64,000 nt of DNA, taken from Luteimonas wenzhouensis (GTDB lineage Bacteria; Pseudomonadota; Gammaproteobacteria; Xanthomonadales; Xanthomonadaceae). Below are positions 1 to 64,000 of the stretch, piece after piece. The notes beneath the pieces are model-generated. The model was not told the DNA's origin. It searched no databases and saw nothing but the letters and a program-made list of their open reading frames with translations. Positions within the stretch are counted from its first letter, which is position 1. Every line of letters starts with the position of its first letter. The position numbers and the translations under genes are program-made. The stretch covers positions 1-64,000 of the forward strand of contig NZ_VOHE01000009.1 of the NCBI RefSeq assembly GCF_007859305.1. Reading direction: 5' to 3'.

Positions 1-119
1 AGTGCTGGAAGATCTCCCAGCAGCTTCTTGACTGGCGAGCCTGCTTGATCCGCTGCTGATGGTCAGCAAGGTCGGTTGAGCGATCACCCCGCACTGTTCT
101 CAGTGATCAATCTCATTGG
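1..119. other. Low-GC segment abutting a truncated gene; possible end of an inserted element
   Basis: These bases are about 55% GC, whereas flanking DNA is near 70%, and they directly abut the broken DUF1810 frame. A short inverted pair, GATCAC at 82-87 and GTGATC at 103-108, lies near the junction. No transposase can be recognised because the window begins here. An insertion-sequence end is an inference only. Confidence 0.25.
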
Positions 120-401
120 TACCCGCACTACGGGATCCGCGGGCTGGAGGAGGCACGGCGTTACCTGGCGCATCCTGTGCTCGGGCCCCGGCTCGAGGCC
201 GCGACGCGCTGCGTGCTCCAGGCCGGGGTTCCGCCGCCGGTGATCTTCGGCCAGCTGGACGCGATGAAGTTCATCTCCTGCATGACACTGTTCGCGCAGG
301 CCGGCGGCGCCGACAGCGTGTTCGCGGACGCGCTGCGCACCTGCGGACTGGAGGACCGCCTGACGCTGGAAGCGCTGTCGATCGAGTCGGGCGGCGCCTG
401 A
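120..401 (+). pseudogene. DUF1810-family protein, 5'-truncated remnant
   Basis: The frame ending in TGA at 399-401 reads YGIRGLEEARRYLAHPVLG, then LDAMKFISCMTLFAQA, which matches the C-terminal two-thirds of the DUF1810 family (small proteins of unknown function). Family members normally carry about 50 more N-terminal residues, including an SHWMWFIFPQ-type motif. Here only QSHWYPHYGI is left at the junction, and the upstream frame (open from base 60) is not family-like. The break coincides with a fall in GC from about 69% to about 55% in bases 1-119. I therefore read it as a remnant cut by a rearrangement, although a GTG at 177 could still start a 74-residue fragment. Confidence 0.6.
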
Positions 402-552
402 GCGACCGGCGTGGCCGGAATCGACCGGGCGGGTGGGTCCGGCGGCAGGTTGAGGGCGGGCCGCCTGCATGGCGTTCACCGGCTGGTTGCGAAGTTCCGC
501 CCCGTCCATCCAGATCGGCGACGGACAAGATGGCGTCCGACCGCGGCGCCCG

Positions 553-1032
553 TCAGCCGCGCCGCGCCGCCTCGATCGTGGCCACGTCGATCCGGCGCAT
601 CTGCATCATCGCGTCGAACACGCGCTTGGCCGCCGCGCGGTCTTCGCCGCGGTAGGCCTCGATCAGGACGCGCGGGGTGATCTGCCATGACACGCCCCAG
701 CGGTCCTTGCACCAGCCGCAGGCGCTCTCCTGGCCGCCGTTGCCGACGATCGCGTCCCAGTAGCGGTCGGTTTCGGCCTGGTCCTCGGTGACCACCTGGA
801 ACGAGAACGCCTCGGTCTGCGGGAACTGCGGGCCGCCGTTCAGGCCCACGCAGGGAGTGCCCAGCACGGTGAACTCCACGGTGAGCGGATCGCCCTGCTT
901 GCCCGCCGGATAGTCGCCCGGGGCGTGGACGAGCCTGCCGACGGCGCTGTCGGGGAAGGTGTCGGCGTAGAACCGGGCGGCTTCGAGGGCGTTGCCGTTG
1001 AACCACAGGCAGATGGTGGTCTTCGGGATCAT
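553..1032 (-). CDS. VOC-superfamily PhnB-like protein
   Basis: A 159-residue protein with the vicinal-oxygen-chelate fold of the PhnB / '3-demethylubiquinone-9 3-methyltransferase domain' group. The first beta-alpha-beta unit is visible (TTICLWFNGNALEAARFYADTF), and the second half contains the group's signature CGWCKDRWGVSWQITP near residues 113-128. The name of this domain is historical, because no methyltransferase fold is present. Members are usually uncharacterised and may bind small molecules or resistance-type substrates. The length is typical. The start ATG overlaps the beginning of the divergent cupin frame by a few bases. The substrate is unknown. Confidence 0.8.
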   Translation of the reverse strand: MIPKTTICLWFNGNALEAARFYADTFPDSAVGRLVHAPGDYPAGKQGDPLTVEFTVLGTPCVGLNGGPQFPQTEAFSFQVVTEDQAETDRYWDAIVGNGGQESACGWCKDRWGVSWQITPRVLIEAYRGEDRAAAKRVFDAMMQMRRIDVATIEAARRG

Positions 1033-1498
1033 GATGCCTCTCCTCAGGGGGCGTGCGGCGCGCTTTCCATGGTGCGACGAGCGGGCGGGGCGGGAATCGA
1101 CACCCTGCGCGCCACGCCGGTGGCCGGCCGGCGGCCGCTACGCGGTGCTCGAACTCAACGAGGCCCCGGGCTACCGCACGCCGCCGCACGTGCACCCGGG
1201 CATGGACGAGAGCTTCTACGTGCTGGAAGGCACGCTGGAGCTGGAGGTCGGGGGCACGACCCACACGCTCGCGGCCGGCTCGTATGTCCACATTCCGCGC
1301 GGCACGCCGCACGCCCAAGGCAGCGCGGACGACCTGCCGGTAAAACTGCTCACCACGTTCACGCCCGGCGGGTTCGAGGCGTTCTTTCTCGACCGGGTCG
1401 AACTCGCGCGGACGGTCCGGCGCGGCGACGAGGAGTTCCTGCCGCGGATGATGGACGTCGTGCACCGCCACGGGGCATGGCTGCAACCGGCGCAGTAG
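1031..1498 (+). CDS. Cupin-domain protein with a probable 5' frameshift
   Basis: The core is a clear single-domain cupin. Motif 1 is HVHPGMDESFYVLEG (HxH-x4-E-x6-G, metal ligands) and motif 2 is the PRGTPHAQG turn, followed by a C-terminal helix region. The N-terminal part in this frame (MPLLRGRAARFPW...) is not cupin-like. In the +1 frame an ATG at 1069 opens MVRRAGGAGIDTLRATPVAG, which would join smoothly onto GRYAVLELNEAPG if one base in the GGCCGGCCGG run near 1121-1131 were absent. I therefore suspect a single-base frameshift, real or a sequencing error. Two in-frame ATGs (1031, 1034) are the only starts I can support. The natural substrate is unknown. Confidence 0.6.
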   Translation: MMPLLRGRAARFPWCDERAGRESTPCAPRRWPAGGRYAVLELNEAPGYRTPPHVHPGMDESFYVLEGTLELEVGGTTHTLAAGSYVHIPRGTPHAQGSADDLPVKLLTTFTPGGFEAFFLDRVELARTVRRGDEEFLPRMMDVVHRHGAWLQPAQ

Positions 1499-1613
1499 CG
1501 GGCACGTTGCCGGACCCGCAGTGCCTGTCGACGGCCCGTACACATCGCCGTGAGCCCTGCACGCGTAGGGTGGGCGCCGCCGCCGTGTGACCGGCCCAGA
1601 GGGAGAACGCGCG

Positions 1614-2039
1614 ATGTCCGCCAGCATCCACCGACCGTACGTGACGTCCTGTCCACCGCTCCACGCCGTGCTGCTCGGCGGCGCGGCGACCCTGTTCCTC
1701 GCTGCGCTGCTCAGCGATATCGCCTACACCCGCAGCTACGAGATCCAGTGGAACAACTTCGCCTCCTGGCTGATCGCCGGGGGCCTGGTGGTGGCGGGGG
1801 CGGCGCTGGTGTGCGCGATCCTCGGCCTGCTGCCGGCACGCCGCACCCGCCACTCGCTGCTGCACTTCGTGCTGCTGCTGGTGGCCTGGATCGTTGGCTT
1901 GCTCAACGCGCTCTGGCACGCGCGCGATGCCTGGGCCAGCATGCCGGGCGGGTTGGTGCTGTCGGTGATCACCGTCCTGTTGGCCTGCGCGGCGACCTGG
2001 CTCGGGTGCGGGGCCGTGCGCACCGGAGGTGCGCCATGA
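1614..2039 (+). CDS. DUF2231-family membrane protein
   Basis: A 141-residue integral membrane protein with four hydrophobic segments and the DUF2231-like stretch IQWNNFASWLIAGG. The ATG at 1614 was chosen over an in-frame ATG 27 bases upstream because GGGAG precedes it at a good distance. The stop overlaps the start of the sorbosone-dehydrogenase-like gene (ATGA), so the two are translationally coupled. DUF2231 proteins are commonly encoded next to such dehydrogenases, and the membrane protein may help anchor or feed electrons from the enzyme. That role is an inference. Confidence 0.75.
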   Translation: MSASIHRPYVTSCPPLHAVLLGGAATLFLAALLSDIAYTRSYEIQWNNFASWLIAGGLVVAGAALVCAILGLLPARRTRHSLLHFVLLLVAWIVGLLNALWHARDAWASMPGGLVLSVITVLLACAATWLGCGAVRTGGAP

Positions 2040-3466
2040 ACCGCCTGGCCCCGGCCGCGCTCGCGCTGGCGACGATGCTGGCCGCCTGTTCGGGCGAACA
2101 GCCGCCCCTGCAGTACGGCGCCGACCCTGAGCTGCCCGAGCCGCGGCGCGGCCTGATGCCGGACATGGTGATCGCCAAGCCGGCGGGGTGGGGCGACCGC
2201 GTCCCGCTGGTGCCGGAGGGTTTCGAGGTGCGGGCGATCGCCACCGACCTGCTGATCCCCCGGCAGACGCTGGTGCTGCCCAATGGCGATATCCTGGTGG
2301 CCGAGGGCCGCGGCGGGAACGCGCCCAGGCTCAAGCCCAAGGACGTGATCGCCGGGCCGATCAAGGCCGCCGGCACCACCCAGGTCCAGAGCGGCAACCG
2401 CCTGACCCTGCTGCGCGACGCGGACGGCGATGGCGATTACGAGATCCAGACCGTGTTCGCCGCCAACCTCAACGCCCCCTACGGCCTGGCCCTGGTAGGC
2501 GACAGCCTGTACGTGGCGAACCAGGACGCGGTGGTCCGTTTCGACTATACGCCCGGGCAGACCCAGGCCAGCGCGGCCACGCCCGAGACGCTTGCCCTGC
2601 TGCCGTCGGAGATCAACCACCACTGGACCAAGGCGATGACCGCGAGCGCTGACGGACGCAGGCTCTACGTGGGCATCGGCTCCAACAGCAACATCACCGA
2701 GCGCGGCATGCTCGCCGAGCAGGACCGGGCGATGGTGTGGGAGATCGACGTGGCCAGCGGGATGCACCGCCCCTACGCCACCGGGCTGCGCAATCCGACC
2801 GCGCTCGCCATCCAGCCGGGCAGCGGCCAGCTGTGGGCGGTGGTGAACGAGCGCGACGAGCTCGGCCCGAACCTGGTGCCCGACTACCTGACCTCGGTGC
2901 GCGAGGGCGGCTTCTACGGCTGGCCCTGGGCCTACTGGGGCCAGCACGTGGACGAGCGCGTGCGCCCGCGCAACCCGGAGAAGGTGGCCCAGGCGATCAC
3001 GCCGGACTACAGCCTGGGCGCGCACGTTGCCGCGCTGGGCCTGGACTTCTCCAGCGCGGCGATGGGGCCGGCGTTCGCCGATGGCGCGTTCGTGGGCATG
3101 CACGGCAGCTGGAACCGCGCCGATCCGGTCGGCTACAAGGTGGTGTTCGTGCCGTTCCGCAACGGCCGCCCGGCGGGCGACCCGGTGGACTTCGTCACCG
3201 GCTTCCGCGACGACGACGGCACCACGCGCGGGCGGCCGGTGGGCGTAACCGTGGACCCGCGCGGGGCGCTGATCGTGGCCGACGACCTGTCGAACACGAT
3301 CTGGCGGGTGTCGCGCGTGGATGCGCCGGCCCTGGATCCTGTTCCGCCGCTGGGAGAGGACGCGGGCGGGATGGACGACCGGGACGGTGCGACGGGTGAC
3401 GACACCGGGCCAGGGGACGACGAAGCCGGAACCACGCCCACACCGGCGCCGCCCCCGCCTGGTTGA
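2036..3466 (+). CDS. PQQ-dependent L-sorbosone dehydrogenase-like lipoprotein
   Basis: A 476-residue exported beta-propeller enzyme. The signal peptide ends in a lipobox (MLAACSG), so the protein should be a lipoprotein facing the periplasm. Family landmarks are LPNGDILVAEGRGG near the start of the propeller, MTASADGRRLYVGIGSNSN in the middle, and GLRNPTALAIQPG followed by REGGFYGWPW in the second half. The family oxidises aldehydes or sugars such as sorbosone with PQQ; the substrate here is not predictable. The last ~40 residues form an unusual Asp/Gly- then Pro-rich tail (GDDTGPGDDE...TPAPPPPG). It is co-transcribed with the DUF2231 gene through a 4-base overlap. Confidence 0.85.
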   Translation: MNRLAPAALALATMLAACSGEQPPLQYGADPELPEPRRGLMPDMVIAKPAGWGDRVPLVPEGFEVRAIATDLLIPRQTLVLPNGDILVAEGRGGNAPRLKPKDVIAGPIKAAGTTQVQSGNRLTLLRDADGDGDYEIQTVFAANLNAPYGLALVGDSLYVANQDAVVRFDYTPGQTQASAATPETLALLPSEINHHWTKAMTASADGRRLYVGIGSNSNITERGMLAEQDRAMVWEIDVASGMHRPYATGLRNPTALAIQPGSGQLWAVVNERDELGPNLVPDYLTSVREGGFYGWPWAYWGQHVDERVRPRNPEKVAQAITPDYSLGAHVAALGLDFSSAAMGPAFADGAFVGMHGSWNRADPVGYKVVFVPFRNGRPAGDPVDFVTGFRDDDGTTRGRPVGVTVDPRGALIVADDLSNTIWRVSRVDAPALDPVPPLGEDAGGMDDRDGATGDDTGPGDDEAGTTPTPAPPPPG

Positions 3467-3588
3467 TCCGCCCGGGCCGGTCCTGGCGCGCACTGGACGG
3501 CCGCCCGGGCCGTGGGGGCGCCTGGGTGCCTGGGCGTGCCGGGAGGGGCCCGCGCCGGTTCGGCCGACGGCACGGGTATGGTGTGGTC

Positions 3589-4230
3589 ATGGTGGACGCC
3601 GCCCGCCCCCTCCAGGTCGCCTCCCTTCCGCCGGCCCTGCTGGCCGATGCCGCGCGCCTGCTGGCCGCGGGCATGCGCGACAACCCGCTGCACCTGCGCG
3701 TGTTCGGCGCCACGCAGGCGCGGCTCGAACCGTTGCTGGCCGACGCTTTCGTGCGGCTGCTGGACCGGCAGCGGCGCACCGGGCACGTGCTTGGCGCGTT
3801 CGACGGCGAACGGCTGGTGGGGGTCGCCGCCATGGTGGCCCCGGGCCACTGCCAGCCGCCGGCGAGGGAGAAGGCCACGATGCTGCGGATCCTGGCGCGT
3901 GCCCGCTCGCTGCACCGCCTGCCCAGGATCGCCTGCTGGCTGCATGCCTGGCGCCGGCATGACCCGCGGTTCGACCACTGGCACCTGGGACCCGCGGCGG
4001 TGGCGCGCGGGCGGCGCGGGCAGGGTATCGGCACCCGGCTGATGGAGGCGGTGTGCGAGCGGCTCGATCGCTGCGGCGGCATCGGTTACCTGGAAACCGA
4101 CAAGCCCGAGAACGTGCGCCTCTACCGCCGCGGCGGCTTCGAGGAAGCGGGACGGCAGCGGGTGCTGGGCGTGGACAACTGGTTCATGCTGCGCCATCCG
4201 CGCAGCCCCGGTCCGCCGCACTGTGCTTGA
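3589..4230 (+). CDS. GNAT-family N-acetyltransferase
   Basis: A 213-residue protein with the acetyl-CoA-binding motif A of GNAT enzymes (ARGRRGQGIGTRLME near residue 140) and the C-terminal YLETDKPENVRLYRRGGF strand-helix typical of the fold. The N-terminal half (about 90 residues) is a helical substrate-binding region and resembles the group of GNATs with a 'membrane-proximal methionine/EF-hand-lacking' N-terminus only weakly. The ATG at 3589 is preferred; a GTG two codons upstream is possible. The acceptor substrate cannot be inferred. Confidence 0.75.
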   Translation: MVDAARPLQVASLPPALLADAARLLAAGMRDNPLHLRVFGATQARLEPLLADAFVRLLDRQRRTGHVLGAFDGERLVGVAAMVAPGHCQPPAREKATMLRILARARSLHRLPRIACWLHAWRRHDPRFDHWHLGPAAVARGRRGQGIGTRLMEAVCERLDRCGGIGYLETDKPENVRLYRRGGFEEAGRQRVLGVDNWFMLRHPRSPGPPHCA

Positions 4231-4290
4231 ATACGCCGCGGCGCCGGAGGGGAGACCGGCAGGTTTGGGGGGGGCGAGCAGGGCGTGCCG

Positions 4291-5334
4291 ATGTCGTGGG
4301 TGGTGATCCTTGCGGTCGCGGCGGCGCTTGCGTCGGGCGGATGGCTGCTCGCGCGCATGCGCCGCGGCCGGGCACGGCTGGCGCCCGTGGCGGGCGGCGC
4401 GCCTGCATCGGCCCCGGGTGAAGCGGCCGCTGCGGACGGGGAAGGTGCACCGGCCGGCGCGGCCGACGACCCCGGCCCGGCCATGCTGCCGGCGGAGCGC
4501 GCGATCCTGGAGCAGCTGTGCGGACGCGCCGCGGCCAGCGCACGGCCCGCACCGCCGGGGGGCGACGGGGACCTGCAGGCCGCGGCCGAGGCGGCCGCGG
4601 TCGAGACCCTGGCCGGCATCCGCGCGCACCCGCGCTACGTGCCGCGCCGGCCGCAGCTGCTGCCGCAGCTCACCCGCGCGATCAACGATCCCGGGGCGAG
4701 CGCGCAGTCGATCGCCGCGATCCTCGCCCAGGATCCGGCGCTGGCAGGCAACCTGCTGCGCGTCGCCAACAGCGCCATGTACGCCCGCCGCGGCGGTCCG
4801 GTCGAACACCTGGAGCGGGCGGTGGCCCTGCTCGGCACCGACGGCCTGCGCCGCACCGCGATGGCCGCGCTGCTGCAGCCGGTGATCGCCGACGACGGCA
4901 GTCTGTTCGCCCGCTGCGCGACGCTGCTCTGGCGACATACCCTGCAGTCGGCCGGCTTCGCCCTGCAGCCGGCGCCCGGTGTCGCGCGCGACGACCTGCA
5001 CTCGGCCCAGCTGCTGGCCCTGGTGTGTGGACTGGGCGCGGTGGTGGTGGTGCAGGTGATGCGCGACAGCTGGGGGAAGGGCGGCGCCGGCGTGCCTGGC
5101 GTGGACACCATGGTGTCGCTGCTCGATGCCTGGTCGATGCGCTGTGCGCGCGCGATCTCGGCCGACTGGGGCCTGTCCGAACGCGTGCGGCAGGCGATGG
5201 ACCAGTTGGCCGACGACCTGCCCGACGATGCGCTGGGGCCGCTGGCGCGCCGCGTGCGCATGGGCCGCGCGCTCGCCGCCGGGCAGATGCTCGATACCGA
5301 TGGCCCGGCGCCCGGCGGGGCGGGGCAGGCGTGA
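4291..5334 (+). CDS. HDOD-domain protein with N-terminal membrane segment
   Basis: A 347-residue protein. Residues 1-20 form a hydrophobic anchor, followed by an Ala/Pro/Gly-rich linker to about residue 85, then an HDOD domain from about residue 105 to 310. The domain shows the expected signatures: QLTRAINDPGAS, ILAQDPALAGNLLRVANSA and the GTDGLRR turn. HDOD domains are HD-like helical folds without the catalytic His-Asp pair. They take part in signalling, including cyclic-di-GMP networks in xanthomonads. The window also contains two GGDEF proteins, but no direct link is shown. A GTG at 4285 would add two residues. Confidence 0.8.
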   Translation: MSWVVILAVAAALASGGWLLARMRRGRARLAPVAGGAPASAPGEAAAADGEGAPAGAADDPGPAMLPAERAILEQLCGRAAASARPAPPGGDGDLQAAAEAAAVETLAGIRAHPRYVPRRPQLLPQLTRAINDPGASAQSIAAILAQDPALAGNLLRVANSAMYARRGGPVEHLERAVALLGTDGLRRTAMAALLQPVIADDGSLFARCATLLWRHTLQSAGFALQPAPGVARDDLHSAQLLALVCGLGAVVVVQVMRDSWGKGGAGVPGVDTMVSLLDAWSMRCARAISADWGLSERVRQAMDQLADDLPDDALGPLARRVRMGRALAAGQMLDTDGPAPGGAGQA

Positions 5335-5489
5335 GGAGGGCCCCGCGCCACGCCCGTGGCGGCCCGGCTGCCGGCCCCGCCGCGGGGCACGACGCGATGA
5401 CGTGCCGGGCGCGGCCGACGGCGCTGCCGGGGGCTGACGTGGATGGGGTGCGCATGGTTTGCTTGGCGGACGCACCCGGCGAGGCATCG

Positions 5490-6437
5490 ATGCGGCGGCC
5501 CAGGTTTCCCCCGCTCCACCTGCTGTTGGCGCTCGCCTTCGCCGCGGGCTGCGCGGTGTCGCCCGGCGCGCGCACCGCGCCGCCGGACTCCGACGAGGGG
5601 CCGCTGTCGCGCAGCGTGGTGCGGCCCAGCGCGGCGCCCGATCCCAGGGCCGTGGCGCCGCCCGCGTTCGAGTACGCCTACGTGCCGCCCGCGTCGGCGG
5701 ACCTGCAGCGCATCCACGAGCGCGTGCGCGACGCCGACCTGTTGCGCCGGCTGCCGGAGGTCCAGGCCATCGACGGCATGTTCGCGCTGCCCCGGCGGCT
5801 GCGCTACGTGACCGCCGAGTGCGGTGAGTTCGGCGCGTTCTACCGGCCGGCCGAGGTCGAGGTGGTGCTGTGCTACGAAACCCTGCGCGTGCTCTATGAG
5901 CGCGGCAAGGCGCACCAGCAGGCCCTCGGCCGCGGCGACGAGCATCCGCTGCGCTACGTGCGCGCCAACGTGCGCTTCATCGTGCTGCATGAAACCGGGC
6001 ATGCGCTGGTGCACCTGCTGGACCTGCCGGTGACCGGCCGCCTCGAGGACGCGGTGGACCAGCTCGCGGCGATCCTCATGCTGCGTTTCGCGAGCCTGGA
6101 GGAAACCCCCGGCGAGGTGATCGAGAACCTGCGCCTGGCCGCCAACTGGATGCTCTCGCGCAGCACCGGCGCCTACAACCTCGATGCCTACGCCGGCGAA
6201 CACGCGCTCGGCGAGCAGCGCTATTTCAACCTGCAGTGTCTGATCTACGGTACCGACCCGGCGGGTTTCGCGGGCATGGTCGCCGCCGGCGACCTGACCG
6301 CCGAGCGGGCCCGGGGGTGTCCGCGCGAAACCCGCCGCGTCAGCCGCGCCTGGGTGCGGCTGCTGCTGCCGCACCTGGCGCCCGGCTACGAGGCCTACCG
6401 CGAGGAAGGCGCGCGTTACCTGATGCGCGGCGACTGA
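5490..6437 (+). CDS. DUF4344-like metallopeptidase, lipoprotein
   Basis: A 315-residue predicted lipoprotein (lipobox LAFAAGC, Cys21). The zinc-peptidase motif HETGH is at residues 167-171, followed by LEDAVDQLAAI near 185-195, where the acidic residues can supply the third ligand. This arrangement is characteristic of DUF4344 putative metallopeptidases. A conserved C-terminal part (EHALGEQRYFNLQCLIYG) follows. The ATG at 5490 was chosen because a GAGG ribosome-binding site sits nine bases upstream and a signal peptide begins there. The substrate is unknown. It follows the HDOD gene by about 155 bases on the same strand. Confidence 0.75.
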   Translation: MRRPRFPPLHLLLALAFAAGCAVSPGARTAPPDSDEGPLSRSVVRPSAAPDPRAVAPPAFEYAYVPPASADLQRIHERVRDADLLRRLPEVQAIDGMFALPRRLRYVTAECGEFGAFYRPAEVEVVLCYETLRVLYERGKAHQQALGRGDEHPLRYVRANVRFIVLHETGHALVHLLDLPVTGRLEDAVDQLAAILMLRFASLEETPGEVIENLRLAANWMLSRSTGAYNLDAYAGEHALGEQRYFNLQCLIYGTDPAGFAGMVAAGDLTAERARGCPRETRRVSRAWVRLLLPHLAPGYEAYREEGARYLMRGD

Positions 6438-6467
6438 CGGCGCCGTTGTCAGCCGGATCGCCCCCGG

Positions 6468-7001
6468 TTATTGCGCGCGGCGCGTGACCCGGCGCGCCGC
6501 CGCCTTCAGCCCGGTCTTGGCCTCGGCCACGGCGGTGAGCGCGGCGGCGGCCGGCGAGGCCTTCCACTCCTCGTAGGCGACGTCCAGGTCGGCACGCTCT
6601 TTTGCGGTGAACAGCTTGCGCGCCATCGAGAACATGGTGCTTTCCTCCTCGCTGGCGTGGTGGTCGATCATCTCGCCGAACACCTTGACCCGTCCGGCGA
6701 ACTGCGGCGTGCCGAACTCGGCCGCGTGCACGTCGGGCGGCACCGTCTTCTCGACGGCGCGATGTTCCTCCACCGCCTCGGCGTGGGTCTTGAGCCCGTC
6801 GCGGTCGGCGCGCTCGGCGAACATCGGGTAGAAGACGGTCTCCTCCCACTTGGCGTGCGGCAACAGGTTGGCCTTGATCCTGGCGAGCAGGTCGGCGCGC
6901 TTCTTCGCCGCGCGGTCGGTGGTGCCTTCCATCTGTTCGAACAGTTGCCGCAGCTCGTCGTGCTCGGCCCTGAGCGTCTTCAGTATGTCGCGCGTCGCCA
7001 T
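6468..7001 (-). CDS. Hemerythrin HHE-domain protein
   Basis: A 177-residue soluble helical protein with the hemerythrin-like cation-binding pattern: EHDELRQLF (His14), HAKWEETVFYP (His49 and Glu53), EAVEEHRAVE and MIDHHASEEES. Such proteins bind a di-iron centre and are associated with oxygen or nitric-oxide sensing or iron storage. The second ATG (7001) was chosen because AGGAA lies about six bases upstream; an earlier in-frame ATG at 7034 would add eleven unconserved residues. A basic C-terminal tail (LKAAARRVTRRAQ) may contact nucleic acid or membrane, but that is an inference. Confidence 0.85.
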   Translation of the reverse strand: MATRDILKTLRAEHDELRQLFEQMEGTTDRAAKKRADLLARIKANLLPHAKWEETVFYPMFAERADRDGLKTHAEAVEEHRAVEKTVPPDVHAAEFGTPQFAGRVKVFGEMIDHHASEEESTMFSMARKLFTAKERADLDVAYEEWKASPAAAALTAVAEAKTGLKAAARRVTRRAQ

Positions 7002-7101
7002 GGTGCATTCCTCGTGGCAGGGAGCGAAGACCATGCGGCAGCGGCCGTGGTGGCGACGTGAGCGGACGGGCGGCGGCCGTCCGGGCCGTGGAGGGAACGG
7101 G

Positions 7102-7773
7102 TCAGGCGCTGCCCGGCCCCGCGGCCAGGCGGTTGATCGCGTCGTTCTCCACCACCCGGGGCGGGGACGGCATGGCCGCGAGTGCCAGCATCGCGCGGCC
7201 GAGGTGCGCGGTGCTGGTCAGCAGCCCCGGCGCCAGCCTCGCGCCCACGCCCATCAGCGGCGCGGCCACCGCGTAGAACGGGCGCATCCAGCGGTGCGGG
7301 CTGCGTTCGCCGTGCGCCGGCCGGATCCCGCCGGGGCGCAACATCACCGTGGTGAGCGGCAGCGCCTGCAGCGCGACCTCGGTCTCGCCCTTGATCCGCA
7401 GCGGCATGATCCGGCTGCCGGGATCGGCGTGCGCGCCCGAAACGTAGAGCAGGCGCGCGCGCGGATTGCGTTCGGCGAAGGCGCGGGCCACGTGCAGGGT
7501 GAGGTCGAAGGTGACGTGGCGGTAGCGCCCCTGTGGCGTGCCCACGGGCGGGGCGCCGGCGCAGTAGAAGCAGGCATCGAACGGCGCCAGGCGGTCGAGG
7601 ACGCCTTCGAGGGCGTCGAAGCGTTCGACCACCAGGTCCTGCACCCGCGGATCGGCGTGGCCGATCGCGCGCCGGCCGAGTACCGCCACCGCCGACACGT
7701 CCGGACGGGCGAGCGCTTCGACCAGCACGCCCTGCCCGACCAGCCCCGTGGCGCCCGTCATCAGGATCCGCAT
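7102..7773 (-). CDS. NAD(P)-binding epimerase-like oxidoreductase
   Basis: A 223-residue short-chain, NmrA/HTATIP2-like Rossmann protein. The dinucleotide-binding glycine motif GATGLVGQG lies at residues 7-15, followed by an acidic/basic strand end (LGRRAIG) and the LLYVSGAHAD segment where a YVSA-type motif is usual. Proteins of this type are often annotated as nucleoside-diphosphate-sugar epimerases but more probably are NADP-dependent reductases or redox sensors. No operon partner is evident; it is a lone gene with about 100 bases on each side. Confidence 0.75.
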   Translation of the reverse strand: MRILMTGATGLVGQGVLVEALARPDVSAVAVLGRRAIGHADPRVQDLVVERFDALEGVLDRLAPFDACFYCAGAPPVGTPQGRYRHVTFDLTLHVARAFAERNPRARLLYVSGAHADPGSRIMPLRIKGETEVALQALPLTTVMLRPGGIRPAHGERSPHRWMRPFYAVAAPLMGVGARLAPGLLTSTAHLGRAMLALAAMPSPPRVVENDAINRLAAGPGSA

Positions 7774-7873
7774 GGTGCCTCCAACGCAAGCTCCCGGCGC
7801 AGTCTAGCGACCGCGTTCGCCGTGCGTCGACGGGCGCCCGACGCGGCGCGGCGCGACCGCGCGCCGGCGCCGG

Positions 7874-8365
7874 TCAGTCCAGCGCCTCGAGGATGACACC
7901 CCAGCCGCCGGGTGGCCGATGCGCGGCGAGCGCGTCGCGGACCACGTCGTCCACGACCAGGTCGGCCGGGATCCCGGCGCGCCGGAACATGTGCACTGCG
8001 CCGGCACCGGGTGGCGGGGCGTCCGCGGCACCCGGCCCGCGCTGGCCCAGCACGTTGAACAGCTGGTAGTCGTGCCGGACCGCGCCGCTGCCGCGGATCG
8101 ACAGCCGCGCCCGGAAGGACTGGAAGTTGTCGGCGCCCGCGGCACGCAGGGTGGCGATGAAGGCGTCGCTGGCGAGCACCGTGCCGCCGGTCATGAAGTG
8201 CGGCAGCCAGGCATCGTCCGGGGCGTCGAGCTCGAACTCGAGCGGCGGCAGGCCGGTGGTTTCGATGGGCCGCCCCTGCAGCACGCTCGCGTCGTGCAGC
8301 GCCGGCTGCGAGACGATCCCGTGGTCGTGCGAGTAGTCCTCGTACAGCCGGTACCAGCCGCGCAT
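7874..8365 (-). CDS. Imm11/DUF1629-like protein
   Basis: A 163-residue protein without signal peptide. The central part, with VLASDAFIATLRAAGADNFQSF followed a few residues on by YQLFNVLG, and the C-terminal repeat-like PADLVVDDVVRDALAAH resemble the Imm11 (DUF1629) immunity-protein family, in which two similar halves each end in a 'serine/valine-D-x-x-R/K-x-A/L' helix. Imm11 proteins neutralise polymorphic toxins, but many chromosomal homologues have no toxin neighbour, and none is visible here. Its ATG overlaps the stop of the upstream FKBP gene (TGATG), so the two are translated together. The family call rests on pattern only. Confidence 0.5.
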   Translation of the reverse strand: MRGWYRLYEDYSHDHGIVSQPALHDASVLQGRPIETTGLPPLEFELDAPDDAWLPHFMTGGTVLASDAFIATLRAAGADNFQSFRARLSIRGSGAVRHDYQLFNVLGQRGPGAADAPPPGAGAVHMFRRAGIPADLVVDDVVRDALAAHRPPGGWGVILEALD

Positions 8366-8799
8366 CAGCGGCGGATGTCCAGCAGTTCGACCTCGAACAC
8401 CAGCGACGCGCCGGGCGGGATCACCTTGCCGGCGCCGCGCTCGCCGTATCCCAGCCAGGCAGGGATGTACAGCTCGCGCTTGCCGCCCGGCTGCATGCCC
8501 TCCAGGCCTTCGTCCCAGCCGCGGATCACCCGCCCGGTGCCCAGCCGGAACACGAACGGCTGGCCGCGGTCGCGCGAACTGTCGAACTTCGCGCCGCGCC
8601 GGTCCGGCGCCTTCGCGTCGTGCAGCCAGCCGGTGTAGTGGACGGAGACCTCATCGCCGGCCGTCGCCGCCGGGCCGCTGCCCACGACGATGTCCACGCG
8701 CTGCAGTTCAGGGACGTCGCCACCGGTGTACGGCGGCGGCCCGCCGCAGGCCGTGGGCAGCGCGAGCAGGCAGGACGAGAGGAACAGGCGGAACTTCAT
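8365..8799 (-). CDS. FKBP-type peptidyl-prolyl isomerase, lipoprotein
   Basis: A 144-residue predicted lipoprotein (LPTACGG, Cys18) consisting of one FKBP domain: [42 protein letters not shown], and [14 protein letters not shown] with [12 protein letters not shown] at the end. These contain the usual active-site aromatics and Asp. It should catalyse prolyl cis-trans isomerisation in the periplasm, as FkpA/Mip relatives do, but it lacks their N-terminal dimerisation helices. It is translationally coupled to the Imm11-like gene downstream. Confidence 0.9.
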
Positions 8800-8856
8800 G
8801 GCATGGACACAGGCGCGCGGACGGGGGACAGGATAGCCGCCACGGTCGCCCGGCGG

Positions 8857-9786
8857 TCAGAACGCGACCACGCCCTGCACCCGCAGGTAACGGTACGCGT
8901 ATGCGCCGCTGCCGTCGCCGGCCAGCACCGGCGTGTCGGAGTAGCCCGCGTCCACGCGCAGCCAGGCATCGCGCCAGCGGGGTGTTTCCAGTCCCACTTC
9001 CACCATGCGCGCACGGCGCCACGCATCGTCGGCGTTGCGCTGCCGCCCGATGCCGGCCGCGGCGCGCCACTGGTACCCGCCAACGAAACGCCGCCAGCCC
9101 GCCACGCCCATCGCCTCGCCGTACCACGGCGGCGAGAAATAGTCCGCTTCGTACGGGTGGCTGTTGCGGTGATAGCGGGTGCGCAGCTGCAGGCTGATGC
9201 CCTGGGACGGCACCAGCGCATGCACCAGGGTGCCGCGCAGGTGGGTGCGCAGGTTGCGGCCCGTCCCGAAGTGCTGCGCGCCGCCGAGCAGGGTGGCCGA
9301 CCAGCGCTCGCCCATCGGCAGGTCCACGGTGGCGCCGGCGAAGGTGTGGACCCAGCCGGCGGCCACGCCGCGGCGCGTCTCGAGCGTGTCGCGCTCGATG
9401 AAGACCTCCTTGCGGCGGGCGTCGAGGCTGTGGAGCGAGGCGCGGCCGAGCAGCTCGCTGCCGTTGCTGCCCAGGTCGCCCTGCCAGCGCCACGTGCCCA
9501 GGTCGCCGGCTCCGGACAGGTAGGCGCGGTCCTCATGCCCGTGCCAGCCGTTCCCGGAGAACTCGGCGCGTTCGACCTTCACGCCCCACCAGTGGTCGAG
9601 GTCGCGGTGGGCCAGGTCCCAGCCCAGGGCCAGGCGCCGGGTCTGGTTGCCGTCGGCGTCCGAACTGGCCCAGGCATCGGCGCGCACCGCCTGGCGGTGC
9701 GCACCTTCGCCGGCGACGGCCGGGGCGGCCAGCGCCGCCATCGTCGCGGCGAGCGCAGCGGCGGCGAGGGACGCGACGGGCCTCAT
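8857..9786 (-). CDS. Predicted outer-membrane beta-barrel protein, partner of GT2 glycosyltransferase
   Basis: A 309-residue protein with a signal peptide (about residues 1-25, ending AVAG) and alternating aromatic/hydrophilic strands ending in the C-terminal phenylalanine (GVVAF) typical of outer-membrane barrels. The stretch HRNSHPYEADYFSPPWYGE and the spacing of strands recall the barrel portion of PgaA/BcsC-type polysaccharide export proteins, but the TPR part of those proteins is missing. Its ATG overlaps the stop of the glycosyltransferase gene by four bases (ATGA), so it is likely a secretion pore for that polymer. No family name could be assigned with certainty. Confidence 0.55.
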   Translation of the reverse strand: MRPVASLAAAALAATMAALAAPAVAGEGAHRQAVRADAWASSDADGNQTRRLALGWDLAHRDLDHWWGVKVERAEFSGNGWHGHEDRAYLSGAGDLGTWRWQGDLGSNGSELLGRASLHSLDARRKEVFIERDTLETRRGVAAGWVHTFAGATVDLPMGERWSATLLGGAQHFGTGRNLRTHLRGTLVHALVPSQGISLQLRTRYHRNSHPYEADYFSPPWYGEAMGVAGWRRFVGGYQWRAAAGIGRQRNADDAWRRARMVEVGLETPRWRDAWLRVDAGYSDTPVLAGDGSGAYAYRYLRVQGVVAF

Positions 9787-11210
9787 TTCGTCCCCCAGCT
9801 CTTGCGCAGGCGCAGCAGTTCGGCCGCATAACCCATCACGCACACCGGTTGCAGGATCATGGTGTATCCCAGGGTGTAGAACAGGAAGCCGCCGAGGTTG
9901 CGCCGCACGCGCAGGTTCTGGGCCTGGAACATCCGCTTCTGCGTGCGGAAGATCACCAGGTTCCAGATCGCGGCCAGCGGCAGCACCAGCAGGGTCATCG
10001 GCCCGGCGATCCAGTAGAAGCCGAACAGCGCCAGCACCAGCCCCGGCAGGAACGCCAGGGTGTAGACCAGGTCGAGCGGCAGGAACAGCAGGTTCCACCA
10101 GATGAACAGCGTGGTCATGCGCGGATGGAACAGCAGCCGCCAGTGGCGGCCGAAAGCTTCCATCAGGCCGCGCGACCAGCGCTGGCGCTGGCGTGCGAAC
10201 TGGCGCAGCCGGGTCGGCACCCGGGTGAACAGGCAGGCGTCCTCGCAGTAGCCGATGCGCGCGCCGGTCTCCAGCAGCGCCCACGAGAGCACGATGTCCT
10301 CGCCGACGCATTCGGGCCAGCCGCCGGCCTGCACGAGCGCATCGCGCGTGTACAGCGAGAACGCGCCCTGGGCGACCAGGGTGCCGTGGTACATGCTCTG
10401 CACGCGCTTGACCGCGGCGATGCCGTGGAAGTAGTCCCATTCCTGGCAACGCGCCAGCCAGTTCTCGCGCGAGTTGCGCACCAGCACCGCGCCGGCCACC
10501 GCCACCGTGCCCGGCGGGTCGGACAGGTAGCGCTGGACGATCTTGCGCAGCGCGTCGGGGCGCAGGTAGGAATCACCGTCCACGGTCACCACCAGTTCCT
10601 GCGTGGTTTCGGCCAGGCCGCGATTGAGGGCGCGCGCCTTGCCGCCGTTGCGCGGCTGCGCCAGCACCCGGATCGCCAGGCCCGGGCGCGACAGCTTGCG
10701 TGCGCATTCGCGCGCCAGGGCCAGCGTGCCGTCCGTGGAGCCGTCGTCGATCACCACGACCTCGACGTTGCCCATGTAGTCCTGGCGGGCGAGACTGGCG
10801 AGCGTGTCGCGGACGTTGGCGGCCTCGTTGTAGCAGGCGACCAGGACGCAGACGTCGGGGAGCCGGTCGACGTGGCGCCGGGGCGGACGCCGGTCGACGA
10901 GGATCGATCCGATCAGGAATGCGTTCATGAAGCCCGGCACCCAGGCCACGAACGCGATCACGAACACCGCGGGCCAGACGCCGACGATCGCGGACAGGTC
11001 GTCGAGCCAACGGGTGGACAGGAACACCGACAGGCCCATCCAGGCCAGCGATGCCGCCAGCACCAGGACGAACTTGACGCGCAGCGGCACGTAGAACCGA
11101 CGCTTTGCGTCAGTCGGAACCGGTGCGGGAAGGAGGGTCTGGCGCTGGCAAGGGGGCGGAGCGGAGGCCGCGCCGGAAGCACGGACCGGCGCGGGGAGCG
11201 GTGTATCCAA
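9783..11210 (-). CDS. Processive family-2 glycosyltransferase (PgaC/HmsR-like)
   Basis: A 475-residue membrane glycosyltransferase. Two N-terminal membrane segments (about residues 45-110) precede a GT-A domain with VACYNEAANV, VVIDDGSTDGT, VTVDGDSY (metal-binding DxD), the acceptor GED motif (ECVGEDIVLSW) and the processive signature RQRQRWSRG. C-terminal membrane helices complete the translocation channel. This layout is that of synthases of beta-linked polysaccharides such as poly-N-acetylglucosamine. The sugar specificity cannot be read from the sequence. The only partner is the overlapping barrel gene; no deacetylase (PgaB) or PgaD gene is nearby. A Pro/Ala-rich N-terminal leader of about 30 residues is unusual. 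Confidence 0.8.
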   Translation of the reverse strand: MDTPLPAPVRASGAASAPPPCQRQTLLPAPVPTDAKRRFYVPLRVKFVLVLAASLAWMGLSVFLSTRWLDDLSAIVGVWPAVFVIAFVAWVPGFMNAFLIGSILVDRRPPRRHVDRLPDVCVLVACYNEAANVRDTLASLARQDYMGNVEVVVIDDGSTDGTLALARECARKLSRPGLAIRVLAQPRNGGKARALNRGLAETTQELVVTVDGDSYLRPDALRKIVQRYLSDPPGTVAVAGAVLVRNSRENWLARCQEWDYFHGIAAVKRVQSMYHGTLVAQGAFSLYTRDALVQAGGWPECVGEDIVLSWALLETGARIGYCEDACLFTRVPTRLRQFARQRQRWSRGLMEAFGRHWRLLFHPRMTTLFIWWNLLFLPLDLVYTLAFLPGLVLALFGFYWIAGPMTLLVLPLAAIWNLVIFRTQKRMFQAQNLRVRRNLGGFLFYTLGYTMILQPVCVMGYAAELLRLRKSWGTK

Positions 11211-11414
11211 CTCGTCGCGGAAACGGTAGCCGGGGAGAGCGGGGATTTCGCAATTATCGTGCCAACTGCGTCACCAAATCCAACGTGCGCTGGCTCACGC
11301 TTGACGGAACAGCATGGATCGCAGGACGAAGACCGGCGTGGGCGCGGGCCGCACGACAAGCGGCAGGGCGGGATGATGCGCGGCGGGCCATCCTCACGGG
11401 GGCGAGGCTGTTGC

Positions 11415-11452
11415 GGGCGCCCCGACCCCCCGCGAGCGGGGGGTGGGGGCCT
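11415..11452. repeat. REP-like palindrome, C5-6 GC(G/A)AGC G5-6 type
   Basis: The core CCCCCCGCGAGCGGGGGG (11,426-11,443) is a near-perfect hairpin followed by TGGGGG. It is a single copy of the family that forms arrays at 39.9-40.4 kb, 47.55-47.85 kb and 59.5-59.8 kb. Confidence 0.65.
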
Positions 11453-11568
11453 GGTCGACGGGAGGGGAAGGATGTGGCCGACAGCCGCCGGGAAGGAAGG
11501 GGGACGGGTTCCTGGTGGCCGGTGACCGTTCCCGCGCCCGGGCGGGGGCGCAATCCGGCGGGTGGGGT

Positions 11569-11590
11569 CGCGGCTGAAGCCGCTCCTGCA
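11569..11590 (+). repeat. Short interspersed repeat CGCGGCTGAAGCCGCTCCTGCA
   Basis: This 22-base element, with an internal GCGGCTGAAGCCGC dyad, recurs as two diverged, oppositely oriented copies at 47,847-47,867 and 47,879-47,900. All three lie between genes, beside palindromes of the other repeat family. Confidence 0.55.
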
Positions 11591-11647
11591 GCGGTGGGCC
11601 GGGCCGCCCTGGGGCGTCGGGCGGTGCGGACGCGGGGCGGGGCCGGG

Positions 11648-12427
11648 TCAGCGGCGGTTGCGGTCGCCGACCGAATCGGCGATCAGGCTCGCCACGCCGC
11701 GCGGATCCTCCTGCTGGGCCACGTGGCCGCCGGGGAAGGTGCGGATGGTCCAGCCGCGGGCCTGCGCGTTCTGCCAGCTCCTGTCCTTCTTCGCCCGCTC
11801 CTCGACCGACTGGTCAGCCGGGACGAAGGCCACGTAGGTGACCGGCAGCGCCAGCGCCGCGGGGTTGCGGTAGGACACCGGCTGGCTGAAGCACTTCACC
11901 GAGTGCTTGACGCTGTATGGCGGCTTCGCGCCCGGCTCGACCCACGGCACCTGCATGAAGCCGTCCTTGAACCGGTCAGGATCCATGCCCTGGCCGCCGA
12001 ACAGGTCCCACAGCGACTGCCCGTCTTCGGGCACGGCCGCGTCGAGGAACACCACGTGCTTCAGGCGCTCGGGGATGCGGTCCATCACCCCGGTCACGAC
12101 CATGCCGCCGTAGCTGTGACCGGTGAGCACGACATCGTGCAGGTCCTCGAACAGGATCAGGTTGACCACGTCCTGGATGTGGGTCTCCAGGTCGATCTCC
12201 GGGCTGTTGAGGTGCTCGCGCTCGCCGAGGCCGGTGAGCGTGGCGCGGTAGACGGTGTGCCCGTCGGCGGTGAGGAACTCGCCGGTGCGTTTCCATTCCC
12301 AGCCGCCGGCGGTGGCGCCGTGGACCATCACGAAGGTGTACCTGTCGTCGGCGGCCTGCACGGCCGTGGACAGCAGGGCCAGGAAGGCAAGGACAGGGGC
12401 CAGGAGGCGCATCGGAAGTCGGGTCAT
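11648..12427 (-). CDS. Secreted alpha/beta-hydrolase
   Basis: A 259-residue protein with a signal peptide (ends STAVQA) and an alpha/beta-hydrolase fold. Visible features are HGATAGGWEW (oxyanion region), the nucleophile elbow LTGHSYGGMVV, an acidic residue in FVPADQSVE and the catalytic His in FPGGHVAQQEDP. This matches the salicylate-esterase/hydroxynitrile-lyase-like branch of small hydrolases. The substrate is unknown. An internal in-frame ATG at 12,412 also precedes the signal peptide; the first ATG (12,427) was chosen to include basic residues ahead of the hydrophobic core. Confidence 0.75.
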   Translation of the reverse strand: MTRLPMRLLAPVLAFLALLSTAVQAADDRYTFVMVHGATAGGWEWKRTGEFLTADGHTVYRATLTGLGEREHLNSPEIDLETHIQDVVNLILFEDLHDVVLTGHSYGGMVVTGVMDRIPERLKHVVFLDAAVPEDGQSLWDLFGGQGMDPDRFKDGFMQVPWVEPGAKPPYSVKHSVKCFSQPVSYRNPAALALPVTYVAFVPADQSVEERAKKDRSWQNAQARGWTIRTFPGGHVAQQEDPRGVASLIADSVGDRNRR

Positions 12428-12673
12428 GGTCGCTCGATGGGCGGCGTGCGGGTGCACGGGTCGCCGCCGAGGTTGCCATGTCCGGCGCGGCGAATGGGCT
12501 GCGATTCCACATTCGCCCGCTGCGATGCCGGGGCGGAATGGATGGCCGGCGCCGGGCATGGCGTCCGCGCCCCGGTTGCAGCACCGGGGCGGGGCTTTCT
12601 GGCACGACTTCCGGCATGCGCCGGCGCCCGCCCGTGGTGCTGGAATGGCCGCTCTCGATCCGGGGATCCCCGC

Positions 12674-13816
12674 ATGCGCACCACCCGCCGCGACCTGTTC
12701 AAGCTCGGCGCGCTCGCCGCCGCCTCCGCCGCCCTGCCGGGCCTCGCCGCCGCCTCCGGGTCGGCGCCGGTCGAACGCGCGAAGAAGCCGCTCGACATCC
12801 TGATCCTCGGCGGCACCGGCTTCACCGGGCCGTTCCAGGTCCAGTACGCGCTCGCGCGCGGGCACCGGGTGACCCTGTTCAACCGCGGACGGCGGCCCTC
12901 GCCGGAATGGCCGGGCGAAGTGAAGCAGCTGTCGGGCGACCGCAATACCGGCGACCTCGCCGCCCTGCGCGGCAGGCGCTGGGACGTGTGCATCGACAAC
13001 CCCACCACGCTCCCGTTCTGGGTCCGCGACGCGGGCCAGGTGCTGAAGGACAGCGTCGGCCAGTACATCTTCATCTCGACGATCTCGGTCTATGCCGACG
13101 GCTCCAGGCCCGGCATCGGCGAAGACGCGCCGCTCGCCCCTTACCGGGGCCGCGACGCGATGGCCGAGACCCGCGAGACGCTGGTGGCGGACATCGAGAA
13201 CCTCTACGGGCCGCTCAAGGCGCTGAGCGAGGCGGAGGCGCACAAGCAGTTCGGCGCGCGCACCACGATCATCCGCCCCGGCTACATCGTCGGCCCGCGC
13301 GACGACTCGGACCGCTTCACCTACTGGCCGCGCCGGATCGCCCAGGGCGGCGAGGTGCTGGTGCCCGGCGACGGCCGCGACCCGGTGCAGGTGATCGACG
13401 GGCGCGATCTCGCGGAGTGGACGATCCGCATGGCCGAGAACGGCACCACCGGCACCTTCAATGCCTGCGGGCCGGACTACGCGCTGAGCACCGACGCGAT
13501 GGTGCACGGCTGCCACGCCGTGACCGGGGGAGCGGCGCGCTTCACCCACGTGCCGGCCGACTTCCTCGAGCAGAACGGCGTGGACCTGCCGATCTGGGTC
13601 TCGCGCACGCATCCCAGGTACGGCGGCTACGGCTCGGTGAGCAACGCGCGCGCGATCGCGGCCGGGCTCACGTTCCGCCCGCTGGCCACGACAGTGGCCG
13701 ACCTGCTGGCCTGGTTCGACTCGCTGCCGGCCGAGCGCCAGGCCGCGTTCGGCGCGGGCATCAGCCGCGAGCGCGAGGCCGAGCTGCTGGCGGCGTGGCG
13801 GGCGCAGGGCGCGTAG
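12674..13816 (+). CDS. Tat-exported NAD-dependent epimerase/reductase-like protein
   Basis: A 380-residue protein with a twin-arginine leader (RTTRRDLFKLG...), then an extended-SDR Rossmann domain: LILGGTGFTGPFQ (residues ~43-55), FNRGRR, FISTISVYAD (the Ser of the catalytic set) and later LYGPLKALSE, where a YGxxK-type motif is present (YGPLK). A sugar-binding C-terminal half includes RPGYIVGPRDD. Export of a cofactor-loaded Rossmann enzyme by Tat fits the need to fold in the cytoplasm. The reaction is not predictable; relatives are named NAD-dependent epimerase/dehydratase. It stands alone, divergent from the secreted hydrolase. Confidence 0.75.
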   Translation: MRTTRRDLFKLGALAAASAALPGLAAASGSAPVERAKKPLDILILGGTGFTGPFQVQYALARGHRVTLFNRGRRPSPEWPGEVKQLSGDRNTGDLAALRGRRWDVCIDNPTTLPFWVRDAGQVLKDSVGQYIFISTISVYADGSRPGIGEDAPLAPYRGRDAMAETRETLVADIENLYGPLKALSEAEAHKQFGARTTIIRPGYIVGPRDDSDRFTYWPRRIAQGGEVLVPGDGRDPVQVIDGRDLAEWTIRMAENGTTGTFNACGPDYALSTDAMVHGCHAVTGGAARFTHVPADFLEQNGVDLPIWVSRTHPRYGGYGSVSNARAIAAGLTFRPLATTVADLLAWFDSLPAERQAAFGAGISREREAELLAAWRAQGA

Positions 13817-13835
13817 CCGGGCCGCGGATCGCGGC

Positions 13836-14156
13836 TCAGTAGCCGCGCTGCTTCCCGATCCTGGTGTCGAGCACTGTCCTGAGTTTGTCGCAGGCGCCGC
13901 GGATGGCCTGCTCCATGGTGTCGGCGTCGTGGCTGGTGCCCACCGGGTCGTCGTTTTTCAGGCGCGCCTCCAGCGCACACCGCTTGTCGGCGACGCCGGA
14001 CTTGACCGGGGAGTTGGTGTCTGACAGGAAGACCTCGATCCGGCTCAGTCGGGGGAAGTAGCGGCCGAGCTGCTGTTCGAGCATCGCGTTGACCCGCTCC
14101 TCGAGCGCGTCGGTGCCGTCGATGTGGTTGTCGGTGTTCAACTGGATGATGGGCAT
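13836..14156 (-). CDS. HPF/RaiA-family ribosome-associated protein
   Basis: A 106-residue cytoplasmic protein of the S30AE/sigma-54-modulation family. It shows the conserved start (IQLNTDNHIDGTDAL), a middle RIEVFLSDTN strand and a C-terminal helix AIRGACDKLRTVLDTRI. Family members bind the ribosome and promote hibernation or stress inactivation. It lacks the long C-terminal dimerisation tail of long HPF. This copy is away from rpoN, where the main hpf gene of proteobacteria usually sits, so it may be a second, specialised paralogue. Confidence 0.75.
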   Translation of the reverse strand: MPIIQLNTDNHIDGTDALEERVNAMLEQQLGRYFPRLSRIEVFLSDTNSPVKSGVADKRCALEARLKNDDPVGTSHDADTMEQAIRGACDKLRTVLDTRIGKQRGY

Positions 14157-14244
14157 GGGAGCGTCCGCCTGTGGAAACCGCCCCGATCCTACAGCGCGAG
14201 CGTGAGCGTGCGGTCAGCCGCCGCCGCTCCCGCGCCGTGGCCCC

Positions 14245-14640
14245 TCAACGCCAGCCAGGATGCTTCGTGGCCTGGCCGATCCAGTCGCGCACTTCGGGAG
14301 CGCGGGCTTCGTCCAGCGAGCGGATCTTGACGTAGCGCGACCCCTCGCCCAGGGGCGGGGCGGGATCGAACTTCGCGCCGGCGAAGAACACCAGGTTCAC
14401 CGACACGTCGTAGGCCACCATCTCCATCAGCCAGCCCTTGCCGGGGAGGCCGTAGTAGGCCTTCTTCCATTTCACCCCGTACTCCAGGCCGGGGATGGCA
14501 TCGCGGATCGTCCGGTCCAGGTACGCGAGAATCGGCTGCAGCGCGGGCATCGCCTGCTCCATCCAGTCGGCGATGACCGCGTGGTCATCGACCGGTTCGG
14601 GCGGTCTGCGCGTCGGCTTCTTCGCAGGGGCCTTGGGCAT
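14245..14640 (-). CDS. DUF1801-domain protein
   Basis: A 131-residue protein with the DUF1801 (YdhG-like) pattern: IRDAIPGLEYGVKWKKAYYG (residues ~45-64) followed by strands with NLVFFAGA and YVKIRSLDEA. The Lys/Pro-rich first 20 residues are a linker. The family is widespread and of unknown biochemical function, sometimes linked to metal or iron phenotypes. It is separated from the HPF-like gene by about 90 bases on the same strand. Confidence 0.75.
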   Translation of the reverse strand: MPKAPAKKPTRRPPEPVDDHAVIADWMEQAMPALQPILAYLDRTIRDAIPGLEYGVKWKKAYYGLPGKGWLMEMVAYDVSVNLVFFAGAKFDPAPPLGEGSRYVKIRSLDEARAPEVRDWIGQATKHPGWR

Positions 14641-14722
14641 GGTGGTTCCGCCTCCTCGTGGCAGCGTGCCGCCGATGCTACTGCACCACGCGTCAAGGCC
14701 CGGGCCAGGGCCTGCCGCGCGG

Positions 14723-15982
14723 CTACAGCAGCCGGAAGGCCAGCATCGCGACGATCGTCGGCGGCAGCGCCGCGGCCAGCAGGCCCAACGGGTGCACGGT
14801 CTGGTCCTTGAAATGGCGGCGCACGATGGACATGCCGGCCGGGTTGGGTGCGTTCGCGATCACGGTCAGGCCGCCGCCGGCCACCGCGCCGGCGACCAGC
14901 ATGTACTTGAACTCGTCGCTCAGGCCCTCGACCAGCGAACCGAGGTAGGTCAGGGCGGCGTTGTCGGTGATCGCGGTCAGTGCGGTGGCGCCGAAGAATA
15001 CCGCGTCGCTGCTCATGTCCATCAGCAGCGGCTGCAGCCACCAGCGCTGCTGGCCGCCCAGCACCACCAGGCCGGCGAGGAAAAAGGCCACCAGCAGGCC
15101 TTCGCGCAGGATCAGGCGATCCTGGTACTTGCCGTAGGCGGTGGCCACGCCCATGAACAGCAGGAAGATGCCCATGAACATGGCCGGATGGTGGGCGAAG
15201 ACCACCAGGCCGGCGAGGAACAGCACGTGCAGGATCACCATCGGCAGCGGCACCGCCGGCGTCGGCGTGCCCGACTCGGCCGAGGGCAGCCGGCCCAGCT
15301 CGCGACGGAAGACGAACACCACCACGGCGGCGTTCACCGCCACCGCCAGCGCCGCCTTCCAGCCGAAGTGGGTGAGCATGAACACCATGTCCCAGTTCCA
15401 CTGGCCCGCCACCATCAGCACCGGCGGCGCGGCGAACGGGGTCAGCACGCCGCCGATCGACACGTTCACGAACAGGGTGCCGAGCAGCGCGTACTTGGTC
15501 GTGTTCGACACGTTCACCGCATAGACCCGCCGGGCCAGCAGCATCGCTGCCAGGGTCATGGCCGCCGGCTCGGTGATGAACGACCCCAGCAGTGGCACCA
15601 GCGCCAGCACGCTGAAGCAGAATTCCAGGCCGTTGCGCCACGGCAGCAGCCTTGCGAGCCCATCGACCAGGCGCGCGGCCAGCCACACGATCGGCCGGGT
15701 CCCGGCGATCACCATGATCGCAAACACGAACATCGGCTCGGTGAAGTTGCGCGAATCGACGTAGGCGGCCGCCTCGGACGTGCCGAGCAGCGCCATCATC
15801 GTGAGCACGAACACGATCGCCCAGAACCCGAACACCACCTCGACCTCGGCCAGCAGGTGCCAGATGCCCGAATGCGCAGGCTGGCGCTCGGCCAGGCGGT
15901 GGAAGTACTTGGTGCTGAAGGTGTGCAGGACCGCCAGCGCGAACAGCACGGTGGCGACGAGTTCGATCGGGGTCGGGTTCAA
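14723..15982 (-). CDS. Putative Na+/H+ antiporter
   Basis: A 419-residue polytopic membrane protein with about 11-12 hydrophobic segments, matching the 'putative Na+/H+ antiporter' family (Na_H_antiport_2 type, within the ion-transporter superfamily). Characteristic stretches are SFITEPAAMTLAAMLLARR near residue 140 and ITDNAALTYLGSLVEGLS near residue 340, the paired half-site motifs with acidic and asparagine residues expected to bind the ion. The length is typical. No regulatory partner lies next to it. Confidence 0.75.
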   Translation of the reverse strand: MNPTPIELVATVLFALAVLHTFSTKYFHRLAERQPAHSGIWHLLAEVEVVFGFWAIVFVLTMMALLGTSEAAAYVDSRNFTEPMFVFAIMVIAGTRPIVWLAARLVDGLARLLPWRNGLEFCFSVLALVPLLGSFITEPAAMTLAAMLLARRVYAVNVSNTTKYALLGTLFVNVSIGGVLTPFAAPPVLMVAGQWNWDMVFMLTHFGWKAALAVAVNAAVVVFVFRRELGRLPSAESGTPTPAVPLPMVILHVLFLAGLVVFAHHPAMFMGIFLLFMGVATAYGKYQDRLILREGLLVAFFLAGLVVLGGQQRWWLQPLLMDMSSDAVFFGATALTAITDNAALTYLGSLVEGLSDEFKYMLVAGAVAGGGLTVIANAPNPAGMSIVRRHFKDQTVHPLGLLAAALPPTIVAMLAFRLL

Positions 15983-16263
15983 GGCGGGCCCGGTCAGTGG
16001 AACAGGGGGGCAATGCTACGGCATGGGCCCGACCGGGGGGCCGGCCTGCCACCAAGGTCGAAAACCTGCCCGCGCGGAGCGGGGGCACCGCGACCGGGGT
16101 TCCGGCGCCCGTCACCCGGGTGCGCGCACTCGCGCCGGCCGTGTCCGGCGCATGCCGTGTGCCGATGGCGGCGACGCCGGACGCACCGCGGGCGGATGCG
16201 GCCGGGAGGATCGAAACGGACGGGGTGGCGCGGCCACCGCGGGCCGCGCCACCCGCTGGCGCG

Positions 16264-16899
16264 TCAGCCGACCCTGATCGTGCCGCGCATCACCGACCAG
16301 TGGCCGGGGAAGCTGCAGAAGAACTCGTACGGGCCGTCGCCGCTGATCGCGCTGGCCGGGAAGGTCACCGAAGTGGTGCCGCCACCGCCGACCAGTTCGG
16401 TATGGGCGATCACCCGGGGGTCGTCGGCGGGGACGTAGTGCCCCTCCACGCCGGCAGCGATGCCGTCGGCGGCGACGGCCGCCCGGTCCGAGGCGAGCGA
16501 GATCACCACGTTGTGGCCCATCGCCGCGACCGGCAGCTGGCCGGTGTGGCGCAGGGTGATGGTGAACTCGGTGCACGAGGAGGGCACGGTGATCGAGCCG
16601 ACGTTGTAGCGCATCGCGTCATCGCCCTCGATCGTGGTGGCACAGTTGCTGACCACCGCCTCGCCCGCAGCCTCCGCCGGCGCTGCCGCGGCGGATGGGT
16701 CTGCGGAGGCCGCCGGATCGGTGGCGCCAGCGGCGTCCGTCGCCTGCGTGTCCGCGGTGGCCGGTTCGGCCGGTGCCGTCGGCGAGGGCGCCGGTTTGGC
16801 GGCCGGGGAGGGCGCGGCGGCGGGCGGCGGTGCATCGCCCCCGCAAGCGGCCAGCGCAAGGGCGCAGGCGATTCCCAGGGTGGCGAGTTTCGCGTTCAT
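16264..16899 (-). CDS. azu: Azurin, lipid-anchored form
   Basis: A 211-residue blue-copper protein. The C-terminal ~128 residues are azurin: a disulphide Cys in SNCATTIEG, FTITLRHTGQLPVAAMGHNVV (first His ligand) and FFCSFPGHWSVMRG, which supplies the Cys, His and Met ligands. It carries electrons in the periplasm, for example to peroxidases or nitrite reductase. The N-terminus carries a lipobox (LALAACGG) and about 55 residues of Ala/Pro/Thr-rich linker, so the copper domain is probably tethered to the membrane, unlike the soluble azurins of pseudomonads. Confidence 0.92.
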   Translation of the reverse strand: MNAKLATLGIACALALAACGGDAPPPAAAPSPAAKPAPSPTAPAEPATADTQATDAAGATDPAASADPSAAAAPAEAAGEAVVSNCATTIEGDDAMRYNVGSITVPSSCTEFTITLRHTGQLPVAAMGHNVVISLASDRAAVAADGIAAGVEGHYVPADDPRVIAHTELVGGGGTTSVTFPASAISGDGPYEFFCSFPGHWSVMRGTIRVG

Positions 16900-17105
16900 G
16901 GCGGATCTCCTGTCGAGGGGGGAGGCCGATCATACGCCCCGGCCCGGAAGCGGCCGGTGAGCGTCGGGCGAGCGCGCCGCGACCGCCGCGCGCGGGTTCG
17001 CGCGGCACCTGGCGCCCTGCCGGCCCGCTGGGCGGACGCTCCCGGGCGACGGCGCCGGGCCGCTTTGCGCTACGCTTCGCACCCCCACCGTCCGTGCCTG
17101 CCTCG

Positions 17106-17999
17106 ATGTCGTCGTTGCGTGTCGTCCTGCTGCTGCTGGTGATCGCCACCAGCACCGTCCTCCACGTGGTTCCCCTGCTGGCGGTGGCGCTGGTGAAGGT
17201 GGCGGTCCCGGCGCGCGGCGTGCGCCGCGGCTGCAACGCCGTCCTGACCGCGATCGCGGAAAGTTGGATCGGGCTCAACAACCTGCTCTGGGACCGCTGC
17301 AGCGGCGCGCGGATCACGGCCACCGGGCTGGAGCAGGTGCGGCCGGACGGACACTACCTGGTGCTGGCCAATCACCAGGCCTGGGTCGACATCCTGGTGC
17401 TGCAGAAGCTTTTCAACCGCCGCATCCCCCTGCTGCGCTTCTTCCTCAAGCGGGAACTGGTCTGGGTACCGCTGCTGGGCCTGGCGTGGTGGGCCCTGGA
17501 TTTCCCGTTCATGGGCCGCCACACCCGGGCCCAGATCGCCCGCAATCCGGCGCTCGGCCGGCGCGACATGGAAGCCACGCGCCGGGCCTGCGAGAAGTTC
17601 CGCGACATCCCGGTGGCGATCATGAACTTCGTCGAGGGCACGCGCTTCACCGGAGACAAGCACGCGCGCCAGGCTTCGCCGTACCGGCACCTGCTCAAGC
17701 CGCGCTCGGGCGGCGTGGCCTACGTGCTCGATGCGATGGGTGATTCGCTGCACGGCATCCTCGACGTCACCATCGCCTATCCGGGCGGACGGCCGAGCAT
17801 GGTCGACCTGATGTCGGGGCGGGTGCGCGAGGTCCGCGTGTCGGTCCGGGTGCGGCCGCTACCGACCGACGTGCCGCGCGCGGGCGACGAGTCCGACCGC
17901 GCCACCCGGGCGCGCTTCCAGCAATGGCTGAACGCGCTGTGGGAGGAGAAGGACATGGAGATGGCACGTCTGCTGGGGCAGGGCGGCGCCCCGGCCTAG
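17106..17999 (+). CDS. 1-acyl-sn-glycerol-3-phosphate acyltransferase-like protein (YihG-like)
   Basis: A 297-residue membrane acyltransferase of the PlsC superfamily. An N-terminal hydrophobic segment (residues 5-30) precedes the catalytic NHQAWVD motif (HxxxxD) near residue 93, a FVEGTRFTGDK motif (EGTR, phosphate binding) near residue 180 and a C-terminal extension. This layout fits the YihG/acyltransferase group, which acylates lysophosphatidic acid using acyl-CoA or acyl-ACP. It converges on the ABC ATPase gene with only 21 bases between stops. Confidence 0.85.
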   Translation: MSSLRVVLLLLVIATSTVLHVVPLLAVALVKVAVPARGVRRGCNAVLTAIAESWIGLNNLLWDRCSGARITATGLEQVRPDGHYLVLANHQAWVDILVLQKLFNRRIPLLRFFLKRELVWVPLLGLAWWALDFPFMGRHTRAQIARNPALGRRDMEATRRACEKFRDIPVAIMNFVEGTRFTGDKHARQASPYRHLLKPRSGGVAYVLDAMGDSLHGILDVTIAYPGGRPSMVDLMSGRVREVRVSVRVRPLPTDVPRAGDESDRATRARFQQWLNALWEEKDMEMARLLGQGGAPA

Positions 18000-18020
18000 C
18001 TCCCGGGCGCCGGCCCGGCG

Positions 18021-18735
<715 letters not shown>

Positions 18736-18743
<8 letters not shown>

Positions 18744-19935
18744 GGATCGCCTCCACCGGGTCCAGGCGCGAGGCGCGCCAGGCCGGCGCCAGCGCCGCGC
18801 CCATGCCGGCGATGGTCGCGATCGCCATCGCCGCCGGGATCAGCGCCGGTGGCAGCGGGATCACGAACAGGCCCGGCCCGAAGCGGTTGAACACCCAGAC
18901 CAGGCCGAGGCCGGCCAGTGCGCCGATCGCCGAACCGATCAGGCCGAGCACCGCGCCCTGGACCAGGAACACCCGCAGCAGCTGGCGGCGGCGGGTGCCC
19001 ATCGCACGCAGGATGCCGATCTCGCGCGTGCGCTGGGCCACGCTCACCGCCAGCACACTGGCGATGCCCAGCGCCACCGACATCGCGACGAAGAAGCTGA
19101 TCATGCGCGTGGACAGGCTCTGCGAACTGAGCGCGTTCATCAGCTGGGCGTTGCTCTCCATCCAGCTTTCGGCCTGCAGGCCGGTGAGCCCGCGCACGCG
19201 CGCGGCCAGCTGGTCGGCCTCGAAGAGCTTCTCGACGGTCAGGTCGATCACGGTCACGCCGCCGGGCAGCGCCAGCAGCGACTGCGCCTGCTTGAGGTCG
19301 GTGTAGACGTATCGCGAATCGAGGTCGCGCACGCCCAGTTCGAAGATGCCGGCGATGGTCACGATCGCGTCGCGGCCGTCGCCCGCTTCCAGCCGCAGCT
19401 TGCCGCCCAGGCGCAGGCCCAGGTCGTCGGCAAGGATCCGCCCGACCAGCACGTTGCCCGAGCCGACCCGCAGCTGGCCTTCCACCATGTGCGCGTCCAG
19501 CGGGATCACGCGCAGGTAGCGCGGCGGATCGATGCCGACCAGCGCCACCGATTCCACCGCGTCGCCACGGCGGCCGAAGGCCGGGCCCGAGACCAGCGGC
19601 GAGACCGCGGTGATGCCGGGCAGGTGGTCGAGGACGTCGCGCACCTGGAGCCAGTTGTCGATCGGGCGCAGCGACTGCGGCCGCGGATCCTCCAGCACCA
19701 GCTGCAGCACGCCGTCGCCGGCGCGGGCGAGGCGGTTGACCTCGCGCGGCGCCTCCACGCGGATGTGGGCCTGGGTGCCGAGCGTGCGGTCGATGACGTT
19801 GGCCTGCAGGCCCGAGATCAGCGCGGTCACGAACACGATCACGGCCACGCCCACCGAGATGCCGACCAGGATCAGCAGGCTCTGGGTCCGGCCCTGGCGC
19901 AGGAAGCGCAGGGCGATGCTGGCCTCGATCCACAT
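18736..19935 (-). CDS. FtsX/MacB-like ABC transporter permease
   Basis: A 399-residue permease: one N-terminal membrane helix (about residues 20-42), a periplasmic MacB-PCD-like domain (about 45-270), then an FtsX domain with three helices at the C-terminus ([16 protein letters not shown]..., and the [16 protein letters not shown] coupling-helix motif). This is the four-helix topology of MacB-class transporters, here with the ATPase as a separate polypeptide. It starts three bases after the adaptor gene stops. Confidence 0.88.
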
Positions 19936-19938
19936 CGC

Positions 19939-21192
19939 TCAGTCCAGCGACATCGGCAGCTCGCCATGGGTCGCGGCGCGGTCGTGGTGGCCTGCCTCGG
20001 GCAGCGGCTGGACGCGGACGCGGGCGCGGTCGCCTTCCCCGGGCAGCGCGCCGGCGCCCAGGGCGGCCGCTGCGACGACCTGGTCGCCGGGTTCGAGGCC
20101 GTCGAGCACCTCGCTCATCGCCAGCCCGCGCAGGCCCAGCCGCACCGGCACCCGTTCCACGCGTCCGCCACGGATCCGCAGCACGGCGGCCCGGTCGCTG
20201 CCCGGGTCGGCATCGAGCAGGGCGTCGTTGGGCACCGCCAGCCCGTCGTCGCGCCGGCCGGTCTCGACCGTGGCGGTGACGGTCATGTCCTGGCGCACGA
20301 AGTCGGCTTGCGGGTCGATCCGCAGGCGCACGTCGACGGTGCCGCGCGCCGGGTCGACGGCCGGGGCGAGGTGGAACACGGTGGCCGTGAACGGCCGCAT
20401 CGGGAACGCGTCGGCGATGCAGGTGGCGGGCTGGCCGACCTCGAGCCGCTCGAGGTTCTTCTCGTCCACCGACAGCAGCACCTCGCCGGGGGCGTCGCGG
20501 GCGATCTCCAGTAGCACCTGGCCAGGCGTGACCGTGTCGCCCGGCTCGACGTTGCGTACCAGCACGGTGCCGGGCACGGTGGCGCGGATCTGCGCCCGCG
20601 CCAGGTCGGCCTCGGCCTGCTCCAGTTGCTGGATGGCCTGAAGTTCGCGGGCCCCGCCGTCGAGCGCCTGCAGCGCCAGGCGTGCCTGCTCGGCCGCCGC
20701 GCGCGCGGCGACGACGGCCTGCGCCGCGACTTCCACGCTCTCGCGCGAGACCAGCTGGCGCTCGCCAAGTTCGCGCCGGCGGGCCAGTTCGCGTTCGGCC
20801 TGGTCGAGTTCGGCCTGCGCCTGGCGCAGACGGGCACGGGCATCCGGGCGCTCGTTGCTGCGCAGGGCCTCGAGCGCGGCGCGGGCCTCGTCGCGGCGCG
20901 CCTCCAGGTCGCGCGCGCGCAGCACCACCAGCAGGTCGCCCGGCTCGACCCGGTCGCCGTCCATCACCCGGCGCTCGAGCACCAGGCCGGAGATCTCCGC
21001 GCCGACCAGCACCCGCGACGGCGTCGCGACGCGACCGGTGGCGACCACGTTGTGCACCAGCGGTCCGCGTACGACCTCGTAGCCGGGCAATTGCGGTCCC
21101 CGCAGCCAGGCCACGGCCCACGCCGCGACCGCCACCAGTCCCACCGCAGCCGCCGCCGCCCACCACCTGCGGCGCGCCTTGCCCTCGGCCAT
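19939..21192 (-). CDS. Periplasmic adaptor (HlyD/MacA-like membrane-fusion protein)
   Basis: A 417-residue adaptor with an N-terminal membrane anchor (residues 10-30), a lipoyl half-motif (VVATGRVATPSRVLVGAEISG), a long alpha-helical hairpin rich in Ala/Arg/Glu (about residues 100-200), the second lipoyl half (IRATVPGTVLVRNVEPGDTVTPGQVL) and beta-barrel/membrane-proximal domains. It should link the inner-membrane MacB-like permease to an outer-membrane channel; no TolC gene is nearby. The last 30 residues are His/Ala-rich and not conserved in the family. Confidence 0.88.
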   Translation of the reverse strand: MAEGKARRRWWAAAAAVGLVAVAAWAVAWLRGPQLPGYEVVRGPLVHNVVATGRVATPSRVLVGAEISGLVLERRVMDGDRVEPGDLLVVLRARDLEARRDEARAALEALRSNERPDARARLRQAQAELDQAERELARRRELGERQLVSRESVEVAAQAVVAARAAAEQARLALQALDGGARELQAIQQLEQAEADLARAQIRATVPGTVLVRNVEPGDTVTPGQVLLEIARDAPGEVLLSVDEKNLERLEVGQPATCIADAFPMRPFTATVFHLAPAVDPARGTVDVRLRIDPQADFVRQDMTVTATVETGRRDDGLAVPNDALLDADPGSDRAAVLRIRGGRVERVPVRLGLRGLAMSEVLDGLEPGDQVVAAAALGAGALPGEGDRARVRVQPLPEAGHHDRAATHGELPMSLD

Positions 21193-21350
21193 CGTCGACC
21201 CCCGCCTCGAAAGTGCGAAGTGTCGCCTGAATGCCGTGACGGCGCCATTCGCGGCAGGGCGGACGCAAGCTCCCGTCGCGGGGCGGCATCGACGCGCGGG
21301 CCACGGCGGAACGGGCAGACTGGCCGTCCGGACCAGACCAGGGAGCCGCC

Positions 21351-21719
21351 ATGCACCAGTTCCATCCCTCCGCCGACGACGTCATCGCCGTGACCGTCGA
21401 AGGGCAGATCACCTCCGCCGACCTGCAGGCGCTGATGGACCGGATCGAGCAGGTCCTGTCCCGGCATCCGGCCATGCACATGTTCATCGAAACCCGCTCG
21501 CTGGGCACCCTGGAACTGGCCGGGTTCGGGGGCCACCTGGCACGGGCGATCCCGCTGCTGAAGGAGTTGCGGCGATTCGGGCGCATCGCGGTGGTGGCCG
21601 ACCAGGCATGGGTGCGCGCCGGCACGCGGCTCGAGAGCGCGCTGCTGCCGTTCGTCAGCTACCGCGTCTACCGCCCGGAGCAAAGGGACGAAGCATTGGC
21701 GTGGGTCACGCAGGGCTGA
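21351..21719 (+). CDS. STAS/SpoIIAA-like protein
   Basis: A 122-residue protein of the SpoIIAA-like (DUF3478) fold: IAVTVEGQITSADLQALMDRI at the start, MFIETRSLGTLELAGF in the middle, and IAVVADQAWVRAG near the end. STAS-type folds bind nucleotides or act as anti-anti-sigma regulators, but this family's role is not known. It is divergent from the adaptor gene, with 158 bases between them, and has a GGGAGCC ribosome-binding region just before the ATG. Confidence 0.75.
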   Translation: MHQFHPSADDVIAVTVEGQITSADLQALMDRIEQVLSRHPAMHMFIETRSLGTLELAGFGGHLARAIPLLKELRRFGRIAVVADQAWVRAGTRLESALLPFVSYRVYRPEQRDEALAWVTQG

Positions 21720-21798
21720 TCCACACCGGCGAACCCCGGCAGTCGCGCGGCGAGGCCCGGGCCGGCGCCAGGGTTGCGCCGGCCGGCCGCGTCGGCAC

Positions 21799-22860
21799 TC
21801 AGAGCATCGCCAGTTCCACGTTCGTGAGGTTGCCGCGGTACTCGTTGCGCAGCCGCACCTTGCGCGCGAGGTCGTTGATGATGTGGCCGGAGAAATCGAC
21901 CCCGGTCAGCTCCTCGGCCATGTTGATGCCGCCGGGCGTGTCGACGTTCACTTCCATCAGCTTGTCGCCGACGATGTCCAGCCCGGCCAGGTACATGCCG
22001 TCGCGGACCAGCTTGGGCGCGACCAGTTCGGCCAGGCGCAGGGCGTCGGCGTCCGGTTCGGCCAGCTCCACCTTGCCGCCGGCGCTGATGTTGCTGCGCG
22101 CGTCGCCGGAGTCGTTGTAGCGGCGGAAGCAGGCGTAACGCCCGTCCACCTGCAGCGGACGCCCGTTGAGGGTGAGCAGGCGCAGGTCGCCGTCGACCGC
22201 CTTGGGCAGGTACTCCTGGGCGATCGCGTAGCCGTCGCGGATCACCGCGTCGATCATCTGGTTGACGTTGGCCCCGCCGTCGCCGTTGACCACGAACACG
22301 CCCTGGCCGCCGGAGCCCTGCAGCGGCTTGATCACGCCGCGGCCGCCCTGGTCGGCGATGAAGGCCTTGATCTGTTCGGCATCGCGGCTGATGCAGGTCA
22401 CCGGCCGCACTTCCTCCGGGAAATGCTGGAAGTAGGTCTTGTTCGACGCATCGGTGAGGTGGATCGGGTCGTTGAGCACGATCACCCCGCGCGCGACCAC
22501 CAGCTGGGCGAACAGCAGGGCGCTGTTCGGCGCCCAGGGCCGGTCGACCGCCTCGTCGGCCGGGTCGCTGCGCAGCATCAGCACGTCCAGCTCCTCGACG
22601 TTGATGCGCTCCACGCGCGCATCGTCGCCATGCAGGTCGCCGAGCAGGGCCGCGTCCTCGTCGTAGGCGTCGCGGCGCGGCAGGTGGGCCCTGGCATGGA
22701 CCACGCCCGAGGGGTCGTAGATGAAGTCCTCCAGCCCGATCAGCGCCACCGAATGGCCGCGGTTGATGGCGGTGCGGGCGAGGCGGATGGTGGTGTAGTT
22801 GTCCTTCTCGGTCGCCACGTCGTTGACGACGAAGCCGAGGCGCAGGGGGCGGTCGATCAT
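21799..22860 (-). CDS. ATP-grasp ligase (glutathione synthetase-like)
   Basis: A 353-residue ATP-grasp enzyme. Recognisable parts are an N-terminal pre-ATP-grasp domain (LRLGFVVNDVATEKDNYTT), the NDPIHLTDASNKTYFQ segment like that of GshB, the nucleotide-binding VIKPLQGSGGQGVFVV (near residue 180), an RLLTLNGRP strand and the metal-binding LMEVNVDTPGGIN near residue 320. The family joins a carboxylate to an amine with ATP. A true gshB would normally stand alone. Here the gene is the last of a three-gene operon and overlaps the DUF1704 gene by four bases, so a different peptide ligation is possible. Confidence 0.8.
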   Translation of the reverse strand: MIDRPLRLGFVVNDVATEKDNYTTIRLARTAINRGHSVALIGLEDFIYDPSGVVHARAHLPRRDAYDEDAALLGDLHGDDARVERINVEELDVLMLRSDPADEAVDRPWAPNSALLFAQLVVARGVIVLNDPIHLTDASNKTYFQHFPEEVRPVTCISRDAEQIKAFIADQGGRGVIKPLQGSGGQGVFVVNGDGGANVNQMIDAVIRDGYAIAQEYLPKAVDGDLRLLTLNGRPLQVDGRYACFRRYNDSGDARSNISAGGKVELAEPDADALRLAELVAPKLVRDGMYLAGLDIVGDKLMEVNVDTPGGINMAEELTGVDFSGHIINDLARKVRLRNEYRGNLTNVELAML

Positions 22861-24083
22861 GGGCTCAGGTCCAGGGGCAGCGGGGTGGGATGGGCGTGGT
22901 GGAGTTCGGACACGTCGAGGCGGCGGCACTGGGCGAGCGCGTCGCGGAAGCCCGGTGCGGTGGCGTAGCGCGGCAACAGCCGTGGCGGCACCGCCCAGCC
23001 TTCCTCGACCAGGCGGTCGAGGGCGCGGCGGTGGCGCAGCGCGAACTTGCCGGCGAACAGGGGCTCGAACGCACCGCCTTGGCCGAGGTCCTCGAGCAGC
23101 TCGCACAGGCCGCGCAGGTACACCGCGTCCTTGGTCAGGCCGCCGCCGCGCAGGGCGCGCACGGCCACGTCGAAGGCCTCGTCGGTGGCGAAGCCGTGCT
23201 GCTCGTGCAGGCAGGCGAAGATCGCCGGGATGCCCTGGCGACGGACCGCCATGTCGGCGGCGATGACGCGGGCGGCGAGGATCCGCAGCCGTTCGCCCGG
23301 GAGGTAGCCGGCCAGGAACTCGGCCAGCACCCCGAGCCCCTCCTGCAGCGGGTCGTACCCGGCCAGGCCGGCCCCCAGCTGCCGCAGCGGCTGGCGCGAA
23401 CCGTTGTAGTGGGTCACGACGTGGGTGCCGACCTCGTGCTGCAGCAGCGGCTGCAGGCGTGCCGAGGGCAGCCGCAGCCCGGCGTCGAGGTACAGCCGTC
23501 CGTTCGAGACCATCATCAGCGAGCCGATGTCGGCGTCGACCACCACGTCGAGCGAGAAGTCCGGGACCTGCCCGCGGTACCACGCCACCTCGTCCTCGAC
23601 CGCGGCGACGACCGCGTCCACGCCGAGATCGGCCTCGAGCGGCTCGCCCGGCACGACCTGCTCGAGCAGGCGTCGCGCCAGCGCCAGCAGTTCCGGCTCC
23701 ACGGTCCCGAACAAGGCGACGCTGGCGTCGATGAAGGCCGCGGTTCCGCGCAGCCGCACCAGGTCCAGGACATGGACGAGGTCGCGCTGCTTCTCGCCGA
23801 GCAGGCCGGCCAGCAGCGGCGATTCGATACGGTCCATCGGCAGCGCCAGCAGCCGGCGGCGCATTGCGTCCAGGTCCAGCACGGGCTCGGCGTAGCGCAG
23901 CGGCGACACGCGCGCGTGCCCGCTGCCTTCGAACTCCCGCCACAGCGCGTCGGTGCCGAGCGGGTTGAGCGCGAGCAGCCAGTCGAGCCCGGCGTCGATG
24001 CCCAGCAGCGTGGCGTCGACCTGCGCCGCCACGGGCGGCAGTTCGCGGCCTTCGCGATGTCGCGGGGGCGCAGCGGCGTTCAC
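22857..24083 (-). CDS. DUF1704 (QEGLA-motif) putative metallo-carboxypeptidase
   Basis: A 408-residue cytoplasmic protein named in databases for its QEGLA motif (here LQEGLGVLAEF, Glu248) and for effects on flavohemoglobin expression. The zinc-binding HExxxH motif is intact (HEVGTH, residues 216-221), and Glu248 is a plausible third ligand. Eukaryotic members of the DUF1704 family (MATCAP/TMCP, KIAA0895L) are carboxypeptidases that trim tubulin tails. The bacterial substrate is unknown. It starts with GTG at 24,083, overlapping the upstream stop (GTGA), and its own stop overlaps the ATP-grasp start. See findings for the proposed ligase/peptidase pair. Confidence 0.85.
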   Translation of the reverse strand: MNAAAPPRHREGRELPPVAAQVDATLLGIDAGLDWLLALNPLGTDALWREFEGSGHARVSPLRYAEPVLDLDAMRRRLLALPMDRIESPLLAGLLGEKQRDLVHVLDLVRLRGTAAFIDASVALFGTVEPELLALARRLLEQVVPGEPLEADLGVDAVVAAVEDEVAWYRGQVPDFSLDVVVDADIGSLMMVSNGRLYLDAGLRLPSARLQPLLQHEVGTHVVTHYNGSRQPLRQLGAGLAGYDPLQEGLGVLAEFLAGYLPGERLRILAARVIAADMAVRRQGIPAIFACLHEQHGFATDEAFDVAVRALRGGGLTKDAVYLRGLCELLEDLGQGGAFEPLFAGKFALRHRRALDRLVEEGWAVPPRLLPRYATAPGFRDALAQCRRLDVSELHHAHPTPLPLDLSP

Positions 24084-24955
24084 GGCCGCCTCCGGAACTC
24101 CGGGCGGATCTGCGCGACCGCCGCGTGCAGGCCCCGCTGCAGGTCGCGCAGGGCGGCGATGTCCACCTGGCCGGTCCACTCGTCCATGAAGATCTTCTTG
24201 TACTCGGGCGAGATGGTGCACACGCGCTCGCCCCAGCGGTCGTACACCCACTCCGGGAAATGGCCGCCGGTCGGCCAGCGCACGTTGGCGCGCACGTCGG
24301 GGGCGCGGCCGAGCACCGGCGTGCGGCGCAGCGCGGCGGCGAAGCGGTCGGCGACCTCGCGCCAGGCGCCGGGGGCAACCGTGCTCAGGCCGAGCTCGAT
24401 GTCGGGATTCCCCTCCTGCGGCGCAGGGGCGGCGTCGGCGCCGTCGCGGCGGTGGTTGTAGCTGTGCAGGTCGATCAGCAGCACCGTCTCCCAGCGCTCC
24501 AGGAGTCGCTCGATGAGCTCCTCGACCATGGCGTAGAAGCGGTCCCAGCGTGCGAGCGAGTGCGCCACTTCCGTCCCGGGCAGCGCCTCGCGCCAGGCCT
24601 CCAGGCCCCAGCAATCGTCGGGCCGGCGGTACACGGCCTTGTCGCGCGGGCGGTTGAGGTCGACCTCGAAGCGCGAGACCGGCACCGTGATGCGGACGTC
24701 GCCCACGTCGGTGAGCACGCCGGTGAACGGATCCTCCTCGCGCAGGCGCGCGTCGTCGGCAAGCGCGACCAGCGGCTGCAGGGAAGGGCGGATCGCGTGG
24801 CCGTCGTGGATCGCGGTCGCGATGACCGGCCCATCGCGCAACATGATGTCCCAGTCGCGCTCGCGCGCGGACGCGGCCAGGCACGGCCGGGTCTCGAACC
24901 AGTCTCCGGAATGGAGGGTGGGAGGAGGGGGAGAAGTACCTTCGGGCGCCATCAT
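24080..24955 (-). CDS. N-formylglutamate amidohydrolase family protein
   Basis: A 291-residue enzyme of the N-formylglutamate deformylase family. The typical sequence VSRFEVDLNRPRDKAVY (residues ~80-96) and LLIDLHSYNHR, which places a metal-binding His after Asp, are present. The family hydrolyses N-formyl- or N-acyl-amino acids, as in histidine degradation, but there are no hut genes here. It is the first gene of an operon with DUF1704 and ATP-grasp, each overlapping by four bases. Two tandem ATGs (24,955 and 24,952) are possible starts. Confidence 0.85.
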   Translation of the reverse strand: MMAPEGTSPPPPTLHSGDWFETRPCLAASARERDWDIMLRDGPVIATAIHDGHAIRPSLQPLVALADDARLREEDPFTGVLTDVGDVRITVPVSRFEVDLNRPRDKAVYRRPDDCWGLEAWREALPGTEVAHSLARWDRFYAMVEELIERLLERWETVLLIDLHSYNHRRDGADAAPAPQEGNPDIELGLSTVAPGAWREVADRFAAALRRTPVLGRAPDVRANVRWPTGGHFPEWVYDRWGERVCTISPEYKKIFMDEWTGQVDIAALRDLQRGLHAAVAQIRPEFRRRP

Positions 24956-25111
24956 GCCGACGGATGCTGGCAGCGCCGCAATGATCGGGCCGTGAGACCA
25001 TGCCGGGCGCCGGGGGCATCGGTTCAGGTGCGTCGAGGCCGCGTCGCGGACGGGGCCGACGCGCCTGATGGATGCCCGTACAATCGCGGACTTTCCCGCA
25101 CCGGCCTGCCC

Positions 25112-25657
25112 ATGGCACCCAACGCGACCATCTACCGGGTCGAGCTCCAGGTCACCGACATGGACCGGCACTACTACGCCGGACACGTGTTCTCGCTCGC
25201 GCAGCATCCGTCCGAGACGCCGGGGCGGTTGATGCTGCGCCTGGCCGCGTTCGCGCTGTACGCCGACGAACGCCTGGAGTTCGGGCGCGGCCTGAGCACG
25301 GCCGACGACGCCGACCTGTGGCAGCGCGACTACACCGGCCAGATCGAACGCTGGATCGACCTGGGCCAGCCCGACGACACCCGCGTCCGCCGCGCCTGCG
25401 CCCGCGCCGGCGAGGTGGTGGTGGTCAACTACGGCGGGCAGGCGGCCGAGGCGTGGTGGGACCGGCACGCCGGCGCGTTCTCGCGACTGCCCAACCTCAC
25501 CGTGCTCGATGTCGCACCGGCCGACGTCGAAGCGCTCACCGCGCTGCTCGAACGCAGCATGCGCCTGACCGCGATGATCCAGGACGGCGAGCTGCAATTG
25601 ATGAGCGAGCGGCTGAACGTGGCCGTCACGCCCCGGGTTCGCAAGCGGGGCCGCTGA
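25112..25657 (+). CDS. yaeQ: YaeQ-family protein
   Basis: A 181-residue protein matching YaeQ throughout: ATIYRVELQVTDMDRHYYAG at the start, HPSETPGRLMLRLAAFALYA, then DLWQRDYTG and IDLGQPDDTRVRRAC, and MIQDGELQLM near the C-terminus. YaeQ has a PD-(D/E)xK-like nuclease fold and was once linked to RfaH-type elongation control, but its function is unsettled. It is divergent from the formylglutamate operon (156 bases between starts). Confidence 0.92.
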   Translation: MAPNATIYRVELQVTDMDRHYYAGHVFSLAQHPSETPGRLMLRLAAFALYADERLEFGRGLSTADDADLWQRDYTGQIERWIDLGQPDDTRVRRACARAGEVVVVNYGGQAAEAWWDRHAGAFSRLPNLTVLDVAPADVEALTALLERSMRLTAMIQDGELQLMSERLNVAVTPRVRKRGR

Positions 25658-25748
25658 ACTCCTTTCGTACGACGCGTGCACGTCGTTGTCGCGCCGCATT
25701 TACGGGCGCTTGCCGAAAGTGCCGGTTCCTCCACGAAGGAGCACGGCG

Positions 25749-26258
25749 ATGACGGATGCACGCGAACACCTGCTGGACTGGCTGCGCGATGCGCATGCCA
25801 TGGAACAGCAGGCCGAACAGATGCTCAAGGCGCAGGCGGCGCGCATCGAGCACTATCCCGAACTGAAGGCGCGGATCGAGCAGCACATCGAGGAGACGCT
25901 CGGCCAGCAGGCGCTGCTGGAGGGCTGCATCACGCGGCTGGGAAGTTCGCCGTCCAGGCTCAAGGACGCCATGGGCAAGGTCGCGGCCATGGGACAGGCG
26001 ATCGGCGGCATGGTGGCCTCCGACGAGATCGTCAAGGGATCGATGGCCGGTTACGTCTTCGAGCACATGGAGATCGCGTCCTACCGCACCCTGATCGCGG
26101 CCGCGGAGGCGCTCGGCGACCAGGAGACGCGGGCGGCCTGCGAGCGGATCCTGGTCGAGGAGGAAGCGATGGCGCGCTGGCTGCAGGACCACCTGCCGGA
26201 CGTCACCCGTCAGTTCCTGGAGCGCGCCGATACCCCCGGGGCCACGGCGAAGAAGTAG
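25749..26258 (+). CDS. Ferritin-like DUF892 (YciE/YciF-like) protein
   Basis: A 169-residue four-helix protein of the DUF892 family with LRDAHAMEQQAEQML, HIEETLGQQALLEGC, FEHMEIASYRTLIAAAE and ILVEEEAMARWL, which supply the carboxylate and histidine ligands of a di-metal centre. Relatives are induced in stress and may store or scavenge iron. An AAGGAG ribosome-binding site precedes the ATG at a normal distance, which fixes the start. Confidence 0.85.
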   Translation: MTDAREHLLDWLRDAHAMEQQAEQMLKAQAARIEHYPELKARIEQHIEETLGQQALLEGCITRLGSSPSRLKDAMGKVAAMGQAIGGMVASDEIVKGSMAGYVFEHMEIASYRTLIAAAEALGDQETRAACERILVEEEAMARWLQDHLPDVTRQFLERADTPGATAKK

Positions 26259-26406
26259 TCGTCGCGACCTGATCGCGCATCGCGAATGAGGCGTCCGGCC
26301 GCCTGCCGGGTCGGACGTCGCGGTGCGGCCCCGATTGCGGTACTGCGCGGATTGTTGGCGGCGACGGCGGTTGCTACGCTCGCACCGACGCCGCAAGGGG
26401 CTGCAC

Positions 26407-27453
26407 ATGCACAGACGGGACTTCCTCAAGGCCACCGCGCTGTTGGCCGGGGCGCCGGCGGCGGGCCTGGCCGCTACCACGGCCGCGCCAGGCACCGCGC
26501 GCCTCCTGCCGCGGCCGCTGTCGCCGGGCGACACGGTCGCCCTGGTGAGTCCGTCGGCGGCCGTCGCCGAACCGCTGGACCTGCAGTTGGCCCGCGAGGT
26601 GATGGAGGCACTGGGCCTGCGCGTGGTCACCGGCGCGCACTACGCCGACCGCCGCGGCCACCTGGCGGGCGACGACGCGGCGCGCGCCGGCGACCTCAAC
26701 GCCGCGTTCGCCGATCCGGCGGTGGCGGCCATCGTCTGCACCCGGGGCGGCTCCGGTGCCGCGCGCCTGCTGCCGCTGCTCGACTATGACGCGATCCGCG
26801 CCAACCCCAAGCCGCTGCTCGGCTACTCCGACATCACCGCGCTGCATTGCGCGATCCAGGCCCGCACTGGCCTGGTCACCTTCCACGGTCCGATCGGCAC
26901 CGGCAGCTGGAGCCGGTTCAACGCCGACCAGTTCCGGCGCGTGTTCTTCGACCGCGAGCTGATGCACTACGCCAACCGCCGCGATCCCGACGACGACGAG
27001 CTGGTGCCGCGCCGCAACCGCACCATGACCCTGCGCGGCGGCAAGGCGCGCGGCCGCCTGCTCGGCGGCAACCTCACCGTGCTCAGTGCGCTGGCCGGCT
27101 CGCCCTACCTGCCGGACTTCGACGGCGCGATCCTCTTCCTCGAGGACGTCTCGGAAGCGCCGTACCGGATCGACCGGATGCTCACCACGCTCAAGCTCGC
27201 CGGGATCCTCGACCGCATCGCCGGCTTCGTGTTCGGCGAGTGCACCGATTGCGAGCCGGGCCCGGGCTACGGCTCGCTCACCCTGGCGCAGATCCTGGAC
27301 GACCACGTCCGGCCGCTGGGGATCCCGGCGTACCGCGGCGCGATGATCGGCCACATCCGCGACCAGTTCATCGTGCCGGTCGGCGCCGAGGTCGAACTCG
27401 ACGCGGACGCGGGCAGCTTTCGCATGCTCTCGCCGGCGTTCGCGGCCGGGTAG
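26407..27453 (+). CDS. LD-carboxypeptidase with Tat leader
   Basis: A 348-residue S66-family peptidase. A twin-arginine leader (HRRDFLKATALL) is followed by the domain start LSPGDTVALVSPS, the conserved CTRGGSGAARLLPLLDYD, the nucleophile serine in GYSDITALH, the catalytic Glu in LFLEDVSEAP and the His in AMIGHI near the end. The family removes the terminal D-alanine from the tetrapeptide of peptidoglycan during recycling, normally in the cytoplasm. Export by Tat points to a periplasmic version, unusual but seen in some relatives. Confidence 0.88.
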   Translation: MHRRDFLKATALLAGAPAAGLAATTAAPGTARLLPRPLSPGDTVALVSPSAAVAEPLDLQLAREVMEALGLRVVTGAHYADRRGHLAGDDAARAGDLNAAFADPAVAAIVCTRGGSGAARLLPLLDYDAIRANPKPLLGYSDITALHCAIQARTGLVTFHGPIGTGSWSRFNADQFRRVFFDRELMHYANRRDPDDDELVPRRNRTMTLRGGKARGRLLGGNLTVLSALAGSPYLPDFDGAILFLEDVSEAPYRIDRMLTTLKLAGILDRIAGFVFGECTDCEPGPGYGSLTLAQILDDHVRPLGIPAYRGAMIGHIRDQFIVPVGAEVELDADAGSFRMLSPAFAAG

Positions 27454-27576
27454 GGGCGGGGCCCACGCCAACGTCCCCGCAGCGCGACCTTTCCTCGCCG
27501 TTGCGTTGGCGCGGCGCCGCGCCCTGCACGGCGCAGGACAGGGGCAGGCCGTCGCGACGACCCGCCCCGCCGCCAC

Positions 27577-29115
27577 TTACTCCAGCGCCAGAACCACCAC
27601 CGACTTCGCCGGCAGGGTCGCGCTCAGCGTGCCGTCCACCAGCCGCGCGCCCTCGAACGGCCGCGGCCGCACGGTGTCGGGGGCGTCGAAGGTGTTGTGC
27701 GCGTCGATCGCGTCGGCGGTGAGAACCTCGCCGACGACCCCGGAAGCCTCCACCCCACGCAGCGAGATCGTGACCTCCTTGCCCTCGCGCGGATCGAGGT
27801 TCACCAGGCCCACGTAAAGCTTGCCGTCGGTGCCGCGGGCCGCGGTCCCGTCGACTGCGCGCAGGCCGCCGTACGCGGGCGACTCGAGCTCCAGCGGCAG
27901 CGAAGTCGCGCCCTGGAAGGGGCGGTACATGCGGAACGCGTGGAAGGTGGGCGTGCGCACCATCTTCGGCCCGTCGGTGAGCAACATGGCCTGGAGCACG
28001 TTGACCATCTGCGCGATCCCGGCCGCCCGCAGCCGGCGCGCGTTGCGATGGAAGATGCCGAAGTTGACCGCCGCCACCAGCGCGTCGCGGATGCTGTTCT
28101 GCTGCTGCAGCCAGCCGCCCGGCGAACCGGGAGTCGGGTCGTACCAGGTGCCCCATTCGCCGATGATGAGCGCCTTCTCCCCCTCCGGGTCGAACTCGTC
28201 CATGATCGCCACCTGCTCCTGGATCATCGGCTCGATCATGTAGGTGCGCTCGAAGGTCGCCAGCCACTGAGACTCGTCGAAGCCGGTGGCCGGTCCCTTG
28301 TTCTCCCAGTCGCCGGTGGGCAGGGTGTAGTAGTGCATCGAGAACGCATCCATGTGCTCGATCGCGAGCTCCATCGTGGTGCGGGTCCACTCCGGGTCGG
28401 TCGCGTCCGGGCCCGAGGCGATGATCGTCGCCCCGCCGTGCGGCACGATGAAGCCCACGTACTGGCGGAACTGGTCGGCGAACCACTCCGCGCGCATCCG
28501 CCCGCCGCAGCCGTTGGGTTCGTTGCCGATGCCGAGGAAGTCGATCTTCCACGGCTCGTCGCGTCCGTTGCGCCGGCGCTCCTGGGCGAGCGTCGAATTG
28601 GTCGGCGAGGTGATGTACTCGACCCACTGCATCGCCTCGCGCGGCGTACCGGTGCCGACGTTGACGTTGAGGAAGGTCTTGGCGCCGACCAGCTCGGCGA
28701 ACTCGAAGAACTCGTGGGTGCCGAAGGCGTTGTGCTCCTCCTTGTTGCCCCACCAGCGGTTGAGCGTGACCGGGCGCGACTCGCGCGGGCCGATGCCGGT
28801 GCGCCAGTCATAGATGTCGGCGTAGCACCCGCCCGGCCAGCGCAGCACCGGCACCTTCAGCTCCTTGAGCGCCTCGAGCACGTCGTTGCGGTAGCCGCGG
28901 GTGTTGGGGATGTCCGAGTCCGGACCGACCCAGATCCCGCCGTCGATCCCGGTGCCCAGCTGCTCCATGAACTGGCCGTAGAGCTCGGGTGCGATCACCG
29001 GGCCGGGACGGTCGGCGTGCAGGGTGCCGGTGACATCCGCGGCCATGGCGGCGGACGCGCCGGCGGACAGCAGCAGGACGCAGGCTGCGGAGCGCAGCAG
29101 GGTGGGCATGCTCAT
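27577..29115 (-). CDS. Secreted GH51 alpha-L-arabinofuranosidase
   Basis: A 512-residue glycoside hydrolase with a signal peptide (ends AAMAA). The family-51 landmarks are present: the N-terminal ELYGQFMEQLG, VPVLRWPGGCYADIYDW, the acid/base Glu in FLGIGNEPNGCGG and the nucleophile Glu in LIIGEWGTWYD, followed by a C-terminal beta-domain (LNLDPREGKEV-type stretch and final VVVLALE). It should release arabinose from plant arabinan or arabinoxylan. GH51 enzymes are more often cytoplasmic, so a secreted form suits a plant-debris lifestyle. GGAGG lies about twelve bases before the chosen ATG. No sugar operon surrounds it. Confidence 0.9.
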   Translation of the reverse strand: MSMPTLLRSAACVLLLSAGASAAMAADVTGTLHADRPGPVIAPELYGQFMEQLGTGIDGGIWVGPDSDIPNTRGYRNDVLEALKELKVPVLRWPGGCYADIYDWRTGIGPRESRPVTLNRWWGNKEEHNAFGTHEFFEFAELVGAKTFLNVNVGTGTPREAMQWVEYITSPTNSTLAQERRRNGRDEPWKIDFLGIGNEPNGCGGRMRAEWFADQFRQYVGFIVPHGGATIIASGPDATDPEWTRTTMELAIEHMDAFSMHYYTLPTGDWENKGPATGFDESQWLATFERTYMIEPMIQEQVAIMDEFDPEGEKALIIGEWGTWYDPTPGSPGGWLQQQNSIRDALVAAVNFGIFHRNARRLRAAGIAQMVNVLQAMLLTDGPKMVRTPTFHAFRMYRPFQGATSLPLELESPAYGGLRAVDGTAARGTDGKLYVGLVNLDPREGKEVTISLRGVEASGVVGEVLTADAIDAHNTFDAPDTVRPRPFEGARLVDGTLSATLPAKSVVVLALE

Positions 29116-29632
29116 GGTGCGATGGATCCTCCGTATCGGGTCGGTACCCGCCGCGCGCCTCCCCGGGCGCCGGCGGCCTGGCCGCAGTCTGTCCAACATC
29201 CCGCCGGGAGTCGACCGCCGGCGGCCGCGCGGACGGCACCGGGGCGGGCCGCCTCGCGCGCCCGCCGGGCTGCGCCCGCGGCGCCGGAAAGCGCGCGGAT
29301 GCGCGCAGATGCGCGGGGTTCGCGCGTGTTCGTGGCCTCGCGCGGCGGCCGCGCGAGGGCGTCAAGGGGATACCGGTTCCTGCATGGCGCCTGCGCGCAT
29401 TGGAATGGCCGCCGCGTTCCGCTGCCCGGGCCTGGCCCACCGGGGGCCGGCGGGCGCGTGGCCTGGCGCGGGCGCCTGGTTGGGGGCGGACTGCGCGACC
29501 GCGCCATATGCTAATGTCCGTCCATTGCGCACCCGGAAGCATGGCCGGCCGGGAGCGGGGCCAGGTGCCCCCGGGTGCGGGGCGCGCCATCGGCCGCGCC
29601 CGGGACGAACCGCGGACTGTTCGGGGGAGACG
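29116..29632. other. Divergent intergenic region upstream of the borosin locus
   Basis: The 517 bases between the arabinofuranosidase start and the borosin precursor contain no supportable gene. The only AT-rich patch is around 29,505-29,522, within a GC-rich stretch; it is the best place for a promoter of the peptide gene. Confidence 0.5.
29480..29515 (+). promoter_or_regulatory. Possible promoter of the borosin locus
   Basis: CATATGCTAAT at 29,505-29,515 resembles an extended -10 element and is the only AT-rich patch in the region. TTGGGG at 29,480-29,485 is a weak -35 candidate, but the spacing (about 19-24 bases depending on the -10 chosen) is not ideal. This would give a leader of about 110 bases. 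Confidence 0.25.
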
Positions 29633-29851
29633 ATGTCCAGACTGCTTGAACTCATGCGCAAGCTCGGCAGCGACGCAGCGCTCGCCGCCGAGTACGAGAA
29701 GAATCCGGAGGCGGTCCTGCAACGCGCCGGACTGAGCGCGGAAGAGCGCAAGGCGATGCTGGAGAAGGATTACGAGGCGATCAAGCGGCTGACCGGCCTG
29801 GCCGACGGCAAGTTCGCCACCAACCACCTGATCCGCACGTACGAAGACTAG
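29633..29851 (+). CDS. Borosin-type RiPP precursor peptide
   Basis: A 72-residue peptide. Residues 1-54 are predicted helical and follow the pattern of bacterial borosin precursors and LigA-like small domains: LLELMRKLGSDAALAAEY, KNPEAVLQRAGLSAEE, then a helix KDYEAIKRLTG. The last ~18 residues (GLADGKFATNHLIRTYED) lack helix pattern and are the probable core, with hydrophobic and beta-branched residues near the C-terminus. In the split borosins known from Shewanella (SonA), the helical part binds the methyltransferase and backbone amides of the tail are N-methylated. A GGGGGAGA ribosome-binding site precedes the ATG. The next gene, 27 bases on, encodes the matching methyltransferase. The exact methylated positions are not predictable. 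Confidence 0.85.
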   Translation: MSRLLELMRKLGSDAALAAEYEKNPEAVLQRAGLSAEERKAMLEKDYEAIKRLTGLADGKFATNHLIRTYED

Positions 29852-29878
29852 CCGCGCGAGGTTACCTTGGGCCACGGG

Positions 29879-32389
29879 ATGGGCCGACGCTGGTCAGTTG
29901 GATTGCTGTGGCTGGCACTGCTCGCCGGCCCGGCAGCGGCGAACGAGACGCTCGAGCCGGAGCTGCGCGAGATCGAACGCCTCGGCTACGCCGCGCATTG
30001 GCGCGAGTCGGACGAGCGGATCCAGGCGCTCGCCGATCGCCAGGACGAGCTGAGCCGGGAACAGCGCCAGCGGCTGGAGTACGTGCGCCTGCGCAACCTC
30101 GGCATCGCCGGCCGCCTCGAGGAGGCGGTCGAGGGCTTCGACCGGCTGCTGCGCGAGGAGATGCCGGCCAAGCTGAAGGTGAAGGCGTTCTCGACCGCGG
30201 CCAGCATCGCGGCCAACCTCGAAGACTGGACCATGGCGTTCACCTGGCTGGGCGAGGCGCTGTCCTACGTGCCCGAGGTGCCCGACGACGCGCCCCGCGT
30301 GCTCGGCATGGCCAGCTACCTGCATTCACTGGTGGGCGAGACCGACAAGGCACGCGAACTGGCGCTGCGCGGCCTGACCATGGTGGAGGAGAGCGGCGAC
30401 CAGCGCGCCATCTGCCACGCGCTGTCCGACCTTGCCCTGGCCGAGGAACTGGTCGGCAAGCACGCCGAATCCGGGCGCCTGCGGCGGCGGCAGATGGAGG
30501 TGTGCGACGAAGCGGGTGACCGGATCTTTTCGGCCAACGCGCGCTACGGCGTGGGCAAGATGCTCGCCGCCCAGGGCCGCCCGGAGGAAGGGCTGGCGTG
30601 GGTGCGCCAGGCGCAGGCCGATTTCGAGGAATCGGGCTTCGAAGCCGGCGCCTGGAGCGCGCGGCTGGTGGTCGCCGAATGCCTGATCGCCACCGACCGC
30701 GAACTCGACCACGCCCACGACCTGCTGGTCGACGCGCTGCGCTATTACCGCGAGCGCGACTCCCAGATCGCGGTGGCCGAAGCCGAACGCCTGCTCGCCG
30801 ACCTGGCCGAGCACCGCGGCGACCCGGTGCAGGCCCTGCGCCACCTAAAGGGCGCGGCGGCCGCGTCGGAGGCGGCCGAGCGCGCCGCGCGCGAGCGCCA
30901 GCTGGCCTACCTGCAGGTCGAGTTCGACACCCGCCTCAAGGAGCGGCAGATCGCGCTGCTGGAAGCGGAAAAGGAGCTGGCCGCGCTCCAGGTCACCGCC
31001 ACCCGGCGGCGGCAGTGGCTGTTGGCGGCGGGCGTGGTGGCGCTGCTGGCGACGGCGCTGTTGCTGGTCGTGCTGTTGCACCGTGCGTTCCTGGAGCGGC
31101 GCCGCTACCGCTGGCAATCCGAGCGCGACAGCCTCACCGGGCTGCTCAACTATCAGCAGGTGCGCCGCCTCGGCCAGGAGGCGTTCGCGCGCGCCCACGG
31201 CAACGGGCGGCCGTTCACCGCGATCGTGCTCGATATCGACTGGTTCAAGGAAGTCAACGACCGCTACGGCCACGCCGCCGGCGATGAGGCGTTGCGCGCC
31301 CTGGGCGGCTGGATCGCCGAGGTGGTCGAGGGCCGGGGCATCGCCGGGCGCAGTGGCGGCGACGAGTTCACGATCCTGCTCGAGGGCACCGAGGAGGACG
31401 CGGGCGCCCTGCTGGACCGGCTGCGCGCGCGGATGGAGGCGGTGAGCGTGTTCGGACAGACCGTGCACTTCAGCATCAGCGCCGGCATCTGCCAGGACCG
31501 CGACAGCAACGGCACGCTTGAGCACCTGGTGCACGAGGCCGACCAGGCCCTGTACCGCGCCAAGTACGCCGGGCGCGACCGCACCGTCTGCGCCGGCGAC
31601 ACCGCGCCGCAGGCCGGCGGCGGCGGCCTGGTGGTGGTGGGCAGCGGGATCGAGTTCGGCCGCCACATCAGCGAGCGCTGCCTGTCGGAGATCCGCGAGG
31701 CGCAGGTGGTGTTCTGCCTGACCGACCCGTTCTCGCTGGCCATGGTGCAGGGCCTGCGCCCGGATGCGATCAACCTCGGCGCCTACTACGCCGAGGGCAA
31801 GGACCGGCGCATCACCTACCGCGAGATCGACGACGCGATCATGGCCCAGGTGCGCGCCGGCAAGCGGGTGTGCGCGGTGTTCTACGGCCATCCTGGCGTG
31901 TTCGCCGACGTGCCGCACGCGGTGATCCGCAAGGCGCGTGCGGAGGGCATCCGGGCCAGGATGGAGCCGGGGATCTCGGCCGAGGCCTGCCTGTACGCGG
32001 ACCTGGGCATCGACCCGGGTCGCCGTGGCGTGCAGTCGATGGAGGCCACCCACTTCCTGCATTACGACCGCGTCCCGGACACCGCCGGACTGGTGCTGCT
32101 GTGGCAGGTGGCGCTGTCCGGCGACCTGAGCTGCAGCCGCTTCCACCCCGAGCGCGAAGGCCTGCAGGCGCTGGTGGACCGGCTGCTGCGCTGGTACCCG
32201 GCCGACCACGAAGTGATCCTGTACGAAGCCGCACGGCTGCCGATCCAGGAGCCGCGCATCGAGCGCCTGGCGTTGCAGGCCCTGCCCGACGCGCATTACG
32301 AGGAATACACCACGCTGGTGATTCCGCCGCTGGGCGACCTGGAGCCGGTCGACGCAACGGGGCCGGCGGCGACGGGCACCGCCGGCTAG
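29879..32389 (+). CDS. Membrane TPR-GGDEF diguanylate cyclase fused to a borosin-type N-methyltransferase
   Basis: An 836-residue protein with five parts. (1) Signal peptide, residues 1-21 (ends GPAAA). (2) Periplasmic TPR-like helical repeats, about 30-325, leading into a coiled coil to ~378. (3) A membrane helix, about 380-402. (4) A GGDEF domain, about 412-572, with RDSLTGLLNY, DIDWFKEVNDRYGH and an intact SGGDEF (GGDEF at 493-497). There is no RxxD inhibitory site, since VEGRGIAGRSGGDEF has no Asp in place. (5) A tetrapyrrole-methylase-like domain, about 583-825, that closely resembles the fungal borosin enzyme OphMA: NLGAYYAEGKDRRITY with the catalytic-type Tyr and Arg, VFYGHPGVF (SAM loop) and RARMEPGISAEACLYADLGIDP. 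The methyltransferase and cyclase lie in the cytoplasm. A TTG at 29,867 with GAGG five bases upstream could be the true start, adding four residues. See findings. Confidence 0.92.
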   Translation: MGRRWSVGLLWLALLAGPAAANETLEPELREIERLGYAAHWRESDERIQALADRQDELSREQRQRLEYVRLRNLGIAGRLEEAVEGFDRLLREEMPAKLKVKAFSTAASIAANLEDWTMAFTWLGEALSYVPEVPDDAPRVLGMASYLHSLVGETDKARELALRGLTMVEESGDQRAICHALSDLALAEELVGKHAESGRLRRRQMEVCDEAGDRIFSANARYGVGKMLAAQGRPEEGLAWVRQAQADFEESGFEAGAWSARLVVAECLIATDRELDHAHDLLVDALRYYRERDSQIAVAEAERLLADLAEHRGDPVQALRHLKGAAAASEAAERAARERQLAYLQVEFDTRLKERQIALLEAEKELAALQVTATRRRQWLLAAGVVALLATALLLVVLLHRAFLERRRYRWQSERDSLTGLLNYQQVRRLGQEAFARAHGNGRPFTAIVLDIDWFKEVNDRYGHAAGDEALRALGGWIAEVVEGRGIAGRSGGDEFTILLEGTEEDAGALLDRLRARMEAVSVFGQTVHFSISAGICQDRDSNGTLEHLVHEADQALYRAKYAGRDRTVCAGDTAPQAGGGGLVVVGSGIEFGRHISERCLSEIREAQVVFCLTDPFSLAMVQGLRPDAINLGAYYAEGKDRRITYREIDDAIMAQVRAGKRVCAVFYGHPGVFADVPHAVIRKARAEGIRARMEPGISAEACLYADLGIDPGRRGVQSMEATHFLHYDRVPDTAGLVLLWQVALSGDLSCSRFHPEREGLQALVDRLLRWYPADHEVILYEAARLPIQEPRIERLALQALPDAHYEEYTTLVIPPLGDLEPVDATGPAATGTAG

Positions 32390-32426
32390 GCGGGCCACAC
32401 CGGCGCCGGGCACGACGCGGACCGGT

Positions 32427-34748
32427 TCAGCGTTGCGCGAGCGTGGCCGGCTGCGCTGGCCGTGGCAGCGCCAGGCGCAGGTCGCTTTCGCGGAACGTCA
32501 CCTCCGAGAACAGCAGCCGCGTCTGGTCGGGCGAGAGGTCGAAGCCCCAGCCCTGGAAGGATTCGGGCAGTTCGAGCAGGTCGCTCGCGGGGCCGCCGCC
32601 CGAGGGATGCAGCGCCAGGACCGGGGCGCCGCCGGCGCGGCGGCGCACGAAGTAGATGCCGGCGTCGGCCGGCGCCCAGTTGCTGCCGTCCGCCGGATCC
32701 AGGCCGGCAAGCAGCAGGCGCTCGTCCTTCGCGGGACCCGCCATGCCCCAGTCCAGGCGCGGGACCTGCCACAGCCCCGGCGCGCCTGGGCGGGCGTAGA
32801 GCACGAACCGTCCGTCGCTGGATTCGCGCGCCCGCACGCCGGGCCCCGGCGTGACCGCCACCGCGTTGCCGCCGGCCGCCGGCTGCGCGTGGATGCGCCA
32901 GGCGCCGTCGCGGTTGGATTCGAAGTAGAGCCAGGCGCCATCGCGCGACCATGCCGGCCGCCGGTTGTCGCCGGGGCCGTCCACCAGCAGCCGGGGCTGG
33001 CCGCCTTCGGCCGCCACCACGTAGATCGCGGTCCGTCCGTCGGGACTGGCGTCGAAGGCGATCAGGCGGCCGTCCGGCGACCACGCGGGATTGTCGACGT
33101 AGCTGCCGCCGAACGAGGCGAGCTCGACGGCATGGCTGCCGTCGCTGGCACTGGTCCAGATCGCATGCGGGCCGCCGCGGTTGGAGGTGAAGGCGATGCG
33201 ACGGCCGTCCGGCGACCACGCCGGGTTCGAATCCCAGCGCGTGGACCGGAACTGGTGGCCGGTGTCGGCATCGGTGCGCGCGGCCAGGTCGATCTGGCGC
33301 AGGCGCGAGCGGTGCATCCACTGCTCGAACGCGATCGTGTCCACGCCCGGCGCGGTCGCGGGCTGGTGCACGTCTTCGCTGCCGAGCGCGACCTGGACCA
33401 GCTCGCCACGGGCGGGCGCCAGCGACCACAGCCCGTACAGCCCGGAGCGGGTGGAGGTGAACAGGATCCGCCCGCCGTCGGACGACCAGGCCAGTCCGTT
33501 GATCTTGCGGTTGTCGAAGGTCAGCCGGCGCGGCTCGCCGCCTTCCGGCGCCACCAGGTGCAGGTCGCGGGTGACTTCGTCGACCGCGCGCGCGAACGCG
33601 ATCGAACGTCCGTCCGGCGCGAAGCGCGGATCCAGGTCGCCCAGCACCCCGTCGCCCGGATCGGTGAGCGCGCGGCGCGTGCCCTCGTCCAGGTCGGCCA
33701 GGTGCAGGCGGTAGGGCGCGGCGGCGTGCTCGCGCGCGGCGTAGACCAGGTGCCGGCCGTCGGGCGAGAGGCCCATGCCGCGCAGCTCGCGCCTGTCCGG
33801 ATCGTGGAACACGCGGGTGGCCGGGCCGCCGAGGGCGGAGACGCGCATGATCGAGATGCCGTCGCCGCCGGCGCGCGCGTAGAGCAGGGCGCCGCCGCCG
33901 GGCAGCCACAGCGGATGGCGGGCGTCTGCGCTGCCGTGGCTGAGCCGCAGCGCCTGCTCGCTGCCGATGGCCTTGGCGTACACCTCGAAGTGGCCGTCCC
34001 GGTCCCAGATGAAGGCGACCCGGCTGCCGTCGGGCGACAGCGCCGGTTCCAGTTCGCGGCCGACGAAGCTGGTCAGCGGCTGCACCACGTAGGCCTCGAC
34101 CGCCGCAGGCGGGGCGGCGGAGCGGAACTGCCAGGCCACGGCGAACGCGAGCACGAGCGCGGCGGCCGCCAGCACCAGGCCAGGGCGACGGAAACGCCCG
34201 CCCTCCGCCGCGGCGGCGTCCGTGGCGGCGGGGGCCTCGGGAGACGGCGCCGCCGCCGACCCGGGCCGGGAGTCCGATACCGCCCCGGCGTCGACCGGAG
34301 CCGGGCCCGGCATGGAGGCCAGCGCCGCGACCCGTGCCGGCGCGACCGGCGCCACCAGCCGGTAGCCGCCCTTGCGGATGGTCTCGATGTAGCGGGGCCG
34401 CTGGGGATCGTCGCCGAAGATCCGACGCAGTTCGGAGATCGCCCGGTTGAGCAGGTAGTCGTCGCCCACGGTCCCCGCCCACACGGTCCGGAAGAAGGTC
34501 TCCCGTGGAACCACCGCGCCGGGCCGCTCGGCCATCAGCAGCAGCACCTGCATCAGCTTCGGCTCGACCTGGGTGGCCTGGCCACCGATCGAGACGCGGT
34601 TGAGCGACGGCTGCACCAGCGCTTCGCCGACGCTGAACGCCTGCGGCGCGGGCGGCGTGCTGCCGCCCCCGGTCTGGATCCTGCCGATGGCGGTGGGTTC
34701 GCTCACCCGTCGAGGGCCCCCGATCCATGGTCGTGAGGGCGCCAGCAT
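32427..34748 (-). CDS. CadC-like membrane regulator with TolB/PD40 propeller
   Basis: A 773-residue one-component regulator. A winged-helix OmpR/PhoB-type DNA-binding domain lies at about residues 38-132 (LMQVLLLMAERPGAVVPRE, then LLNRAISELRRIFGDD and the wing YIETIRKGGYRLV). A Pro/Ala linker, one membrane helix (about 189-208) and a periplasmic WD40-like (PD40/TolB) beta-propeller follow, with repeats of the form LSPDGRHLVY, WSPDGRRIAFTS and WSPDGRLIAFD. This is the CadC architecture with a sugar- or peptide-sensing propeller. The start is uncertain (ATG 34,748 or GTG 34,706). It is divergent from the PQQ/cytochrome c dehydrogenase (125 bases between starts) and may control it. Confidence 0.85.
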   Translation of the reverse strand: MLAPSRPWIGGPRRVSEPTAIGRIQTGGGSTPPAPQAFSVGEALVQPSLNRVSIGGQATQVEPKLMQVLLLMAERPGAVVPRETFFRTVWAGTVGDDYLLNRAISELRRIFGDDPQRPRYIETIRKGGYRLVAPVAPARVAALASMPGPAPVDAGAVSDSRPGSAAAPSPEAPAATDAAAAEGGRFRRPGLVLAAAALVLAFAVAWQFRSAAPPAAVEAYVVQPLTSFVGRELEPALSPDGSRVAFIWDRDGHFEVYAKAIGSEQALRLSHGSADARHPLWLPGGGALLYARAGGDGISIMRVSALGGPATRVFHDPDRRELRGMGLSPDGRHLVYAAREHAAAPYRLHLADLDEGTRRALTDPGDGVLGDLDPRFAPDGRSIAFARAVDEVTRDLHLVAPEGGEPRRLTFDNRKINGLAWSSDGGRILFTSTRSGLYGLWSLAPARGELVQVALGSEDVHQPATAPGVDTIAFEQWMHRSRLRQIDLAARTDADTGHQFRSTRWDSNPAWSPDGRRIAFTSNRGGPHAIWTSASDGSHAVELASFGGSYVDNPAWSPDGRLIAFDASPDGRTAIYVVAAEGGQPRLLVDGPGDNRRPAWSRDGAWLYFESNRDGAWRIHAQPAAGGNAVAVTPGPGVRARESSDGRFVLYARPGAPGLWQVPRLDWGMAGPAKDERLLLAGLDPADGSNWAPADAGIYFVRRRAGGAPVLALHPSGGGPASDLLELPESFQGWGFDLSPDQTRLLFSEVTFRESDLRLALPRPAQPATLAQR

Positions 34749-34872
34749 GCGCCGCGCACGGAATCTATCGCAAAACCTCAGCGTTCCTCCATTCAGGTCG
34801 CAGCCGCCAACTGGCCTGATCGACACGGTCGACGGCGGCGATGCGCCCGCCGGCAACCCCCTGGAGGACGCC

Positions 34873-36378
34873 ATGCCCGATCGTTTCCCCCGCGCCCCGG
34901 TGGCGCTGCTGCTGCTCCTGGCTGCCCTGCTCGCGCCCGGCCGCCCGCTCGCGGCCCAGGACGCCGGACGCCTCTACCAGGAGAATTGCGCCGCCTGCCA
35001 TGGCGCGGCGGGCGAAGGCTCCGGGCTCGGCCCGCCGCTGTCGCCGGAGCACTACCGCTACGGCGGCGGCCGGCAGGACTTCGAGCGGGTGATCCGTAAC
35101 GGGATCGCCTCGCGCGGCATGCCCTCGTTCGCCGCCACGCTCTCGGCGGAGGAGATCGCCGCCCTGGCGGCCCACCTGCCGGCGCGCGGATCCGGCGCGG
35201 AGGACGAGGAGGACGCGGAGGACGAGGAGGACGCGCCGGACCCGCCGGCGCGGCGCGCGTTCGATGCCGTCCCGGGTACGCACCAGACACTGGACTACGC
35301 GATCGACGTGGAGGTGTTCGCCCAGGGCCTGGAGACGGTCTGGTCGATGGCCTTCCTCGACCCGGACACGGCGCTGGTGGCCGAGCGGCCTGGCCGGCTG
35401 CGGGTGGTGCGCGGCGGGAGCCTGGTCCCCGAACCGGTGTCCGGCACCCCGCCGGTGCACGTGCACGACCACGAGTGGAACCAGGCCGGCCTCTTCGACA
35501 TCGCCCTCGACCCCGACTACGCCCGCAACGGCTGGATCTACCTCAGCTACGCCCATCGCCTCGGCGACGGCGAGGGGGAGGGCGCCGCCGGGCCGCGCCT
35601 GATGACCCGGGTGGTGCGCGGGCGACTGCGCGGCAACGCCTGGGTCGACCAGCAGGTGGTGTTCGAGGCCGCCCCCGCGCACTACGGCGGCAACTGGTGG
35701 CACTTCGGCGCGCGCATGGCCTTCGGCGACGACGGCCACCTGTACCTGACCGTGGGCGACCGCGGCGACATGGAGCTGGCGCGCGAGCCGGGCCGGCCCA
35801 ATGGCAAGGTCCACCGCATCCGACCCGATGGCGGCGTGCCCGACGACAATCCGTTCCACGGCCGCCCGGGCGCGCTCGCGTCGGTCTGGAGCGTGGGCCA
35901 CCGCAACCCGCAGGGCCTGGCGTTCGAGCCCGGCACCGGCCGGCTGTGGGCCACCGAGCACGGGCCGCGCGGTGGCGACGAACTCAACGTCATCCGCCGC
36001 GGCGCGGACTACGGGTGGCCGGTGGTCTCGTACGGCATCAACTACGACGGCACCGTGCTCACGCCGCACCGGCGCGCCGAGGGCGTCGAACAGCCGGCAT
36101 GGTTCTGGCGACCGTCGATCGGCGTGTCGGGCCTGGCGTTCTACCAGGGCGCGCAGTTCCCGCTATGGCGGGGCAAGGCCCTGGTCACCGGCCTGGCGCC
36201 GCGCCAGCTGCGCCTGCTCACGCTCGACGGCGAGCGCGTGCAGCACGAGGAGGTCGTGCTCACCACCCAGGGCCGTCCCTACGAGCCGGTGGTCGGGCCC
36301 GATGGCGCCATCTACGTGGTGACCGACGACCCCGGCCAGATCCTGCGGATCACCGCGCGGCAAGAGCGTCGCCGCTGA
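34873..36378 (+). CDS. PQQ-dependent sugar dehydrogenase fused to cytochrome c
   Basis: A 501-residue exported enzyme with a signal peptide (ends PLAAQ). A class I cytochrome c domain follows, with haem site CAACH (Cys39-His43) and a Met ligand probably in SRGMPSF near residue 82. A run of about 20 Asp/Glu/Ala residues (about 115-130) links to a beta-propeller of the soluble aldose dehydrogenase type: ETVWSMAFLDPDTALVAERPG, GLFDIALDPDYARNGWIYLSY and GDRGDMELAREPGRPNGKVHRI, and GHRNPQGLAFEPG, EHGPRGGDELNVIRRG. Sugars are oxidised with PQQ and electrons pass to the fused haem. The ATG at 34,873 follows GGAGG. The haem must be attached by the Ccm system encoded at 53.9-61.2 kb. Confidence 0.9.
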   Translation: MPDRFPRAPVALLLLLAALLAPGRPLAAQDAGRLYQENCAACHGAAGEGSGLGPPLSPEHYRYGGGRQDFERVIRNGIASRGMPSFAATLSAEEIAALAAHLPARGSGAEDEEDAEDEEDAPDPPARRAFDAVPGTHQTLDYAIDVEVFAQGLETVWSMAFLDPDTALVAERPGRLRVVRGGSLVPEPVSGTPPVHVHDHEWNQAGLFDIALDPDYARNGWIYLSYAHRLGDGEGEGAAGPRLMTRVVRGRLRGNAWVDQQVVFEAAPAHYGGNWWHFGARMAFGDDGHLYLTVGDRGDMELAREPGRPNGKVHRIRPDGGVPDDNPFHGRPGALASVWSVGHRNPQGLAFEPGTGRLWATEHGPRGGDELNVIRRGADYGWPVVSYGINYDGTVLTPHRRAEGVEQPAWFWRPSIGVSGLAFYQGAQFPLWRGKALVTGLAPRQLRLLTLDGERVQHEEVVLTTQGRPYEPVVGPDGAIYVVTDDPGQILRITARQERRR

Positions 36379-36508
36379 GTACGTGCCGAGGGCCGGCGCG
36401 TCGCAGGCCATCCGTCCAGGCGACGCACCCCCGACCTGCCAACCCGCTGCCCGCGAGCCCGGGCATCCCGCACCCCGCAACGCGGACCGCGTCCGCACAG
36501 GAGACACG

Positions 36509-36976
36509 ATGAAAGCGATCCTTCCGGCCTTCGTCCTCGCTGCCGCCGGCCTGGCCGCACCGCCGCTGCCCGCGCAGGTGATGGCGCCCGTCCTCGACCA
36601 CGACACCGCCCAGGCCATCACCGGACACTGCCTGGCCCTGGCCCGCGAGGCCGGGCACGAGGTGGCAGTGGCGGTGTACGACCAGTCCGGCGAGCTGCTC
36701 AGCTTCGCCCGCGGCCAGGCCTCGCCAGCGGCGGCCGAAGTGGCGCGCTGGAAGGGCCGGTCCGCGGCGGTGTTCCGGCGCTCCACGCTCGAGACCGCGG
36801 ACTGGAACCTGCCCACCGTGCCGATGATCGCCACCATCGAGGGCGGGGTTCCGCTGTTCACTGCCGATGGCGCGCCGGTCGGTGGCGTCGGGGTGTCCGG
36901 CGCCCCGTCGCAGTTCGATGCCTGGTGCGGCACCATGGGGGCCGAGCACGCGGGGCTGCGCATCGCCCGGCCCTGA
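36509..36976 (+). CDS. Secreted GlcG/HbpS-family haem-binding protein
   Basis: A 155-residue protein with a signal peptide (ends PLPAQ) and a GlcG/HbpS domain: LDHDTAQAITGHCLALAREAG, VAVYDQSGELLSFARG, the ARWKGRSAAVF helix and the terminal VGGVGVSGAPSQFD. These proteins are small haem- or cofactor-binding modules often found beside oxidoreductases. It follows the PQQ/cytochrome c dehydrogenase by 130 bases on the same strand, which supports a role in the same oxidation system, although this is an inference. CAGGAGA precedes the ATG. Confidence 0.8.
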   Translation: MKAILPAFVLAAAGLAAPPLPAQVMAPVLDHDTAQAITGHCLALAREAGHEVAVAVYDQSGELLSFARGQASPAAAEVARWKGRSAAVFRRSTLETADWNLPTVPMIATIEGGVPLFTADGAPVGGVGVSGAPSQFDAWCGTMGAEHAGLRIARP

Positions 36977-37053
36977 GCGGCGGCGGCCCGCATTCACGTG
37001 GTCGCTGCCGGCCAGTGCCTAGCCTGTGGGTTCCCGCCCCACAGGAGCACAGC

Positions 37054-37848
37054 ATGCGACATTCCCCCACGCTGGCCGCGGTCCTGCTGCCGGCCCTGGC
37101 CGCCTGCGGCGGCGGCGACACGCCCGGCGCCGACACCGCCGGGCGCGAACAGCGTCCTGGCACGCGCCTGCTCGCGGCCGGTGCCGACACCCTGCAGGAC
37201 AAGCCGCCGATCGACGCGATCAGCACCTACCTGGACGGCTTCCACTTCCAGAGCGGCGACATGGACACGCAGATGGAGGCGCACCACTACTGCTCGGTGC
37301 TCAACGAGGACGTGATCCAGTGCGTGATCCACGACGGCAACGTGGCCGGGGCGCGGATCATCGGCCTGGAATACGTGATCGACGAACGGCTGTTCGCGGC
37401 ACTGCCCGAGGCCGAGAAGGACCTGTGGCACAGCCACGTATTCGAGGTGAAATCAGGGCAGCTGGTGGCGCCGGGCCTCCCGGGCGCCGCCGAACGGGCG
37501 CTGATGGAGAAACTGGTGCGCACCTACGGCAAGACCTGGCACACCTGGCACGGCGGCAGCGACCAGGCCCTGCCGCTAGGCGTGCCGCAGCTGATGATGG
37601 GCTTCACCGCCGACGGCCAGGCCGACGAGACGATGGTGGTGGCGCGCGACGAACGCCTGGGCGTGGACAGCCGCGAACGCCGCGAGGCGAGGCGCGACAT
37701 CGAAGCACCGCCGATCGCGCCCGGCGCCGATGCCTGGCAGCAGGGCAGGGTGGTGCAACTGGCCGATCCCACCGGCCAGCACGGCGGGGCGCAGGCGGCG
37801 GACGCCGAGACCCGATCCCACGCGACAGGCGGCCCGCAGGCCGACTGA
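37054..37848 (+). CDS. DUF1264-family lipoprotein
   Basis: A 264-residue predicted lipoprotein (lipobox LPALAACGG). The DUF1264 domain (shared with plant oil-body-associated proteins) is clear: ISTYLDGFHFQSGDMDTQMEAHHYCS (with His and Cys residues), DGNVAGARIIGLEYVIDE, and WHSHVFEVKSGQLVAPG, then TYGKTWHTWH. Its biochemical role is unknown. The last ~50 residues are low-complexity (Gly/Ala/His-rich). A ribosome-binding site CAGGAG is nine bases ahead of the ATG. It continues the same-strand run after the HbpS-like gene (77 bases). Confidence 0.8.
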   Translation: MRHSPTLAAVLLPALAACGGGDTPGADTAGREQRPGTRLLAAGADTLQDKPPIDAISTYLDGFHFQSGDMDTQMEAHHYCSVLNEDVIQCVIHDGNVAGARIIGLEYVIDERLFAALPEAEKDLWHSHVFEVKSGQLVAPGLPGAAERALMEKLVRTYGKTWHTWHGGSDQALPLGVPQLMMGFTADGQADETMVVARDERLGVDSRERREARRDIEAPPIAPGADAWQQGRVVQLADPTGQHGGAQAADAETRSHATGGPQAD

Positions 37849-37987
37849 GCCCGCACCTGCCAAATGGGGAGGCACGCGGTGATCCGCGCGCGGCGGTCGC
37901 CAGCGGCGGTCGGCGATGCTACCTTCTGGTAGCGCTAACACGAACGACGCCTGCGAGCGTCGCGCCGCCGCCATTCCGGGAGGATCC

Positions 37988-39853
37988 ATGCCCAAGCCGT
38001 CCAGCGCCCCGCGCGCTCACCGTTTCCGCCGGCCGTCGCTGCTGCGGCCTACACTGTTCGTCCTCGCCGCCGTCCTGGCCGTCACCGCGCAGGCGGCGCC
38101 ATCCGGCGGACCCTACGGCCCGATCCCGCAACGCTACGAAGTGCCGCAGGAGGGCAGGGTGTACTTCGTCGCGCCCGACGGCGATCCCGCGGCGGAGGGC
38201 AGCAGCCTGCAGCGGCCGACCACGATCGAATCGGCGATCGCCCGCGTGGTTACCGGCGACACCATCGTGCTGCGCGGCGGCACCTACCGCACCGGCGGCC
38301 TGCAGCTCAACCAGGGCATCACCATGCAGCCCTACCTCGACGAGGTCCCGGTGCTCAAGGGCACGCGCGTGGCCACGCAGTGGGAGGCGCTGCGCGACAA
38401 CGTGTGGCGGACGAAGTGGGACCGCCTGTTCCCGGCGCGGCCGCTGGCCTGGTGGCGGGTCGAGCGCGAGGGCATGCGCACCCCGCTGCACCGCTTCAAC
38501 AACGACATGGTCTTCGTCGACGGCCGTCCGCTGCTGTCGCAGGGCTGGCCCGGCGAACTGGGCGAGGACGGCTATTACATCGACTACGACAACGGCTACG
38601 TGTACGTCGGCGTCGACCCGGCGGAGCACGAGATCGAGATCACCGCGCACGACATCGCGCTGCACCGCCCCTCGCGCGAGGTGCACGGCAAGCCGTCCGA
38701 CGGCAAGGGCCCGACCATCCGCGGCCTGACCTTCACCCAGTACGCGTTCCGCGCCATCGACATCGAGGACCGCAAGCCCTCGACCGGCCCGAACGACGAG
38801 CCCACCGACGACCCGGTGGGCATCTCGCCGCGCAGCGAGCACGGCAAGCAGGTGGTGGGCACCACGCTCGAGCACGTGACCATTACCCACACCTCGCGCG
38901 TGGCCGGCTACTTCCGCGGCGACAACCTCACCATCCGCAACTCGCTGATCAGCGACACCGGGACCGAGGGCATCTACCTGATCGGCTCGTCGGGTTCGCT
39001 GCTGGAGCGCAACATCGTCCGTCGCAACAACGTCGAGCAGCTGACGGGCTACTACCCGGCGGCGGTGAAGATCTTCAACCAGTCCTACGACGTGGTGGTG
39101 CGCGACAACCTGATCATCGACCACCCGCATTCCAACGGCGTGTGGTACGACGTGGGCAACGTCGACGGGGTGTTCGTCGACAACTACGTCGAAGGCACCC
39201 AGATCGGGTTCTTCTTCGAGATCTCCAAGGGCGTGGTGGCCGCGGGCAACGTGTTCGTGGACAACGCGCAGGGCATCCGCGTGCTCAACAGCTCGAATGC
39301 GCGCGTGTACCACAACACCTTCTACAACTCGCCGGTGCTGTTCGACCGCGACGGCCGCAGCGCCACCGGCGACCTGTTCGCCTGGCATCCGGCCACCGGG
39401 CCGGACGTGGACGAGCGCGAAGGCCACGTGTTCGAGCGCAACCTGCTGGTGGCGGGGGAGGGCGTCGACGGACCGCTGCTGGAATTCAGGCAGGCGCCGG
39501 CGCTGTGTGGCCGCCTGACCCGGCCCATGGCCACCCGCGTGGACGGCAACGTGTACGTGCGCGGCGCCAGCGACGAACCGCTCGTCGACTGGGGCCCCGT
39601 GCGCGGCGGCACGGACTGCCAGGCCGGCTACGCGGACCTCGACGCGTTCCGCAGGGCGACGAAGCTGGAGGCGAACGGCGTGGCGATCACCTCCGGCCAC
39701 GGCTCGCCGTTCCGCAGCATCGAACTGCGGCGCTTCGACCTGGCGCATGTCCCCGAAGGCGTGCATCCCGCGCCCGTGCCGGAGGAAGCGGCCCAGGTCC
39801 TCGGCTGGAGCGGCGACGCACTTCCCGGCGCGTATCCGGCGGCAGCGGAGTAG
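37988..39853 (+). CDS. Secreted right-handed parallel beta-helix protein
   Basis: A 621-residue exported protein (signal peptide ends TAQA). After an N-terminal part with GDTIVLRGGTYRTGGL, typical of the first coil of PbH1 proteins, a block of about 130 residues precedes repeated coils: TLEHVTITHTSRVAGY, NLTIRNSLISDTGTEGIYL, DVVVRDNLIIDHPHSNGVWY, GVFVDNYVEGTQIGFFFE and ARVYHNTFYNS. Such folds occur in polysaccharide lyases and polysaccharide-binding proteins. No catalytic residues of a known lyase family can be assigned, so I do not name an activity. It precedes a large repeat array. Confidence 0.8.
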   Translation: MPKPSSAPRAHRFRRPSLLRPTLFVLAAVLAVTAQAAPSGGPYGPIPQRYEVPQEGRVYFVAPDGDPAAEGSSLQRPTTIESAIARVVTGDTIVLRGGTYRTGGLQLNQGITMQPYLDEVPVLKGTRVATQWEALRDNVWRTKWDRLFPARPLAWWRVEREGMRTPLHRFNNDMVFVDGRPLLSQGWPGELGEDGYYIDYDNGYVYVGVDPAEHEIEITAHDIALHRPSREVHGKPSDGKGPTIRGLTFTQYAFRAIDIEDRKPSTGPNDEPTDDPVGISPRSEHGKQVVGTTLEHVTITHTSRVAGYFRGDNLTIRNSLISDTGTEGIYLIGSSGSLLERNIVRRNNVEQLTGYYPAAVKIFNQSYDVVVRDNLIIDHPHSNGVWYDVGNVDGVFVDNYVEGTQIGFFFEISKGVVAAGNVFVDNAQGIRVLNSSNARVYHNTFYNSPVLFDRDGRSATGDLFAWHPATGPDVDEREGHVFERNLLVAGEGVDGPLLEFRQAPALCGRLTRPMATRVDGNVYVRGASDEPLVDWGPVRGGTDCQAGYADLDAFRRATKLEANGVAITSGHGSPFRSIELRRFDLAHVPEGVHPAPVPEEAAQVLGWSGDALPGAYPAAAE

Positions 39854-39869
39854 CGTCGCCACGCTGCCA

Positions 39870-40362
39870 CCTGTCCCCCTTCCCTGCGTGCGGGGGAGGG
39901 GTGGGGTGGGGGGCAGGCGGACAGCCCGGATCATTCCGCCCGCTGCGGCACCTCGCCCCCATCCCGGCCTTCCCACGCAAGCGGGGAAGGGGAAAAGCCG
40001 GCCGAGACTCTCCCTCCCCCGCGAGCGGGGGAGGGTTGGGGTGGGGGGGGCAGGCGGACAGCCCGGATCATTCCGCCCGCTGCGGCACCTCGCCCCCATC
40101 CCGGCCTTCCCACGCAAGCGGGGGAAGGGGAAAAGCCGGCCGAGACTCTCCGCAATGCCCCCCTCCCCCGCGAGCGGGGGAGGGTTGGGGTGGGGGGGCA
40201 GGCGGACAGCCCGGATCATTCCGCCCGCTGCGGCACCTCGCCCCCATCCCGGCCTTCCCCCGCAAGCGGGGGAAGGGGAAATGCCGGCCGAGACTCTCCG
40301 CAATGATCTCCCTCCCCCGCGAGCGGGGGAGGGTTGGGGGTGGGGGGCAGGCGGACGCCATC
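39870..40362. repeat. Array of REP-like palindromes, period about 137-149 bp
   Basis: The motif CAGGCGGACAGCCCGGATCATTCCGCC starts at 39,914, 40,051 and 40,199, and a partial CAGGCGGAC at 40,348, giving periods of 137, 148 and 149. Each unit contains two inverted repeats: CTTCC-CC-AAGCGGGGAAGG and CCTCCCCCGCGAGCGGGGGAGGG, followed by a run of Gs (TTGGGGTGGGG). The copies are nearly identical, so the array is recent. Several open frames crossing it are spurious. It fills the gap (602 bases) between the beta-helix gene and the next gene. Confidence 0.85.
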
Positions 40363-40455
40363 GACCCCACTCGCCGCCTGGACATTGCGCGCGCACGTCA
40401 CGCCCGTACCACACCGCGGGGACGAGGATGGGGCAAACGCGACTGGAGCTTCGCC

Positions 40456-40986
40456 ATGTCCGACGTGCCCGTGACCGCGGAGGTCTCGAACCATAAGCTG
40501 GCTGCCGTGTTTCCCGATGCCCGGGCGGCGCGCGCCGCCGCCGACGCGCTGTGCCGCGACACCGGCCTGGCCAAGGCCCAGGTCAAGGTGGTGACGCCGG
40601 GCTCGGCCGATGTCGACATCCGGCTCGAACCCGAAGGCGGCGGCATCTGGCGCACCATCCTGCGCGCCCACCTGCGCCTCGGCCTCGCCGGCGCCGCGCT
40701 CGCCCTCGCCGCGTTCGCGCTGCTGTACTTGGCCGACGTGCCCTTCATCGTCCAGTCGCCGGTTGCTGCCGCGCTGGCGCTGCTGTTCTTCGGCACCACC
40801 GCCGGGCTGCTGCTGGGTGGGCTGGTGTCGCTGCGACCCGACCACGACCGCTACGTGCACGCTACCCGCGACGCCATGGATGCCGGCCGGTCCACGGTGG
40901 TGGTGCATGCGCTGTCGGCCGAACAGGCCGCAGGGGCGGCCGATTTCCTGCGCGCACGCGGCGCCGGGGTGACCCGCACCCTCTGA
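40456..40986 (+). CDS. Small two-helix membrane protein, unknown
   Basis: A 176-residue protein with a soluble N-terminal domain (residues 1-72) of the type seen in general-stress proteins (LAAVFPDARAARAAADAL, a ferredoxin-like fold), two membrane helices (about 75-95 and 97-120) and a C-terminal soluble part (VVVHALSAEQAAGAADFL). The two soluble halves show a similar pattern ('V-x-A-x-S/D-x-x-x-A-x-x-A'), suggesting a duplication split by the membrane part. I do not recognise a named family. It follows the repeat array and has its own start ATG at 40,456. Confidence 0.6.
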   Translation: MSDVPVTAEVSNHKLAAVFPDARAARAAADALCRDTGLAKAQVKVVTPGSADVDIRLEPEGGGIWRTILRAHLRLGLAGAALALAAFALLYLADVPFIVQSPVAAALALLFFGTTAGLLLGGLVSLRPDHDRYVHATRDAMDAGRSTVVVHALSAEQAAGAADFLRARGAGVTRTL

Positions 40987-41046
40987 CCGCACGCCGCGCC
41001 CGGAAGCATGCGGGCTAAGATGGAACGGTTCCGCCAGGGAGGGCCG

Positions 41047-42354
41047 ATGTCCACGCCGCAGCGCGACCCCTATCCCGATGCCCTGCGCGCGGGCGCATTG
41101 CTGGTCGTGGTGCTCGGGCACTGGATCGCGACCCTGCCGCGGTTGCGCGACGGCCGCCTGGCGCAGACCGAGCACCTGCTCGCGGCCTGGGACGGCGCGG
41201 CTGTGCTCACCTGGCTGGTGCAGGTGGTGCCGCTGTTCGTGTTCGTCTCCGCCGCGGTCAGCGCCGAAGGCGTCGCCCGGCGGGTGGGCGTGGCCGGGCC
41301 GGCGCGGTGGTGGGCGGCACGCGCGCTGGCGCTCGCACGGCCGACCGTGACCTACCTGGCGGTGCTGGTGCTGCTGGCCGTGGCCGCCCTGGCATCGGGC
41401 GGACGGCTGCTGGGCCTGTTCGACCAGTCGCTGACCGTGCACCTGTGGTTCCTGCTGATGCTGCTGACGGTGCAGGCGCTGCTACCGTGGAGCCTGCGGA
41501 TGGATGAGCGCTGGGGCCTGGGCGCGGTGGCGGGGCTGGTGGTGGTGGCGGCGGCGCTCGACGTGCTGCGGGCGGACGTGTCGAGCGCGCGCGACCTGGC
41601 CGCGCTCGGCAGCCGCGTCGCCCAGCGTCCGCCCGGCATCGCCTGGCTCAACATGCTGGTCGTCTGGCTGCTGCCGCAGCAGCTGGGCATCGCCTGGAAA
41701 CGCGGACGCTTCCGCGGACCGCCGGCGGGCGTGGCGCTGCTCGCGCTCGGCGCCGCGTGGCTGGCGCTGGCGATGGCCAGCGGCTATCCGGTGGCGATGG
41801 TGGGCGTGGCGCTGGCCGGCAACAACATGCTGCCGCCGACCCTGGCCCTGGTCGGAGTGATGTGGCTGCAGGCCGGCGCGGTGCTGGCGTTCGAACCGCT
41901 GGCGCGGCGCATGCTCGCGGGCCGCGCGCCGCCGCGCGCGATCGCGGTGCTGGGCGCACTCGGTATGCCGCTCTACCTGTGGCACAAGCTGGCCGAGCTG
42001 CCTGCGGCGTGGCTGGGCGAACGGATGGGCCTGCCGATCGACGCGGGGCTGCCCGGCGAACCGGGCTTCTGGCTGGGCCGCGTGTGCTGGATCGCGCTGT
42101 GCCTGCTGATGGTCGCGCCGGTGCTCGCCGCCGTCGTCCGCTTCGAACTGCGCCGCGAGCGCGACGTGCCGGGCACCACGCGCGGCCGCTCGATCGCGAT
42201 CGGCGGCGCCTGCCTGTACGCAGGCCTGGCCGTGGCCCTGGTCGGCGGCGTGTGGCCCGGCGCGGTCGTCGCGCTGCCGGCGGTTATGATCGCGTCCTGG
42301 CAGTTGCGCGCCCGCGGCGGGCGCGCCGGGCAGGAGTCGGACGATGCGAACTGA
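41047..42354 (+). CDS. Acyltransferase-3 family membrane protein
   Basis: A 435-residue protein of about ten membrane helices. The first segment carries the acyltransferase-3 signature region (DALRAGALLVVVLGHW) with the catalytic-type His in LGHW, and conserved VPLFVFVSAAVSAEG follows. These enzymes transfer acyl groups to sugars, lipids or lipopolysaccharide. AGGGAGGG precedes the ATG, which decides the start. The end overlaps the endonuclease/exonuclease/phosphatase-family gene by 11 bases. Confidence 0.8.
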   Translation: MSTPQRDPYPDALRAGALLVVVLGHWIATLPRLRDGRLAQTEHLLAAWDGAAVLTWLVQVVPLFVFVSAAVSAEGVARRVGVAGPARWWAARALALARPTVTYLAVLVLLAVAALASGGRLLGLFDQSLTVHLWFLLMLLTVQALLPWSLRMDERWGLGAVAGLVVVAAALDVLRADVSSARDLAALGSRVAQRPPGIAWLNMLVVWLLPQQLGIAWKRGRFRGPPAGVALLALGAAWLALAMASGYPVAMVGVALAGNNMLPPTLALVGVMWLQAGAVLAFEPLARRMLAGRAPPRAIAVLGALGMPLYLWHKLAELPAAWLGERMGLPIDAGLPGEPGFWLGRVCWIALCLLMVAPVLAAVVRFELRRERDVPGTTRGRSIAIGGACLYAGLAVALVGGVWPGAVVALPAVMIASWQLRARGGRAGQESDDAN

Positions 42355-43213
42355 ACCTTCCACCCGCCTGCGTCACTGGTGGATCGCCGCCTGCCTGCTG
42401 CTGGCGATGCTGGCCGGCTGCCGGACGCTCGAACCGGCGCCCGCACCGACGCTGCGGGTCATGTCGTTCAACGTGCTCGTGGCGCGCGACATCGAGGGCC
42501 CGGCCCGGTGGTCGGGACGCCGCGATGCGCTGGTACAGGTGATCGCCGACGCCGATCCGGACCTGCTCGGGACCCAGGAGCTGCTGCGCGAACAGGCCGA
42601 CTTCATCACCGCGCGCCTGCCGCAGTACGCCTGGTTCGGCCACGGCCGCCGCGGCGATGGCGCCGCCGACGACGAGCACATGGGCGTGTTCTACCACCGC
42701 GAACGGATGCGCCTGCTCGACTCCGGCCACTTCTGGCTGTCGGACACGCCCGACGTGCCCGGCAGCATCACCTGGGGCACCAGGTATCCGCGCATGGCCA
42801 GCTGGGGCCTGTTCGAGCGGATCGCCGACGGGAAGCGGCTGTACCTGCTCAACACCCACATGCCGTACCGGGACGAGGACGCCACCGCGCGGGAACGCGG
42901 CGCGACGCTGATCCTGCGCCATATCGCCGGCCTGCCCGCCGACCTGCCGGTGGTGCTGGTGGGCGACTTCAACGACATCCCCGGCCACCCGCCGCACCGG
43001 GCGTTGACCGCGGTGCTGGACGACGCCTGGGAGCACGCGCCACGCCGTTCCGGGCCGGAGGGCACCGGCCACTGGTTCGAAGGCAGGGCCGAACGCCGCC
43101 TGGACTGGGTGCTCTCGCGCGGACTGCGGCCACGCACGGTCCGCCACCTGGACGACGCGGTGGACGGCGTGCTGCCGTCGGACCATTACCCGGTGCTGGT
43201 CGAGTTCGACTGA
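42344..43213 (+). CDS. Endonuclease/exonuclease/phosphatase-family lipoprotein
   Basis: A 289-residue predicted lipoprotein (LLLAMLAGCR). It has the fold's landmarks in order: RVMSFNVL, the metal-binding Glu in LLGTQELL, the LLNTHMPYRD block (His), VVLVGDFNDIPG (DFN) and the terminal PSDHYPVLVEFD (catalytic DH). The family includes DNases, sphingomyelinases and inositol phosphatases. Its substrate is not decided by sequence, and a periplasmic nuclease or phosphodiesterase is the best general reading. It is co-transcribed with the acyltransferase-3 gene. Confidence 0.85.
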   Translation: MRTEPSTRLRHWWIAACLLLAMLAGCRTLEPAPAPTLRVMSFNVLVARDIEGPARWSGRRDALVQVIADADPDLLGTQELLREQADFITARLPQYAWFGHGRRGDGAADDEHMGVFYHRERMRLLDSGHFWLSDTPDVPGSITWGTRYPRMASWGLFERIADGKRLYLLNTHMPYRDEDATARERGATLILRHIAGLPADLPVVLVGDFNDIPGHPPHRALTAVLDDAWEHAPRRSGPEGTGHWFEGRAERRLDWVLSRGLRPRTVRHLDDAVDGVLPSDHYPVLVEFD

Positions 43214-44292
43214 GGCGCCGGATCGCCTGGCGGCGCGGGGGCATGCGCCACCACCCGGTTGCGACCGGCCGCCTTGGCCCGGTACAGCGCGGCATCGGCC
43301 GAGCGCATCCAGGCATCCAGGGTCGGGTCCTGCGGCGACGCGGCCGCCACCCCGAGGCTCAGCGTGCACGACAGCGACGATGCACCGTCGAAGCGCAGGG
43401 CGGCGGTCTCGCGGCGGATGCGCTCGGCCACCTCCAGCGCCTGGGGCAGGGTGGCGTCCACCAGCAGCAGCGCGAACTCGTCGCCACCGTAGCGGCCGGG
43501 CAGGTCGCTCTCGCGCACGCTGTCGCGCAGCAGCGCCGCGATCCGCTGCAGCACCGCGTCGCCCATCGCGTGGCCGTGGCGGTCGTTGACCTGCTTGAAG
43601 TGGTCCACGTCCAGCAGCACCAGGGCGGCCGGGCGGCCGGTCCGCTGGAAGCGCGCCAGGGCCTCGGCCGCGACCTGCTCGAAGTAGGGGCGGTTGGCGA
43701 CCTGCATCGCCGGGTCGGTGCGGTTGCGTCGCTCGAGCTCCCGGTTCTGCACCCGGATCCGCTGCCCCAGGCGGTTGGTCACCACGCTCAGGGCCACGGT
43801 GTAGACGAACAGGAACGGGATGCACAGCAGCAGGGTGCGGTCCGAGGCGCGGGGCTCGAACGGCCAGCCGAGCAGGCCCCAGGCGAGGACGAACCCCGCC
43901 AACAGGGCCAGGCTGCTGCGCTTGACCAAGCGCCAGCCGCCGGCGGCGATCTTGTCGGCGGTGGCCATGGTGACGAACAGCACCGTGGGCGCCAGGCTGA
44001 CCGCGATCGCCGCCGACCAGGCACCCGACGCCGCCGCGTCCAGGGTCAGGCAGCGGAACTGCGCCCGGGCCGGATCGCGCGCGCGCCGGCACAGGCAGTT
44101 GGCCAGCAACGGCCAGCCCACCGCGTTGAACACCATCACCGCCCACAGCGGCCAGCCCACGCCGCGTTCGGCCAGGACCGACGCGATCGGCAGCGCGCAC
44201 AGCACGGTGCCGAGCATCCGCATGCGATGGACCCGGCGCACGAACTGCAGGTCGCGCGCGCGGCGTTCGGCCACGGTCGCATAGGGCGGCAT
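43186..44292 (-). CDS. MASE2-GGDEF diguanylate cyclase
   Basis: A 368-residue membrane protein with an N-terminal MASE2-like sensor of about six helices (start RVHRMRMLGTVLC) and a C-terminal GGDEF domain: DPAMQVANRPYF, VLLDVDHFKQVNDRHGH, and the active-site GRYGGDEF. The stretch RESDLPGRYGGDEF has the RxxD inhibitory site (RESD), so feedback by cyclic-di-GMP is expected. It makes cyclic-di-GMP from GTP. The ATG at 44,292 was chosen as the start of the conserved region. Its 3' end overlaps the convergent endonuclease/exonuclease/phosphatase-family gene by 28 bases. Confidence 0.88.
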   Translation of the reverse strand: MPPYATVAERRARDLQFVRRVHRMRMLGTVLCALPIASVLAERGVGWPLWAVMVFNAVGWPLLANCLCRRARDPARAQFRCLTLDAAASGAWSAAIAVSLAPTVLFVTMATADKIAAGGWRLVKRSSLALLAGFVLAWGLLGWPFEPRASDRTLLLCIPFLFVYTVALSVVTNRLGQRIRVQNRELERRNRTDPAMQVANRPYFEQVAAEALARFQRTGRPAALVLLDVDHFKQVNDRHGHAMGDAVLQRIAALLRDSVRESDLPGRYGGDEFALLLVDATLPQALEVAERIRRETAALRFDGASSLSCTLSLGVAAASPQDPTLDAWMRSADAALYRAKAAGRNRVVAHAPAPPGDPAPQSNSTSTG

Positions 44293-44509
44293 CGGCAAGG
44301 GCGGATCGCGCTGGTTCACGTCCAGGTTATCGGCAGCGCCGGGGATTACTGGACCCTCCGGTATGTGAAACCGTGAATGCGCGGTTTGCGTCGGCCCCCG
44401 GCGGCCGCTATCGTGGGCGGGCGTCATCGCACCGTGTGTTGTTCCGGTGTCCTGTCATCCGACGCGATCCCCTCGATACCCACCCCCATGCAATCCAAGG
44501 AGGATCTCC

Positions 44510-44977
44510 ATGGAGATTACGGCTGCGCGCATCGCCAGCATCCACTACACCCTGACCGACGACGAAGGTCGCGTCATCGACCAGTCTTCGGAAGACCGTC
44601 CGCTGCACTACTTCCACGGCGCCGGCAACATCATCCCCGGCCTGGAGAAGGCGCTGGCCGGGCACCAGGCGGGTGACCGGCTGCAGGTGGACGTGCGCCC
44701 GGAGGAGGGCTACGGCGTGCGCAACGAGGCGCTGGTCCAGGACCTGCCGCGGCAGGCGTTCCAGGGCGTGGAGAAGGTGGAGCCGGGCATGCAGTTCGAA
44801 GCCCGCACCGAACGCGGCCCACTGCTGGTCACCGTGGTCGAGGTCGACGGCGACCGCGTGCGCATCGACGGCAACCACCCGCTGGCCGGGCAGACCCTGC
44901 ACTTCGACGTGAGCGTGCTCGACGTGCGCGAGGCGACCGAGGACGAAAAGCGCGCCGGCCGCGCAGCGACGCGCTGA
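44510..44977 (+). CDS. FKBP-type peptidyl-prolyl isomerase (SlyD/FkpB-like)
   Basis: A 155-residue cytoplasmic protein with split FKBP domain and inserted IF chaperone domain: IHYTLTDDEGRVIDQSSEDRPL, FHGAGNIIPGLEKAL, PEEGYGVRNEALVQDLPR (insert), and the VDGNHPLAGQTLHF segment typical of SlyD. The His/Cys-rich metal-binding tail of E. coli SlyD is missing. An AAGGAGG ribosome-binding site precedes the ATG by about six bases, which makes this a well-expressed gene. Confidence 0.9.
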   Translation: MEITAARIASIHYTLTDDEGRVIDQSSEDRPLHYFHGAGNIIPGLEKALAGHQAGDRLQVDVRPEEGYGVRNEALVQDLPRQAFQGVEKVEPGMQFEARTERGPLLVTVVEVDGDRVRIDGNHPLAGQTLHFDVSVLDVREATEDEKRAGRAATR

Positions 44978-45458
44978 GCCGCTCGGGCCGGCCGGAACGA
45001 TCCCGCCCGGCCCGGTCGGCGGTCGTGGCGCTCGCTCCGGCCGAACCCGACCGGGGCCGCCGCCGGAGGCGCGCACGGCCGCGTGGCGGGTCCCGGCGCG
45101 GGAGTGCCCCCGGGGCAGGGGGCACCTGACGCCGCGTGCAGGCGGAGCAGGGGACAGGCGCAAACGGCGGTGATCGCCCGGCCATCGGCCGATAGGGGTC
45201 CGGCAACGCGGCCAGCCCCTGCAGGCCACTGGACCGGCGTAAGCGGGTGCGATGGGTCCGCGGCAGGCAGGCGCGAGTGACCCCGCGGCCCGCGCCGGCG
45301 CCTGCGTGCCCTCGGTCGAGCGCGGCGGAAGCAGGCACACGCAACCAACCATGCCCTTTGGCCCGGGTGGCAGGCGCCGCCTGGTCGCTATGCTGGCGCC
45401 GACCGGACGCCGCGCCTGCGGTCATTCCGTCTACAAATCAATCATCTGGAGCAATGTA
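44978..45458. other. Intergenic region, no gene recognised
   Basis: The 481 bases between the FKBP gene and the M13 peptidase gene have no supportable frame. The last 40 bases (ACAAATCAATCATCTGG around 45,432-45,448) are AT-rich for this genome and are the likely leader or promoter of the peptidase gene. Confidence 0.45.
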
Positions 45459-47534
45459 GTGAAGAGAAATCTCCTGTTTGCGGCGACCGCACTGGCGCTG
45501 GCGCTGTCGTTTTCGGCCTGCAGCCAGCAGTCGACCGCCGCCGAGGAGGCAGCCAGCGCGGCCGAGCAGTCGGCCATCAAGGCGCCGCGTTACGGCACCT
45601 GGGGCTTCGACGTCGAGGGCATGGACCGCAGCGTGCGTCCGGGCGAGGACTTCTTCGCCTACGCCAGCGGCAACTGGGCGCGCACCACCGAGATCCCGGC
45701 CGACCAGTCCAGCTATGGCAACTTCCGGGTCCTGCGCGACCTGTCCGAAGCGCGCGTGCGCGCCCTGGTGGAGAGCTATCCGAAGGCCGACCCGTCCACC
45801 GACGACGCGGCCAAGATCGCCACGCTCTACAGGGACTTCATGGACGAGGCCGCGATCGAGGCCCGTGGCGACGCGCCGCTGCGCCCGCTGATCGCCGAGC
45901 TGCGCGATGCCGCCGACAAGGACGCGCTGGTGCGCGCCAGCGTCGCCAACGGCTTCGGCGGCGGCCTGTTCCGACTGATGGTCGCCGATGACCAGCGCAA
46001 CCCCGATGTCTACACGCTCTACCTCTCGCAGTCCGGCCTGGGCCTGGGCGACCGCGAGATGTACCTGCGCGACAATTTCGCGCCGCAGCGCGAGCGTTAC
46101 CTGAGCTATGTCGCGCAACTGCTTGAACTGGCTGGCTGGGAGAGCCCCCAGGCCGCCGCGGCAAAGGTCCTGGCGTTCGAGACCCGGATCGCCGGGGCCC
46201 ACTGGACCCGCGCCGAGAGCCGCGACCGCGACAAGACCTACAACCCGGTGAAGCTGTCCGAGTTCGAGGCCAAGGCCCCTGGCTTCCCCTGGGCGACCTT
46301 CTTCGACGGCGCCGGCGTGGGCGATGCCGAACTGGCCGTGGTCCGCCAGGACACCGCGATCCCGAAGATGGCGGCGGCCTTCGCCGAAGCCGACCTCGAC
46401 ACCCTCAAGGCCTGGCTTGCGGCCGACCTGGTCGACTCGATGGCGCCACTGCTGCCCGAGCGCTTCGTCACCGCCCACTACGAGTTCCGCGAGAAGTTCA
46501 TGTCCGGCCAGCCCGAACCGCGCGAACGCTGGAAGCGCGGCGTGTCGTTCGTGGAAGGGGTGATGGGCGAGGCGATCGGGCGCGACTACGTGGCGCTGTA
46601 CTTCCCGCCCGACGCCAAGGCCAAGATGGACGAACTGGTGGCCAACGTGAAGCTGGCCATGGGCGCACGCCTGGAAGCGCTGGACTGGATGTCGCCCGAG
46701 ACCAAGGCCGAGGCGCGCGCCAAGCTCGAAGGGTTCGGACTCAAGATCGGCCATCCCGAGAAGTGGCGCGACTACGGTGCGCTCGAGGTGCGCGAGGGCG
46801 ACGTCTTCGGCAACGCCCTGCGCGCCCGGCGCTTCGAGTGGGACTTCCGCCGCTCGCGCCTGGGCAAGCCCGTGGACAAGCACGAGTGGGGCATGACCCC
46901 GCAGACGGTCAACGCCTATTACAACTCGGTCAAGAACGAGATCGTCTTCCCCGCGGCGATCCTGCAGCCGCCGTTCTTCGACCCGGATGCCGACCCGGCC
47001 GTGAACTACGGCGCGATCGGCGGCGTGATCGGCCACGAGATCATCCACGGCTTCGACGACCAGGGCCGCAAGTCCGACGGCAAGGGCATGTTGCGTGACT
47101 GGTGGACGGCCGAGGACGCGGAGAAGTTCGAAGCCCAGGCCGCCAGGCTCGGCGCGCAGTACGAGGCCTACGAGTTTCCGCAGTTGCCCGGCATGCACAT
47201 CAACGGCCGCGTGTCGATGGGCGAGAACATCGGCGACCTCGGCGGACTGACCATCGCGCTCGAGGCCTACCGCCGCTCTCTCGGCGGCGAGCCGGCGCCG
47301 GTGATCGACGGCTTCACCGGCGAGCAACGCCTGTTCCTGGGCTGGGCCCAGGTCTGGCGCACCCTGTGGCGCGACGACGCGCTGCGCCAGCAGCTGGTCA
47401 ACGGCACCCATTCGCCCGGCCACATCCGAGCGTTCGCGCCGTTGCGCAACATCGACGCGTGGTACGACGCATTCGACGTGAAGGAAGGCGACCGGCTGTG
47501 GATCGCGCCCGAGGAGCGGGTGCGGATCTGGTAA
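45459..47534 (+). CDS. M13-family metallopeptidase (neprilysin/PepO-like), lipoprotein
   Basis: A 691-residue zinc peptidase beginning with GTG after a GGAG site. The leader ends in a lipobox (LSFSACSQQ). The M13 N-terminal domain follows, with FFAYASGNWARTTEIPAD. The C-terminal catalytic domain holds VNAYYNSVKNEIVFPAAIL, the zinc motif HEIIH in IGGVIGHEIIHGFDDQGRK, and GENIGDLGGLTIALEAY, where the Glu (ENIGD) completes the metal site. It degrades peptides in the periplasm. The length is normal. The gene is single. Confidence 0.93.
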   Translation: MKRNLLFAATALALALSFSACSQQSTAAEEAASAAEQSAIKAPRYGTWGFDVEGMDRSVRPGEDFFAYASGNWARTTEIPADQSSYGNFRVLRDLSEARVRALVESYPKADPSTDDAAKIATLYRDFMDEAAIEARGDAPLRPLIAELRDAADKDALVRASVANGFGGGLFRLMVADDQRNPDVYTLYLSQSGLGLGDREMYLRDNFAPQRERYLSYVAQLLELAGWESPQAAAAKVLAFETRIAGAHWTRAESRDRDKTYNPVKLSEFEAKAPGFPWATFFDGAGVGDAELAVVRQDTAIPKMAAAFAEADLDTLKAWLAADLVDSMAPLLPERFVTAHYEFREKFMSGQPEPRERWKRGVSFVEGVMGEAIGRDYVALYFPPDAKAKMDELVANVKLAMGARLEALDWMSPETKAEARAKLEGFGLKIGHPEKWRDYGALEVREGDVFGNALRARRFEWDFRRSRLGKPVDKHEWGMTPQTVNAYYNSVKNEIVFPAAILQPPFFDPDADPAVNYGAIGGVIGHEIIHGFDDQGRKSDGKGMLRDWWTAEDAEKFEAQAARLGAQYEAYEFPQLPGMHINGRVSMGENIGDLGGLTIALEAYRRSLGGEPAPVIDGFTGEQRLFLGWAQVWRTLWRDDALRQQLVNGTHSPGHIRAFAPLRNIDAWYDAFDVKEGDRLWIAPEERVRIW

Positions 47535-47551
47535 CGCATTGGCGGAGGGTT

Positions 47552-47590
47552 GCCCCCACCCCAACCCTCCCCCGCAAGCGGGGGAGGGAG
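47552..47590. repeat. REP-like palindrome downstream of the M13 gene
   Basis: CCCCACCCCAACCCTCCCCCGCAAGCGGGGGAGGG is a hairpin of the same family as at 39.9 kb, in the reverse orientation, starting 18 bases after the peptidase stop. It may also help terminate transcription. Confidence 0.7.
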
Positions 47591-47679
47591 CGCTCGCGTG
47601 CGGCGTCCCGTCGCGTTGCCCAGGTCCGCTTCGTCATCCCGCTGACGTCCCCTCTCCTTCCCCACGAAGCCGATGTTTC

Positions 47680-47850
47680 CCTCCGTCGCTCGCGGGGGAG
47701 GGCCGGTGGGGGACGCCCGCGCCAAGGCGCTGCTGCTCTCCCTCCCCCGCTCGCGGGGGAGGGCCGGTGGGGGACGCTCGCGCCAAGGCGCTGCTGCTCT
47801 CCCTCCCCCGCTCGCGGGGGAGGGCCGGGGTGGGGGCCACGTCCGTCGCG
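47680..47850. repeat. Tandem 61-bp repeat containing REP-like palindromes
   Basis: The core CTCGCGGGGGAG starts at 47,689, 47,750 and 47,811, an exact 61-base period. The units hold CCCTCCCCCGCTCGCGGGGGAGGG and a spacer GCGCCAAGGCGCTGCTGCTCT. The last unit is cut after the palindrome, where GTGGGGGCC follows. Confidence 0.85.
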
Positions 47851-47900
47851 ACTGAAGCGCTCCTGCAAGCGCAGGTCCTGCAGGCGCGGCTTCAGCCGCG
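47847..47900. repeat. Two inverted copies of the GCGGCTGAAGC repeat
   Basis: CGCGACTGAAGCGCTCCTGCA (47,847-47,867) and, oppositely oriented, TGCAGGCGCGGCTTCAGCCGCG (47,879-47,900) are diverged copies of the element at 11,569-11,590. The pair could form one large hairpin. Confidence 0.55.
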
Positions 47901-47964
47901 GATTCCAGAGCGTGCGCGCGACACTCACGCGCGCTTGGTCCGCGCCCCCGCCACACTGCGCGCC

Positions 47965-48684
47965 ATGGAGGCCCAACCGCGCCGCCTTGGCGGCCTGCTG
48001 TTACTGCTGCTGGTCGCGCTCGCCACCTGGGCGCTGTGGTCGGGCGCGCTGCGCGTGCCCGAGCGCTGGAATCCGTGGGCGCCGCTGCGCATCGACGCGG
48101 CGCCGAACCTGCTCACGCGCTTCAAGCTCGATCGCGCCGCCAGCGACCGCGACGCCTGCCGCGCGGCGTTGGCCCAGGCCGCGCTCGACGCGACGCCGCT
48201 GGAGGACCGGGTCACCGGCGACGGCTGCGGCTTCGACAACGCCTTCCGCATCGCGCGCACCAGCGTGGCGGTGGGCGAACCCTTCGCCCTGAGCTGCCGC
48301 AGTGCGCTGGCGCTGGCGATGTGGGAACGCCACGCGCTGCAGCAGGCGGCGACCACGCACCTGGGCAGTCCGGTGGCGCGGATCGAACACTTCGGCTCGT
48401 ACGCCTGCCGCAACCTCTACGGGCGCGAGGGCGGCCGGCGCAGCCGCCACGCCACGGCCGACGCGTTCGACATCGCCGGCTTCGTGCTCGAGGACGGTCG
48501 CCGGGTGCGCGTGCTGGGCGACTGGGCAGCAGGCGACGATGCCTCCACACCCGAAGCGGCGTTCCTGCGCGCGGTGCGCGACGGCGCCTGCGACTGGTTC
48601 GACGTCGTGCTCGGCCCCGACTACAACGACGCCCACGCCGACCACTTCCACGTCGCTCGCGGCGGCGGACGCCTGTGCCGCTGA
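47965..48684 (+). CDS. Extensin-like C-terminal domain protein
   Basis: A 239-residue membrane-anchored or exported protein (hydrophobic residues 8-28). The extensin-like domain has LSCRSALALAMWE, a cysteine in IEHFGSYACRNLYG, SRHATADAFDIAGF (His and Asp metal ligands) and NDAHADHFHVA (HxxH-type) near the end. This HxxxxxxD...HxH pattern is that of LAS-type (M15-like) peptidases. It probably acts on peptidoglycan. The extensin name is only historical. Confidence 0.85.
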   Translation: MEAQPRRLGGLLLLLLVALATWALWSGALRVPERWNPWAPLRIDAAPNLLTRFKLDRAASDRDACRAALAQAALDATPLEDRVTGDGCGFDNAFRIARTSVAVGEPFALSCRSALALAMWERHALQQAATTHLGSPVARIEHFGSYACRNLYGREGGRRSRHATADAFDIAGFVLEDGRRVRVLGDWAAGDDASTPEAAFLRAVRDGACDWFDVVLGPDYNDAHADHFHVARGGGRLCR

Positions 48685-48694
48685 CTCCGCTGGC

Positions 48695-49783
48695 TCAGGC
48701 CTCCGCGCGCGGGTCGCCGATCATGCGCAGGTAGGCGCGCAGGTTGTCGGGCCGGTAGCGGGGATCCTGGTCCCAGCGCCTGAGCACGCTCGGATGCAGC
48801 GACTGGGTGGGATCGCGCCCGGTGGCCGTCTTGCCCTCCGGCGTGTTCACCACTCCGATCACGCGGTCCTTGCCGGGCGTCAGCCGGTACAGCCCCGTCT
48901 TCGAATCGTGCGCCGTCGCCATGGGGTCCGGGTTGAGCGCATGGGTGGTGTCGACCTCGGCGTCGATCGCCAGCCCCGCCGCACGGGCGCGACCGCGCAT
49001 CCACTCCAGGGCGATGTCCGACAGGCCCGACTCCTGCGGCGGATAGCCGCCGCCGATGTCGCTGTGCACGCCGCAGAACCAGACCTGCTCCACCACCTGT
49101 CCATCCTTCGGCTGGTAAGCCCAGATCGCAGGCTCGAACGGCGCACGCCGTTCGTCGACGGCCAGCGCGTGGCAGGCATGCTGCACGATCCCGCTCAGCT
49201 CGACATCGTGGAACCTGTACTTGTGCGCGGTGAGCGCGCGCAGCCCGCGCACCGGGATGCCCAGCGCGCCGACCGTGTCCCACACGCCCATGAAGCGGAT
49301 CGGGACCGGGTCGTTCCCCGTCACCGAGCACTCCTTGCGGAACGCCTGCGCCGGGTCGTCGTCGGGGTGGTGGTCGTCGCAGTACAGCGAGATCGCTTCC
49401 CGGTAGCGCCGCGCATGCCGCAGCCGCAGGATGCCGCACTTGCGGATCATGCCGGCGAGGCTGCGCGCGGTGTAGGCACCGCGACTGAAGCCGAACAGGA
49501 ACAGCTCGTCGCCGGGCTCGTAGTTGAGCACCAGGAAGCGGTAGGCCTCGTAGAGGTTGTCGTCCAGGCCGCGGCCGAAGGCGCCGCCGGTGAGCTTGTC
49601 GAGCGAGCCGCCGGTGCCCACGCCCTGGTCGTAGAACACCAGCTGCGGCATCGTCCCGGCGCGGCGCGCGGTGCGCAGCGCCAGCTTGATCACGTTGGTG
49701 GGGCAGGGCTCCCCGTTCTTCTCCTGGTCCGCGCTGTTCCAGGTGCCGTCGCAGAAGATCGCGATCCGTTTCATGTCGTCCAT
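48695..49783 (-). CDS. DUF2235 alpha/beta-hydrolase (Tle1-like)
   Basis: A 362-residue protein with the DUF2235 hydrolase domain: IAIFCDGTWNSADQ at the start, YDQGVGTG, the nucleophile elbow FLFGFSRGAYTARSLAGM (GxSxG), FMGVWDTVGALG (acid) and WFCGVHSDIGGGYPP (His). Family members include type VI secretion phospholipase effectors (Tle1). No vgrG, tssI or immunity gene is nearby, so a housekeeping phospholipase or esterase is equally possible. The ATG at 49,783 is preferred; an ATG three codons later is an option. Confidence 0.8.
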   Translation of the reverse strand: MDDMKRIAIFCDGTWNSADQEKNGEPCPTNVIKLALRTARRAGTMPQLVFYDQGVGTGGSLDKLTGGAFGRGLDDNLYEAYRFLVLNYEPGDELFLFGFSRGAYTARSLAGMIRKCGILRLRHARRYREAISLYCDDHHPDDDPAQAFRKECSVTGNDPVPIRFMGVWDTVGALGIPVRGLRALTAHKYRFHDVELSGIVQHACHALAVDERRAPFEPAIWAYQPKDGQVVEQVWFCGVHSDIGGGYPPQESGLSDIALEWMRGRARAAGLAIDAEVDTTHALNPDPMATAHDSKTGLYRLTPGKDRVIGVVNTPEGKTATGRDPTQSLHPSVLRRWDQDPRYRPDNLRAYLRMIGDPRAEA

Positions 49784-49868
49784 GGGGGCAGCGGCGCGGG
49801 GGCGCCGTTGCACCGGACTACGCTGCGCACGGGCGAAGGCGGACAGCCGCGCCGGTCGCGCACCCGGG

Positions 49869-51197
49869 TCAGGCGGGGGGCGTGAGTTTCAGCAGGCGCC
49901 CCGGGTTGGCGTCTTCCAGCAGCCAGATCGCGCCGTCCGGCCCCTGTTCGACCTCGCGGATGCGCTGGCCCATGGGATAGCGGCGGTACTCCGCTGCGTT
50001 CGTGCCGTCCAGGCGCACCCGGATCAGCGCCTGCGAGGCGAGGCCGCCGATGAACGCCTGGCCGCGGAAGGTCGGGAACAGGTCGCCGGAGTAGATGATC
50101 ATCCCGGACGGAGCGATCACCGGCGTCCACCAGGCCTTGGGCGCCTCCAGGTCGGGTCGCGTGCTGTGGCCCGGGATCGGCGCGCCGCCGTAGTGGTTGC
50201 CGTTGGAGACCAGCGGCCAGCCGTAGTTGCGCCCGCGCAGGATCAGGTTGAGCTCGTCGCCGCCCTCCGGCCCCATCTCGTGCACCCACAGCCGGCCTTG
50301 GGCGTCGAAGGCGATGCCGAGCATGTTGCGGTGGCCCAGGGTCCACACCTGCGCGGCGACGCCGCCCTGCGCGAAGAAGGGATTGTCGGCCGGCACGCTG
50401 CCATCCTCATCGAGGCGGATGATCTTGCCCAGGTTGGTGCCCATGTCCTGGGCCGGGTCGAACTTCTGCCGGTCGCCGGAGGTGATCCAGAGCTTGCCGG
50501 ACGCGTCGAACGCCAGCCGGTGGCTGAAGTGCCCCTGGCCGGTCACCTTCGGCACCTGTTCCCAGACCCGCGTGACCTGCGAGAGGTGGCCGCCGCCGGA
50601 CGTGTCCAGCGCCAGCCGCGCATGCACCACCACCGCGCCGTAGTTCGGGCCGCTGCGCTCGATGTAGCTGAGGTAGATGCGACGGTTGCCGGCGAAGCCG
50701 GGGTGCAGGATCACGTCGCCCAGGCCGCCCTGGCCGCCGACCGCGACCGCGGGCACGCCGCTGACGATGCCGACGCTGCCGGTCCGCACGTCGACGAGCT
50801 TCAGCTGGCCTGCCTTCTCGGTCACCAGCGCCCGCCCGTCGGGCAGGAAGGTCATCGCCCAGGGCTGATTGAACGTGGCCACCGGCGTGCGGACGAAGGG
50901 CGGATCGGGCTCGACCACGCGGCGCCGCGGGCCGGGCCCGCCGGTCCCGCGCTCGACGTCGGCGGCACGGCTCGTGGCCCCGGCGGGCGCCCGCGCCGCC
51001 GGCGTCATCGCGGCCGGCGCGGAATCTCCGGCACGCACCGGTGGCGCGGCGCGGCGCGTGGACAGGATCGGCGGCGGTGCGGCGGCCGTGGCCGTCGCCT
51101 CGCTGGCGGCGGTCTTCGCCGGCGCGTCTTCCACGTCGTCGTCGCAACCGGCGACCAGCAGGAACGCAAGGGCGAGGCTGGCGAGGGAGATGCGCAT
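49869..51197 (-). CDS. PQQ-dependent aldose sugar dehydrogenase, lipoprotein
   Basis: A 442-residue predicted lipoprotein (LLVAGCDDD). A ~75-residue Ala/Thr/Pro-rich linker leads into a soluble aldose-dehydrogenase (YliI/Asd-like) beta-propeller: [96 protein letters not shown]. It oxidises sugars with PQQ and calcium in the periplasm. It is the third propeller of this type in the window; unlike the one at 34.9 kb it has no haem domain. Confidence 0.9.
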
Positions 51198-51442
51198 CCG
51201 TGGCTCCGGGTCGGGGAAGGGGCGGCCGTGCGCGATCGCGGTCGAGCCCCGACCGTCCACGCCCGTCCGAGGCTTCCAGTAACCCGCGCCCCGTTATCGC
51301 CACGTGAGCCGGGATGCCGCGATCACGATGGTCCCGACGTCCACCACGCCTGCCCGACCCGCCACCACCCTGCAGCGGCCCCAGCCGCGCTCCACCGGCA
51401 ACCGCACCCATCCGCCCCGCCCAGCGCCCCGTCCACTCGCGC

Positions 51443-51850
51443 CTACTCTCCGTACAGCGTGACCGGCACCAGCCGGGAGTCCGCCAGTGCCGCAGCCCGA
51501 TGGCGCACGCTGGCCTGGTACTCGGGCATGGACAGCATGGTGCGGAAGGCGGCGGCCGACGGATAGCGGACCAGGAATACCTGGTCCCAGGTCTCGTCCG
51601 ACGGAGCGATGAGCGAAGCATGCGCCCTGCCGCTGAAGATGACGCGCCCGCCGACGGCGGAGATCGCCCGAAGCGAGCCCTCGGAGTAGCGCCGGTAGGC
51701 TTCGCGTCCGCTGCACGCCTCGCCGGGATCGTCGTAGGCGGCCCGGTCGCGGAAGCGCAGCAGGTTGAGCATGACAACCGGCTTTCCTTCCGGCAGCGAG
51801 GCCAGGACTTCGAGCTGCCCGGCCGAGAGGAGGTCTTCGATGTTGCTCAC
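51443..51850 (-). CDS. DUF1330-family protein
   Basis: A 135-residue protein of the dimeric alpha-beta barrel DUF1330 group: VVMLNLLRFRDRAAYDD, YRRYSEGSLRAISAVGGRVIFSGRA and WDQVFLVRYPSAAAFRTML-type strand-helix. Function unknown; relatives resemble EthD/monooxygenase-type folds. The only in-frame start before the conserved domain is GTG at 51,850. Its right end lies about 180 bases from the tRNA-Leu gene. Confidence 0.75.
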   Translation of the reverse strand: MSNIEDLLSAGQLEVLASLPEGKPVVMLNLLRFRDRAAYDDPGEACSGREAYRRYSEGSLRAISAVGGRVIFSGRAHASLIAPSDETWDQVFLVRYPSAAAFRTMLSMPEYQASVRHRAAALADSRLVPVTLYGE

Positions 51851-52032
51851 ATGACACCCGTAGGCGGACTGGAAGTGCAACGACCTGGCAGGCTGGCGAG
51901 GCCTTTGAAAGACAGGACTCGACGCCAGGGCATCGGCACGGACAGCGGACGGATCCGCCAGCTGCGGCCGCGCCGGACGGGACTGCAGGAACGGGCCGGA
52001 GAAGCCGTGGCAAATACGCGCAGCGAGGGCCC

Positions 52033-52119
52033 TGGTGCCGGAGGTGGGACTCGAACCCACACGCTTTTGAGGGCGGCGGATTTTGAGTCCGCTGCGTCTA
52101 CCGATTCCGCCACTCCGGC
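52033..52119 (-). tRNA. tRNA-Leu(CAA)
   Basis: Read on the minus strand the gene starts GCCGGAG at the acceptor stem and ends CTCCGGCACCA. The anticodon arm is GCGGA-CTCAAAA-TCCGC, giving anticodon CAA (leucine, UUG). The long variable arm of a class II tRNA is present (GCCCTCAAAAGCG), the T arm is GTGGG-TTCGAGT-CCCAC, and the terminal CCA is encoded. Confidence 0.95.
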
Positions 52120-52159
52120 GCGGGGGCGCAGTATAGCGGATGGGTCTGGTCGGCCCAGC

Positions 52160-52612
52160 TCAGAGGCCACCGTGGCGGGCCATGGCCGCGGCGAAGACGA
52201 AGATCAGGGCGACCAGCGCCAGTTCGATCCGGACGAGGGTGCGGATCCGGGCGACGCGGTCCGGCTCCGGCGTCCAGCCGGGCTGCTGGGTGGCCTGGCG
52301 GCGCCAGCCGATGAAGGCCAGGGTCGGCAGGATCGAGAGCAGGGCGGCGAGCACGAACGCGCCCACCTTGGCGTGGAACCAGGGGTTGTGCAGGTAGAAG
52401 CCGGCGCCCTTGACGCCCCAGAACACGCGCGCCACGCCGGCAAGCAGGAGCAGGCCGGCGGCGGTGCCGTAGCCGCGGTCCACGCCGACCAGGCGGCGCG
52501 CGGCCGCGGCATCGATCGGGCGCGCGAGCAGGGCGGACTGGATCGCCAGCATGGCGACCAGGCCGAACAGCAGCAGGTGGTGGGCCGAGGCCAGAAGGAA
52601 ATCGCAGAACAT
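52160..52612 (-). CDS. DUF2214-family membrane protein
   Basis: A 150-residue integral membrane protein with four helices, matching DUF2214: LLFGLVAMLAIQSALLARPID, GYGTAAGLLLLAGVARVFWGVKG and FYLHNPWFHAKVGAFVLAALLSILP. Function unknown. It lies about 40 bases downstream of metX on the same strand and may be its operon partner. Confidence 0.75.
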   Translation of the reverse strand: MFCDFLLASAHHLLLFGLVAMLAIQSALLARPIDAAAARRLVGVDRGYGTAAGLLLLAGVARVFWGVKGAGFYLHNPWFHAKVGAFVLAALLSILPTLAFIGWRRQATQQPGWTPEPDRVARIRTLVRIELALVALIFVFAAAMARHGGL

Positions 52613-52650
52613 GGCGGGCACTCCCGTGCAGGCACCCCATGTTCGCACCC

Positions 52651-53763
52651 TCAGAGGCCGTCGAGAAACCCCGAGACCGCCGGACCGAAGCGCTCGAAGT
52701 CGACCAGGAATGCGTCGTGGCCCTGCGGCGACTCCATGCCGACGAAGCGGGCGCGGGCGCCGCCCGCGGCCAGGCCCTCGGCGATCTCCTGCTGCTGCTC
52801 CACCGGGAACAGGATGTCGGTGCGGGCGCCGATGGCCAGCGCCTTGTCCACCTGCACCTGCGCCAGCGCCGCGCGCACATCGCCATCGGCGTACTCGGCC
52901 AGGTCGAACCAGTCCATCGAGCGGCTGAGGTAGAGGTAGCTGTTGGGGTCGTAGCGGCGCACGAAGCGGCGGGCGTGGCCTTCGAGGTAGCTCTCGACCT
53001 GGAACTCGAGGCCGAAGGGTTCCTCGTCGGGACGGTCGGACTCCAGTCGCACGCGGCCGAAGCGGCCGTCCCACTCCAGCGCCGAACGGTAGGTGATCAC
53101 GCCCAGCTTGCGCGCGATGCGCATCCCCGATTCGGGATAGCGTTCGTCGCTGTAGTGGCCCTCGTTCCAGTTCGGGTCGAGGCGGATCGCCTCGCGCTGC
53201 AGCGAGCGCACCGCGATCGAGAACGGCAGGGCGCGGGCGCTGCCGCTGATGTTGATGTGGGCACGGCTGATGCCCGGGTGGCGATGGAGCAGGGCCAGGG
53301 CGGTCATTCCGCCCATGGAGTTGCCGATCACGCACGCGAGCTGCTCGATGCCGAGCGCGCGCACCACGTGCGCGGCGGCATCGGCCACGTCCTCGATCGA
53401 CACGTCGGGGAAGCGCAGGCGGTAGGGTTCGCCGGTGGCCGGGTCGATCGAGGCCGGGCCGGTCGAGCCCTTGCAGCTGCCGAGCGGATTGACGCACACG
53501 ACGTACCAGCGGTCGGTGTCGATCGGCTTGCTCGGGCCGAGCATCGCTTCCCACCAGCCCGGCGTGGGGTCGTCCTCGCGGCTGGCGGCGTGCGCGTCGG
53601 GCGACAGGCCGGGGCAGATCAGGATCGCGTTGTCGCCCGCCGCGTTGGGCCGGCCCCAGGTTTCGTAGGCCACGCGTCCGTGTTCGAGCACGCCGCCGCG
53701 CTTCATCCGGAAAGGGGAAGGCAGGTCGACCCAGCACGTGCCGGGGGGGATGAACTCGGTCAT
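52651..53763 (-). CDS. metX: MetX-type O-acyltransferase (homoserine or serine O-succinyl/acetyltransferase)
   Basis: A 370-residue alpha/beta-hydrolase-fold acyltransferase with VAYETWGRPNA, the LSPDAHAAS segment, the GSCKGSTGPAS motif, the nucleophile elbow VIGNSMGGM (catalytic Ser) and the C-terminal RTDILFPVEQQQEIA (Asp) and ESPQGHDAFLVDFE (His). MetX activates homoserine for methionine synthesis. In xanthomonads the family member has been reported to act as a serine O-succinyltransferase for cysteine synthesis, and the acyl donor and acceptor cannot be told from the sequence alone. The start ATG is the first of the conserved N-terminus. Confidence 0.85.
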   Translation of the reverse strand: MTEFIPPGTCWVDLPSPFRMKRGGVLEHGRVAYETWGRPNAAGDNAILICPGLSPDAHAASREDDPTPGWWEAMLGPSKPIDTDRWYVVCVNPLGSCKGSTGPASIDPATGEPYRLRFPDVSIEDVADAAAHVVRALGIEQLACVIGNSMGGMTALALLHRHPGISRAHINISGSARALPFSIAVRSLQREAIRLDPNWNEGHYSDERYPESGMRIARKLGVITYRSALEWDGRFGRVRLESDRPDEEPFGLEFQVESYLEGHARRFVRRYDPNSYLYLSRSMDWFDLAEYADGDVRAALAQVQVDKALAIGARTDILFPVEQQQEIAEGLAAGGARARFVGMESPQGHDAFLVDFERFGPAVSGFLDGL

Positions 53764-53868
53764 GCGCGGATTCTAAAGCCATCGTCGCGCCGGCCCGAGC
53801 GTTGCATCCGCAATCATTGCAGAGGCACGCGTCCGTGCAACGCGCGGACTGGACGCTGTGCCGGACGT

Positions 53869-54906
53869 TCAGCGCGCGGCGGCGCCGATCACCAGTTCCA
53901 CCGGGCCATCGGCCGGCAACTGCACCCGCACCGCGGCCGATTCGACGTCGTCGTCGCTGCGGTCGGCGCTGCCGGTGGCGGAGATGCGGGCCACCACCTC
54001 CACCGCCTCCAGCGTGGACAGCTTCGCGGTGGGCATGAGGCTGTCGCCGTCGTCAAGCACGATGTCCAGCGGCAGGTCGCGCAGGGCGTGCCGTTCCACC
54101 GCCACCGGCATCGGCGGGCCACCGGCCGCGCGCGCGGACACGAACACCACCGCGTCCCCGGGCAGGCGCACGCGCGCGGCGAAGTCCGGATCCAGGCGCA
54201 CGCGCACGCGCACGCCGTTGCCGGCGCCGGCGGGCGCGTCGGCCATGGCCGCGGGCAGCGGCGGCATGCCGGCGGCCTCGCGCGCAAGCGCGATCTGGGG
54301 GCGCAGGGCGCGTGCGGTCGCGGCGTCCACCTTCGGCAGCAGGTCCTCCCAGGCCGCCACGGCTTCGGCGTCCTCGCCGCGTTGGCGGTGGGCCACGCCG
54401 ATGAACCAGCGGGCGCGCTGGTGGTCGGGATCGTGCACCAGGGCCTGGCGGAGCATGCCCAGCGCCTGGTCGTCGATCAGGTGGTCGGGGTTGGCCTGGG
54501 CGACGGCCTGCGCGGCCTCGACCAGCAGGTCGGGATCGTCGGGGATGTGCTCGAGCGCGGCCAGGTAGGCCTCGCGCGCGCGCAAGCGGTGGCCAAGCGC
54601 GGCATGGGCGCGGGCCAGCAGCCGCCAGCCCTCGGGCTGGGCCGGGTCGCGCTCGAGCGCGGCCTCGAGTTCGGCGATCGCCTCCTCCATCGACGGCGCC
54701 TGCCCGGCGGTCGCGGCCACGACCGCCGGATCCAGGGCTTCGGGGCTGCCGACGATGCGGTACAGCGCAAACGCCATCGCCGGCACCGCCACCAGCACCG
54801 CCACGAACACCCGCCGCGAATCGCGGCGCAGCGGCCATGCCACCAGCGCGGCGAGCAGCAGTGCGGCCAGGACGAGCACCATGTACAGCACGACGGGGCT
54901 CACCAT
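53869..54906 (-). CDS. ccmI: Cytochrome c maturation protein CcmI
   Basis: A 345-residue protein with two N-terminal membrane helices (residues 5-25 and 32-50), a TPR domain (about 70-210, e.g. GWRLLARAHAALGHRLRAREAY) and a C-terminal periplasmic domain (VRVRVRLDPDFAARV-type). CcmI binds the C-terminus of apocytochromes and delivers them to CcmFH. The start was set at ATG 54,906 because it begins the first helix and overlaps the ccmH end by seven bases, as the last gene of the ccm operon. Confidence 0.9.
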   Translation of the reverse strand: MVSPVVLYMVLVLAALLLAALVAWPLRRDSRRVFVAVLVAVPAMAFALYRIVGSPEALDPAVVAATAGQAPSMEEAIAELEAALERDPAQPEGWRLLARAHAALGHRLRAREAYLAALEHIPDDPDLLVEAAQAVAQANPDHLIDDQALGMLRQALVHDPDHQRARWFIGVAHRQRGEDAEAVAAWEDLLPKVDAATARALRPQIALAREAAGMPPLPAAMADAPAGAGNGVRVRVRLDPDFAARVRLPGDAVVFVSARAAGGPPMPVAVERHALRDLPLDIVLDDGDSLMPTAKLSTLEAVEVVARISATGSADRSDDDVESAAVRVQLPADGPVELVIGAAAR

Positions 54907-55355
54907 TCCTGGTCCTCCTCGGGCGGCAGCGGCTGGCGGCTGCGGCTGCGCACGACCCTCGCCACCACGATGCTGCCGGCCAGCAGCACCAGCGCCGGGC
55001 CCAGCCACAGCAGCCAGGTATGGCCGCCAAAGCGCGGGCGGTAGAGCACGAACTCGCCGTAGCGGTCGACCAGGTAGTCGCGGATCTCGGCGTCGCTGCG
55101 GCCCTCGCGCATCAGCTCGAACACTTCGCGGCGCAGGTCGTGTGCGATCTGGGCGTTGGAGTCGGCCAGCGACTGGTTCTGGCACATCACGCAGCGCAGC
55201 TCGGCGACCAGGTCGTGGAAGCGGCGGGCCTCGGCCTCGTCGCGGAACTCGAGCGGCGTGGCATCGCGCACCGCCTGGGCGTGCACCACGCCGATGGCGA
55301 GCGCGAACAGCAGCGCGGCGAGCAGTCGACGCAGCAGGGCGGGGCGCACGTTCAT
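54900..55355 (-). CDS. ccmH: Cytochrome c maturation protein CcmH
   Basis: A 151-residue protein with an export signal, the thiol-redox motif LRCVMCQNQSLADSNA (CxxC, Cys reducing apocytochrome haem-binding sites) and a C-terminal membrane helix. The end overlaps the ccmI start by seven bases and its start overlaps the ccmG end by four. Confidence 0.95.
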   Translation of the reverse strand: MNVRPALLRRLLAALLFALAIGVVHAQAVRDATPLEFRDEAEARRFHDLVAELRCVMCQNQSLADSNAQIAHDLRREVFELMREGRSDAEIRDYLVDRYGEFVLYRPRFGGHTWLLWLGPALVLLAGSIVVARVVRSRSRQPLPPEEDQEW

Positions 55356-55909
55356 CGCGGCACCCCGATGGCGTCGAGCGCAGGCAGCAGGTCGCGTTCG
55401 AGCACGGCCTCGTCGATCGGCCCGACGTGCTTCCAGCGCACGATGCCCTGCGCGTCCACCAGGAAGGTCTCGGGCGCGCCGTAGATGCCCCAGTCGATCG
55501 CCTTGCGGCCGTCGTAGTCCACCAGCACCAGCCAGTACGGGTTGCCGAACTGCTCCAGCCAGCGCATCGCGTCGGCGTGCTCGTCCTTCCAGTTGTAGCC
55601 GACCACGCGGATGCGCTTGGTCTCGGCCAGGCGGGTGATCACCGGATGCTCGACCCGGCAGCCGGGGCACCAGCTGCCCCAGACGTTGAGCAGGTAGGGC
55701 TGGCCGAGCAGTTCGCGCGAATCGACCAGGCGCCCGGGCTCGTGCAGCACCGGCAGCGAGAACTCCGGGGCCGGCTTGCCGATCAGGGGCGAGGGCAACA
55801 CGTCGCGGTCGCTGCGATCGGACACCAGCACGCCGTACAGCAGCAGGCCCACCAGGCCCAGGAACACCGCGGCGATCACCGCGGACGCGAGGTGGCGGTT
55901 GCCGGCCAT
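55352..55909 (-). CDS. ccmG: Thiol:disulfide oxidoreductase CcmG/DsbE
   Basis: A 185-residue membrane-anchored thioredoxin-like protein. The N-terminal helix (residues 8-28) is followed by the GKPAPEFSLP start, the active site WGSWCPGCRVEHP (CxxC), and GIYGAPETFLVD with the cis-Pro. It reduces the disulphide of apocytochrome via CcmH. The start ATG shares one base with the ccmF stop (TGATG). Confidence 0.95.
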   Translation of the reverse strand: MAGNRHLASAVIAAVFLGLVGLLLYGVLVSDRSDRDVLPSPLIGKPAPEFSLPVLHEPGRLVDSRELLGQPYLLNVWGSWCPGCRVEHPVITRLAETKRIRVVGYNWKDEHADAMRWLEQFGNPYWLVLVDYDGRKAIDWGIYGAPETFLVDAQGIVRWKHVGPIDEAVLERDLLPALDAIGVPR

Positions 55910-57864
55910 CAGTCGGTTCCCCCACGGGCGCCCGCGCGCGGCGCGGGCGAGTTGGCCGACACGCGCCGGAAGCGCCGGTCGGTGGCGGTGACGAAGCCGC
56001 CCAGTGCCATCAGCAGCGCACCGGCCCAGATCCAGCGCACGAACGGCTTGACCTGCAGCCGCACCGCCCAGGCGCCGTTGCCCAGCGGTTCGCCCAGCGC
56101 GGCGAACGCGTCGGCGAACACCCCGGCGTGGATGCCGGCGTCGGTCATGATCTGCCCGCCGCTGGCGTAGGCGCGCTTTTCCGGATGCAGCAGTGCCAGC
56201 GGCCGGTCGTCGCGGAAGACCTGCACCAGGCCGCGGTCGGCCACGTAGTTGGGGCCCTGCACGCGCTCCACGCCCTCGAGGCGGAACTCGTAGCGGCCGA
56301 TGCGCGCGCTGTCGCCCGGCGACATCGCCACCTCGCGCTGCACGTGCTGCGCCTCCACCAGCAGGGCCCCGACCAGGAACACCGCGATGCCGGCGTGCCC
56401 CAGCACCATGCCCAGCATCTCGGGGGTGAACGCGCGGCCACTGGCGCGCAGCCGGCTCCAGGCGAAGCGCGCGGTGCCCAGCCCCACCCACAGCGCGGCG
56501 GACACGCCAACCGCGGTCTTGAGCGGCCCCTGCGGCGCCATGAAGTAGCCCACCGCCCCGAGCGCCAATGCCAGGCCCAGCCACGGCAGCAGCAGGGCCA
56601 GCGGCCTGGAGGCCTGTTCCTGCTGCCAGCGGGTCAGCGGGCCCAGCGGCACCAGCAGCACCAGCGGCGCCATCAGCACGATGAACAGGGTGCCGAAGTA
56701 GGGCGGGCCGACCGACACCTTGCCCAGGGCGAGCGCGTCGGCGAGCAGCGGATAGAGCGTGCCCAGCAGCACCATCGCGCAGGCGGCGGTGAGCAGCAGG
56801 TTGTTGACCAGCAACAGCGTCTCGCGCGAGGCCGCGGCGAACGGACGCCCCTGCGGCAGCCCTGGCGCGCGCAGCACGTACAGCGCCAGCGCACCGCCGA
56901 TCACCGCGGCCAGGAAGGCCAGGATGAACAGGCCGCGGCCCGGGTCGGCGGCAAACGAGTGCACGCTGGTCAGCACCCCCGAGCGAACCAGGAACGCGCC
57001 CAGCAGCGACAGCGAGAAGGTGGCGATCGCCAGCAGCAGGGTCCAGCCGCCGAAGCTTCCGCGCTTCTCGGTGGCTGCCTGCGAATGGATCAGCGCCGCG
57101 CCCGCCAGCCACGGCATGAAGCTGGCGTTTTCCACCGGGTCCCAGAACCACCAGCCGCCCCAGCCCAGCTCGTAATAGGCCCACCACGAGCCGAGCATGA
57201 TGCCCAGGGTGAGAAAGCCCCAGGCCACGTTGGTCCACGGCCGCGCCCAGCGCAGCCAGCGCGCGTCCACCTGGCCCTCGAGCAGGGCCGCGATCGCGAA
57301 CGCGAACGGCACCACGAAGCCGATGTAGCCCACGTAGAGCATCGGCGGATGCACGATCATCCCCGGGTCCTGCAGCAGCGGGTTGAGGTCGTGGCCCTCG
57401 AGCGGGGCCGGCAGCAGGCGCAGGAAGGGGTTGGAGGTGAAGGCCAGGAACGAGAGGAAGCCGATCGCGACCAGCCCGATCACGCCCAGCACGCGCGCCA
57501 TCACCACCTCGGGCAGCCGCCGCGACCACAGCGCCACCGCGGCGTTCCACACCGCGAGCATCAGCACCCACAGCAGCATCGAGCCTTCATGCGCGCCCCA
57601 CACCGCGGTGAAGCGGTAGACCATCGGCAGCAGGCTGTTGGAGTTGTCGGCCACGTACTTGACCGAGAAGTCCTGCTGCACGAAGGCGAGGGTCAGCACC
57701 GCGTAGGCGAACAGCAGCAGCGCCAGCTGGGCGTAGGCGGCCGGACGCGCCACCGCCATCCACGACGCGCGCCCGCCGGCGGCGCCGGCCAGCGGCAGCA
57801 GCGCCTGCAGGAGCGCCGCGACCAGGGCCAGCAGCAGCGCGGCCTGGCCGAGTTCAGGCAGCAT
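55909..57864 (-). CDS. ccmF: Cytochrome c haem lyase subunit CcmF
   Basis: A 651-residue polytopic membrane protein with the tryptophan-rich signature GWGGWWFWDPVENASFMPWL near residue 230 and the flanking His residues that bind haem b. It carries haem from CcmE to apocytochrome c. It has about 15 membrane segments and a normal length. It follows ccmE by 54 bases. Confidence 0.95.
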   Translation of the reverse strand: MLPELGQAALLLALVAALLQALLPLAGAAGGRASWMAVARPAAYAQLALLLFAYAVLTLAFVQQDFSVKYVADNSNSLLPMVYRFTAVWGAHEGSMLLWVLMLAVWNAAVALWSRRLPEVVMARVLGVIGLVAIGFLSFLAFTSNPFLRLLPAPLEGHDLNPLLQDPGMIVHPPMLYVGYIGFVVPFAFAIAALLEGQVDARWLRWARPWTNVAWGFLTLGIMLGSWWAYYELGWGGWWFWDPVENASFMPWLAGAALIHSQAATEKRGSFGGWTLLLAIATFSLSLLGAFLVRSGVLTSVHSFAADPGRGLFILAFLAAVIGGALALYVLRAPGLPQGRPFAAASRETLLLVNNLLLTAACAMVLLGTLYPLLADALALGKVSVGPPYFGTLFIVLMAPLVLLVPLGPLTRWQQEQASRPLALLLPWLGLALALGAVGYFMAPQGPLKTAVGVSAALWVGLGTARFAWSRLRASGRAFTPEMLGMVLGHAGIAVFLVGALLVEAQHVQREVAMSPGDSARIGRYEFRLEGVERVQGPNYVADRGLVQVFRDDRPLALLHPEKRAYASGGQIMTDAGIHAGVFADAFAALGEPLGNGAWAVRLQVKPFVRWIWAGALLMALGGFVTATDRRFRRVSANSPAPRAGARGGTD

Positions 57865-57918
57865 GGGGCGCGCCCGGTGCGACGGGGGCCGGCGGTCGCG
57901 CGCCGGCGTGCAAGGCCA

Positions 57919-58401
57919 TCACTGCCCGGCCTCCGCCGGCGGCGCGTCCTCGACGTTGTGCCTGGCATGGGCCAGGCCCATCTTGTCGGCCACTTCCTTG
58001 GGTACGTAGGTCTCGTCGTGCTTGGCCAGCACGTCCTCGGCCACGAACACGCCCTCGCGCATGCGCCCGGTGGCGACCACCGCCTGGCCCTCGCGGAACA
58101 GGTCGGGCAGCATCCGGTCGTAGACCACTTCCAGCTGCGCGTCGCCGTCGGTGACGCGGAAGCGCGCCACCAGCGAACCGTCCTCGCGCCGGAACGACCC
58201 GGTCTCCACCATGCCGCCGAGGCGGAAGCGCGCATCGCCCGAGGACACCGCCTCGCCGGCGGCGCCCGAAAGCACCTCGTTGGGCGTGTACAGGTAGGCG
58301 ACATTGCGCTGGAGCGCGAACGCCACCAGGGTCGCCGCGAGCGCCGCGGCGGCCAGCAGGGCCAGCACGAACCACAGTCGGCGGCGTCGGGTCTGGTTCA
58401 T
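57919..58401 (-). CDS. ccmE: Haem chaperone CcmE
   Basis: A 160-residue haem chaperone with an N-terminal membrane helix ([17 protein letters not shown]), an OB-fold ([14 protein letters not shown]) and the covalent haem-binding [10 protein letters not shown], with the His in the HDETY motif near residue 127. The stop follows an acidic tail. The start overlaps the ccmD stop (ATGA). Confidence 0.95.
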
Positions 58402-58568
58402 CGTTTCAGTTCCTGTTCCTGGGCCTGGCCGCGCGCGGCCTCGCGCCGCGCCAGCAGCCGCGACGCGCGCAGCACCTGGGCGATGCGGATGCGCGGGGCC
58501 ACGAAATCCCACAGCAGCACGGCCGCGAATACGGCGTAGGCGGCCACCACGTAGGCGAGGTAGGTCAT
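58398..58568 (-). CDS. ccmD: Haem exporter subunit CcmD
   Basis: A 56-residue single-pass membrane protein ([24 protein letters not shown]...) with basic cytoplasmic C-terminus. It is the standard small partner of CcmABC that helps release CcmE. Its ATG overlaps the ccmC end (ATGA) and its stop overlaps ccmE. Confidence 0.9.
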
Positions 58569-59326
58569 GCCGCACCCCCGCCGGCCAGGCGCCTGACCCA
58601 GTCCTTGCCGGCCTCGCGGGCGAGGTTGTCGGCGCGGGCGCGGGCCAGCAGCGAGCCGATCGCCCAGAACTTCGTGCCGACCACCATCCACAGCAGCGGC
58701 GGCATCATGCTCGGGTCCATCGACGACTCGCCGAACACGCGGATGGTCTGTCCCTGGTGGAGCGAGTTCCACCACACCACCGAGTAGCGGATGATCGGCA
58801 GCATCACCACGCCGACGATTGCCAGCAGCGAAGCCGCGCGCGCGCCGGCGCGGCGGTCCTCGATCGCCGCGTACAGCCCGATCACGCCGAAGTAGAGGAA
58901 CAGCAGCACCAGCTGCGAGGTCAGGCGCGGGTCCCAGTCCCACCAGGTACCCCACATCGGCTTGCCCCAGATGCTGCCGGTGGCCAGGGTGATGGCGGTG
59001 AAGGCGGCGCCGATCGGCGCGCAGGCCATGGCCAGGATCTCGCACAGCTTGATCCGCCAGATGAGCGCGATCGCGCCGTAGAAGGCCATCAGCGCGAACA
59101 TCGCCAGGCTCATCCAGGCCGAGGGCACGTGGATGTAGAGGATCCGGAAGCTGTCGCCCTGCTGGTAGTCGGGCGGAACCACGAACAGCGCGCCGTACAG
59201 CCCCACCGCCATGGTTGCCAGCCCGGCCGCGAACGCCCACGGCGCCCAGCGCGCGGCGAAGCGGTCGAAGTAGGGGGGTGACCCGAGCTGGTGGAACCAG
59301 CGCACCACCGGGTGCATGTTGGACAT
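58565..59326 (-). CDS. ccmC: Haem transporter subunit CcmC
   Basis: A 253-residue six-helix membrane protein with the haem-handling motif [14 protein letters not shown] near residue 123 and flanking His ([16 protein letters not shown]). It loads haem onto CcmE. It is preceded by 512 bases of repeat-bearing spacer that separates it from ccmB. Confidence 0.95.
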
Positions 59327-59838
59327 CAGGGCGTCTGCTCGCAGGGAGGGGGCCGCCGGGCCGCCGGAGGCCCGTCAGGGCGCCGGCATCCCTGGCCAAG
59401 TGGCTATTTTTTCAGACAAGGCCGGCAGGGCCAAGCCTGACCGGGTGGACAGGATGCCCCATCCCGCGCCGCGGCGCCCTCCACGACTCCCTGGGGAACA
59501 CCTCCCCCGCGTGCACGGCGCCTTCCCCGCTTGGGGGAAAGGTCGGGATGGGGCACGGCCGCAGGCGCGCAGACGGCGCACGCCCAGGCCGGTTCATGCC
59601 GGCTGGCGTCCCGCCCCGCGCTCCGCGCGCTGCGCCCTTGCTCCTTCCCCCGCTTGCGGGGGAAGGTCGGGATGGGGGCACGGCCGCAGGCGGGCAGACG
59701 GCGGGCCGGGAGGCCGGATCGGCGGCGGCCGGGTGCCCCCACCCCAGCCCTCCCCCGCAAGCGGGGGAGGGGGCGAATCCGGGGAAGAGTGGAGCCGGGG
59801 AGGAGCGGACCCAGGGGCGGGCGGACACCGGGCGAACG
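59327..59838. other. Spacer between ccmB and ccmC, no gene
   Basis: In related bacteria ccmB and ccmC are close together. Here 512 bases lie between them and hold at least three REP-like palindromes. No gene is seen. Confidence 0.6.
59521..59774. repeat. Three REP-like palindromes inside the ccm operon
   Basis: Hairpins occur at 59,521-59,542 (CCTTCCCCGCTTGGGGGAAAGG), 59,643-59,665 (CCTTCCCCCGCTTGCGGGGGAAGG type) and 59,740-59,774 (CCAGCCCTCCCCCGCAAGCGGGGGAGGG type). Two are followed by TCGGGATGGGG and one preceded by CCCCACCCC, the G/C-run flanks of the family seen elsewhere in the window. Confidence 0.75.
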
Positions 59839-60528
59839 CTACTGCGCCGCGATCCGGATCGCGCCGGCCGCCGCGACCGGCGCCAGCACCAGCGCCAACA
59901 CCAGCCCGGCCGCCAGCAGCAGCAGGCCGCCCGACGGGTCGTGCCCCTGGGCCGCCTGGGCCACGGAGCCGGCGCCGAATACCAGCACCGGCACGTACAG
60001 CGGCAGCGCCAGCAAGGCCAGCAGCACGCCGGCACGGCGCATGCCCACGGTGAGCGCTGAAACCACCGCGCCGATCAGGCTCAGCAGCGGCGTGCCCAGC
60101 GCCAGGGCGGCCAGCAGCACCGGCCACAGCCCGCGCGGCAGGTACATCAGCTCGGCCAGCAGCGGCACCGCCACCAGCAGCGGCACGGCGGTGGTGAGCC
60201 AGTGCATCAGGGTCCGCACCAGCACCAGCCAGGCCAGCGGCACCGGCGCCAGCCGCCACTGCTCAAGCGAGCCGTCCTCGGCGTCGCCGCGGAACAGGGT
60301 GTCGAGCGCCAGCAGCCCCGACAGCAGCACCGCCACCCACAGCACGCCCGGCGCGGCGCGGGCCAGCAGGTCGCGCTCGCTGCCAAGCGCCAGCGCGAAC
60401 AGCACCACGACCAGGATCGCGAACAGCGCCGGCTGCAGCGCGTCGCCGCGGCGGCGCCAGAGCAGGCGCAGGTCGCGCACCACCAGGGCGCGGGCGGCGG
60501 AAGCCAGGGTGGGCGCGCCGTCGCTCAT
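59839..60528 (-). CDS. ccmB: Haem exporter membrane subunit CcmB
   Basis: A 229-residue protein of six membrane helices, with [15 protein letters not shown], a conserved [17 protein letters not shown] loop and the C-terminal helices. CcmB is the permease of the CcmAB haem/energy ATPase. The ATG overlaps the ccmA stop by four bases. Confidence 0.93.
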
Positions 60529-61178
60529 GCCGGATCCTCCCGCCGTTCCAGCACCAGCAGCCGGGTCCGCACCGGCGGCGCCGCGTACGCGCCGTGGGTG
60601 GTGACCAGGGCCGCGCCGCCCGCGTCGAGGTGGGCGCGGACCATCCGGTTGACCAGTTCGATCCCGGGCAGGTCGAGGTTGGCGTAGGGTTCGTCCAGCA
60701 GCCACAGTTCGGCCGGCGACAGCCACAGCCGCGCCAGCGCCAGGCGCCGGCGCTGGCCGGCCGACAGGTTGCGCGCCGGGGTGTCCTCGTAGCCGGCCAG
60801 CCCGGCGATGCCCAGCGCCTGCACGATGTCCACGCCCGCGCGCCTGCCGAGCAGGCCGCACAGGTATTCGAGGTTCTCCACCGCGCCGAGGTCCGCCTTC
60901 AGTCCGGGCAAATGGCCGAGGTAGGCCACCTGGCCGGCGCGGGCCGCCGCGGCGGCGGCCACGCCGTGCAGGCGCACCTCGCCGGTCGCGCCGTCGAGCA
61001 GTCCCGCCAGCGCCCGCAGCAGGGTGGTCTTGCCGGCGCCGTTGCCGCCCTGCACGAGCAGGGCCTCGCCGGCCTCGACGCTGAAGTCCAGGGGGCCGAA
61101 CAGCGGCACGTCGTCGCGGGCGAAGCCCAGGCCGCGCACGTCGATCAGCGGCGCGGGGGCGGGAGGGGCGTCGGGCAT
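60525..61178 (-). CDS. ccmA: Haem exporter ATP-binding protein CcmA
   Basis: A 217-residue ABC ATPase with Walker [19 protein letters not shown], signature [16 protein letters not shown], Walker [14 protein letters not shown] and a VVTTHG-type H-loop (ALVTTHGAY). It powers release of holo-CcmE. The start MPDAPPA was chosen because it begins 13 residues before the conserved domain; a longer frame upstream is not conserved. Confidence 0.95.
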
Positions 61179-61212
61179 CACGGGCGCTTCGGCCGGCGGT
61201 CGGCCATCGCGG

Positions 61213-61698
61213 TCATTGTAGCCAGTCGACGTGGGCGTCGTCGGGGTGCTCGTCCGGCCGCGCCGCGTCCATCCGCAGGCGCACCGGTTCCCCGGGGCGC
61301 CACCACAGGGACCCGAGTTGTCCGAAGCGCCGCGAGAGCGCGTCGAACCCTGGCGCATCCATGTCCATCACCAGCCAGCTGGGCTCGCGCCAGGTGCGGT
61401 TGGGGGCCTGGGCGAACGCCGGCAGGAACCGGTGTCCGCTCGCGGCCAGGACCTCGTGCAGGGCGTCGTCGGCGCGCCGGTTCTCCTCCCTGCTGCGCTC
61501 GACCGAATGCGGGTTCCAGGCCGACAGCAGGCCGAAGGAGGTGGCCGAGGGGTAGGCGAGCTCAAGGCCCGGCGTGGGCAGGCCGACCACGATGTCATGC
61601 CATGACCCCTCGTGCTGCCACTGGTACTCGGCCTCGAGGTAGGCCTGCAGCAGCGCGACCATGCGCGCGGCGTCGAGGCGTGTACCTGCGTCGTGCAT
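61213..61698 (-). CDS. DUF3293-family protein
   Basis: A 161-residue protein matching DUF3293: [32 protein letters not shown]-like helix, [16 protein letters not shown]. Function unknown. It ends 34 bases before ccmA on the same strand, so may be the first gene of the ccmAB transcript, a neighbour often kept in xanthomonads. Confidence 0.75.
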
Positions 61699-61882
61699 GC
61701 CGGGTCAGCGCCGCCTCGCGCAGCGCCGGCGGCCGCGGTGGCCGGGGCGCGCGCAGGCGCAGGCCCGGTCCGCGGGCCGGTCCGTCACCGGGCGATGCCT
61801 GCGCGTTGGAAACATCGCGACAGGTGTAACCCATCGGACCCGGATCGTAAACTCCCGTTCCTCACAGTCACCGCGAGTCGAG

Positions 61883-63028
61883 ATGATCCAGTCCAAGCTG
61901 CCGAAGGTCGGCACCACCATCTTCAGCGTGATGTCGCAGCTGGCGCAGGAGCACGGCGCGGTGAACCTGGGGCAGGGCTTCCCGGATTTCCCGGTGCCGG
62001 CGGCGCTGGTGGCGGCGCTGGACCAGGCCATGCGCGACGGCCACCACCAGTACGCGCCGATGACCGGCGTGCCGGCGCTGCGCCAGGCGATCGCCGACAA
62101 GACCCTGCGCGTCTACGGCCACCGTCCCGACCCCGACGCGGAGGTCACGGTGACCAGCGGCGCGACCGAGGCGATCTTCAACGCCGTGCACGCGGTGGTG
62201 CGCGCGGGCGAGGAAGTGGTGGTGCTCGATCCGTGCTACGACAGCTACGAGCCGACGATCGACCTGGCCGGCGCGCACGCGGTGCACGTGCCGCTGGACC
62301 CGGCCACCTTCGCCCCCGACTGGCAGCGCGTGCGCGAGGCGATCACGCCGCGGACCCGGATGCTGATGGTCAACAGCCCGCACAACCCGTCCGGGGCGAT
62401 GTTCTCGGAAGGCGACATGCGCGAGCTGGAGGCGATCGTCCGGGACACCGGCGTGTTCCTGCTCTCGGACGAGGTCTACGAGCACATCGTGTTCGACGGC
62501 CGCCGGCACGAGTCGGTGCTGCGCTACCCGGCGCTGCGCGAGCGCGCGTTCGTGGTGTCGAGCTTCGGCAAGACCTACCACTGCACCGGCTGGAAGATCG
62601 GCTACTGCATCGCGCCGCTGGCGCTGTCGGCCGAGTTCCGCAAGGTGCACCAGTACAACGTCTTCAGCACCTTCACCCCGGGCCAGCACGCGTTCGCCAC
62701 GATGCTGCAGGCGCACCCGGAGCATTACGAGCAGCTGGGCGCGTTCTACGAGGCCAAGCGCGACCGCTTCCGCGAGCAGCTCGCGACCACGCGTCTGCGC
62801 CCGCTGCCGGTGCCCGGCGGCTATTTCCAGCTGGTCGACTACTCGGCGGTGAGCGACCTGGACGACGCGGCGTTCTGCCGCTGGCTGACGGTCGAGAAGG
62901 GCGTGGCCGCGATCCCGCTGTCGCCGTTCTACGAAGCGCCGCCACCAGGACAGCGACTGGCACGCCTGTGCTTCGCCAAGCACGAGGCCACCCTGGACGC
63001 CGCGATCGAGCGCCTGCAGCGGCTCTAG
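61883..63028 (+). CDS. ybdL: Methionine aminotransferase (YbdL-like)
   Basis: A 381-residue fold-type I PLP aminotransferase. Visible are NLGQGFPDFPVP, TSGATEAIFNAVHA, the NSPHNPSGAMF and LLSDEVYEHI motifs, the PLP lysine in SSFGKTYHCTGWKIGY and the C-terminal RLARLCFAKHEATL. YbdL prefers methionine, histidine and phenylalanine and makes 2-oxo-4-methylthiobutanoate or its reverse. The omega-amidase gene follows on the same strand, 90 bases on, the usual pair for glutamine-transaminase salvage. Confidence 0.9.
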   Translation: MIQSKLPKVGTTIFSVMSQLAQEHGAVNLGQGFPDFPVPAALVAALDQAMRDGHHQYAPMTGVPALRQAIADKTLRVYGHRPDPDAEVTVTSGATEAIFNAVHAVVRAGEEVVVLDPCYDSYEPTIDLAGAHAVHVPLDPATFAPDWQRVREAITPRTRMLMVNSPHNPSGAMFSEGDMRELEAIVRDTGVFLLSDEVYEHIVFDGRRHESVLRYPALRERAFVVSSFGKTYHCTGWKIGYCIAPLALSAEFRKVHQYNVFSTFTPGQHAFATMLQAHPEHYEQLGAFYEAKRDRFREQLATTRLRPLPVPGGYFQLVDYSAVSDLDDAAFCRWLTVEKGVAAIPLSPFYEAPPPGQRLARLCFAKHEATLDAAIERLQRL

Positions 63029-63117
63029 CGCGCGCAGCATGCCGGGGCCTGGGGCGCCCGGTGACGGGCGGCCGGCATGGCTACCCGTTCCCGGTGCCTT
63101 CGGCTAGGCTCATGGCC

Positions 63118-63918
63118 ATGGACAACAGTTTGCGCATCTCCCTGGTCCAGGGCGCCACCCGCTGGCACGACCCGGACGCCAACCGCGAATACTACGGCGG
63201 CCTCATCGCTCCCCTGCGCGGCACCACCGACGTGGTGCTGCTGCCGGAGACCTTCACCAGCGGGTTCTCCAACGACGCCATCGCCCAGGCCGAGACCATG
63301 GACGGGCCCACCGTGGCCTGGATGCGCGAACAGGCCGACCGGCTCGAGGCGGCGATCTGCGGCAGCGTGCAGCTGCGGGTGGACGACAAGGTCTTCAACC
63401 GCCTGCTGTGGGCCACCCCCGGCGGCGGGCTGGAGCACTACGACAAGCGCCACCTGTTCCGCTACGCCCGCGAGCACGAGCGCTATGCCCCAGGGCGCGA
63501 ACGCCTGTCGGTGGAATGGCGCGGCTGGCGGATCTGCCCGCTGGTCTGCTACGACCTGCGCTTCCCGGTGTTCTCGCGCAACCGCTACGACGTCGAGCGC
63601 CCCGGCGCGCCCGACTTCGACCTGCTGATCTACGTCGCCAACTGGCCCGGACCGCGCGCACACGCCTGGAAGACCCTGCTGCGCGCCCGCGCGATCGAGA
63701 ACCTGTGCTACGTCGCCGGGCTCAACCGGGTAGGCGAGGACGGCAACGGCCTGCGCTACGACGGCGACAGCGCGGTGTACGACTTCCTCGGCCACCCGGT
63801 GAACGAGTGCAGCGACGCCGAGGTGGTGTCGACCACCACCCTGCAGTGGACGCCGCTGGCCGAGCACCGGGAGCACTTCCCGGCGATGCTCGACGCCGAC
63901 GCCTTCGAACTGCGCTGA
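63118..63918 (+). CDS. yafV: Omega-amidase (YafV-like), nitrilase family
   Basis: A 266-residue nitrilase-superfamily enzyme with the Glu-Lys-Cys triad: LPETFTSGF (Glu), HYDKRHLFRYARE (Lys) and VCYDLRFPVFSR (Cys). It hydrolyses 2-oxoglutaramate made by the preceding aminotransferase, pulling the transamination forward. An in-frame ATG two codons upstream (63,112) is also possible. Confidence 0.92.
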   Translation: MDNSLRISLVQGATRWHDPDANREYYGGLIAPLRGTTDVVLLPETFTSGFSNDAIAQAETMDGPTVAWMREQADRLEAAICGSVQLRVDDKVFNRLLWATPGGGLEHYDKRHLFRYAREHERYAPGRERLSVEWRGWRICPLVCYDLRFPVFSRNRYDVERPGAPDFDLLIYVANWPGPRAHAWKTLLRARAIENLCYVAGLNRVGEDGNGLRYDGDSAVYDFLGHPVNECSDAEVVSTTTLQWTPLAEHREHFPAMLDADAFELR

Positions 63919-63925
63919 ATCCCGG

Positions 63926-63941
63926 GCGCCGCGGCGCCCTG
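63926..63941. terminator. Possible terminator-like palindrome after yafV
   Basis: GGGCGCCGCGGCGCCC is a perfect 16-base palindrome lying eight bases after the stop. It has no T run, so it may not terminate transcription by itself. Confidence 0.3.
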
Positions 63942-64000
63942 CATCCGGCGCCGGCATTCCCCTACACCGGCGCGATCCCCGTCCCGATCCCCTGCGCCTG

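Follow-up and report, generated by a model that had tools for sequence, protein, structure and literature searches.

The question raised by this locus is why an enzyme expected to methylate a small peptide should share a polypeptide with a membrane sensor and a diguanylate cyclase, and what that sensor reads. The locus lies in the window, i.e. the 64,000-nucleotide stretch of Luteimonas wenzhouensis DNA that was analyzed (host genome, 3.44 Mb; closest named relative, Luteimonas sp. J29). As described in a first-pass annotation, a gene for a 72-residue peptide (29633..29851, + strand) is followed after 27 bases by an open reading frame for an 836-residue protein (29879..32389, +); a Shine-Dalgarno-like GAGG suits TTG 29867 better than ATG 29879, so the protein may begin at the former and contain 840 residues. 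That annotation proposed a domain search and made its case depend on a TP_methylase domain in the C-terminal 240 residues. In the 836-residue protein, Pfam recovers, each above its curated cut-off and in this order, TPR_12 (E = 1.6e-10), GGDEF (residues 416-568, E = 7.3e-34), and TP_methylase (residues 584-785, E = 3.2e-18).

The protein opens with a Sec-type signal peptide, MGRRWSVGLLWLALLAGPAAANE (residues 1-22, 29879..29944, +), that has an A-x-A site, and a hydrophobic signal also starts its homologues. There follow a TPR solenoid sensor (residues 23-375, 29945..31003, +); a transmembrane helix (residues ~378-400, 31010..31078, +), indicated by hydropathy and AlphaFold2 and lying within a long helix of residues 316-415; a GGDEF diguanylate cyclase domain (residues 410-572, 31106..31594, +), recognized by NCBIfam as well as Pfam; a linker between the fused parts (residues 573-582, 31595..31624, +); and an α-N-methyltransferase (MT) domain (residues 583-820, 31625..32338, +). 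Because of the signal peptide and the single transmembrane helix, the TPR solenoid is predicted to face the periplasm and the GGDEF and MT domains the cytoplasm, in agreement with the layout first proposed. The claim of an intact cyclase active site also holds: the GGDEF and D.D..K..ND..GH..GD motifs are complete, and with GG[DE]EF and the metal/GTP-binding residues present the domain should synthesize c-di-GMP; a motif search of it for an RxxD I-site found none. A signal peptide, a periplasmic sensor, one transmembrane helix, and an intact GGDEF motif are common to this protein and to membrane diguanylate cyclases with periplasmic sensors, but none with a C-terminal peptide-modifying enzyme is described in the literature searched. 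A second, ordinary membrane diguanylate cyclase is encoded 11 kb downstream in the window (43186-44427, −) and is retained in a relative (L049, 15128-16252); in the intergenic segment 39877-40356, a GC-rich 47-nt element with inverted arms occurs four times, spaced by 135-149 nt (three 142-nt units).

Judged by its sequence, the 72-residue peptide is a SonA-like borosin precursor. A phmmer search of the PDB matches residues 1-57 to SonA (7ltc_B, E = 8.6e-08); the leader, residues 1-56 (29633..29800, +), aligns with the borosin binding domain (BBD) of SonA and is conserved in 44 precursors, and the putative core, ADGKFATNHLIRTYED (residues 57-72, 29801..29848, +), stands after the BBD as in SonA and is conserved across genera. 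SonM/SonA is the split (type IV) borosin system of Shewanella oneidensis, in which SonA is methylated at L63/I65 (PMC8429565). The identification of the last ~240 residues of the window protein as a borosin α-N-methyltransferase stands on the TP_methylase and SonM matches, but their assignment to the OphMA type gives way to a SonM type, since the domain matches SonM (PDB 7ltc) with E = 7.6e-75 and OphA with 8.4e-42. It is 53% identical to SonM (127/240 aligned), and among the active-site and lock residues of SonM discussed in PMC8429565, Y58, R67, R68, Y71, Y93, F99, E146, W166, Q167, and F179 are kept (Y637, R643, Y647, and Y669 of the window protein being conserved); Glu173 is changed to Asp, Gln178 to Arg, and Gln55 to Gly. 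With a SonM/OphM-type TP_methylase that retains its catalytic residues and a separate BBD precursor in its own reading frame (29633-29851), the locus is by sequence a split borosin, as had been proposed, and α-N-methylation of the core backbone amides by the MT domain is predicted. It shares with SonM/SonA the separate precursor and SonA-like BBD, but differs in that the MT is fused behind TPR-TM-GGDEF, in the order precursor then fusion, and in its core sequence. SonM-like genes also occur on plasmids or secondary replicons (plasmid records H1-H9) in Streptomyces, Bradyrhizobium, Burkholderia, Sinorhizobium, Azospirillum, Mycetohabitans, and Legionella and, at 25% identity, in Haloarcula.

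Borosins in general and their split form are established, and types 0-XI are described in PMC11395268. The single-chain types 0 and XI, as presented there, likewise have a C-terminal MT, but in the window the core is not on the MT chain, the BBD-core precursor being a separate frame (29633-29851); OphMA-like self-methylation in cis was therefore rejected. The first-pass annotation knew of no borosin methyltransferase joined to a signaling cyclase. This is probably not so, as the legend to Fig. 1 of PMC11395268 (2024; borosin types), the only mention of GGDEF in the borosin literature searched, defines a “GGDEF-sequence-containing domain.” The architecture so annotated is very probably the same as, or near to, that of the window, although the text names neither its type nor whether the GGDEF is fused or neighboring, and leaves the TPR sensor unmentioned. 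Because a GGDEF-bearing borosin architecture is thus already in print, the fusion architecture is probably not new. No description of the TPR sensor as a borosin partner was found in the literature searched, the main borosin classification papers lying outside that search; of the two, the sensor association has the better claim to novelty, the fusion being a variant of a known architecture.

The first-pass annotation had called for a search for the same architecture among relatives, and named the absence of a peptide gene beside homologues as grounds for abandoning its reading. Full-length fusions with 62-84% identity were found in 11 further genomes in a first search of relatives; a fused MT is present in 20 of the 52 genomes of the genus and at 45 of 80 named loci, mostly in Luteimonas, Pseudoxanthomonas, Thermomonas, Dokdonella, and other Lysobacterales but also in the betaproteobacterium Rubrivivax, and a BBD precursor gene adjoins 43 of the fused genes. 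The dN/dS values (TPR, 0.25; GGDEF, 0.24; MT, 0.13) indicate purifying selection after fusion, whereas that of the ten-residue joint is about 1.4, i.e. the linker is unconstrained. The fusion is therefore neither a chance event nor an assembly error. The MT tree places the fused domains in a single clade (100/100), and its nearest rows belong to loci where precursor, TPR sensor, and MT are encoded in that order by separate genes; in two loci of Wenzhouxiangella and kin (L062 and L063), the end of the cyclase gene abuts the start of the MT gene or overlaps it by a few bases. For these reasons the fusion is best explained by one late event in which adjacent or overlapping genes were joined; by their sequences, these genes were ordered precursor, TPR-GGDEF, MT. 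In Rubrivivax (L113, L115, and L118), where the MT of the fused gene is 78-80% identical to that of the window, the gene was likely acquired by horizontal transfer. A Dokdonella metagenome-assembled genome has the whole precursor-plus-fusion unit in tandem duplicate (L120:679-6762).

Gene-order comparisons indicate that the association of precursor, MT, and sensor is general and predates the fusion. A gene encoding this TPR membrane sensor is fused to the MT or lies within 4 kb of it at 142 of 149 borosin MT loci, a count in which the genome survey and the named loci overlap in part: 42 of 43 MT loci in the genome survey, 79 of 80 named loci (all but L140, which is cut short by a contig end), all 20 loci of a second gammaproteobacterial order, and one of six MT loci in a distant draw. 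Within the genus, 39 of the 52 genomes have both MT and sensor, 13 have neither, and none has one without the other. Across the 397 genomes of the order, the two are both present (194) or both absent (174) in 368, with nine having the MT only and 20 the sensor only, several of these single-gene cases being incomplete assemblies (Fisher p = 3e-76, ignoring kinship); the second order gives 33, 106, three, and seven, respectively (p = 9e-23, again ignoring kinship). Unfused relatives within the order have MT, precursor, and TPR-GGDEF genes in succession. At seven second-order loci whose MT is 66-78% identical to SonM, genes for the MT, a SonA-like precursor, and TPR-GGDEF are consecutive, the cyclase frame being broken in one (L218), and S. 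oneidensis itself would be expected to carry TPR-GGDEF as a third gene. The ancestral form, as far as the sequences allow it to be traced, is one of separate genes, including the SonM/SonA group.

Variation among these loci bears on what the sensor reads. At three of them, the GGDEF of the TPR sensor is replaced or supplemented by histidine kinase, ATPase, and receiver domains (L093:8977-11934, L094:9383-12628, and L157:2848-5883). At eight others, a precursor/TPR-GGDEF gene pair occurs twice in succession after a single MT gene (L167, L171, L177, L185, L187, L188, L194, and L195; Rheinheimera, Dyella, and others). Precursors and sensors are thus paired 1:1 in eight two-sensor loci, and eight further ones have two sensors and a single detectable precursor; a search of the gaps in the latter for missed precursors found none. 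Two fused loci have decayed: in L060 (genome G013, 7757-9740), in-frame deletions have removed the MT domain and, from the precursor, its middle with most of the BBD, leaving the core; in L061 (genome G036, 7923-9698), an intact TPR-GGDEF is left, both MT and precursor having disappeared. MT and precursor therefore decay together; each of the two genomes retains another, unfused borosin locus. The core follows the consensus FATNHxI[KR]xY/[FY]ATNHxI[KR]AY from Luteimonas to Rubrivivax and, at 3.03 bits over 43 loci, is nearly as conserved as the leader (3.3 bits), unlike an antibiotic core; such conservation is more in keeping with a signal than with a weapon.

When the whole fusion was used as a structural query, all of the best 50 matches listed were to the MT. 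The TPR sensor was therefore modeled alone with AlphaFold2 (pLDDT 92), and the first two Foldseek ranks for this model are Rap with its CSF peptide. VIA-align Z scores are 25.2 for RapF with peptide (4.4 Å, 307 residues), 24.9 for a phage Rap with pheromone, 21.7 for NprR with NprX, 30.1 for APPBP2 with a degron, and 23.6 for MalT domain III. The model thus most resembles peptide-binding TPRs, among them the Rap/NprR pheromone receptors, which is a lead and not proof, as TPR folds are widely alike and the structural match is weak evidence. The RRNPP systems (Rap-Phr, NprR-NprX) offer an analogy in that a TPR solenoid and a neighboring small peptide gene are common to them and the window and their folds are the best or near-best matches. 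However, the RRNPP receptors are cytoplasmic proteins of Bacillota with HTH or phosphatase outputs (Spo0F/ComA-binding or similar) and respond to unmethylated linear peptides, whereas the window TPR is predicted to be periplasmic, its output is GGDEF (elsewhere a histidine kinase), and its peptide would be N-methylated; the sequences share only about 9-14% identity, too low for homology to be claimed from sequence.

The comparative data favor the peptide itself as the probable signal, and the reading to which we give most weight, with a probability of roughly 0.45, is that the borosin binds its own sensor-cyclase as a ligand, enzyme and receptor being joined here on one chain. The MT domain would bind the precursor through the BBD and N-methylate backbone amides of the conserved core in the cytoplasm; a putative protease and exporter would free the core and carry it to the periplasm, where it would bind the concave face of the TPR solenoid, and binding would alter the long trans-membrane helix and activate or inactivate GGDEF dimers, with a resulting change in c-di-GMP. 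Three findings point to the peptide as what the sensor reads, namely the replacement of the output while the TPR stays, the repeated precursor-sensor pairs, and the likeness of the TPR model to peptide-binding TPRs; sensor association, co-occurrence, core conservation, and the joint decay of MT and precursor suggest the same. Against it stand the eight two-sensor loci with a single detectable precursor and the two decayed loci, in which TPR-GGDEF is kept after MT and precursor function is lost. A partial Mantel analysis of 43 fused loci, with GGDEF and MT controlled, gave no co-divergence of core and TPR (r = 0.02, p = 0.39), and comparison of neighboring genes revealed no exporter or protease conserved across borosin loci; these two results hold the probability at the value given. 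S66, M20, and M13 peptidases and a GNAT protein were considered as candidates but recur only as local synteny and not at every locus (M20, M13, and GNAT by eye). In the window, an S66 (LD-carboxypeptidase/MccF-type) peptidase with a TAT signal is encoded upstream of the precursor (26407-27450, +), separated from it by an α-L-arabinofuranosidase gene (27577-29199, −); in L049 and L059 the S66 gene is immediately 5′ of the precursor.

The model of the first-pass annotation, in which the TPR reads an unrelated extracellular cue and c-di-GMP, direct coupling, or both then lead to a borosin being made and methylated, the borosin having its role elsewhere, e.g. in metal handling or competition, is less probable. 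The architecture alone is compatible with it, and it accommodates both the missing co-divergence of core and TPR and the retention of the sensor without MT in the two decayed loci. It leaves unexplained, however, why it is the TPR sensor and not the output domain that is tied to borosin genes, why the sensor is nearly absent from borosin-free genomes, and why precursor and sensor are duplicated as pairs.

Borosin MTs act as dimers, and GGDEF domains must dimerize to function; coupling could instead be cytoplasmic, with the binding or methylation state of the precursor acting in cis on the cyclase. The MT dimer, opened and closed by the peptide or SAM, would then gate c-di-GMP synthesis, and the peptide would be an intracellular regulator. 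In favor of this, the MT comes directly after the GGDEF and is separated from it by a short linker, there is a weak correlation between core and GGDEF distances (partial r = 0.20, p = 0.01), and no exporter conserved across the loci was found. We nevertheless consider this unlikely, since MT and GGDEF are separate proteins at most loci outside the fused clade, so that coupling in cis is not the ancestral mechanism, and the conserved periplasmic TPR is left without a role. A little less probable still is a neutral fusion of convenience, in which MT and sensor-cyclase were co-transcribed in one regulon and, with no direct coupling between them, a stop codon was lost between overlapping genes. 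The abutting or overlapping genes of L062 and L063, the single origin, and the unconstrained linker are all in keeping with it; purifying selection on both halves after fusion, strongest on the MT, and a sensor association far wider than the fusion are not.

If the borosin is indeed the ligand, a new class of modified peptide signal in Gram-negative bacteria would be implied. Shared genes for peptide, enzyme, and sensor in hundreds of related bacteria suggest that orphan modified peptides are signals, and, with its peptide-receptor-like fold and its co-occurrence with the MT in two bacterial orders, the sensor provides these peptides with a concrete and directly testable function, c-di-GMP signaling; the SonM/SonA structures already exist for the design of tests. 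The wider proposal is put forward more tentatively than the reading for the window: gammaproteobacterial split borosins, SonM/SonA included, may be backbone-N-methylated signals, each having its own Rap-like TPR receptor in the periplasm, whose output is c-di-GMP (or a phosphorelay), with the methylating enzyme and receptor-cyclase being one protein in Lysobacterales. Two further arrangements were observed in the surveys. Three or four stand-alone TPR proteins of ~350 residues, without an output domain, are encoded near a borosin MT in two genomes (G908:C1:1215428-1220196 and G937:C1:481127-484294). At two other loci (L095:3504-5764 and L096:8239-10312), a distant borosin-type MT is accompanied by a short upstream reading frame and a downstream transporter-like one (MFS by eye), without TPR-GGDEF, and these may represent a possible exporter-linked borosin type.
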